Origin: Pseudobacteriovorax antillogorgiicola
GTDB lineage: Bacteria; Bdellovibrionota_B; Oligoflexia; Oligoflexales; CAIYRB01
Assembly (NCBI GenBank): GCA_945862295.1
Contig: CAMAXT010000019.1
Coordinates: 1 to 36,029, forward strand
Direction: 5' to 3'
DNA: 36,029 nt
Position numbers and translations under genes: made by a program. The first letter of the stretch is position 1. Each line of letters begins with the position of its first letter. The notes beneath the pieces are model-generated. The model saw nothing but the letters and a program-made list of their open reading frames with translations, was not told the DNA's origin and did no database searches. Shown in pieces: positions 1-36,029 of this stretch.

Positions 1-1
1 G

Positions 2-475
2 TCGCTGTTGACGCTGATGTCAGGGTCACAGGCAAAAGCAGCTGAGCGCCCCTACGGTATGGCTGGCTGCGGCGTCGGCAATATGATTCTTGGACCAAAA
101 GGTGGGAAAATCAAGCAATTTACGGTCGCGTACACCAACGGCGTATTCAGTCAAACTCTGGCGATATCGTCTGGATCTTCTGGCTGTAAGCCGGACGAAA
201 AAACAGCGCAAATGATGCGACAAGAACACTTTGTCGTTAGCAATCTTGGTACACTTTCAAAAGACATGGCTCAAGGCGAAGGCGACTCTCTTGTCGCTCT
301 GTCTGAAACTTTCGGATGTCCGGCTGATATTCAAGAAGACTTCAACGCCGCGCTAAAATCTGACTACGCGAATGTTTTCTCTGCACCAGGTGCAATCGCT
401 GTCTTAGATCAAACAAGAGTCGCCCTGTTGCGCGACCCTGAAACTTCAGCAAACTGCCAGTACCTAGTACTTTAA
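2..475 (+). CDS. DUF3015-family secreted protein (5' end outside window)
   Basis: The reading frame is open to the left edge. The first codons give a hydrophobic stretch followed by SGSQAKAAE, which looks like the end of a signal peptide, so the true start lies before the window; the TTG at 8 and ATG at 17 are probably internal. The mature part begins with PYGMAGCGVG and contains a NLGTLSKDMAQGEGDSL block. Four cysteines (in MAGCG, SSGC, FGC and SANC) match four in the next gene, so two disulfides are possible. I assign it to DUF3015 by these motifs; no function is established. Its neighbour 26 bp downstream is a clear paralogue, so this is a tandem duplication, probably co-transcribed. Confidence 0.75.
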   Translation, partial: SLLTLMSGSQAKAAERPYGMAGCGVGNMILGPKGGKIKQFTVAYTNGVFSQTLAISSGSSGCKPDEKTAQMMRQEHFVVSNLGTLSKDMAQGEGDSLVALSETFGCPADIQEDFNAALKSDYANVFSAPGAIAVLDQTRVALLRDPETSANCQYLVL

Positions 476-501
476 AAAAATCTAATTGAAAGGTGAAAAA
501 T

Positions 502-1107
502 ATGAAACTCCGTAGATTACTCTCGACTCTTCTTCTCGTTGCACCTTTAGCACTAGTCCTTTCTTCTGGCGAAGCAATGGCGCAAAAGAAGAAAAAGAAG
601 AAAAAAAAGAAGTCTGAAAAGACTGAAGAAGTTTCAGGTGCAGAAGGTGAAACCGCCGGCGCTGGATACAAAGCCGCTCCATACGGAATGGCAGGATGCG
701 GTCTAGGTTCCTTGGTCATGAAGAGCAACACAAAGGGCGCACAATCATCAGCAGCAACAACCAATGGTTACACTTACACCACTCTTTTGGGCATCCTCAG
801 CGGTACTTCTAACTGCGTTGACACTGACTCTGAGAGTACTGCGGCAGAACGCGAAGTATATATATCCGCTAACCTAGCATCTCTTAGCAAAGAAGCAGCC
901 CAAGGCGAAGGCCGTCACCTTCTCGCCTTCGCAGACGTACTTGGATGTGCTGGTGACCAGTCATACCCACAATTCGTCAAAGTTAGCCAAGAACAGCACC
1001 AAGCAATTTTTAATTCCGACGACCCGCAAGCTGTGTTAAATAGCTATATCGGTGCAGTGAAAGCCAACAGCCAGCTTAGGACGGAATGTGCCCGTCTAGG
1101 TGTATAG
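502..1107 (+). CDS. DUF3015-family secreted protein with poly-lysine linker
   Basis: This is a 201-residue paralogue of the preceding gene. I chose ATG 502 because AAAGGTG at 489-495 sits at ribosome-binding distance; a GTG at 493 in the same frame would lie inside that site. Residues 1-27 form a signal peptide ending AMAQ, probably cleaved at AMA-Q. Nine lysines in a row follow directly (codons 586-612, including an A8 run at 601-608), then an acidic SEKTEEVSGAEGE stretch. The DUF3015 core starts at PYGMAGCGLG and has the shared NLASLSKEAAQGEGRHL block and four conserved cysteines. The paralogue has no lysine tract. Role unknown; probably periplasmic or surface exposed. The stop is 3 bp from the next start, so the two are probably co-transcribed. 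Confidence 0.85.
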   Translation: MKLRRLLSTLLLVAPLALVLSSGEAMAQKKKKKKKKKSEKTEEVSGAEGETAGAGYKAAPYGMAGCGLGSLVMKSNTKGAQSSAATTNGYTYTTLLGILSGTSNCVDTDSESTAAEREVYISANLASLSKEAAQGEGRHLLAFADVLGCAGDQSYPQFVKVSQEQHQAIFNSDDPQAVLNSYIGAVKANSQLRTECARLGV

Positions 1108-1110
1108 ATC

Positions 1111-3051
1111 TTGATTTTGTTTCGTAGCGCGATTTTATTTCTGACTGCTTTTATTTCAGTCCAAAGCCTGGCAGATCCTGCCAGGCTTTTATCGTCTAAA
1201 GCGGTCGAGCACCTCTCTGAATCCGACCAATGGAAGAAACTGCTCTTCTACGCTAAGAAAACGTTCAACCGTCAGAGCAGCCTTTTCGATTCGCCAGGGT
1301 TCTTTGTTTCATCAGAAGGGAAAACAGACCCGCTGATTGAAATGCAAGCCATGCTTACCGGGATGCATCAAGATCCTATTGCCTTTGCAAATCCTGAACT
1401 TCACCCGCTCTGCCGGTTTCCAATCAGAGCTAAATTTCTCATCGAAAATTTAAATATCGATAGAACGACTCTACCTACTCCGAAATGCGAACTGCGAGAA
1501 AAATGGCTGGCTCGCAATGTCGTAAAAAAAGTCTCTCTTGTTTTTAGCTCCTACTACACCGACAACCCGGCCTCGATGTTTGGCCATAGCTTTTTAAAGC
1601 TTCGCATTAATCCCGTCGGATTGAACGGTAAGCAGCACAACTCTGCAAATGAGCTATTAGATTTCGCCGTGAATTACGCCGCGCACATGGGCGATGTCGA
1701 CTTACTGACTTATTACTGGAAAGGGTTCTCCGGGCAATTTCCTGGAAAATTTTCAATGGAACCCTTTTACGTTAAAGTCCAAGAATACAATAACTTTGAA
1801 CAGCGAGACCTTTGGGTATACGATCTCGCCCTTACTGAGGAGGAATCCGTTCGCCTCGCGTCGATCATGTGGGAGATCAGCGAGAACGAGATAAACTATT
1901 TCTACTTTGATGATAATTGCTCCGCACTCATGCTTGCCCTCTTGGATGCGGCGAAGCCAGAACTAAACCTATACAACAAACTTCCGCACCTCTGGATCAT
2001 CCCAGTCGATACACTTAAGGTCGTGACCTCAGAGCCGGGCTTAGTAACAGATATCCAATATATTCCTTCGACCCGGACAAAATTTTTAACAAGATTTCGT
2101 CAGCTCGATAAAAATGAACAGCAGTTGGTCGATGAACTTGCAAACAAGAACGAACCATCAGAGCTTGCAACGGAGTTAAAAGACCTATCGGTCAATGGAA
2201 AAATTGGCGTTCTTGACACACTTGTAGAGCTTGTAGATTTTAAGGAAGACATCGCTGGCGCAGATCTTGGCAAAGAGTTTAAAAATCTCCGCGCTGAGGC
2301 ATTAAAGATTCGCTCTGGAATTCCTGAACGTTCAGAGAAACTTGTTACGACGCCGAATGATAGCGAGCGTCCTGATAAGGCGCACGGAACGACTTTAATG
2401 AGTCTTGCCGGAGGCGTTGGGTCTGAGGGTGGCAGGCTCGCTCAACTACACTGGCGACCGGCACTGCATGGTTTCGCTGATGCTGGAGATGGATATCCGC
2501 AAGGTTTAAACATCGGATTTTTGAATACGCGCATTGCTTGGGATAACGAATCGAAGACCTATATTTTGCGAAATTTAGGTGGTATCGAAATCAAGTCCGT
2601 TCCAACCGTCGAACCAGTAATCAAAAAAAATGCTTGGACCCTAAATGTTGGGCAGCGGCATCGATTCGACTGCGGGCCAGAGGCCCGCGACATGTGCCTG
2701 AGCTCGTTTTTAAACTTCGGCTACGGGTTTTCCAACTTTCTCTTTACTGAAAATATCACCGGCTACGCGCTGGCAACCGGTCAATTGAGTATTCTCCACG
2801 ACGGCTACCGATTAGCATCAGCGGAACCAGGCATTATGGGCGGTATCAGCTTCACGCCAAAGGGACCGTTCAAAATCAATATCGAAGCGACTAGGCAAAG
2901 ATCATACGGCATTAAAAAAATCACCCTGGTGTCTAAGGGTGACTTAACAGCGATGTACGCTCTCAGTAATACTAAAACACTGATCGTGACCGGAGACTAC
3001 GAAACAAAGTACGGAAGCAGCATTGTTGCTGGCTACGGCATCTACTTTTGA
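1111..3051 (+). CDS. DUF4105 (Lnb_N-like) periplasmic/outer-membrane protein
   Basis: 646 residues from a TTG start, with AGGTG at 1098-1102 inside the end of the upstream gene as the likely ribosome-binding site. This start gives a good signal peptide (residues 1-21, ending SVQSLA). A conserved region around residues 130-300 carries SMFGHSFLKLRI (His159) and FDDNCSALM (Cys270). This His/Cys pair fits DUF4105/Lnb_N, an NlpC/P60-like papain fold, one branch of which is lipoprotein N-acyltransferase Lnb of Bacteroides. That enzyme has a membrane-spanning C-terminus. Here the C-terminal ~200 residues instead alternate as beta strands and end in GYGIYF, like an outer-membrane barrel. Acyltransferase activity is therefore not implied. 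Its 3' end overlaps the convergent gene by 10 bp. Confidence 0.8.
   Translation: MILFRSAILFLTAFISVQSLADPARLLSSKAVEHLSESDQWKKLLFYAKKTFNRQSSLFDSPGFFVSSEGKTDPLIEMQAMLTGMHQDPIAFANPELHPLCRFPIRAKFLIENLNIDRTTLPTPKCELREKWLARNVVKKVSLVFSSYYTDNPASMFGHSFLKLRINPVGLNGKQHNSANELLDFAVNYAAHMGDVDLLTYYWKGFSGQFPGKFSMEPFYVKVQEYNNFEQRDLWVYDLALTEEESVRLASIMWEISENEINYFYFDDNCSALMLALLDAAKPELNLYNKLPHLWIIPVDTLKVVTSEPGLVTDIQYIPSTRTKFLTRFRQLDKNEQQLVDELANKNEPSELATELKDLSVNGKIGVLDTLVELVDFKEDIAGADLGKEFKNLRAEALKIRSGIPERSEKLVTTPNDSERPDKAHGTTLMSLAGGVGSEGGRLAQLHWRPALHGFADAGDGYPQGLNIGFLNTRIAWDNESKTYILRNLGGIEIKSVPTVEPVIKKNAWTLNVGQRHRFDCGPEARDMCLSSFLNFGYGFSNFLFTENITGYALATGQLSILHDGYRLASAEPGIMGGISFTPKGPFKINIEATRQRSYGIKKITLVSKGDLTAMYALSNTKTLIVTGDYETKYGSSIVAGYGIYF
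1163..1190 (+). terminator. Terminator-like hairpin inside the DUF4105 signal-peptide codons
   Basis: A perfect 12-bp stem (AAAGCCTGGCAG, 1163-1174, pairing with 1178-1189) has a 3-nt ATC loop and ends in TTTT (1187-1190). This is the shape of an intrinsic terminator. It lies 53-80 nt downstream of the TTG start of the DUF4105 gene and encodes roughly SLADPARL at the signal-peptide cleavage region. It could end most transcripts of the two DUF3015 genes and reduce read-through into the downstream gene. Ribosomes translating the leader could cover the stem and relieve it. The shape is seen in the sequence; the regulatory role is inferred. Confidence 0.6.
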
Positions 3052-4508
3052 GCCTCATATTCAGCACATTTCAAGTGCTGAATGCGTGCTCCCAATCCAC
3101 GATCAACAGCCATTTGATAGATATCGCAAGCAAACCTACCCGCATTTAAATCGCGATCAGCGAGCATAAGGGCCTGAATCAAATCCTCAAGGTGACTCCG
3201 AGGCAACAAATAGTTGATCGAAGCGGCAACAGTCGATACAAATGGAATCTCAGACTGGCTTTCAATTAGATTAGCTAGATCTAGCAACATGGCAGAGATG
3301 ATCTGTCCTTGACCGTGAGGTGATGACGTCAGGTTCTGGTCAACAAAACTCATTGAGTTAGCGCCGGTTCTTAAGCACCGCGGCTGAATGCAATCGAAAC
3401 TTCCCAAAGGACAGACGGTTTCCGCAAGGCAGGCATTTCCTGTCTTCGAATAAACAAAATAGTCGGCCAAACCTTCATGAATGACTACCGATTCGAAGTG
3501 ATTGGTGTCCTTCACTCCCCGGTAAACAACGTGGTGGGCAAACTCATGGGCGATGACGTCTGGATCTGTTCCTAGATTCGTTAAACGAACACCGTCGCCG
3601 TCTCCAACTAAGATTTCAGGTCTGCCCGTAGCGGTATTAACGTCCGGCTGATAGCGTGCGTTGTTGACGGTGCCTCCTACAAATACATGGTGCAGCTTAA
3701 TGTCGATCGGAAAGCATTCGGTGTCGACAGCTTTACTTGTTAACTTGTCAAACCAATCGAGCATGAGCTCTGCGTTGGCATAGGCACTGGCCTGGGGAAA
3801 CTGAAAGTCGGATTTACCGAAATCAAAATTGCCGTTGGTCGAAACTGCTCTTTCGGTTCCATTATTGGTAAACACTTCGAAATTTTTACCAGCTAAAAAA
3901 CCGCTTCCATCAAGAGAATCGGTCTCTAAAAAAGCAACACTGCCGATTTGGCCTTCTAACTGGTAAGAAATGCGCCCAATATCAAAACCACCGCTGCCAA
4001 TCTCAAAGATCTGGTCACCACTCGCTACTGCTTTGATCGTTCGATCGTCCGCTACGATCGTCACATCGTAGGCAGGGAGGAGTTCTAATTCTGGTGTAAG
4101 GTACCAACATCTATCCGCACTGACAGCATCCGCTTTCAATACACCTGACTCACCGGCAATAAAAGACGTGACCACTTGTGATTCTGGCCACTCACTAGCT
4201 TCATCTACGACCAAAGATCCTAGCTTACCTTCAAGCTGTCCGATAAATAATCCCGAACCAGAATCAAGGTTCAGCGTTCGGCCGTACCAAGAACAGATGG
4301 GCACATTTTTATAACTATAATGGTAGATTTCCGACTCTGATTTCGGAGACGAAAGTGCAAGTCGACTATTTGCCGCACATGCATTGCGAACTCCCAATGT
4401 CGGAACCCCAATTAATCCAGGTTGGCGGTCAACATCCGCTTTATTTTTCTTCTCAGTGCCGCAGCCAACGATTAACATTGCTGCGACGCAAAGACTTACT
4501 AACTTCAT
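3042..4508 (-). CDS. Lipoprotein zinc metallopeptidase (HExxH, gluzincin-like)
   Basis: 488 residues, with GGAG (complement of 4515-4518) 6 nt before the ATG. The signal sequence ends in a lipobox LIVGC, Cys16 being the lipidated residue, so the protein is probably membrane anchored and faces the periplasm or surface. The zinc site is H321-E-F-A-H325, followed 20 residues after His325 by Glu345 in VIHEGLADYF. That gives the HExxH + E arrangement of gluzincins such as thermolysin (M4) relatives. Residues 20-300 contain repeated short beta-rich segments and scattered cysteines; I do not recognise a named domain there. CLAETVCPLG and neighbouring Cys near residues 360-380 may form disulfides. 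It is convergent with and overlaps the DUF4105 gene. Protease family assignment is confident; substrate unknown. Confidence 0.8.
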   Translation of the reverse strand: MKLVSLCVAAMLIVGCGTEKKNKADVDRQPGLIGVPTLGVRNACAANSRLALSSPKSESEIYHYSYKNVPICSWYGRTLNLDSGSGLFIGQLEGKLGSLVVDEASEWPESQVVTSFIAGESGVLKADAVSADRCWYLTPELELLPAYDVTIVADDRTIKAVASGDQIFEIGSGGFDIGRISYQLEGQIGSVAFLETDSLDGSGFLAGKNFEVFTNNGTERAVSTNGNFDFGKSDFQFPQASAYANAELMLDWFDKLTSKAVDTECFPIDIKLHHVFVGGTVNNARYQPDVNTATGRPEILVGDGDGVRLTNLGTDPDVIAHEFAHHVVYRGVKDTNHFESVVIHEGLADYFVYSKTGNACLAETVCPLGSFDCIQPRCLRTGANSMSFVDQNLTSSPHGQGQIISAMLLDLANLIESQSEIPFVSTVAASINYLLPRSHLEDLIQALMLADRDLNAGRFACDIYQMAVDRGLGARIQHLKCAEYEAQK

Positions 4509-4866
4509 AAAATGCTCCGTACTTATGTAGTAGTAAGTTCGGAATTTTGAAGAAAAAAGTTAGCTAAGAAACCGTTTACACAGAGTGGGTATTAAATATT
4601 CGTTGGGATTTGTAGATCCAGACTGCAAACAGCCTAAAGCAGACACCTTTCTACTTTTTTTTTCGAAACTTTATCTCAACGAAGCTAATTAGTCGCTGGC
4701 GCGAAACTCCGTTTCGCGCCAGCGACGTGTCCCGAACGTAGTGAGGGATCTCCACATATCAGGCACTTAGCGTGGAGATCCTTCAGGACTATGCCCTTCA
4801 GGACACGTCCCTGGCGCTTTCGCGCCAGGGACTAATTATTGCCTAGCAACCTCCGATAAATGACTC
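4509..4866. other. 358-bp noncoding region with composite palindrome
   Basis: This is the divergent spacer between the metallopeptidase lipoprotein (-) and the zinc-finger protein (+). I see no credible gene in it. 4509-4685 is AT-rich and should hold the promoter of the minus-strand gene, but I could not pick out a convincing -35/-10 pair. 4686-4838 is the palindromic element listed separately. Only 28 bp separate that element from the zinc-finger start, so the element may carry or influence that gene's promoter. Confidence 0.7.
4686..4838. repeat. MITE-like palindromic element with 21-bp terminal inverted repeats
   Basis: The two ends (4686-4706 and 4818-4838) are inverted copies of one 21-bp sequence with a single mismatch. 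Inside are: a perfect 16-bp stem with a 3-nt loop (4692-4707 with 4711-4726); an 8-bp pair (4725-4732 with 4801-4808); a 10-bp stem with a 16-nt loop (4746-4755 with 4772-4781); and an 11-bp stem with a 4-nt loop (4807-4817 with 4822-4832). CCTTCAGGAC occurs twice (4780-4789 and 4795-4804). No coding capacity or transposase is present. This is the architecture of a non-autonomous mobile repeat or REP/BIME-type element. The family cannot be named from one copy. Confidence 0.7.
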
Positions 4867-5850
4867 ATGCAGAATCACAAGACACATCGCCGATCATCCG
4901 TCGCCATCAAACGTGTTATCACCCAGGGCAACGTTTCAATTTGTGGTATCTGTCGAAAAACCTACAAAGATTCCAAGCAAGCTAACAGCTGCCTCAACCG
5001 TTGTTTAAGTGGGCATTTAAATCCTAGTGACCCTGTTGTTGCCCTCTCTGAAACAGGTGCAAAAAAATTCCGCTGCCACTTCTGTCGGCGTGTCTTTTCG
5101 GAAAGAAACAAAGCCGTTGAATGTGCTAGCGCTTGTAAAGTCAAAACCAATGCCGTTGTTGCTTCTGAACATCCAAAGGATATTGCGCAGCCGAAGCTGC
5201 AGGCTCAAACTCTTGGACGACCTCAGCAGAAATCCACGCAACCAGACCAGCCGCTAGTAAAGCCAGCAAATAAACCGCAGGTTGTGCGCCGCGATCAGAT
5301 GCATAAATTTTTTCGCGATGGTCGCAAACTTGTTTGCAAAAAATGCGGTTCCGAGAAAATGACTCTTGATGACGTTATTGCTTGCTACGACTCCCATCCA
5401 GAGCATGTCAAAAAAACACCACAAGAAAAGAAAGTTGAAGCTGAGAAAAAGTCGGCTCCGAAACTCAAAATCGTCAAGGCTACAGCACCAGCAATCGAAA
5501 AAGTAGCGAAGACGCCGCGCCTCACCAATGAAGACGAAAAGTTCCTTCGAGATGGTGCCCGCTACGTTTGCCGCCATTGCGGCAAAAAATTATTCACCCG
5601 CGAAGACGTATTCGCTTGCTACGACAGTCATGCCGGCGAGCAACCGGCCGCAAAAGTTGCGGCAACAGCTGCGCCTTCGGCTGAGCCTGCCCCGGTACCA
5701 GAAAAGACTGCGAAACTATCTTCCATCGATGACGACCATAAATTCTTTCGAGACGGTGCTCGCTACATCTGCAGAACCTGCTCGAAAAAGCATTTTACTC
5801 GTGGCGATGTTACGACATGCTTTGATGCGCACGGACAATCCCCCGCATAA
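4867..5850 (+). CDS. Five-zinc-finger protein with disordered linkers
   Basis: 327 residues. A TGA at 4861-4863 in the same frame makes ATG 4867 the first possible start; no strong ribosome-binding site is visible. Five motifs all have the spacing C-x2-C-x12-C-x3-C/H. Fingers 1 and 2 have four cysteines (C26/29/42/46 and C70/73/86/90). Fingers 3-5 end in His (C157/160/173-H177, C235/238/251-H255, C302/305/318-H322). Fingers 3-5 also share a lead of the type KFFRDGARYVC and end in CYDSH or CFDAH. Linkers are rich in Lys, Ala, Pro and Gln and look disordered. There is no signal peptide, so it is probably cytoplasmic. Spacing matches classical C2H2 fingers with Cys as third ligand. Zinc binding is likely; DNA, RNA or protein targets are unknown. 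I do not recognise a named family. Confidence 0.75.
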   Translation: MQNHKTHRRSSVAIKRVITQGNVSICGICRKTYKDSKQANSCLNRCLSGHLNPSDPVVALSETGAKKFRCHFCRRVFSERNKAVECASACKVKTNAVVASEHPKDIAQPKLQAQTLGRPQQKSTQPDQPLVKPANKPQVVRRDQMHKFFRDGRKLVCKKCGSEKMTLDDVIACYDSHPEHVKKTPQEKKVEAEKKSAPKLKIVKATAPAIEKVAKTPRLTNEDEKFLRDGARYVCRHCGKKLFTREDVFACYDSHAGEQPAAKVAATAAPSAEPAPVPEKTAKLSSIDDDHKFFRDGARYICRTCSKKHFTRGDVTTCFDAHGQSPA

Positions 5851-5951
5851 CACTCAATAACTATTAAGATTTGTATTCCGCCTAAAGAAAAAACCAAGAC
5901 ATACCGATAAATACAATAACCGCCTATCTGATAAAAACTTTAGAGGTCCAA

Positions 5952-6695
5952 ATGCAAAAGATTCACATATCTTTTTTGGTGCTTGCGCTCACTGGTTGTA
6001 CTGGCAGAAGTACAACTACGACGACCCCGCAACCAAGACCTGCAGATACAACTCCTACTGATACCAGCAAAGATCCTAACAACCCAGAAGGTGGTAGTAC
6101 TGAAATTGAAACTGAAGAAACCGCACCTGGGACTCAGAATGGTGAAGGCACGAATGATGACATTGTCGATGCGAACGGCAAGCCAATTGACGATACTAGC
6201 GTAGCTCCACCATCTGATACTACAGCGCCAGAGTCACCCGCGACTCCTGCAACTCCCGTGACACCAGCAACTCCCGCAGCGCCGGCAACACCTGCTGCTA
6301 CCGGCACCATAAATATTCAGGGTTCGACCATTACCTTTCAGGACATTCAGTTTACAGTCCCTGCGGGATGGAAACTGCATCAAGATACATTTACGGACGG
6401 TACGCTCATTATTTCTTTCGAAAAAGGAACGGACTACTTTCGTCTTTATGCAAAACAAGGCTCTACTCCAACACTTCAATCTATCTTTGTAAATGGGTCG
6501 AATGTCGTCGGCGCAGAAAAAGACCTAACGATTGCTGACAAAGTCTATAAGCGCATCGATACGCAAAAAGGCCAAGTTTTTGTAGCAGGGTTTTCCATAA
6601 CTCATAAAAACCATGCCTACTACGGCTTTGGTAGATCAAGTTCGACAGCAGCAGCAAATACGGCGGCAACTGAGTTTCTCAGCACGTTCAAATAA
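5952..6695 (+). CDS. Thr/Pro-rich lipoprotein with small C-terminal domain
   Basis: 247 residues, with AGAGG (5942-5946) before ATG 5952. The signal sequence ends LALTGC, Cys16 being the lipidation site. Residues 18-115 are low complexity: a Thr run, an acidic stretch, then repeated ATP/TPA units around residues 95-118, probably an extended stalk. The last ~125 residues form a folded domain beginning TINIQGSTITFQDIQFTVPAGW and ending TEFLSTFK. Its alternating strands and VPAGW motif resemble small PsbP/DUF1795-type domains, but this is only a weak likeness. It lies 34 bp upstream of the caspase-like lipoprotein and is probably co-transcribed with it, so it may be a surface partner of that protease-like protein. 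Function unknown. Confidence 0.75.
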   Translation: MQKIHISFLVLALTGCTGRSTTTTTPQPRPADTTPTDTSKDPNNPEGGSTEIETEETAPGTQNGEGTNDDIVDANGKPIDDTSVAPPSDTTAPESPATPATPVTPATPAAPATPAATGTINIQGSTITFQDIQFTVPAGWKLHQDTFTDGTLIISFEKGTDYFRLYAKQGSTPTLQSIFVNGSNVVGAEKDLTIADKVYKRIDTQKGQVFVAGFSITHKNHAYYGFGRSSSTAAANTAATEFLSTFK

Positions 6696-6729
6696 ATCGA
6701 GCCAAGACAGACACTGAGGTAACAAGTTT

Positions 6730-7674
6730 ATGAAATTAGCATCAACAATCAGTATGACCTTGGTACTTACTTTGACTGCGTGCATTCCACCGGCAGGTGA
6801 CGAATCTAGCAGTAGTATCGTTCGTTCACTTACCGGTAAATCATTTGCTGGTAAGAAATACTACTTCGCTTGGGGTCATGCGTCGCCAAACGATCCAGCC
6901 AATATGCACAACGAAGTTAAGTATGATGTCCTTCACACACATGAGATTTTTACAAAAGATATCGGCGGTAGTTACGCCGGTACTAAGTTGATTAAATCTG
7001 GTGAAGAGAACTCAGTTGGTTCGGCTTTCAATCAATTGAAATCGCAAGTCACAGCTAATGATATGTTTATTCAATATTCAAGCGGTCATGGCATGCCTAC
7101 AGGACTCGCTGTGGGTGGCTCATACCAAGAGATCGCTAGCCGCATCCTATCGTTACCTGCGAAAGAGATTATTATTTTTACCATGGCGTGTCACTCTGGT
7201 GGCTTAGTTGATACGTTCAATCAAATGCGCTCCCAGTGGAGTGGGTTTGCACAACAAGGCAGAACACTATTCGTTATGTCTTCAAGCACTGTACAACAAA
7301 CGTCAAGTACCGGTCCGAGTACCGACAATGAATCAGTTGGACCGATGGGAAGTGCCGGCAGCGCCTTTGGTCACTCACTATGGAAATCCTTACTTGGTGA
7401 CGCTGATGGTGCCTATGACGGTATCAAGGACGGCTTTATTGATCTTGGTGAAATTGAATCCTATACAAAACAGCGAACAAAACAACTGGGTGGTCACGAT
7501 CCTGTTTCGACTGGGTCATACAATCCAGGCTTAATCATGAACCTAGTCCCAAAGGATCGCTCGTCATTGACCTATACAGACCGAGGTACAACTAATACAT
7601 CTAATGCTGACCTACAGAACATGATCAAATCTGAAGACATCAGAGGCAACCAAGCTCCAATTTGGTTTCCATAA
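6730..7674 (+). CDS. Caspase/legumain-like (clan CD) lipoprotein
   Basis: 314 residues; GAGGT at 6716-6720 precedes ATG 6730. The signal sequence ends TLTAC (Cys18, lipobox), so the domain is placed outside the cytoplasm. Clan CD peptidases use a His-Gly and a Cys in A-C-x-S-G. Both are present: YSSGHG (His120) and FTMACHSGG (Cys154), each after a hydrophobic strand, 34 residues apart. A later YDGIKDGFIDLGEIESY matches the acidic DGxIxLxEL segment found near the end of many bacterial caspase-like domains and resembles an EF-hand loop. The Ser/Thr/Gly-rich stretch around residues 185-215 may be an exposed loop. Catalysis is likely but unproven; the specificity is not readable. It is probably in an operon with the preceding lipoprotein. 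Confidence 0.75.
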   Translation: MKLASTISMTLVLTLTACIPPAGDESSSSIVRSLTGKSFAGKKYYFAWGHASPNDPANMHNEVKYDVLHTHEIFTKDIGGSYAGTKLIKSGEENSVGSAFNQLKSQVTANDMFIQYSSGHGMPTGLAVGGSYQEIASRILSLPAKEIIIFTMACHSGGLVDTFNQMRSQWSGFAQQGRTLFVMSSSTVQQTSSTGPSTDNESVGPMGSAGSAFGHSLWKSLLGDADGAYDGIKDGFIDLGEIESYTKQRTKQLGGHDPVSTGSYNPGLIMNLVPKDRSSLTYTDRGTTNTSNADLQNMIKSEDIRGNQAPIWFP

Positions 7675-7738
7675 TTTGCTCTACCAGCGAAAATAACAGC
7701 TAAAGACTACTTTCTTTTTAATAATTTCGAACTATAAA

Positions 7739-7772
7739 CGGCCAGGCAATCTTGGCCGCTATCTCCTTTTTT
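7739..7772 (+). terminator. Weak terminator-like hairpin after the caspase-like gene
   Basis: A 6-bp stem CGGCCA (7739-7744) pairs with TGGCCG (7753-7758) across an 8-nt loop. T6 at 7767-7772 lies 8 nt beyond the stem. The gap makes it a poor intrinsic terminator, but it is the only candidate between the caspase-like gene and motB. Confidence 0.35.
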
Positions 7773-7869
7773 CCCATCTATAGAAGACATTGAATCCAGC
7801 GTGTTAATGTAGATGAACTACCTTTACACACCTGAACCATTTGGCAACGATTGGTAGGCGGAGTCCATC

Positions 7870-8655
7870 ATGGCAATAAAACCAAAGTGCCCTGCGTTTG
7901 AAAACCACGAACGCTGGCTTGTAAGTTACGCGGACATGGTAACCCTTCTCTTTGCCGTATTTGTGGTTTTATACGCGATTCAAATTGCCGGGCAGAAAAA
8001 CCAGATTGAAAAAGTCGCAGTTTCGTTGCAAGAGAGCTTCAACACGCCACTTGGAGATATTCCTACTGACCGACGTGGGGGTCCAGGAGAGCTTGGCGTC
8101 GGAGTATTCGATTATTTTCGCGGTGAGATGCTTGTAAAACCGGTCATAAAAAAATACCGACGATCAGAATTCGCCAACCCAATCATTGACAAAGACTTGG
8201 AATCAGTTCAGAAATTAATTGATAAAACCCTTGGCAAACCAGATAAGCAGATAGTCAAATCGACAGCTGGAGACGTAATCTCTGTAAGCCGCGTAGAAAA
8301 GGGATTTAAAATTGTACTGCTTTCAACACTGCTATTTGAACCTGGTCAATATAAAATCAATCAGAAATCTTATCAAAATATAAAACGAATCGGCGACCTC
8401 ATCAAAACAATTGACGCACGCTTCCTGATTGAAGGTCACTCTGACAATCTCCCCTCAAGTAATGACTACTCCAACTGGGAACTCTCAGCCCTGCGCGCAA
8501 CTAACATCGCAAAGATTTTAATGGATGATGTTGGCATTGATCCTGACCGCATCGGTATTGCAGGATACGCCGACAGACACCCGCGCGCTGCAAATAATAC
8601 AACCGAAGGTCGCGCCTTAAACAGACGCGTTGAGATCCAGGTAAAATACGATTAA
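7870..8655 (+). CDS. motB: MotB-type flagellar stator / OmpA-domain protein
   Basis: 261 residues, with GGCGGAG (7857-7863) before ATG 7870. A short cytoplasmic N-terminus is followed by the MotB signature SYADMVTLLFAVFVVLYA, with Asp22 at the proton-binding position of the single transmembrane helix. A periplasmic linker (about 45-150) leads to an OmpA-like peptidoglycan-binding domain (about 155-260) with LIEGHSDN, NWELSALRA and GRALNRRVEI. Length is normal for MotB. The partner motA is not next to it: the upstream gene is the caspase-like lipoprotein and the downstream gene is convergent. It is either a lone stator gene paired with a MotA elsewhere or a stator-like anchor for another motor. 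MotB family is confident; ion type is not determinable. Confidence 0.85.
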   Translation: MAIKPKCPAFENHERWLVSYADMVTLLFAVFVVLYAIQIAGQKNQIEKVAVSLQESFNTPLGDIPTDRRGGPGELGVGVFDYFRGEMLVKPVIKKYRRSEFANPIIDKDLESVQKLIDKTLGKPDKQIVKSTAGDVISVSRVEKGFKIVLLSTLLFEPGQYKINQKSYQNIKRIGDLIKTIDARFLIEGHSDNLPSSNDYSNWELSALRATNIAKILMDDVGIDPDRIGIAGYADRHPRAANNTTEGRALNRRVEIQVKYD

Positions 8656-8668
8656 GAACCTAATTTGA

Positions 8669-9346
8669 TTAAGCAGGTCCACCTTTTGCTTTTCTTGCCC
8701 GCGCCAACACAAACTCAATTACAATCGGAATAACAGAAACGACGATGATCCCAAGGATCACGAGGGTAAAGTTTTTGCGAACAAGTTGGTTGTTGCCTAG
8801 AAAGAACCCCGCAGGAACAAAAATCCCAATCCAGAGAAAAGCACCGAGCAAATTAAATTTTGTGAAGTTTTTGTAATTCATTTCGCCAATACCAGCAACA
8901 AACGGCGCAAAGGTACGAACAATTGGAATGAAACGGGCGATAACGATTGTTTTTCCTCCGTAACGGTCAAAATAAGACTGGGTTTTATCAATGTGCTCTT
9001 GCTTGATATAGGGAAGGTCTTTTTTTGCCATGATCCATGTACGAGCTCTTCTAGCTATCCAGTAGTTTGTTCCGTCACCTAAGACTGCTGCTACAAATAG
9101 GAGCCCTCCGAGTAGAAAAGGATCGAAGTGACCAAGGCCGGCAAATGCACCTGCCGCGAAAAGAAGTGAGTCTCCCGGAAGGTACGGCGCAACTACTAAC
9201 CCCGTTTCACAAAAGACAATAATGAAGAGGATTGCGTAACACCAGACACCGTAGTTTTCGATTAGTTCAGCAAGGTGCTTATCAATATTCAAAATGAAAT
9301 CAGGAATCAAAAGGATCAAATCCCAGAACATCGCCAACCATTCCAT
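8669..9346 (-). CDS. DedA-family membrane protein
   Basis: 225 residues. I chose the ATG at 9346 because AGGGTGGA (complement of 9351-9358) precedes it; an upstream in-frame TTG lacks such a site. It has several transmembrane segments, the family motif ETGLVVAPYLPGDSLLF near residues 45-60 and ARFIPIVRTFAPFVAGIGEM in the second half, where conserved Arg and Pro of the DedA/VTT fold lie. DedA proteins sit in the inner membrane. Some members recycle undecaprenyl phosphate or move phospholipids, so envelope lipid transport is the likely role. It follows the subtilisin gene by 65 bp on the same strand and is convergent with motB, 13 bp apart. Confidence 0.9.
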   Translation of the reverse strand: MEWLAMFWDLILLIPDFILNIDKHLAELIENYGVWCYAILFIIVFCETGLVVAPYLPGDSLLFAAGAFAGLGHFDPFLLGGLLFVAAVLGDGTNYWIARRARTWIMAKKDLPYIKQEHIDKTQSYFDRYGGKTIVIARFIPIVRTFAPFVAGIGEMNYKNFTKFNLLGAFLWIGIFVPAGFFLGNNQLVRKNFTLVILGIIVVSVIPIVIEFVLARARKAKGGPA

Positions 9347-9411
9347 ACTTTCCACCCTATCGAAATTTAATACGCACAAGTCTATATCAACTCAGGGTGC
9401 AAGTATAGGAA

Positions 9412-11082
9412 TCACTGGCGTCTGATTGGTGCGTTTTTTCCAGGTTTAGACTTATTGGAATACTTTCTAAAGACCTCAACCGCACGCAGTGCTTTCGCAG
9501 CATTTATGCGGCCGAACCCGTATTTTCTGCTAAATCCTGATGCATCGTAATTAGCGACTTCTGGGTGAACTTTGTCGGCAGTCGCTAAAACCATCGAGAG
9601 CGCTTCGTCACGAGTCAGATTTTCATTTAAGGAAAACATAAGACCGAAGACTCCCGCTGCAATAGGGGTCGCTGCCGAGGTGCCGCCAAAATTGTTAGTG
9701 TAGGAGAGGTCGGCTAAGTCACCTGGCTTCATCCCGTTATTATAACCCTTAGGCCCGGTCATATCAGTCGTGGTAATCGCTCCGCGCATCGATTCTTGAC
9801 TAGGAGCGAGAAACTCCATGCAATGACCCCAAGCTGAGTTGACTGTTTTCTTATCGAGATCTGAAGAGGAGCTTACCGCAATAACAGAATCGAGTGACGA
9901 AATATCTGGATTTGAACCTACACAATCATCCTGATTGATATTGTTCATAGCAAAGAGAATTACAATGCCATTGCCGTTTCGCCCGTTGATAGCAACGTCA
10001 TTGATCGCTTCGACGACGACGTCTGTCATGGGTGTGCCGACAGCATAACCCCAACTATTTGAGATGATTTGCACGCCCCTACTTTTAGCATAGTAAAATG
10101 CAGCAGCTTCGTTTAACACGTCGAATGGTATAGTCATTGGCAAGATCATGCAGTTCGGGCACGATCCACTGACACCTTGACTATTGTGTCTCGCCGCAAT
10201 AAGTCCCGAAACAGACGTTCCATGCGGTGCAGACCAGCCGTCATTTACGTCGTTGGATTTTTTTTGAAAGTTCCAGCCCCTAACGTCATCTATGTATCCA
10301 TTGTCGTCGTCATCGACACCATTGTCAGCTATCTCACTGTAATTTGTTGCCCACACTTGTTGTAAGTCCGGATGACCAACTTCGAACCCCGAATCGAGAA
10401 CTGCAATAACAACATCCTCAGAACCTTTGGTAACGGCCCAAGCTTCCAAAGCATGAATGTCTGCACCAACCGCACCGGCATTCTGACCGGAATTTTTCAA
10501 ATGCCATTGCAATGGGAAGAGCGGTTCGGCTGGATCAATAAGTTTCACATTGGTGCGTATAGATTTCGCGATGACAAAATTAGGATGTGCGTACTTCACT
10601 CCAGAAAATCCTGCGATTTTCTTTGACCAATCTAGGGCTAAGATTTCGCTTTTGAAACTTACGGCAAAGAGGCCGTCTTTAAATTTCGATTCATTGACTG
10701 AGACCACATCGCCAATAGACTTAATCTTTTTTACTGCGTCGGCTGTCGTCACCATCACCACTATTTCGGTCGTAAGTACACCAGCTGCACCCTTATCACG
10801 ACTGAACCACAAGGGAATACCGATAATATCAGTTTGTGCTTTCACCGCATCAACAGGCAGCACCAGTAAACCGATGTCATTAAAACGACCAACCAATTCC
10901 TTTGGAAGCGACGTAAATTTTGATTGCTCGGATAAAGTTCGCGGGCTTGAACGCACGACCCGGTAATTTTTCTCTAACTCGACTGTTCGGCTTTGGCCTT
11001 GCGACATAAAACTCTGAGCACGCCCGATATGCGGCAAACTGACGATCATACTAAGGACAAGCAACAGGTTTCGCAGTAGCAT
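9412..11082 (-). CDS. Secreted subtilisin-like serine protease (S8)
   Basis: 556 residues. A signal peptide (about 1-22, ending GRAQ) is followed by a propeptide-like region (about 30-175) and the S8 domain. The catalytic triad is complete: Asp230 in VIAVLDSGFE, His287 in PHGTSVSGLIAA and Ser469 in GGTSAATPIAAGV. Asn380 in LFAMNN is the likely oxyanion residue. An acidic insert at 253-270 (NGVDDDDNGYIDD) is typical of calcium-binding subtilases. Conserved blocks end with YGFGRINAAKAL, and a short basic tail closes the protein. There is no C-terminal anchor, so it is probably secreted or periplasmic. It likely digests external protein or processes envelope proteins. It has its own predicted promoter and may read through to the DedA gene. 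Confidence 0.92.
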   Translation of the reverse strand: MLLRNLLLVLSMIVSLPHIGRAQSFMSQGQSRTVELEKNYRVVRSSPRTLSEQSKFTSLPKELVGRFNDIGLLVLPVDAVKAQTDIIGIPLWFSRDKGAAGVLTTEIVVMVTTADAVKKIKSIGDVVSVNESKFKDGLFAVSFKSEILALDWSKKIAGFSGVKYAHPNFVIAKSIRTNVKLIDPAEPLFPLQWHLKNSGQNAGAVGADIHALEAWAVTKGSEDVVIAVLDSGFEVGHPDLQQVWATNYSEIADNGVDDDDNGYIDDVRGWNFQKKSNDVNDGWSAPHGTSVSGLIAARHNSQGVSGSCPNCMILPMTIPFDVLNEAAAFYYAKSRGVQIISNSWGYAVGTPMTDVVVEAINDVAINGRNGNGIVILFAMNNINQDDCVGSNPDISSLDSVIAVSSSSDLDKKTVNSAWGHCMEFLAPSQESMRGAITTTDMTGPKGYNNGMKPGDLADLSYTNNFGGTSAATPIAAGVFGLMFSLNENLTRDEALSMVLATADKVHPEVANYDASGFSRKYGFGRINAAKALRAVEVFRKYSNKSKPGKNAPIRRQ

Positions 11083-11145
11083 ATAGCTCCAGATCCCGAA
11101 AAAAGGGCTTAGAAATTAAGTTTAATTTTGGCGGGGCGTACTTAT

Positions 11146-11151
11146 ATTATA
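11146..11151 (-). promoter_or_regulatory. Candidate -10 box (TATAAT) for the subtilisin gene
   Basis: The minus strand reads a perfect TATAAT at 11151-11146, about 64 bp upstream of the subtilisin ATG. The hexamer 17 bp further upstream (TCGTTT) is a poor -35. The rest of 11083-11251 contains short imperfect inverted repeats but no gene. Confidence 0.4.
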
Positions 11152-11251
11152 GCGCTAACGACGCAGGGAAACGATCGGTAGGTAAGAAGTTCCCGGCGTT
11201 TTATACGTCAGGAACAGAACCGAATAGAAGAGGTCCTAGGCAGCCTCTATT

Positions 11252-12127
11252 TTAATGCAGTGACCGTCCAATAACTTCAAGAATCTGGCGATGGTGCATC
11301 CAAGGAATGTCTTGATTTACTCCCTCAAGAAGTTGAAATGTAACTTTGTACTCGCTGCTCTCAAGAGAATCACTAAATGCCTTTGCCTGTTCAGGCGACA
11401 CAGCTGTGTCCTGCTTCCCGTGATAGATGATAATAGTCTTAGGCAGACCGCCAACATCGTAGGCAATGGAACGATCTTCAATGGCTTTGTTGCCACCAGT
11501 GTCTTTTATTTTGTTCAAATCTTTTTTCAAATATGAGTCTTTGGTGTCAGCAAGAGCTGCCTCGTAGTCGTAGACTCCGGACCCTAAAATCAAAAATTTC
11601 AATTCAGGCATTTTCTTCGACAAAAATGCAGCTGAGGCAACTCCGGTTGAAAAGCCAAAAATCCCCGACGGTTTGTGTGGATTTTGTGCGATTTTTACTG
11701 CCGCCTTAACACCATTTTCAAGTGCTTCAATTGACTGAGCACCTCCAAAATCCGGACTTCCCTTCGAGTTGCCGTAACCAGGTCTATTGACCGCAATCAC
11801 ATCAAATCCCTGAGAAAGGAATGATTGAGCGATCCAGCCTTCGCAAAATTTTGATACTTCAAAACCAGCACGGTCACTATGGACTGCGATAATTGTCGCT
11901 TTCGGACTTGGGATTTTACAGTTGACGAATTCCACCTGACTGGAACCGCCAACGAATTTATAATTCGACATCCCAATAAATGACTCAGCAACCACAGGAG
12001 TGAATTCGACGTGTGATGTTTGGGTAATCGTTAGATCTGAAGTTTTATTTTTATCTCCTCCCCCTAAAGAAGCGCAAGCAACTGGAAGAAGACAAAAACT
12101 AAGTACCACCAAATTCAACATTTTCAT
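11252..12127 (-). CDS. Alpha/beta-hydrolase lipoprotein
   Basis: 291 residues, with GAGGAG 7 nt before the ATG. The signal sequence ends LPVAC (Cys18, lipobox). The hydrolase fold is readable in order: VNRPGYGNSKGS (about 113-124, oxyanion loop region), GIFGFSTGVA with nucleophile Ser160, IIYHGKQDTAVSP with Asp240, and WMHHRQI with His278 or His279 as the base. This resembles S33/Abhydrolase-type serine hydrolases and secreted lysophospholipase- or esterase-like proteins. The substrate cannot be read. It follows the MscS gene by 24 bp on the same strand, so the two probably form an operon, both acting at the envelope. Confidence 0.8.
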   Translation of the reverse strand: MKMLNLVVLSFCLLPVACASLGGGDKNKTSDLTITQTSHVEFTPVVAESFIGMSNYKFVGGSSQVEFVNCKIPSPKATIIAVHSDRAGFEVSKFCEGWIAQSFLSQGFDVIAVNRPGYGNSKGSPDFGGAQSIEALENGVKAAVKIAQNPHKPSGIFGFSTGVASAAFLSKKMPELKFLILGSGVYDYEAALADTKDSYLKKDLNKIKDTGGNKAIEDRSIAYDVGGLPKTIIIYHGKQDTAVSPEQAKAFSDSLESSEYKVTFQLLEGVNQDIPWMHHRQILEVIGRSLH

Positions 12128-12151
12128 TAAAAAACTCCTCGGACGGAAAAA

Positions 12152-13252
12152 TTAAGGCTTATTATGATGCAAATACAAAGTTTGCGACGGAAACGCGAAA
12201 TTAATACCGGCCTTGCCAAACTCCTCATGAATACGAAAGTTAATCTCTTGCTGAACATCCATAAAGTCCACTACTGCTTGCGTCGGCACAAAGTAGGTTA
12301 ATTCAAAAATGAGTGCCGAATCGCCGTAACTTGCAAAATGCACCTTATCCATGCGCGCGTGTTCTACGCTATTGACAATATTAAGGATCAGATCGGGGAT
12401 TCTACGAAGATCCAGAGAACTCGTATCGTAGGTTACACCAAGTTTGGTACTGATCCGTCTATGCTGCATGCGCTTATAATTTTTGATCCGTGACTTACTT
12501 AAATCCGAGTTACTAAAGATGACAAGCTCGCCCGTATGACTGCGAATGCGCGTTGTTTTTAAACCAATAACCTCGATAGTGCCTTGGAAATTATCAACAA
12601 CGACATAGTCGCCAGGTTCAAATGGTTTATCTAACGAAATCGCAAACGAACTGAAAGTATCACCAAGTATCGCCTGCGATGCTAAAGCGATCGCAACGCC
12701 GCCGATACCTAATCCAGCAATAAACGTGGCAACGTTGAACCCAGCATTATCTAGGATAAAAAGTGCGCCTGCCGACCACAACGCAAAACGGATGAGCATA
12801 ATGATGTTGCGATTGGCATTTCTAGTCGCGACATCCGTCGTATCGTCTGTCCGATTACGAGTGATAAAAAACACTATTAACTCACTGGCAATTTTGACGA
12901 TTTGAATCACCAGAACCGCCATACAAATTATGGTTAGATACCTTGTCGTAATCGGCGATAGATCAAGCCGACGGGTAGCGATGTAAATCGCCATGACCGG
13001 GAAAAAAAACGGTCTAATCTCACGCAACAAATCACGCAGCAGCGCCCAATATTGCGAACCTTCACTAACAGCAATCGCATGCACCCGGGCCTTCGCGAAA
13101 GACCGCAAGAACAAAAGGACCCACCAAACAGCTATAAAAGTAAGCAGCGATAGAAAATAACTGTGGACAGAATTTCCGAAAAATTCGAGCTGCATTGAAG
13201 GCCAACGAGTCGTTATGTCATATTTTTCAATAAAATTAATCAATTGAGACAT
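12152..13252 (-). CDS. MscS-family mechanosensitive channel
   Basis: 366 residues from the ATG at 13252, chosen because AAAAGGTG stands 6 nt upstream; an in-frame TTG at 13270 lacks a site. About four hydrophobic segments in the first ~190 residues precede the signature pore helix and beta domain: FIAGLGIGGVAIALASQAIL (Gly/Ala-rich TM3 analogue), then DTFSSFAISLDKPFEPGDYV, and IEVIGLKTTRIRSHTGELV with the FSNSDLSKSRIKNY segment. The C-terminal alpha/beta domain continues to the end. The channel releases solutes on hypo-osmotic shock from the inner membrane. Longer than E. coli MscS (286), so it has extra N-terminal helices. It heads a likely operon with the hydrolase lipoprotein. Confidence 0.9.
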   Translation of the reverse strand: MSQLINFIEKYDITTRWPSMQLEFFGNSVHSYFLSLLTFIAVWWVLLFLRSFAKARVHAIAVSEGSQYWALLRDLLREIRPFFFPVMAIYIATRRLDLSPITTRYLTIICMAVLVIQIVKIASELIVFFITRNRTDDTTDVATRNANRNIIMLIRFALWSAGALFILDNAGFNVATFIAGLGIGGVAIALASQAILGDTFSSFAISLDKPFEPGDYVVVDNFQGTIEVIGLKTTRIRSHTGELVIFSNSDLSKSRIKNYKRMQHRRISTKLGVTYDTSSLDLRRIPDLILNIVNSVEHARMDKVHFASYGDSALIFELTYFVPTQAVVDFMDVQQEINFRIHEEFGKAGINFAFPSQTLYLHHNKP

Positions 13253-13542
13253 CTGAAACACCTTTTGCAAATCGCCTCGTGAAAACCATCAAATCTGAGC
13301 ACAGGGAAAATTTTGCCCGCCCAACTATATACCAGTGGGCAACCTTTGCAACGCATCAAAGAAGTAGTTAAACTACGCTCCGCATCCCTTGCCAAGGCAC
13401 ATGTCTTGCGGGAACATATAAATACGGGAGTTTTCCAGATGCCACTTGGAAGCACCCCATTCTTTCTGTCGAAAGATGGTCTGCGATCATATCCATATAT
13501 CATAAATCCCAATCCATCATTGAGATCTTTGGAGCACCTGAA
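13253..13542. promoter_or_regulatory. Divergent promoter region between MscS and sucB genes
   Basis: 290 bp between two divergent starts, with no convincing gene. A + strand reading frame at 13313-13552 overlaps the sucB start and has no ribosome-binding site, so I do not call it. Possible sucB elements are TATAAA at 13417-13422 and TTGCAA at 13346-13351, but neither has a well-spaced partner. Promoters for both operons should lie here; exact positions are unclear. Confidence 0.5.
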
Positions 13543-14823
13543 ATGGCGTTAGATGTAAAAGTTCCTGCTGTCGGCGAATCTGTACAGGAAGCGATGATCC
13601 ACAAATGGCATGTCAAAGCCGGCGACTTCGTTGCACGCGATGCTGTGTTACTCGAAATTGAAACAGACAAGGCGACTGTCGAGGTCACTGCCGAGTCTGA
13701 AGGTGTTATCGAAATCTTAAAAAAAGAAGGTGAGACGGTCGGTATCGGTGACGTCATCGCCCGCATTGATACTGCAGGCGCGAAACCTGCTGGTAAAGGC
13801 GCAGAAACGAAGGTTCCTCCACCGCCTCCAGCTGCTACTGCCGCACTCGCAGCAGCTAAAGAACCAACTGCTGCTCCAGCGACAGACAAAACTCTTATGC
13901 CAGCTGCAAAACGCATGGTTGAACAATTCAACGTCAACGCCAACGCCGTCGAAGGTACTGGCAAAGGTGGCCGCGTTACTAAAGGTGACGTCATCGATCA
14001 TATGGAAGGTAAGGCTGCTCCAGCTGCGACTGTCACACCAGCGGAAAAACCCCCAAAGGCTGCCGAGCCTGCTGCTAAGCAAGCAGAAGCTAAAATGCCG
14101 GTCTTAAACCGCGCTGGACACACTCGCAATGAACGCCGCGAGCCAATGTCGATGCTGCGACGCCGTATCGCAGAACGCTTAGTGAACGCGCAACAGACTG
14201 CTGCTATCTTAACGACCTTCAACGAAGTCGACATGAAAGCGGTCATGGATCTTCGTAAGCAGTACAAAGACTCATTCAAAGAACGTCATGGCGTTGGCCT
14301 AGGCTTCATGAGCTTCTTTGTTAAGGCAACAATCGAAGCACTCAAACAATACCCAGCAATCAACGGCTGGATTGAAGGCAACGAGATCGTCTATCACGAC
14401 TATTACGATATCGGTGTTGCGGTTTCGTCTCCCCGCGGACTAGTTGTACCAGTGATTCGCGATACCGAACTCATGACCATGGCCGACGTTGAGAAAGCGA
14501 TCGTCTATTACGGCACCAAAGCTCGTGACGGAAAAATCTCTGTCGACGATATGGCTGGTGGAACGTTCACAATTTCTAATGGCGGTGTATTCGGTTCCCT
14601 ACTTTCAACTCCTATTTTGAATCCGCCGCAAAGCGCAATTCTTGGTATGCACAAAATTCAAGACCGTCCGATGGCGATCGATGGTCAGGTTGTTATTCGT
14701 CCAATGATGTACCTCGCCCTTTCTTATGACCACCGCATTGTCGATGGTAAAGAAGCAGTGCAGTTTCTTGTGAAGATTAAAGAGCTGATTGAAGACCCGA
14801 CTCGCCTGCTGCTAGGAGTTTGA
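13543..14823 (+). CDS. sucB: 2-oxoglutarate dehydrogenase E2, dihydrolipoyl succinyltransferase
   Basis: 426 residues; TTGGAG about 8 nt before ATG 13543. It transfers the succinyl group from the E1 product to CoA within the 2-oxoglutarate dehydrogenase complex. Domains in order: a lipoyl domain (2-76) with ETDKATVEV, Lys43 being lipoylated; an Ala/Pro/Lys linker; the peripheral-subunit-binding domain (about 115-150, [21 protein letters not shown]); a second flexible linker; and the catalytic domain (about 195-426) with [16 protein letters not shown], the active-site YDHRIVDG (His397, Asp401) and the C-terminus DPTRLLLGV. Length and motifs match the succinyltransferase rather than the pyruvate type, and the E1 gene in the same cluster confirms it. 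It is first in the operon, with 4 bp to lpdA. Confidence 0.96.
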
Positions 14824-14827
14824 TTAG

Positions 14828-16231
14828 ATGAGCGCTACTGAATTTGATCTTGTTGTCATTGGCTCTGGACCGGGTGGATACATTTGCGCGATACGTGCTG
14901 CACAGCTTGGTTTAAAAACCGCTTGTATCGAATTTGAAGCTGCACTCGGTGGTACGTGCCTAAACGTCGGCTGTATCCCTAGTAAAGCTTTGCTGCAATC
15001 GAGCGAATACTTTCATCATACAAATCACGATTTGGAAAAACACGGTGTCGTCACTAAAGGCGTCTCACTTGATCTTTCCACCATGATGAAGCGCAAAGAA
15101 AAGATTGTCGGTGATATGAACAAAGGGATCGAAGGACTTTTCAAAAAGAACAAGATCACTTGGTTAAAAGGCCGCGGTAGTTTTGTCAAAGCTGGCGAAA
15201 TCAAAATCACTGGCCCAGACGGAACTGAAACCAAGATAACTACCAAGAACACGGTGATCGCAACTGGTTCAAAACCAATCGAAATCCCACCGGCAAAGTA
15301 TGACCGCAAGCTAGTCGTTAGCTCAACCGGCGCGCTGAAGTTTGAAGAAGTTCCTAAGCACCTGATCGTTATTGGCGGCGGTGTTATCGGCCTTGAGATG
15401 GGCAGCGTTTGGCTAAGACTCGGCGCAAAAGTCACAGTCATTGAAGCCATGGATAAGATCCTTAGCGGCATGGACGGAGAACTCGCCAAAACAATGCAGA
15501 AACTTCTTGAGAAACAGGGCATGGAATTTCACATCAATACTAAGTTGGTTGAAACAGTTGTCGGCAAAAAAGAAGTTAAAGCTATCTGTGAGAAGAATGG
15601 CGAAAAAATCGAGATCAAAGGCGACAAGATGTTGGTCGCTGTCGGCAGAAAAGCTAACACCGAAGGCCTCAATGCAGACGCGATCGGTCTGAAACTTGAG
15701 AAGAACGGCAAGGTCGCTGTTGATAAGCACTACAACACTAACGTTCCGGGTGTTTACGCAATCGGCGATGTCATTGCGGGACCAATGCTTGCGCACAAAG
15801 CTGAGGAAGAAGGCGTCGCCGTTGCAGAAATCCTAGCTAATCTTCCAGGGCACGTTAACTATGATGCTATTCCAGGCGTTGTTTACACTTGGCCAGAAGT
15901 TGCATCTGTGGGATTGACCGAAGAGCAGTGCAAAGAGCTGGGACTTTCCGTCAAAATCGGCAAGTTTCCTTTCATTGCTAACGCTCGCGCGAAGGCTTTC
16001 GGTAACACTGACGGCTTTGCGAAGGTAATCGCTGATGCACGTACTGATAAAATTCTTGGCGCACACATCATCGGACCAAATGCTTCTGAGCTTATCGCTG
16101 AAATGGCCGTCGCTATTGAATTCGGTGCAAGTGCAGAAGATATCGCCAGGTCGTGTCACGCACACCCAACGCTTTCAGAAGCCGTGAAAGAAGCGGCTCT
16201 CGGTGTAGATAAAAGAATGCTCAATATTTAA
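14828..16231 (+). CDS. lpdA: Dihydrolipoyl dehydrogenase (E3)
   Basis: 467 residues; TAGGAG at the end of sucB serves as the ribosome-binding site. It re-oxidises dihydrolipoamide on E2 with FAD and reduces NAD+. Visible features: FAD motif GSGPGGY (12-18); redox-active disulfide GGTCLNVGCIPSK (Cys44/Cys49); NAD motif IGGGVIGLEMGS (182-193); GVYAIGDV in the second FAD segment; and the dimer-interface catalytic pair His446/Glu451 in HAHPTLSE. The length is typical. It probably also serves other lipoyl complexes such as pyruvate dehydrogenase, whose genes are not in this window. It sits between E2 and E1 of the 2-oxoglutarate complex, so it is likely co-expressed with them. Confidence 0.96.
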   Translation: MSATEFDLVVIGSGPGGYICAIRAAQLGLKTACIEFEAALGGTCLNVGCIPSKALLQSSEYFHHTNHDLEKHGVVTKGVSLDLSTMMKRKEKIVGDMNKGIEGLFKKNKITWLKGRGSFVKAGEIKITGPDGTETKITTKNTVIATGSKPIEIPPAKYDRKLVVSSTGALKFEEVPKHLIVIGGGVIGLEMGSVWLRLGAKVTVIEAMDKILSGMDGELAKTMQKLLEKQGMEFHINTKLVETVVGKKEVKAICEKNGEKIEIKGDKMLVAVGRKANTEGLNADAIGLKLEKNGKVAVDKHYNTNVPGVYAIGDVIAGPMLAHKAEEEGVAVAEILANLPGHVNYDAIPGVVYTWPEVASVGLTEEQCKELGLSVKIGKFPFIANARAKAFGNTDGFAKVIADARTDKILGAHIIGPNASELIAEMAVAIEFGASAEDIARSCHAHPTLSEAVKEAALGVDKRMLNI

Positions 16232-16237
16232 GTTATT

Positions 16238-16263
16238 CAGGGAACGAAAACTTCCTGCTTTTT
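16238..16263 (+). terminator. Weak hairpin plus T5 between lpdA and sucA
   Basis: CAGGGA (16238-16243) can pair with TTCCTG (16252-16257), one G-T pair included, across a 9-nt loop, followed by T5 (16259-16263). It sits just before the sucA ribosome-binding site. It might tune read-through from sucB-lpdA into sucA, but the stem is short. Confidence 0.25.
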
Positions 16264-16276
16264 GAAAGGGTACAGA

Positions 16277-19099
16277 ATGTCTCAGGAAGCCTCCGGAAAT
16301 CCAAAGCTCAGCTACGCCTCTGGCGCGAACGCCGAATTTATTGACTCGCTCTATAAAGAGTACAAGAAAGATCCCACAAGCGTTGATCTTACCTGGCAAC
16401 GCTTTTTTGAGGGATTTGAGTTTGGCCTAAAGGGCGATGCCGGAGACAATGCGGTTAGCGCAGGGTCAGCCGGTGGTGACCCAGATACCGCCCGAGTTGA
16501 AGCTTTCGTTAACGCCTACCGCCGTCTTGGTCATTTATCAGCGCATCTGAATCCACTTGTTGATTCAGTAGCAATCTCACCCGACATGACACCGGAAGCG
16601 CAGGGTCTAAAGAATATCGACGCGACCAGACGCTTTATGCCATCAAATCTGCCGAAGGCTAGTCTCACCTTCCCAGAGATCAATAGTCTTTTAACGAAGA
16701 CCTATTGCGGCAAGATCGGTGCGGACTACCGTGATTTGAACGACATCGAAATGATCACTTGGCTACAAGAGCACATGGAAAACTGTGCAAATAAGCCAGA
16801 GTTTCCTGCCGAACTGAAAAAACGGATCCACCAGAAACTTGCGCAAGCAGAAGGCTTCGAGCAATTTTTGGGTCGTCGCTACATCGGTGCTAAGCGTTTC
16901 TCAATCGAAGGCTGCGACGCCCTTATTCCGATGCTTGACGTTATCCTTGATGATGCGTCACGCGCCGGCGCAGAGGAAGTCGCAATCGGCATGGCCCATC
17001 GCGGCCGTTTAAACGTTCTAGCAAATACCATGAGTAAACCAGCTGAACTCATTCTAAAAGAGTTCGAAGGTGCAGAATTTAATCCTTACGATATCGACGG
17101 CGACGTTAAATACCACCAGGGCTTCGCTTCAGAGGTAGGAACCCACAGCGGTAACCGCATGCGTCTATATCTCTCACCGAATCCAAGTCACTTGGAAGTG
17201 GTAAGCCCGGTTGTAGAAGGCTTCGTTCGCGCACGCCAACGGCTATTAAACGACACCGAAAGAACCCGCATCATTCCAATCCTAATGCACGGTGACGCAT
17301 CCTTCATGGGCCAAGGTGTGGTCGCTGAGACATTCAACATGTGCCAGCTTGAATCCTATAAAACTGGCGGCACAATTCATATCGTCATCAATAACCAAAT
17401 CGGATTTACTACCGATCCAATTGATAGCCGCTCAACTGACTATTCTTCTGATATCGCAAAAATGGTGCGCGCTCCTGTTCTGCACGTCAATGCAGACGAT
17501 CCGGAAGCAGTAGCATGGTGTGCGAAGCTTGCAATCTCCTTTAGGCAGAAATTCAGCCGCGACATCATCATCGACCTTGTCGGCTACCGCCGCCACGGTC
17601 ACAACGAAGGTGACGAACCTGCGTTTACCCAGCCTGTGATGTACAAGAAAATTTTTGTTCACCCGACCGTATATAAAAAATACACCGACCGCCTCATCGC
17701 AGAAGGCACACTGACTGAAGAGTCTGCGAAAAAAGTCGCTGATGAATTCAAAGACTACATGCAAGCTGCTTACGATACTGTGCACGGCAAAAAGACTCTG
17801 AACCTGCCAGCTCCAGTCGTTCCGGCATCATTGCAAAAAAGCATGACTTACAAAAAAGCTACGAGAGATGATGTCGCTGCCCCCGTTAAGACCGGCGTCA
17901 GCGCGAAAACCCTAAAAGACATCGTGCAGAAAATAACGACGATTCCTGCAGGATTCACGCTCAATCCGAAGCTTGTTCGTTTGCTTGAAAACAGACGTAA
18001 GATGCTAGATGACGGCGGCGCAGTCGATTGGGGTCTAGGTGAACTCTTGGCTCTTGCAACGCTAGCCGTAGAAGGCCACCACATCAGACTAACTGGTCAG
18101 GACGTAAAACGCGGTACGTTTACCAGCCGTCATTCCGTATACTTTGACTTTGAGACCAATAAGCAACACGAAGCTTTGAGCAACCTTTCTGACACCCAAG
18201 GTAAAGTTCATGTGATCAACAGTCCACTTTCAGAAATGGGCTGCCTTGGTTATGAATTTGGCTATTCCGTCGCAGACCCAGAAGCATTCGTTGCTTGGGA
18301 AGCTCAGTTCGGCGACTTCTGTAACGGTGCACAAATTATTATCGACCAGTTCCTCTCGGCTTCCGAAGCGAAGTGGAAACAGACCTCAGGACTCGTTATG
18401 CTTCTACCACACGGACACGAAGGCCAAGGACCAGAGCATTCAAGCGCGCGGCCAGAACGCTTCCTACAGCTTTGCGGTAACCTCAACATGCAAGTTGCGA
18501 TCTGCACGACGCCAGCTCAGCACTTCCACGTGCTGAGACGTCAGCTACAACGGGAATTCAGAAAACCGCTCATTCTCATGACTCCAAAGAGTCTCTTGCG
18601 TGAGCCACTTTGCACGTCGACGACCGCGGAATTCGAAAAAGGATTCTTCAACGAAATCCTAGACGACGAGAGCATCAAGAAAAAAGCGGGTATTAAAAGA
18701 GCTATTTTCTGTAGTGGCAAGATCTACTACGATCTTTTCAAAGCCCGCGCCGCCGATGAGAAGTTTAAGTCTGTTCCAGTCATCCGTCTTGAGCAACTCT
18801 ACCCGTTCCCATACGCAAGCATGACGACTCTCCTAGAGACTTACCCGAATCTAGAAGAGATCATCTGGACTCAGGAAGAACCTCAGAACATGGGCGGCTG
18901 GAACTTCGTTAGAGGACGCCTACTGGAAGTTCTAAAAACCAATCAGAAGCTCTCATACTCAGGTCGTAAGAACTCTGGTACACCGGCTGAGGGAACGACC
19001 AAAGCACATGAGGCTGAGCAGAACCGGATTCTTCAGGACGCTCTTGCCAGAGCGCAAGGTGGAACGGTCGCGACTATGCGGAAGTCGACTGAGAGTTAA
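16277..19099 (+). CDS. sucA: 2-oxoglutarate dehydrogenase E1 (thiamine diphosphate-dependent)
   Basis: 940 residues from ATG 16277, with AAAGGG (16265-16270) at proper distance; an in-frame TTG at 16262 would overlap that site. It decarboxylates 2-oxoglutarate with thiamine diphosphate and succinylates E2. Order of features: an N-terminal E2-docking segment (FIDSLYKEYKKDP); the E1 core with IGMAHRGRLNVLAN; the ThDP/Mg segment GDASFMGQGV (from Gly339) to INNQIGFTTDP (Asn372-373); the transketolase-like domain with GQDVKRGTFTSRH and SPLSEMGCLGYEFGYS; and the C-terminal regulatory domain with EEPQNMGGWNF. The length is close to E. coli SucA (933). It is last in the cluster, giving the order E2-E3-E1 rather than the usual E1-E2(-E3). 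Confidence 0.96.
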   Translation: MSQEASGNPKLSYASGANAEFIDSLYKEYKKDPTSVDLTWQRFFEGFEFGLKGDAGDNAVSAGSAGGDPDTARVEAFVNAYRRLGHLSAHLNPLVDSVAISPDMTPEAQGLKNIDATRRFMPSNLPKASLTFPEINSLLTKTYCGKIGADYRDLNDIEMITWLQEHMENCANKPEFPAELKKRIHQKLAQAEGFEQFLGRRYIGAKRFSIEGCDALIPMLDVILDDASRAGAEEVAIGMAHRGRLNVLANTMSKPAELILKEFEGAEFNPYDIDGDVKYHQGFASEVGTHSGNRMRLYLSPNPSHLEVVSPVVEGFVRARQRLLNDTERTRIIPILMHGDASFMGQGVVAETFNMCQLESYKTGGTIHIVINNQIGFTTDPIDSRSTDYSSDIAKMVRAPVLHVNADDPEAVAWCAKLAISFRQKFSRDIIIDLVGYRRHGHNEGDEPAFTQPVMYKKIFVHPTVYKKYTDRLIAEGTLTEESAKKVADEFKDYMQAAYDTVHGKKTLNLPAPVVPASLQKSMTYKKATRDDVAAPVKTGVSAKTLKDIVQKITTIPAGFTLNPKLVRLLENRRKMLDDGGAVDWGLGELLALATLAVEGHHIRLTGQDVKRGTFTSRHSVYFDFETNKQHEALSNLSDTQGKVHVINSPLSEMGCLGYEFGYSVADPEAFVAWEAQFGDFCNGAQIIIDQFLSASEAKWKQTSGLVMLLPHGHEGQGPEHSSARPERFLQLCGNLNMQVAICTTPAQHFHVLRRQLQREFRKPLILMTPKSLLREPLCTSTTAEFEKGFFNEILDDESIKKKAGIKRAIFCSGKIYYDLFKARAADEKFKSVPVIRLEQLYPFPYASMTTLLETYPNLEEIIWTQEEPQNMGGWNFVRGRLLEVLKTNQKLSYSGRKNSGTPAEGTTKAHEAEQNRILQDALARAQGGTVATMRKSTES

Positions 19100-19172
19100 G
19101 GCATCAGGGCATCAGGTGTCAGGGGCATCAGGGGCATCAGGTGGCATCAGGTGTCAGGGCATCAGGTGTCAG
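19100..19172. repeat. Short tandem GCATCA / GTGTCA repeats
   Basis: Starting right after the sucA stop, about nine units of 7-10 bp follow each other: six contain GCATCA and three contain GTGTCA, each joined by two to four bases, mostly G. The last GTGTCAGG unit is also the outer end of the long hairpin that follows. The array does not code for anything on either strand. It could have arisen by slippage or by repeated insertion of the hairpin's end sequence. Confidence 0.8.
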
Positions 19173-19246
19173 GCACCGCTTGTAAGTCCCTGATGGGTCC
19201 CGGAGGGACTCACCCATCAGGGACTTACAAGCGGTGCCTGACACCT
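19164..19246. repeat. Perfect 35-bp inverted repeat (REP-like hairpin / bidirectional terminator)
   Basis: 19164-19198 and 19212-19246 are exact reverse complements (35 bp) around a 13-nt loop (CCCGGAGGGACTC) that can itself pair partly. The outer end reads AGGTGTCAGGCACC, a palindrome-type word typical of dispersed REP-like elements. It lies between the stops of two convergent genes (sucA, + and the TPR gene, -), so it could stop transcription from both sides or shield mRNA ends, though there is no T-tract. No transposase is adjacent. Confidence 0.85.
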
Positions 19247-19254
19247 ACCTATAC

Positions 19255-19935
19255 CTACGCAGCTTCTAACGTCGCGATAAAATTCTTCCATTCAGCGAGA
19301 GCCGACTCTTTCCCACCAGTAGCTCGAATTCGCTCAAGTACGACTTCGGCCGCTTTTCGAGCCTTATCCGTCTTTCCAAGGCCGTTATAAGCAAAACAAC
19401 CAAATTCCAAAGCTTTCGTCTGCAAAAAAACACTGTCGTTATCGGTACCAAACATGTGAGCAGCGACGCACTGTTTCTCGAGGAAGTCCCATTTCTTGTG
19501 CTGCTTTGCCCAATACATAATGAAGTACCAGCAGTTTTCACTCTTCTCGATATCACCAAGTTGTTCTGCGGCGATTGCAAGAGCTCGTGATAGACAGTCT
19601 TCCATCATCACTGTCTCGGACAGATTCCCGAGCGTGTTGCCGTAGCAGAAAAAATACTCATACATAGTTTCGTTTTCAAACTTGGTCAAAAAGCCTTGCA
19701 TCTTTTCAGACTCAAGAATGCGGCGAGCTTCTGCGTAACGATTCAAATCCATAAGACAGAATACTTTCCGAAGTTCGACTACTCCTAAGAAGTCACCTGA
19801 GGTTAAATCTGTGTTGGTAATACCGGCTTTTGTCTGTGAGACCGATTCATAAATTTCGAGTGCTTTCTTCTGTTTTCCCGCACGTGCAAGATCTGCAGCT
19901 TGGTTAAACAATTCAATAAACTTCTCGCTCGTCAT
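19255..19935 (-). CDS. TPR-like helical repeat protein
   Basis: 226 residues from the ATG at 19935, preceded by a strong CAGGGGGATCG site; longer frames back to 19983 lack one. There is no signal peptide, so it is probably cytoplasmic. The sequence is almost all amphipathic helix pairs of TPR type: FIELFNQAADLARAGKQKKA, ELRKVFCLMDLNRYAEARRI, CLSRALAIAAEQLGD and FAYNGLGKTDKARKAAEVVL. Five or so repeats would fit the length. TPR proteins are usually scaffolds for protein-protein contacts; no enzyme motif is present. It is divergent from the 46-residue-repeat protein and may share its regulatory region. Specific role unknown. Confidence 0.7.
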   Translation of the reverse strand: MTSEKFIELFNQAADLARAGKQKKALEIYESVSQTKAGITNTDLTSGDFLGVVELRKVFCLMDLNRYAEARRILESEKMQGFLTKFENETMYEYFFCYGNTLGNLSETVMMEDCLSRALAIAAEQLGDIEKSENCWYFIMYWAKQHKKWDFLEKQCVAAHMFGTDNDSVFLQTKALEFGCFAYNGLGKTDKARKAAEVVLERIRATGGKESALAEWKNFIATLEAA

Positions 19936-20215
19936 CGATCCCCCTGGAAGTACCAAAAACAATTTCAAACTGTCGCGCAACAATCAGTCGAGAAACTTTC
20001 ATCGGCAGAAGCAGAGATGTCTGAACAAAAAAATTAAACTTCCGAAACGAATGAGAAATAATCGCGTAATAACATCCTGCCCCGATAGTTTCGCGGGATT
20101 TCGTCTTGAAAAACTCGAAATTTAAGCCGCTGTAATCAGGCGCAAATAGACTAAAAAACCCGGATTTTATAAAGTTTTCCAAAATCGGTCCGAAGCCTCT
20201 AGAGAGGAGGACCGG
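19936..20215. promoter_or_regulatory. Divergent spacer between the TPR and 46-residue-repeat genes
   Basis: 280 bp with no credible gene on either strand. It must contain the starts of both divergent transcripts. On the + strand TATAAA at 20168-20173 is a possible -10 without a recognisable -35. The + gene has a very strong ribosome-binding site, AGAGGAGG, at 20202-20209. Confidence 0.45.
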
Positions 20216-22165
20216 ATGGCCAAAATCGGGGATATGTTCCGCGGAATCAAAATTCCAGAAACAAAGCTAACTCGTCCTGACGAGTTCAAAGCCAATAAAA
20301 ACCATGCGGCAGAAAATCCAGTTTCATTAATTCTCGATGCCAAGGCTCGCTTTCCAAGCATTCCAGATCTCGTTTCCCACCATCCTGCATTTGAAAAAAA
20401 GGCTGAACTGCAAAATCTCATGAGTTATATAGATCAGATGTTTGTTACAGATTGGAAACTACATCGTCACTATGTCGAAAGCGCAAGAGAAGAAGAAAAG
20501 ACCCGACGGATTGAAGTTAGACAACAGATAGAGATCGATGAAAGCGCGCAGCATGCCGAAACTACCGTTCAGAATGAATTAGACCGCCGTGCTTTCTATA
20601 TCCAACGAGCGCTGCAGAATGTTTTGAAACAACAAGACCTGAACGCTCAAATGCGTAAAGAAATCATGGCGCTGTTTCAACAACTCCGACAACTCACTGT
20701 CGAGAAATCCGATAAATTTATTTATGAAACAAAAAAAGATATCAAACAAGGTCAAAAAAGACACGAGGAATATTGGGCGTTTCGTCAAGACAATCTCTGG
20801 AGCGCGACCGGTTCGGGTGGGGTTTCAAAACTAAAGAAAACCGGAGATATGATCGAAGAAGTAACCGGTAAGATCGAAGGCAAAAAAAGAGACGCTATCA
20901 CTGAGCAAAACTGGGAATGGCGTAAAGATAACGTCTTCGTTACCCTACAAAATGGTGGTATGGCGCGTTCCGCAGCTGGTAATGGTAAATCACCAGAACT
21001 CGTGTCGGCAGAAGCCCAACAACCATTGATCAATGAACGTCTTTCGGACTTTCATAACTGGCGCGCCAGTGGATCATACGTGCAAACTCCAAACAACTCC
21101 CTCATGCATATGAAGAATCAAGGTCATCAACCAGAAGGTGCATTCGCGGAACTGAATCGGCCGAAACTGGTAAAAGTTCTAGAAGGACACGTTGAGGAAT
21201 TCAGGTGGGGCATGGCTGGTCAAACACCTAACGGTGGCGTATCCCCACTCTACAATTCCGGGAAAACCACCGAGCTAGCGACAGCTGAAATGTACTGGCC
21301 TGGGCGGCGCGATATTGTTAACGAAAGCCTCTTCTGGCATCACAGTTACCTCTTTAAGCCAACATCGAATGGCAACTGGACTCTTGTACCAGGCCATGGA
21401 AAATCTGTAGGATCGACAGCGGCAAAAGTCGAGCTGCCGGAAAAAGCAGAGGTTACCGAAAACCACGAAACCTGGCGCAAAGATAATCTTTGGGCACCGA
21501 CGCCGAATAATGGATATGCAAGACTTTCAAACGTTGGTGATTCACTGGAAAAGATTTCCTTCGAGTTCTACAAACCAAAGAAGGAAGCACTTCAAGAGTA
21601 TCATGATCAAAAACACATCAATAACCGCTTCGTAGCTACTGCAAATCAAGGCTGGGGACGTCTTAAATCCATTGGCGCTGATATCGAACCGATTGTTGGT
21701 GAAGTCACAAAAGAAAATAAGACTCAGATCACCCAGTATTTTTCGGCGCGCTCCAGTCAAAATCTCTATACTCCAACTGCGAATGACGGGATTCGCCGCC
21801 TACCAGATATCGGAGAAAAATTCGAAAAGATCTCTCTCGATTTATTAGCACCAGATAAGGCGCTATCCCAAACTGATGTAAAGCAGTTTGTAAGAAACCA
21901 ACCGGACACTAGTATCGACCGCGGAACTGGCAGTCCGCTCGTTAACAACGGCCGGCAATCAGAAGAAGCGGCTGTCCCTGCGGAAAAAAAGACCTCCAAT
22001 AACTCATCTCGTCCCTTTGCTGAGTTTCGAAAAAATCTTGCTGCCCTTGAACAATCAACTAGCGCCTTTTCAAGCCACTCTTTAGTTCAAAACCAACCCG
22101 TCAATTCCGACCAAGCCCCGACCACTAATGTTGCACCTTCGGCCGATAGTAAAAAAGCAAGCTGA
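20216..22165 (+). CDS. Unrecognised cytoplasmic protein of eight to nine ~46-residue repeats
   Basis: 649 residues; AGAGGAGG lies 6 nt before ATG 20216. No signal peptide or transmembrane segment. Residues 60-182 are charged and helical, probably coiled coil. Tandem repeats follow, starting at about 183, 232, 279, 326, 372, 417, 463 and 509, with a partial ninth at 555-592. The best copies (417-462 and 183-231) suggest a pattern of WRxxNLWxPT, then NxGxxRL, then NxGxxxExxSxE, then a Pro-Lys helix. The tail (590-649) is rich in Ser, Asn, Gln and Ala and looks disordered. I do not recognise the family. The aromatic WR/NLW and Asn-Gly positions repeat strictly, so it should fold as a regular solenoid, fibre or multivalent binding protein. 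Neighbours (a divergent TPR gene, a small membrane gene) give no function. Confidence 0.7.
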   Translation: MAKIGDMFRGIKIPETKLTRPDEFKANKNHAAENPVSLILDAKARFPSIPDLVSHHPAFEKKAELQNLMSYIDQMFVTDWKLHRHYVESAREEEKTRRIEVRQQIEIDESAQHAETTVQNELDRRAFYIQRALQNVLKQQDLNAQMRKEIMALFQQLRQLTVEKSDKFIYETKKDIKQGQKRHEEYWAFRQDNLWSATGSGGVSKLKKTGDMIEEVTGKIEGKKRDAITEQNWEWRKDNVFVTLQNGGMARSAAGNGKSPELVSAEAQQPLINERLSDFHNWRASGSYVQTPNNSLMHMKNQGHQPEGAFAELNRPKLVKVLEGHVEEFRWGMAGQTPNGGVSPLYNSGKTTELATAEMYWPGRRDIVNESLFWHHSYLFKPTSNGNWTLVPGHGKSVGSTAAKVELPEKAEVTENHETWRKDNLWAPTPNNGYARLSNVGDSLEKISFEFYKPKKEALQEYHDQKHINNRFVATANQGWGRLKSIGADIEPIVGEVTKENKTQITQYFSARSSQNLYTPTANDGIRRLPDIGEKFEKISLDLLAPDKALSQTDVKQFVRNQPDTSIDRGTGSPLVNNGRQSEEAAVPAEKKTSNNSSRPFAEFRKNLAALEQSTSAFSSHSLVQNQPVNSDQAPTTNVAPSADSKKAS

Positions 22166-22185
22166 CCTGATCTCCAAATTTGATA

Positions 22186-22204
22186 CAATAATTACAAATT
22201 ATTG
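22186..22204. repeat. 8-bp perfect palindrome before the small membrane gene
   Basis: CAATAATT and AATTATTG are exact inverted copies around ACA, immediately upstream of the GGGG ribosome-binding site of the next gene. It could be an operator or a small mRNA hairpin, but AT-rich palindromes of this size also arise by chance. Confidence 0.3.
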
Positions 22205-22215
22205 ATGGGGATCTT

Positions 22216-22710
22216 ATGGAGCAGAAGCTGCCAACCAATATTACGTTAGTCATCAAAATCATCTTCGGTTATATGATCGCCATGCACATCTTGCTACCTG
22301 TCATCGTCTTTTTTCTCTACCCAGCCAGGGAAGGTGAGCCCCGCGGGTTTGGTATCAATGAAATGTTCCCAGCTGACACAAGTAATCCCCTATATCTTGG
22401 CGTAGTAGCTGCCGGCATCATCAGCTTCTTTGCTGGTTTCATTGTTCCAAAGTTAATGGGCCGCGCGGGTGCAGCCAGAGTCGTTTCAGCAATGGCTGGT
22501 GGAACATTGAAAGAGACAAGCCAGGTGTCGCAGTCGTTCGCGCCATATCTAATTAGGCTCGTTTTATTCGAAGCTACGACCTTGTGTGGTTTCGTTGCTG
22601 CATTCCAAGCTGAATTGCCGCAGTATATTCTGCCCTTCGCGACACTAGGACTATTGGGAGCGGTGCTGACACCACCGACGGACAAGTTTCTTAGCACCAT
22701 GAGTCAATAA
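22216..22710 (+). CDS. Small four-helix membrane protein, function unknown
   Basis: 164 residues; GATGGGGATC precedes ATG 22216. Four hydrophobic segments are visible, roughly residues 10-34 (LVIKIIFGYMIAMHILLPVI), 58-78 (LGVVAAGIISFFAGFIVPKL), 108-128 and 134-152. Between helices 2 and 3 lies a cytosolic or periplasmic loop with GRAGAARVVSAMAGGTLKE. No catalytic or cofactor motif and no family I recognise. It begins 50 bp after the 46-residue-repeat gene on the same strand and could be in its operon, offering a membrane partner, but that is only positional. Confidence 0.65.
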   Translation: MEQKLPTNITLVIKIIFGYMIAMHILLPVIVFFLYPAREGEPRGFGINEMFPADTSNPLYLGVVAAGIISFFAGFIVPKLMGRAGAARVVSAMAGGTLKETSQVSQSFAPYLIRLVLFEATTLCGFVAAFQAELPQYILPFATLGLLGAVLTPPTDKFLSTMSQ

Positions 22711-22809
22711 AAAAATTCCGGTTAATGGAGCCGACTTACAGACCGAGGCCAGCCGAACGATTGACTGGCACTTTAGCATGCGTTAAAAAAGGTATTCCCA
22801 AATCAAAAC

Positions 22810-23916
22810 ATGGAATCACCATTGGAAAAGACAACACACCCCGAACTATCGATTCAAGCCAATATAGCTCAAGCAGAGACGCTTCCTTCATACTGGTACT
22901 CTAGACCTGAAGTTGTTCGCGATGAAAAGAAACAAATATTTGCTAAGACCTGGCAGCTCGTTGGCCACCTCGAACTGGTGCAAAAAAAAGGTGATTTTTT
23001 TACCGTTGAAGTTGCTGGCGAGCCGCTGGTCATCTTAAGAGACCAAGACGAAAAGCTTCAAGGCTTCTTTAATGTCTGCCGGCACCGCGGCGGTCCTTTA
23101 GCTAAAGGCAAAGGCAACTGCGCCGCACTCCAGTGCGAATATCATTCCTGGACTTATGCACTCAACGGCACTCTGAAATTTACTCCTGAGTTTGACGGTG
23201 CAGAATGTTTCTCGAAAGAAAATTTCAGCCTAAGAAAAATCAAGATCGATACCTTCGGTCCGTTGATTTTTGTGAATCTGCTAGGCTCCGAACCTGATCT
23301 TTCCACCTACATCGGGGAGATTGCCGCTGAAATTCAACATATCGACCTTAACAGTCTGACGTTTTTTAAACGCCATATCTACGAAATCAATTGCAACTGG
23401 AAAGTTTATGTCGACAATTATCTTGAAGGCTATCATATCCCGCGCGTGCATCCAGGTCTGATGCGTGAGATCGACTACTCAAAATACCGCGAAGACGTTC
23501 GGACTTATCATTCTCGGCAGTTCGCGCCAATTCGAAATCAGAATTCTATCTATAAGCGCAATCAAGAAGAAGGTGATACGACTGGGGCATTATATTACTG
23601 GCTGTTTCCAAATCTTATGTGGAACATTTATCCAGACAATCTACAGTTCAACATCATCATGCCTGACGGTCCGAACAAGACGCTCACCATCTTTGACTGG
23701 TATGTACCGAACAATTTGACCGAGAAGATGCAAAAAGATTTCGAGGAATCGTTTGCCTTTAGTCATTCGGTCCAACAAGAAGATATTTGGATCTGCGAAC
23801 AGGTACAAAAAGGTCTCAATTCGGTATCTTACGACCGAGGTCGCTATTCGGTCAAAAGAGAGTCTGCACTGCATCATTTTCACACGCTCTATGCTCAGTA
23901 CATGAACAAGCCTTGA
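22810..23916 (+). CDS. Rieske non-heme iron oxygenase, alpha-type subunit
   Basis: 368 residues. The Rieske [2Fe-2S] site is C90-x-H92 (NVCRHRGGP) and C109-x2-H112 (QCEYHSW). The mononuclear iron site is NWKVYVDNYLEGYHIPRVHP, with His209 and His214; an Asp in the QQEDIWICE segment near the C-terminus is the likely third ligand. This two-domain layout is that of ring-hydroxylating dioxygenases and of choline/carnitine monooxygenase-type demethylases; the WKVYVDNYLEGYH spelling is nearer the latter. Electrons would come from a reductase, but none is encoded beside it. No strong ribosome-binding site is visible before ATG 22810. Substrate unknown. Neighbours are unrelated, so it looks like a single-gene unit. 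Confidence 0.88.
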   Translation: MESPLEKTTHPELSIQANIAQAETLPSYWYSRPEVVRDEKKQIFAKTWQLVGHLELVQKKGDFFTVEVAGEPLVILRDQDEKLQGFFNVCRHRGGPLAKGKGNCAALQCEYHSWTYALNGTLKFTPEFDGAECFSKENFSLRKIKIDTFGPLIFVNLLGSEPDLSTYIGEIAAEIQHIDLNSLTFFKRHIYEINCNWKVYVDNYLEGYHIPRVHPGLMREIDYSKYREDVRTYHSRQFAPIRNQNSIYKRNQEEGDTTGALYYWLFPNLMWNIYPDNLQFNIIMPDGPNKTLTIFDWYVPNNLTEKMQKDFEESFAFSHSVQQEDIWICEQVQKGLNSVSYDRGRYSVKRESALHHFHTLYAQYMNKP

Positions 23917-23983
23917 GTTAGTGCAGCATTTATCAGCCAGTCTGAACTAATTATTGCCCTCTCATCCTAGATGTGTTGAATTC

Positions 23984-24002
23984 AACCCTATGGAGGGTTT
24001 TT
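23984..24002 (+). promoter_or_regulatory. Hairpin overlapping the M48 ribosome-binding site
   Basis: AACCCT (23984-23989) pairs with AGGGTT (23994-23999) across an ATGG loop; the GGAGGG ribosome-binding site is partly inside the stem. A 12-bp palindrome, GTTGAATTCAAC, stands directly upstream (overlapping by the final AAC). The pair could modulate translation or be bound by a regulator; both readings are inference. Confidence 0.35.
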
Positions 24003-24005
24003 ACC

Positions 24006-24788
24006 ATGCTTGTTAAATCGTTAATTGCCATCAGCGTCGGTATCCTAACAACTATTGTTAGCTGCGTTACTACTCCTGAAACCAACCGCAAACAGTTTGT
24101 CGCTGTCAGTGAAGGCCAAATGGCAAATCTAGGTGAAGACGCCTGGAAAGAAATCAAAGCCAAAGAACAGATTTCAAAAAACACCCAGATGACTGCTTCG
24201 GTCGAAAGCATCGGCCGGAAAATTGCAGCAGCCAGCGGGAAAAATTTCGCCTGGGAATTTAGTCTCTTCGAAAGCAAAGAGATCAATGCATTCTGTTTGC
24301 CTGGAGGAAAGGTCGGTGTGTATTCAGGGATTGTTCCTGTTGCGAAAAACAACGCCGGATTAGCAGTGATATTAGGCCACGAAGTCGCTCATGCCGTCGC
24401 AAGGCATTCCGCCGAGCGAGTAACTCAATCACTTCTTGTTGCAGGCGTACTGATTTCAGTCGACAAAGCCATGCAGGATTCCGGAAGAAAACAAATGGTA
24501 CTTGCGGGCTTAGGCCTTGGCGCGCAGTTCGGCGTGTTACTTCCCTATAGCCGTTTTCACGAATCAGAGGCCGACTCAATCGGTCTAGATTACGCAGCAA
24601 AAGCCGGATTTGACCCACGAGAAGCACCCGCATTTTGGCAGCGGATGAGTTCTAATGGTGGGCAACCACCGGAATTTTTAAGTACGCATCCAAATCCTGG
24701 TAGTCGGATCAAAGCTCTTGAAAATCAGATGTCCGAAGCCATGGCAATCTACGAAAAAAGTCCGAAAATTCCGACAGTCGCTCTCTAG
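24006..24788 (+). CDS. M48-family metallopeptidase lipoprotein
   Basis: 260 residues from ATG 24006, preceded by GGAGGG; longer frames back to 23973 lack a site. The signal sequence ends TIVSC (Cys20, lipobox). The zinc site is H125-E-V-A-H129 in GHEVAHAVARHSAERV, with the third ligand in HESEADSIGLDYAAKAG (Glu of ESEAD). These are the M48 hallmarks. The layout (lipobox, ~250 residues, GGKVGVYSGI before HExxH) matches periplasmic outer-membrane-facing M48 proteins such as LoiP/YcaL and BepA-type quality-control proteases. It probably degrades misassembled envelope proteins. No adjacent chaperone or TPR partner is encoded on this strand. A hairpin lies 54 bp past its stop. Confidence 0.92.
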   Translation: MLVKSLIAISVGILTTIVSCVTTPETNRKQFVAVSEGQMANLGEDAWKEIKAKEQISKNTQMTASVESIGRKIAAASGKNFAWEFSLFESKEINAFCLPGGKVGVYSGIVPVAKNNAGLAVILGHEVAHAVARHSAERVTQSLLVAGVLISVDKAMQDSGRKQMVLAGLGLGAQFGVLLPYSRFHESEADSIGLDYAAKAGFDPREAPAFWQRMSSNGGQPPEFLSTHPNPGSRIKALENQMSEAMAIYEKSPKIPTVAL

Positions 24789-24841
24789 GTACCTCAGACA
24801 TAGTTGAGGCTGAATTTAGATTAACTTCAAGATGTGACATA

Positions 24842-24870
24842 TTTGCCAGTATTATTCTGATACTGGCAAA
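24842..24870. terminator. 11-bp perfect hairpin downstream of the M48 gene
   Basis: TTTGCCAGTAT (24842-24852) pairs perfectly with 24860-24870 across a 7-nt loop. It lacks a T-tract on either side, so it may be a transcript-end stabiliser or a factor-dependent stop rather than an intrinsic terminator. The rest of 24789-24979 shows no gene. Confidence 0.45.
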
Positions 24871-24979
24871 GCTTCCAAAGACACGCCTCCTCTAAAACTT
24901 TCACGTTTTTCAGCAACAAATCAGTACAAAATCCGTTCTTTTAACCGATAAGAACTTAACCCTATCACGAGGACTATAA

Positions 24980-26653
24980 ATGGCTTTCCTCAGACTATGT
25001 ACCATTGCAATGATCTTTGTTGCAATTAGCTGTCAGACCAACGGAAAAAAAGATGCCAGCGAAACGATGACAACAGTCGTTAGTTTCAAAGCACCAAAAT
25101 CTGGTCAGCTGAACGGGTACTTAAAGATAGACGCGGCAACAACAAAGATTCCAGTTTCATTCGAGTTAATACCACTACGAAACAAAGGCGACGAAACAAC
25201 TTACAAAGGTCATTTGAAGCTTTCAAATGGCACGCACGGCGGGCATGAATACGCCTCCTATAATTTTGAAGATACGACGTTTGATGTCGAAACTAAGATC
25301 TTGAGTTTTATGACCGTCAACGGTCAAAATTTAATGAATTTGAGATTTACCTCCCCTGAACGCAGCACGGGCATGATTCGTATATCGACAGGACAACAAG
25401 CAGAGCTAACTCTCCTGCATGAAAACCTGCAAACAGGTGAAGAAGTTCTAGCAAGCATCTATCCAAGCATTCCAGAATCAAAAACCATCACAGGCGACTA
25501 CCGAGGCCAATGCGGCCCTGACAAAGCTATTCTTGAGATTGAAGCTAATAAAGTCCGTGGACATTCACCAGATGATGCAGGTGAACTCAAAGGCTATGAA
25601 ATTTCCGCTCGGCTAGGACAATCGGATGTTGACACCTGTAAAGACCGCGTTTGTTTTAAACGATACTATTCAGAAGGTACTTTTAATATGTTTAACGGCC
25701 ATCTAAGTCTAAAAGATGGCAAGACGGTAACCGACTGTCAGGTAGCTGGGAGTAAGTTAACCTGTGGAAATTGTGTTTTCGAGCAACAGCAATATTCTGT
25801 CTACGCATCAATAGCCGGCAAAAATAATCAGCAAGTTAAAACAGCTGCAATTGTCCGAGATAAGAACGTCAACTTTGATTCCAGTAGAGGTCAGTTTTAC
25901 GGATACGTCCACAACGCCAAACAAAACACCTACCAACTCATCGCGATTAATATCTTTAACGAAGAGGTGCTTGGTACCGCCGACGCAGATGATAACCTAC
26001 CAGCTCCTAAAAATATTCAAGGTGTCGCTACCCTCTACTTTGGCGAAGGTGATTCAAACGAATACATCGCTTACAAAATGAAAGACGCTTCTATCGACCA
26101 GAAAGATCAGACGTTTTTCTGGGATTCAGAGGGAGAGATCCTACTGAAAGTGATGTCCTGGAAAAACGGTTACATGGTAGGTGACTGGATCTCTAGAGCT
26201 TACGGACGTGTTGGAAATTTCATGGTGCAACGAAACAACATGCCAACTATGACAACGGATATAAAAACTCTACCAAAAATATCCGGCATCTATGCTTCTG
26301 ATACTTGGGAGTTCGAAATCGGTTCTTATTCAGAGCTGTCTGAGGACTCGCAAGAGATCTACCCGCTCAATTCGTACGGTTGGGCAAAAGAAAAAGTACC
26401 ACACGCCCGTCGACGCATTATTAAAAAAATTAATTACGATTTCTATAGTGGCATGGTCGCGTTCAATTTGGATGACGGCCGCACCATTATTGGCAAAGCA
26501 GGAATCAATGCAATGACGATGTATTGGTGGCCACGTGTAAACTACGGTCAGGCTTTTGTTTCTGTCGAACCAATGGAGTTCAAAAAAGTCTCTGAGAGCC
26601 CAACACCACAGGCTAGTGCAGAAGACTTTCTGCGTAGCTTAAAAGATCGGTAA
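24980..26653 (+). CDS. Large lipoprotein of unknown function
   Basis: 557 residues; ACGAGGA (24967-24973) precedes ATG 24980. The signal sequence ends VAISC (Cys18, lipobox), so it is a membrane-anchored envelope protein. The mature part is beta-rich with regularly spaced acidic and aromatic residues. A cysteine-bearing middle section (about residues 180-270) has Cys in QCGPDK, DTCKDRVCF, DCQVAGSKLTC and CGNCVF, enough for several disulfides. Late segments such as YGYVHNAKQNTYQLIAINIF and FWDSEGEILLKVMSW suggest repeated two-strand units. I recognise no enzyme motif or named family. Convergent with the GGT gene 20 bp away. It could be a surface or adhesion-type lipoprotein, but this is a guess. 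Confidence 0.7.
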   Translation: MAFLRLCTIAMIFVAISCQTNGKKDASETMTTVVSFKAPKSGQLNGYLKIDAATTKIPVSFELIPLRNKGDETTYKGHLKLSNGTHGGHEYASYNFEDTTFDVETKILSFMTVNGQNLMNLRFTSPERSTGMIRISTGQQAELTLLHENLQTGEEVLASIYPSIPESKTITGDYRGQCGPDKAILEIEANKVRGHSPDDAGELKGYEISARLGQSDVDTCKDRVCFKRYYSEGTFNMFNGHLSLKDGKTVTDCQVAGSKLTCGNCVFEQQQYSVYASIAGKNNQQVKTAAIVRDKNVNFDSSRGQFYGYVHNAKQNTYQLIAINIFNEEVLGTADADDNLPAPKNIQGVATLYFGEGDSNEYIAYKMKDASIDQKDQTFFWDSEGEILLKVMSWKNGYMVGDWISRAYGRVGNFMVQRNNMPTMTTDIKTLPKISGIYASDTWEFEIGSYSELSEDSQEIYPLNSYGWAKEKVPHARRRIIKKINYDFYSGMVAFNLDDGRTIIGKAGINAMTMYWWPRVNYGQAFVSVEPMEFKKVSESPTPQASAEDFLRSLKDR

Positions 26654-26672
26654 ACCAGGCAGGTAAACTGGC

Positions 26673-28454
26673 TCATTTAATGAGCCTAAATCCCAACGGT
26701 TGGCCTTCCGAACGTGTATCCGATACGCCAATGAAACCACCCTGTGTCGTTCCGACAGCCTGCACGTCTCCGATCGTATTACTCGCATCGAGTTTATGAC
26801 CCAATAGCTCTAAGGCTTTCGCGGTCTCGGCAGACAGGGTATCAGCCTCAACGCGGAGTATATCGGGATTCCATTGATGATGAATACGTGTGGCGTGAAC
26901 GGCCATATCTAACGGCATTTTATGGTCTATAACATTGATGATTGTTTGCAGCGTCGCACTGATAATGCGCGGACCACCCGGAGAGCCTACGGCGAGAAGA
27001 AGTTTGTCATCCTTATCAAAGACCAAGGTAGGCGACATTGAAGAGAGCATGGTCTTTCCTGCTGCGACAGCATTGGCATCACTGCCTACGAGCCCAAAGA
27101 CGTTGGCGGTCCCTGGTTTCTTGGAGAAATCATCCATTTCATCATTAAGAACAATGCCAGTACCTTCAGCGACAACACAGCTACCAAAGGTATAGTTTAT
27201 TGTTTGTGTCGAGCTAACCGAATTTCCCTCACTATCAATGACTGACAGATGTGTTGTCGACGGTGACTCATAGGCCTGGGGATTCCCTGGTTTCACTGCG
27301 GAAGATGGGGTTGCCTTTTTCAGATCGATCGTTGAAAAGAGTTTCTTTGCATACTCTTTTGACGTTAGGCCTTTAACCGGTACTTGCACAAAATCCGGGT
27401 CACCTAGATACTCAGCACGGTCAGCAAACGCGCGGCGCATGACCTCGCTCAGAATATGAATACTTTCCGGACTTCCATGCGGGTAAGTTCCGTACTCAGT
27501 GTTTTCCAACATATTGAGCATTTGCACGATATGAACACCTCCAGACGAAGGAGGTGGCATCGAAACAATTTTGAAATTTCTGTAGGTGCCGGTCACTGGT
27601 TCCCTGAATTTAACTTTGTAATCCTCTAGGTCCTTAGCAGTCAAAATACCGCCACCTTTTTTCATTTCAGCGAGGATACGTTCTGCAACAGCACCTCTAT
27701 AGAATCCATCTCTGCCTTTAGAGGCGATCTGCTTCAAAGTCCAAGCCAGATCTTTCTGAACTAGTTTGTCACCTGTTTTCAATGGTATTCCGTTAGGAAG
27801 GAATATCTTTTGTGACGAGGGGAAGACATTTAAAATGTCTTTGCGGTCTAAAATATCTTCTGCCAGACCTGCATAGATAGGAAAGCCGTTCTCAGCAATG
27901 TCTATCGCTGGCTGCAATACGGTCTGAAGTTTCAACTTGCCCTTTTTACCGTGAACATCGACAAGGCCCGCAACTAGACCAGGAATACCAACGGAGAGAT
28001 GTCCATTCAGTGACGCATTGGGTACAACTTTCCCGTCAAAGACTTGCCCGCGCTCGCTTCCATCTTTGTGCAAGTACATATCTCGAGTAGCTAACGCTGG
28101 TGCGCGTTCGCGAAAATCAAATACCTCGGTCTTCTTAGTCTTAGGCTCCCAGGTCAGAAGAAACCCCCCACCGCCTATTCCCGTCGACTGCGGCCTTACA
28201 ACAGAAATGACAAACGAAGCTGCTACTGCCGCATCAAAGGCATTGCCACCTTTCTTTAACATCTCGATTGCTGCTTGAGAAGCGAGGGGATGGGCTGTGG
28301 CTACCATGCCATGTTCTGCAATTGACTGGTAGGACGAGAAAGACCGACCGGGTTCAGCTGGTTTATATAGCCGAGGATTTTGTGTCCAAGCAGTCGCTAG
28401 CGGTGAGTAGGATAAACCAACTAAAAGCACCACTAGCGAAAAAATACTACGCAC
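26673..28454 (-). CDS. ggt: Gamma-glutamyltransferase (GGT) precursor
   Basis: 593 residues from the GTG at 28454, preceded by GGGGA at 7 nt. An ATG pair at 28478/28475 is in frame but has no site. The GTG start gives a clean signal peptide (RSIFSLVVLLVGLSYSPLATA). GGT cleaves gamma-glutamyl bonds of glutathione in the periplasm and is made as one chain that self-cleaves at a threonine. That Thr is the first of TTHLSV (codon 27257-27255; residue 400 here), opening the small subunit. Other hallmarks: GNAFDAAVAASF and GIGGGGFLL in the large subunit, PPPSSGGVH, and GSPGGPRIISA and HHQWNPD in the small subunit. Length is normal. It is last in a minus-strand cluster after DsbD and a redoxin, consistent with a thiol-handling envelope module. 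Confidence 0.93.
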   Translation of the reverse strand: MRSIFSLVVLLVGLSYSPLATAWTQNPRLYKPAEPGRSFSSYQSIAEHGMVATAHPLASQAAIEMLKKGGNAFDAAVAASFVISVVRPQSTGIGGGGFLLTWEPKTKKTEVFDFRERAPALATRDMYLHKDGSERGQVFDGKVVPNASLNGHLSVGIPGLVAGLVDVHGKKGKLKLQTVLQPAIDIAENGFPIYAGLAEDILDRKDILNVFPSSQKIFLPNGIPLKTGDKLVQKDLAWTLKQIASKGRDGFYRGAVAERILAEMKKGGGILTAKDLEDYKVKFREPVTGTYRNFKIVSMPPPSSGGVHIVQMLNMLENTEYGTYPHGSPESIHILSEVMRRAFADRAEYLGDPDFVQVPVKGLTSKEYAKKLFSTIDLKKATPSSAVKPGNPQAYESPSTTHLSVIDSEGNSVSSTQTINYTFGSCVVAEGTGIVLNDEMDDFSKKPGTANVFGLVGSDANAVAAGKTMLSSMSPTLVFDKDDKLLLAVGSPGGPRIISATLQTIINVIDHKMPLDMAVHATRIHHQWNPDILRVEADTLSAETAKALELLGHKLDASNTIGDVQAVGTTQGGFIGVSDTRSEGQPLGFRLIK

Positions 28455-28487
28455 AATCAAGTCCCCACAAGCCATCATGGAATAAAG

Positions 28488-29111
28488 TTATTTGTACTTT
28501 ATCCCACAACCGTAAGGTTTTGTAGTGTCTTCTGCAATCTTTTGACCGGCAATCGAAGCATCTAAAGCACTTGCAAACAACGGTTTTGCTGTTTTTAGTG
28601 TAGCTGCTTTTGCGGACGGTTGGTCGTCAATAGCACCTTGGTATACCAACTTTCCTTCACCGTTAATAACATACATATGAGGAGTTACTTTGGCGTCAAA
28701 CATCTTGCCGACTTTGCCTTCCGGATCGAGGAGCAATGCCTTAGCATTCGCTTTGTGCGACTTAACAGTATCGGGAGCGCTTTTCGCATCAACATAACCC
28801 TGCTCGCCCTGTGTCGATGACACAATTGTTAACCATACGACGTTTTTATCGCCGTATTTCTTCTGAAGAGTTTGCATGTTCATGTCAGGCGCATCGTAGT
28901 GTTTTTTAACATACGGACAACCTTCATTAAACCATTCAAGGACGACATGCTTACCCTTGTAGTCGGATAGCTTATAGGTTTTGCCGTCGTGACCAGGCAG
29001 TTCAAAGTCTGGAGCAGCATCACCCGACTTAACAGCTACTGCTTGTGCACTAGCAGCTGAAAGAGTAATGCCAGCCGCAAGTAGACATGCGGTGAAAAAA
29101 GAATGCTTCAT
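28488..29111 (-). CDS. Exported redoxin / thioredoxin-like protein
   Basis: 207 residues from the ATG at 29111, preceded by TGGAGGATC. The signal peptide ends SAASAQA. The fold starts [33 protein letters not shown], typical of the AhpC/TSA-redoxin family, followed by a single active-site Cys in [32 protein letters not shown] carries the cis-Pro position. A second conserved Cys lies at the very C-terminus (YGCGIKY). This spelling is that of periplasmic redoxin-domain proteins in which the two Cys probably act together. It sits 19 bp after the DsbD-like gene, so DsbD may supply its electrons. Peroxidase or thiol-reductase function is inferred; the partner is not shown. Confidence 0.85.
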
Positions 29112-29130
29112 AGTAGATCCTCCATTGAGT

Positions 29131-31263
29131 TTAATTGATTCCAAGCTGACTATTCAGCTCAGAGGTGAAAATATTCGGTGTCAATACTTCTGGTAAAATA
29201 TGGGCTATGTCGCTTCCTGGTTTAAAGAAAAGATAAAGCGGCACACCTATCCGGTCATACTGGCTAAGAATTGCTGTAATTGCTGGATCTCTCCGCGTCC
29301 AATCGGCTTTGACCATAATAATTGCATTGGCTTTTACGTAATCAATCACTTCTTGATTACGAAAAGTCACACGTTCGTTGACTTTACAAGTGATACACCA
29401 GTCGGCGGTAAAATCGACGAACACTGGCTTACCTGTAGTACGAGCTTCAGCAAGAGATGCGTCTGTGAAAGCAGTCCAACCGAGATCGTTTGCACTCGCT
29501 GCTTGCGCCTGAGTTGGTGTTCCTAAATTTTGACTTTGATAAATCTGAGACAAACTTAAAACAAGTGCCGCTACACCGATAAACGTCGCAATCATCGGAC
29601 GTCTCATGCGCACCCTTACCCAGACAGCAAGGGACAAACCAAAGATTGCAGTCAAAGTCCAAATAACATCATCTGGTCCAGATACTCTACCTAATAACCA
29701 CAGCAACCAGAGGCACGTTGCTAACAGAGGAAAAGCCATAAACTGCTTCAGCGTTTCCATCCAAGCACCGGGTTTAGGAAGTAGTTTTAAAATAGCCGGG
29801 CTAATCATAAAGGCTAAATAGGGAGATCCAAGACCTAAACCTAAAACGACAAAGGTCAGCAAAATAATCGGGTAGCTCTGGCTTATGGCAGCACCCATCG
29901 CAAAACCCATAAAGGGAGCGGTGCAAGGCGAAGCAACAACAGTAGAAAGGACACCTGTAAAAAACTGACCCATCGAGCCGTCTTTTCTTAACAGAGATGC
30001 GCCTTTAGTCCCAACAGGAATATTGAAATCAACGAAGCCGAGAAAGCTGAAGGCCATGAGAACAAACACTACGCACATGGTTGCGATAAAACCGGCAGAC
30101 TGCAATTGAAAGCCCCAACCTAAACTTGTACCACCAGCGCGCAAACCGACAAGCATGATGCCGATCGCTAAAAAAGACAAAACCACACCGGAGACATAGG
30201 CAAGGCAGTGTTGCCTAACAATGCGTGTACTACCGTGCGCTTCCTGTAGGATGCTAAATAGTTTGATTGAAATGACAGGAAAAACGCATGGCATCAGATT
30301 TAATAGTAATCCACCAAGGAATGCGAAACCGAGAATCTTCCAGATGCTGACGTCACTCGTAGAGGCTCCTGATCGGGCGCCAACACTACTATCTGACGCA
30401 ACCGCAAGGGTTAAATCAACTTGGACGCCAAAGCGCTTCCCCGCTGCGTCCGCTAAGACGGCTAAGCCTTCCACTTTAGCCGGTTTATCTGCGGAAATTT
30501 TTAACTCTGCAGAAGGCTTTAGTTTATAAGAAAAATCTTGAGGAATAAACTCCGCCTGGATTGCGGATGTTGCCGAACCTACGACTGGAAAAAAATCGAC
30601 AAGTACTAAGCTGCTGGCAGCTTCCGCTTTACCAGTCAGGAATACATGCCCATCTCGCATCTGTGGTGTCTGCCAAGTAACAAGCGAAGAGTTTGCGGTG
30701 GGAATGTTTGTCACGGCATTTGAAAGGATATGAAAAAACTCTGAAGGCTTTCTGTCAGCCGGCGCAGTCGATAAATCAATTTCAAATGCACCAAAAGCTG
30801 GAATGCATTCGACCTTGCAAACGAGCCACTCCGCATCAAGCTTGATTTTTATGGTACTGCCCGGTGCTGGTTTTTTCTCTGGATTTGCATCAACTTGAAA
30901 AAGAAAGAATACCTGCTTTTCATACCCGATAGTTGTCAGTGGAGGAGTGTCAAAGCGTTGAGGCAAGGGAAAGATGGTACTAGAAACCGAAACCTCTTCC
31001 GGAGCGGTAATCGTTAGAATGGGTGCTGCACCCGCATCACCGGGGTTTTTCCAATAGGTATGCCAACCCGGTTCTAAAAGCACTTGTAGAGCTAAGTAGG
31101 TCGGCTCGTCGTCTGAAATTCCGGTGTGAGTAGATATAAGTCGCGCTTTGGATTGAGGGAAATCTTGAAACAAGACCTCCCCTCCAGCTATATTCGAACT
31201 AAACAGCGCCAGTAACAAAAATAGGCGCAGAACCGGTCTTTGCATCAAGTCCGCCTGACTCAT
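29131..31263 (-). CDS. DsbD-like thiol:disulfide interchange protein
   Basis: 710 residues. The ATG at 31263 is used; an in-frame ATG at 31245 (GGCGGA just before it) would drop six residues and is nearly as likely. Order: signal peptide; N-terminal beta domain of the DsbD/ScsB type ([18 protein letters not shown]; Cys in [11 protein letters not shown]); eight or so membrane helices with the two redox Cys motifs [12 protein letters not shown] and [11 protein letters not shown]; and a C-terminal thioredoxin domain with [10 protein letters not shown] (Cys623/Cys626). It carries reducing power from cytoplasmic thioredoxin to the periplasm. The family is DsbD/ScsB; I leave the symbol open because ScsB-like forms are also this long. 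First of a cluster with the redoxin and ggt. Confidence 0.88.
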
Positions 31264-31270
31264 AAGTTGA

Positions 31271-31326
31271 TGCTCTATGGTAGTTGGTTCTTAATAAGAC
31301 GCCAATAAGATTACTTCCATAGAGCA
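31271..31326 (-). promoter_or_regulatory. 10-bp inverted repeat in the leader of the dsbD-like cluster
   Basis: TGCTCTATGG (31271-31280) and CCATAGAGCA (31317-31326) form a perfect 10-bp stem around a 36-nt interior. On the minus strand that interior contains TCTTATT twice. It lies between the aldehyde dehydrogenase stop and the DsbD-like start. It may end the upstream transcript or act as a leader structure for the thiol cluster; no clear -35/-10 pair is visible in the 86-bp gap. Confidence 0.4.
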
Positions 31327-31349
31327 ACAAAAGTCAGATGAGTTCCGGT

Positions 31350-32762
31350 CTATTTTAAAAGCATGCGAATGATTGATTCTTTCTTGCCGTACGGCGCATA
31401 GCGTACAGGTACATCGATAGTCGTTGGTGTTTTCAAAACACTCTTCTGATTAGAAAACACGCGAAAACTATCTTGACCGTGATAAGCACCGAGACCACTT
31501 GGCCCGACACCTCCGAACGGCAGATCTGGATGGCACAGATGAAGCAACAGATCGTTTATGCAACCGCCACCAAAAGGCACTGTTGCAATAACATCATCCT
31601 GAGTCTTTGAGCTTTCAGTAAAGAGATAGAGAGCGAGTGGTTTTGGTCTTTGTTTAATGATCTTTTTTGCTTCGTTCATATCGCTATAGCCAAGGATAGG
31701 CAGAAGCGGGCCGAATATCTCTTCCGCCATAATCTTATGGTCCATTTTAACGTCGTCGATAATTGTTGGGCCAATATAGGAATTCTCACGATTTGTCTTC
31801 CCGCCAAACACAACACGGCCTTGACCCATCAGTCCTACCAATCGGTCAAAATGTCTTTGGTTAATGATTCTCGCTAGGTCAGGACTCTCTTCTGGATTTT
31901 CTCCAAATGCTTTGGTGATTGCTTGACTGATCTCATTGATCAATTGGGTCTTGATGCTGTTGTGAGCCAAGATGTAATCGGGTGCAACGCATGTTTGTCC
32001 GCCGTTAAAAAATTTGCCCCAAACAATGCGGCGAGCAGCAACTGATAGGTTTGCGTCTGGCTCGACAATGCACGGACTTTTTCCACCGAGTTCCAAAGTT
32101 ACAGGAATAAGTTGTTTCGCAGCTTCCATGGCCACTTGTCTTCCGACCTCTGTACTACCAGTGAAGAAGATGTGATCAAACTGTTCTGCCAGCAATGCTT
32201 TTGCTAAAGAAGCATCTCCTTGCACTACTGCAACGAGTTCTTTTGGAAACGTATCAGCAATCATATCACCAACAACTTTCGCAGTTGCGGGCGCAACCTC
32301 AGAAGGTTTGATGATAGCGCAATTACCAGCTGCGATCGCGCCAATCAGCGGTGCTAAAGCAAGATTCACAGGATAATTCCAAGGCGACATAATGAGCACG
32401 CAGCCCTTTGGATCGCTGGTAACAGAGCCGAACGAAGGGAAAAGAAGTACAGAGGTACCGATGCCTCGGGTGCGCATCCAAGATTTGAGATTTTTTCTTG
32501 TATGATCGATCTCTCCATAGAGAAAGCCGATCTCACCGATATAGGATTCAAATGAAGACTTTCCTAAATCAGCCTTCAACGCTGCAATAAACTGCTCTTC
32601 ATATTTTTTAACGCCAGCTTTAAGACGCTTTAACTGATCATCACGAAATTTATATGGAAGAGTTTTTCCTGTTTCAAAATAATTTCGCTGGGTTTGAAGT
32701 ATCCCATGAACTGATTTGTGATCTGTTGCTGGTACAAGTTTAGATGGTGCAGCTTGCGACAT
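31350..32762 (-). CDS. Aldehyde dehydrogenase (ALDH3-like class)
   Basis: 470 residues; AAAAGGAAA before the ATG. It oxidises aldehydes to acids with NAD(P)+. Hallmarks in order: PWNYPVNLALAPLIGAIAAG (cofactor/entry helix), FTGSTEVGRQV (nucleotide-binding), LELGGKSPCIV with general base Glu224, and NGGQTCVAPDYIL with catalytic Cys258. The C-terminal block LPFGGVGPSGLGAYHGQDSF and the length near 470 place it in the ALDH3-like group (fatty or coniferyl-aldehyde type). It ends in RMLLK, without the C-terminal membrane tail of fatty-aldehyde forms. It precedes the DsbD-like gene on the same strand but the 86-bp gap with an inverted repeat suggests a separate unit. Substrate unknown. Confidence 0.92.
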   Translation of the reverse strand: MSQAAPSKLVPATDHKSVHGILQTQRNYFETGKTLPYKFRDDQLKRLKAGVKKYEEQFIAALKADLGKSSFESYIGEIGFLYGEIDHTRKNLKSWMRTRGIGTSVLLFPSFGSVTSDPKGCVLIMSPWNYPVNLALAPLIGAIAAGNCAIIKPSEVAPATAKVVGDMIADTFPKELVAVVQGDASLAKALLAEQFDHIFFTGSTEVGRQVAMEAAKQLIPVTLELGGKSPCIVEPDANLSVAARRIVWGKFFNGGQTCVAPDYILAHNSIKTQLINEISQAITKAFGENPEESPDLARIINQRHFDRLVGLMGQGRVVFGGKTNRENSYIGPTIIDDVKMDHKIMAEEIFGPLLPILGYSDMNEAKKIIKQRPKPLALYLFTESSKTQDDVIATVPFGGGCINDLLLHLCHPDLPFGGVGPSGLGAYHGQDSFRVFSNQKSVLKTPTTIDVPVRYAPYGKKESIIRMLLK

Positions 32763-32822
32763 ATGTATTTCCTTTTTATCGAGGTCCGAATCGGTAGCTA
32801 CAGTCTACCAGGCAGTTGCGGG

Positions 32823-33798
32823 TTAGGCGACATCATCATCAAGTAAAATTGCAGGGGATGCGGAGGCTAGCAAGTCGATTACGATTACCGTGTAGTCGTC
32901 GTTTAGGGGAACATCCTGGCGGGCGGCTTCTGCTTCAACTTTCTCCAGATCTAGTAAGCAGCGATCGAGTTTACCCTCGTGAAACACAATGACTGCTAAT
33001 GCGAACCGATGAAGCACTCGGTACAGAGGCGTTCGCCGACAAACGTACAGATCCTTCAGTGCGAGTTTTAACCCGACGACGCAGGCGTCTTGTTCTGCGC
33101 TCTCGCTGTTGAAGTACGATTCTATCCAAGCTTGCGCGCGGAAATAAAAATAGTAGTTCATATGATTTGGCATACAGATCTGAGCGAATGTCCACTGTCC
33201 GCTGCAAAAGGCCGCATTGCTCAGGCGAGCAAAACAAGTAGCTTCCGACGAATTCATTGCTGACACCTAATTTGCTGACTTCAGACGCCAGACCGAAATC
33301 GATCAGAACTGCACGACCTTTTTCGTCAACAAGAACGTTAGCGGGTTTCAGATCACGATGCACAATGCCGTGATCATGTACCTGAGCAAGAGCAGCAATA
33401 ATTTGCTTAAAGATCGAAATGATTTTAGTTTCAGTCAGCTGTTCGGACTCAATAACTTCGGAAAAAGGTCTGCCATTGATAAAATCCATTAGAATGTAAG
33501 TTTCAGTACCTATCTTTCCTACTTCATGGACTTGCACAAGATTCGGATGTCTAAGACGCACCAACGTTGCGCCTTCGGTAAAGGCGAGCGCATTGGCTTT
33601 GATTTGCAGCTCATTATTTTCTGGACGAATGACTTTTACTGCGAAGTCGACTTGAGCCCTTCGCACTTGATACAGAACTCCAAAGCTGCCCGAGCTAATC
33701 TCACGCAGAACTTCGAATCCAGGAATGTTGATCGTTCGAGCGATCGCCTTGCCCCAGTAACAAGTTTTGAGGAATAAACCTCTATAGATATCGGTAAT
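32823..33798 (-). pseudogene. Broken Hanks-type Ser/Thr kinase gene (no start, internal deletion with frameshift)
   Basis: The frame open from 33798 reads INIPGFEVLREISSGSFG (glycine loop), FAVKVIRP (Lys), IVHRDLKPANVL (catalytic loop near 33340-33366), LIDFGLAS (DFG), GSYLFCSPEQ and DIRSDLYA. After SDLYA (near 33170) kinase subdomain IX should continue; instead this frame becomes arginine-rich nonsense and stops at 32971. Another frame picks up NYYFYFRAQAWIESYF and CRRTPLYRVLHRFALAV, typical of the TPR-like part of giant kinase-AAA-TPR proteins, and ends at 32823. No ATG, GTG or TTG lies before the glycine loop; an ATC at 33732-33730 may be a mutated start. The simplest reading is a large gene reduced by an internal deletion and now non-functional. 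Confidence 0.7.
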
Positions 33799-33875
33799 TT
33801 ACTAGCGTTCTAAAGCAATTGATGAGGGTCAAAAGTGGAATTGGCAAAATCAAAACATTTGAGACATAGGCAAAC

Positions 33876-33919
33876 AAAAACCCCACCCTTTGCCACTGAC
33901 GTCAGCATTCGGAGTGGGA
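33876..33919 (-). terminator. Terminator downstream of the AhpD-like gene
   Basis: On the minus strand CCCACTC pairs with GGGTGGG (one G-T pair), then one G and T5 (complement of 33880-33876). The loop holds the palindrome CTGACGTCAG. It follows the AhpD-like stop by about 43 nt and stands before the kinase remnant, so it would insulate the two. Confidence 0.5.
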
Positions 33920-33961
33920 TATAGAGTACTGTAACACCTAATTTTTGACTGATTTATGCAG

Positions 33962-34504
33962 TTAAATCGCTTTTCGGTAGCCTTTTGTCGCAAGCCTTTC
34001 GCCCATAGCGAGATAAGCAGGAGAGTCTCTGGGCGGGGCAATAGTGCCTAGGCCATCGACATAGCGGTTGAACATACAAAATGCCGACGCGATTAAAACA
34101 GCATCATGAACATCACGTTCAGTTGAGCCGAGTGCAATTGCTGCTTCAACGTCTTTCTTACTAACCGATCTTGCGTCTTTTTGCACTTTGCCAGCAATTC
34201 GTAGAAGGGCCTTTAGACGATCGTTGATAGGAGCAGTCTCCATATTCTTCCAGACGCTCTTGCTTAAACCAGGTTTTTTTTCATGAAAGTCAGCGACAGC
34301 ACCATGACTCTCGGAACAGAAAATACAGTTGTTTAAGTAAGAAACATATCCTGCAACCGTTTCCCGCTCGCCTTTAGAAAAGGTGGGTGTCTGCTGGGAA
34401 AGCAATAATTCGGCTAATTCATTGAGCGGTTTTGCTGTCTCCGGGTAAGCCATCATCGGACCGATTATGCCAGGTGCTCCATCTGGGACCTTAATGTGAC
34501 TCAT
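33962..34504 (-). CDS. AhpD-like alkylhydroperoxidase / peroxidase-related protein
   Basis: 180 residues from the ATG at 34504, with TTGGAG 7 nt upstream; the frame extends to 34606 but without a site, and that part overlaps the promoter. It has the CMD/AhpD fold: an all-helical protein with the redox motif NCIFCSESH (Cys60-x2-Cys63-x3-His67), preceded by ERETVAGYVSYLN and followed by FCMFNRYVDGLG. AhpD-type enzymes reduce peroxides or serve peroxiredoxins through that Cys pair. The length matches uncharacterised peroxidase-related enzymes. No AhpC is adjacent. Transcription should start from the good promoter at 34549-34576. Divergent from the small 78-residue gene. Function as a thiol peroxidase is inferred from the motif. 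Confidence 0.88.
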   Translation of the reverse strand: MSHIKVPDGAPGIIGPMMAYPETAKPLNELAELLLSQQTPTFSKGERETVAGYVSYLNNCIFCSESHGAVADFHEKKPGLSKSVWKNMETAPINDRLKALLRIAGKVQKDARSVSKKDVEAAIALGSTERDVHDAVLIASAFCMFNRYVDGLGTIAPPRDSPAYLAMGERLATKGYRKAI

Positions 34505-34548
34505 AAATGACTCCAAGGGCGAATTGATTCTGATGTTTCGATCAAACG

Positions 34549-34576
34549 AGTATACTCCTAGTTCTAAATCTCTCAA
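34549..34576 (-). promoter_or_regulatory. Sigma70-type promoter of the AhpD-like gene
   Basis: On the minus strand TTGAGA (34576-34571, 5 of 6 to consensus) and TATACT (34554-34549, 5 of 6) are 16 bp apart. Transcription would start near 34542, giving a leader of about 38 nt to the ATG at 34504. Confidence 0.65.
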
Positions 34577-34641
34577 ATCTCGGACTATGCTAATATGGTC
34601 ATGCATAATTGTGCGAGATAGGTTGACACGGGAGACTTGAT

Positions 34642-34878
34642 ATGACGGACACTCAAAAGACTGACATCAATACTAAAATGGCCGGCGTCAAAGCGATGAT
34701 GGCCTTTAGTGAATACTTAAGGAAAAATATTTCGTTTAAACAATCTATGAAGCGCTTAGCTGAGGAGCAGGACCTAACTGGCCTTATCAGTTTGACTCGC
34801 AAAGTTCCTGAACTTGCGCCATTCGTTGATACACTGATCGAAGTCAGGCATTTTGAGTTATTGATAAAACAAGTTTAG
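34642..34878 (+). CDS. Small hypothetical protein
   Basis: 78 residues; GGGAG (34631-34635) lies at proper distance from ATG 34642. No signal peptide or membrane segment. It is mostly helical with a basic middle (FSEYLRKNISFKQSMKRLAEE) and a hydrophobic-acidic end (LAPFVDTLIEVRHFELLIKQV), so a small helical bundle or a subunit of a complex is plausible. No motif or family recognised. Divergent from the AhpD-like gene; 156 bp before the next gene. The strong ribosome-binding site supports it as real. Confidence 0.6.
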   Translation: MTDTQKTDINTKMAGVKAMMAFSEYLRKNISFKQSMKRLAEEQDLTGLISLTRKVPELAPFVDTLIEVRHFELLIKQV

Positions 34879-34961
34879 ATCGTCATGATATTAAGATCCT
34901 TGGTTCCAGGTCAACCGTATCATCTGCCTCCCGTCGAGACTCCAACTTCAACATCCCCATA

Positions 34962-34970
34962 TGATATAAT
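34962..34970 (+). promoter_or_regulatory. Extended -10 promoter for the MFS/spermidine-synthase-type gene
   Basis: TGATATAAT: a perfect TATAAT (34965-34970) with the TG extension one base upstream. The -35 region is weak, as is common with extended -10 promoters. It would start transcription near 34977, leaving a leader of about 58 nt before the TTG at 35035. Confidence 0.55.
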
Positions 34971-35034
34971 TTAAGAGCATCGCTACTACATAAAAGCCTA
35001 ATGAATTTGCATTTCTACCAATCGCGAGGGACCC

Positions 35035-36029
35035 TTGGCTGCATTGACCTATTTAATTATCTCAACAACACTTTTTACCGGCTTCTCTGGATTGGTCTAT
35101 GAAGTTGCTTGGCAAAAATATTTGGCAAATCTTCTAGGCTCGCAAGCTCAAGCTACCGCACTTGTCCTTGCAGTGTTTCTTGGTGGCCTTGCAGTCGGCT
35201 ACCAATTATTCGGCAATCTTTCTCGACGCCGCTCAACAAGTCAGTTGGTAAAAATGACCGGTTGGGCCGAACTCCTAATTGGTCTTTGGGCATTCTTTTT
35301 TGACAGCATCTTCAACTTGGTCATGTCCACCTTTGGAATTCTTGATCCAACAGCTTCGTTCTCGTTCGCACTCGACGTTTTTGTCACAACAATCGTGATC
35401 GGGTTTCCAACAGTTCTGATGGGTGTAACCCTACCGCTTTTAACGCAAGCGCTTTCTACCAGTCTCAAAAACTCAGGACCAATGCACGCCCGCATTTACT
35501 CGGTCAACACTGCCGGTGCATTCTTAGGTTGCCTTTTAGGCGGATTTGTTTTGTTGCCGAAATTCGGCCTACCACTGACTATGTTCTATTTGTCATTCGC
35601 TAATATCATCTGCGGACTGACTTTGGTATTTGTCGGTAAATATCTTCCTAATGACATTCCTAAAACTGACACTCCAAACGCTGACCAGTCAAAAGCAAAA
35701 GCAAGCCTACTTAAATCGGTCTTCGGTGATCGCGACGTTTTCCCTCTAAACATCACAGCTCTTCTTGCGGGGTTTTGCGCTTTAACAATTCAAACCACAC
35801 TGATCCGGCTTATTGGCATGACCATGGGCTCAAGCGAGTACGCTTTTTCAATGGTCGTTTCTGCCTATATTTTACTGCTAGCACTTGGTGCCTGGCGGAT
35901 TGCAAAAAAAGAGGTAAGTCCTGCAAGTCTTGCCAAGAATCAAATAACAGCACTGATCGGACTAGTAGTGGTCTACTTTACGATCAACTACTGGTCTTAC
36001 TCAGTCCACTTAGTCCGCATAACTTTTTC
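35035..36029 (+). CDS. Fused MFS / spermidine synthase-type membrane protein (3' end outside window)
   Basis: The frame is open from a TGA at 35002-35004 to the window end, at least 331 residues. GAGGG (35026-35030) points to TTG 35035 as start; the nearby ATG at 35001 is in another frame. The N-terminus TGFSGLVYEVAWQKYLANLL and ALVLAVFLGGLAVGYQLFG are the signature of the membrane half of fused spermidine-synthase proteins. RIYSVNTAGAFLGCLLGGFVLLP is the next conserved block. At least eight membrane helices are visible, with a short polar loop around residues 204-232. The expected C-terminal SpeE-like methyltransferase-fold domain would lie beyond the window. It may make or move polyamines or related amines; the family's function is uncertain. 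Confidence 0.8.
   Translation, partial: MAALTYLIISTTLFTGFSGLVYEVAWQKYLANLLGSQAQATALVLAVFLGGLAVGYQLFGNLSRRRSTSQLVKMTGWAELLIGLWAFFFDSIFNLVMSTFGILDPTASFSFALDVFVTTIVIGFPTVLMGVTLPLLTQALSTSLKNSGPMHARIYSVNTAGAFLGCLLGGFVLLPKFGLPLTMFYLSFANIICGLTLVFVGKYLPNDIPKTDTPNADQSKAKASLLKSVFGDRDVFPLNITALLAGFCALTIQTTLIRLIGMTMGSSEYAFSMVVSAYILLLALGAWRIAKKEVSPASLAKNQITALIGLVVVYFTINYWSYSVHLVRITF

Follow-up and report, generated by a model that had tools for sequence, protein, structure and literature searches.

An eightfold array of an apparently undescribed 46-residue repeat on a predicted helical head protein of Oligoflexales-like bacteria

The window analysed here is a stretch of 36,029 nucleotides from Pseudobacteriovorax antillogorgiicola (contig CAMAXT010000019.1, forward strand). 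Its central part carries, in this order, sucB, lpd, sucA, a TPR gene on the minus strand, the repeat-protein gene that is the subject of this study, a small membrane gene, and the genes of a Rieske oxygenase, an M48 protease and a lipoprotein. The repeat-protein gene (20216..22165, + strand) starts with ATG immediately behind an AGGAGG-type ribosome-binding sequence and encodes 649 amino acids; the coordinates given in the initial annotation are exact, and orthologs are present in two relatives, G004 and G005. The product has a pI of 8.7 and contains no cysteine. A hydrophobic stretch, a signal peptide and a lipobox were looked for by eye at its N-terminus (MAKIGDMFRGIKIPETKLTRPDEF) and none was seen, so that the N-terminal marks of an exported or surface protein are missing on inspection; with neither an export signal nor cysteine seen, the protein is probably intracellular.

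Several other features of the region were recorded. An 81-base near-perfect palindrome (19165-19245, + strand; DNA fold z = -13.5) lies 66 bases past the stop codon of sucA and adjoins a tandem array at 19100-19173. On seven contigs of the same genome the pattern of its arm is matched 13 times, in most cases by two arms paired in inverted orientation, and 18 relatives have no match; this palindrome is a species-specific mobile hairpin element or a terminator. Further downstream, the genes at 23973-24788 and 24980-26653 code respectively for a lipoprotein-type M48 metalloprotease and for an uncharacterised Cys-containing lipoprotein that belongs to no Pfam or NCBIfam family. In sister genomes, genes for a bactofilin and, behind it, a NUDIX protein are found a few kb upstream of sucB (L055 882-1520, with equivalents in L052-L054), a pair of which no equivalent was seen within the window.

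Self-comparison of the 649-residue protein (ungapped, BLOSUM62) gave scores of 211, 201, 113 and 108 at lags of 46, 92, 138 and 231 residues, against a maximum of 52 among 100 shuffles, which bears out the tandem unit of about 46 residues first proposed for this protein. A profile built from eight hand-cut units of the window protein alone, with the orthologs kept out, delimits eight consecutive units of 46-47 residues on the + strand: unit 1 (residues 188-233, 20777..20914), unit 2 (234-280, 20915..21055), unit 3 (281-326, 21056..21193), unit 4 (327-372, 21194..21331), unit 5 (373-418, 21332..21469), unit 6 (419-464, 21470..21607), which is the nearest to the consensus, unit 7 (465-510, 21608..21745) and unit 8 (511-556, 21746..21883). 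Successive units are thus spaced by 46, 47, 46, 46, 46, 46 and 46 residues, and profiles of single units recognise the remaining ones with hhalign probabilities of 68-96%. The array had been placed at residues 183-592, with eight full copies and a partial ninth; the eight copies hold, its limits move to about residue 188 and residue 556, and the ninth copy (573-591) is withdrawn, having E = 0.2 and being missing from the matches of the 16-unit profile.

Over its 46 positions, the consensus of the unit reads WRxxNL[YFW]VxT[PA]NGGxxRLxxxGKSxExVx[AG]x[VLI]xxPKK... Among the 16 distinct units compared, Gly23 is invariant (16/16), Glu27 and Asn13 are present in 14 and 13 units, and the Trp and the Arg of the Trp-Arg motif in ten each. 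Identity between units inside the window protein is only 15-35%, and the DNA of the repeat region shows almost no repeat signal, just short marginal repeats; the units having diverged in both respects, the repeats must be old.

A search with the profile of the window units, as had been proposed, retrieved eight units in G005 and eight in G004, two proteins that are only about 26% identical overall to that of the window. Since neither protein had entered the profile, this recovery is the strongest single check of the array. All three long proteins therefore have eight units, in a sample that is small, as it represents two lineages. A 14-residue insertion separates units 7 and 8 in G004 and G005. 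Unit-by-unit positional orthology between the genera is weak (permutation P = 0.015, yet a shift of +2 scores equally).

The genes of G004 and G005 share 90% nucleotide identity, with an overall dN/dS of 0.12. By region, the ratio is 0.11 for the head, 0.13 for the repeats and 0.12 for the tail, which indicates that purifying selection acts alike on all three. The repeat-protein gene is therefore real and under selection. These data bear on the idea that the array is mere filler which expanded passively and now forms a spacer that is selectively neutral or in decay: sister species entirely devoid of repeats and the divergence of the units (15-35% identity) would suit it, but a repeat dN/dS of about 0.13, spacing and key positions preserved over 16 distinct units, and a copy number fixed at eight speak against it, so that this idea is largely refuted and we give it hardly any credence.

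The array lies between a predicted helical head and a low-complexity tail. The flexible tail (residues 557-649, 21884..22162, + strand) is rich in Ser, Asn and Gln, and the disorder proposed for it is qualified by a conserved helix-like patch at about residues 600-618 (nt 22013-22069, + strand), delimited from an alignment of the proteins and from the model. The head begins with a conserved motif at residues 27-65 (20294..20410, + strand), seen in the alignment, in profile searches and in the open reading frames as read, whose family form is NxxNPxSLVxPxxxRFPxxPxxPxxHPAL, also encountered in forms like NPxSLVxPIxxRFPFxPxMPxxHPAL followed by helix-like sequence. A long predicted helix follows at residues 80-192 (20453..20791, + strand), where local pLDDT is mostly 70-89. 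The initial annotation had called this head a coiled coil; its helical part stands, and 'helical' is the safer word because hydrophobic periodicity peaks at 3.6 rather than 3.5.

The 649-residue protein carries the SLV-RFP-HPAL motif and then the long helix, the combination by which the Oligoflexales helical-head family is defined here. Relatives were surveyed in 58 genomes of one phylum and a single class, among them those of the MAG contigs CAIYRB010000097.1 and JAPLFX010000230.1. A head profile (alignment A7) found matches in 18 of these 58 Oligoflexia-like genomes at E <= 6.1e-4; nine of the 18 had not contributed to the alignment and matched at E 1.2e-47 to 6e-4, and the window gene, itself included in the profile, matched at 4.5e-45. 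By this profile search, the head region is the conserved part of the protein and is found across the order, although G011 and G022, the two largest genomes and of Oligoflexus size, lack a credible head gene. Proteins bearing it span about 160-790 residues. In four members of the same bacterial family (G001, G002, G003 and G006), a protein of about 160 residues at the same locus consists of the head alone. In another bacterial family (f8), the gene of a head protein of about 264 residues (L057 8404-9198; also L085 and L086) adjoins ExbB/ExbD-like genes on the opposite strand. A 789-residue relative (L112, G023:C92) has an internal repeat of its own, of 129 residues and apparently in two copies, which is unrelated to the 46-residue unit and gives a self-comparison score of 107 against a shuffle maximum of 46. 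In this family a common head is thus extended by repetitive modules of different kinds, of which the 46-residue repeat is one; the 129-residue repeat shows what would be a constant head whose repetitive C-terminal part can be exchanged.

The repeats are narrow in distribution, being confined to one small bacterial family. Matches to the 46-residue profile occur only in the window genome, G004 and G005, that is in three of the seven genomes of the family and in none of the 51 other genomes of the phylum. In a tree of sucA, G001, G002, G003 and G006 form one supported clade and G004 with G005 another. A single loss of the repeats is the simplest reading; alternatively, as the tree does not separate the branches at the base of the family, they may have been gained once in an ancestor of the long-form lineages. 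Searches of phage, plasmid and viral-contig sequences found no relative of the repeat protein, and an origin from any of these was rejected for want of matches there. A role in defence was likewise set aside, PADLOC returning no match of note.

No known repeat class was matched, in line with the initial annotation. Neither the whole proteins nor single units had an acceptable match in Pfam, no family of NCBIfam or PHROGs passed its curated threshold or scored a significant E-value, and among PDB sequences no acceptable match was found for the repeat protein or its unit. Four known systems nevertheless share some features with it. The PQQ or quinoprotein-like beta-propeller (PF13360, BamB type) is also made of tandem units of 40-50 residues, frequently eight in number, which contain a Tyr-Val-x-Thr/Ser-x-Asp/Asn-Gly hairpin and then Gly-Lys; unlike it, the 46-residue unit has the Trp-Arg motif and a charged helix-like stretch, and no signal peptide is seen in the protein. 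Profiles were compared with 14 propeller proteins from the relatives, aligned, with unrelated families as decoys. The unit reached an hhalign probability of 1.1%, decoy families up to 1.6%, and a double unit, at full length, 0.3%; in the positive control, a single PQQ blade found its sister blades at 54-96%. A PQQ-type propeller is thus rejected at the level of sequence.

The Asp-box or BNR repeat has an S/T-x-D/N-x-G hairpin turn once per unit, and the core of this pattern is present in the array, with T in 11, N in 13 and G in 12 of 16 units. Position 10 of the Asp-box is obligatorily aromatic, and a non-aromatic residue there is unreported in known structures (PMC2716378). The corresponding column of our 16 units has, as its five commonest residues, R (6), H (3), P (3), K (2) and L (1), on which ground the Asp-box was rejected; Pfam BNR does not match the 46-residue units either. 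TPR and other alpha-solenoids resemble the protein in being repeat arrays with helices, and a TPR-like gene adjoins it; they differ in that the 46-residue unit has a predicted hairpin and the protein no TPR match. On these comparisons the repeat is real and undescribed, at least as judged from sequence. The look-alikes failed by sequence only, and a known fold with an unrecognisable sequence is possible.

The fourth resemblance, to a segment of E2 acyltransferase (ATPNGL...KSLxEI), joins a similar 28-residue string to the presence of such an enzyme, encoded by the neighbouring sucB. It belongs to the proposal that the protein is a partner of the 2-oxoglutarate dehydrogenase complex, with repeats imitating this segment. 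The gene stands behind sucB-lpd-sucA in the window, in four sister genomes the head gene immediately follows sucA, and the best PDB profile match of the unit is the E2 segment VAVATPNGL. That match, however, has E = 0.9, and the organism's own E2 (13543-14823) is absent among the matches listed, which extend to E of about 54; mimicry of E2 was accordingly dismissed as chance. The gene also lies about 10 kb from sucA in G004 and on another contig in G005. Moreover, in other families sucA is directly followed by the M48 gene (G008, G013, G016 and G035) or by the lipoprotein gene (G014, G020, G026, G029 and G032) with no head gene between them; because these adjacencies exist elsewhere, the head gene must have moved into an older cluster. 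A function shared with 2-oxoglutarate dehydrogenase is not supported beyond location, and such a partnership is very improbable. The conserved link of sucA, a cytoplasmic TCA enzyme, with envelope genes in several families of the order is an unexplained observation in its own right.

Other neighbours do not provide partners. The initial annotation had suggested co-occurrence of the TPR gene and the small membrane gene with the repeat protein; a search of 40 other genomes found no match to either, so the notion that the three form a unit fails and both genes are rejected as partners. The lipoprotein gene lies downstream of the head or repeat gene in all seven genomes of the family; in the three genomes with long forms the M48 gene stands between the two, and at this locus M48 accompanies only long forms of the head gene. 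The M48 protease was nonetheless rejected as a partner: its homologues occur elsewhere in the sister genomes, and it stands behind sucA in other families.

Structure prediction performed poorly. AlphaFold2, run with seven sequences, returned a model of mean pLDDT 42, in which a single helix, with local values of about 70-89, covers residues of about 80-190 and hairpins are placed, with low confidence, at the TPNGG turn of the repeat units. A two-unit construct with eleven rows (non-overlapping set A10) reached pLDDT 62 and shows a hairpin, then a long helix. Positions 25-33 of the unit are a strand in the pLDDT-42 model and a helix in the pLDDT-62 model; their alternating V-x-A-x-V pattern points to a strand, and residue propensity slightly to a helix. 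Both models contain hairpins and helices; as their confidence is low, one hairpin plus one helix per unit is only suggested. Foldseek, queried with the weak pLDDT-62 model, found nothing at E <= 0.001, and no propeller was built in either of the low-confidence models.

The count of eight raises the question of whether the units close into one toroidal domain, be it a propeller-like ring of eight blades or an eightfold ring of another kind, with one ligand bound in its centre. Exactly eight units are kept in proteins just about 26% identical overall, the usual size range of propeller blades accommodates 46 residues per unit, most units have their predicted hairpin at a corresponding position, and NLYVxTPNGGxxRLxxxGK resembles a PQQ-type blade by eye. 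Against such a ring, the units compare with PQQ-type propellers no better than unrelated families do, in contrast to the mutual recognition of true blades. AlphaFold2 usually recognises propellers, and the pLDDT-42 model, itself of low confidence, contains none. Residues 36-46 of the unit are charged and helix-like, and the 14 residues inserted after unit 7 in G004 and G005 also count against a ring. Overall, we regard a toroid as rather unlikely. For the array the initial annotation had proposed a new solenoid, filament or multivalent scaffold; with the number of units constant at eight in the two divergent lineages, a closed ring or a length-controlled rod would be no worse an explanation than an open scaffold.

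The repeated Trp-Arg and basic positions could also be taken to follow a polymer such as DNA or RNA, as a polyanion- or nucleic-acid-binding array. In favour are the conserved W and R (10/16 each), the K or R often found around unit positions 18, 20 and 37-38, and the strongly basic proteins of G004 and G005 (pI about 10; repeats 9.6-9.9). The repeats of the window protein, however, are just mildly basic (pI 8.0), so repeat charge is not conserved, and no nucleic-acid-binding family was matched in Pfam or NCBIfam; binding of this kind is distinctly unlikely.

Our preferred reading, held tentatively and at somewhat short of even confidence, is that the gene encodes a lineage-specific, probably cytoplasmic, putative scaffold with a helical head as its core, an eightfold array and a conserved C-terminal helix. 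The word scaffold is here the default guess for a repeat protein that has no catalytic signature. The helical head would be the constant functional core, serving for self-association or for docking to a partner, and the repeats an add-on to it that is missing in sister species. Each repeat would form a beta-hairpin, with TPNGG at its turn, and then a strand and/or a helix; the eight units might be stacked as a single array, elongated or closed, that presents eight similar faces toward a ligand or partner, and the C-terminal helix could dock a further partner. The probability left beyond the five readings discussed here belongs to explanations that we have not thought of. The stronger proposal, in which the 46-residue unit is a repeat fold outside the known classes and its fixed eight-unit array is carried by a helical head protein to which different lineages of Oligoflexales-like bacteria attach different repeat modules, is in our judgement possible and on the unlikely side.

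If the fold were new, it would add a repeat class of precise length, eight units in each of the two lineages, and a single small construct could suffice to solve its structure. The conserved helical head may be the more useful result, as an unannotated family recurring in an understudied bacterial order. With eight 46-residue units in one lineage, a 129-residue repeat in another and none in the sister genomes, both the function of the head alone and the role of the modules attached to it become testable.
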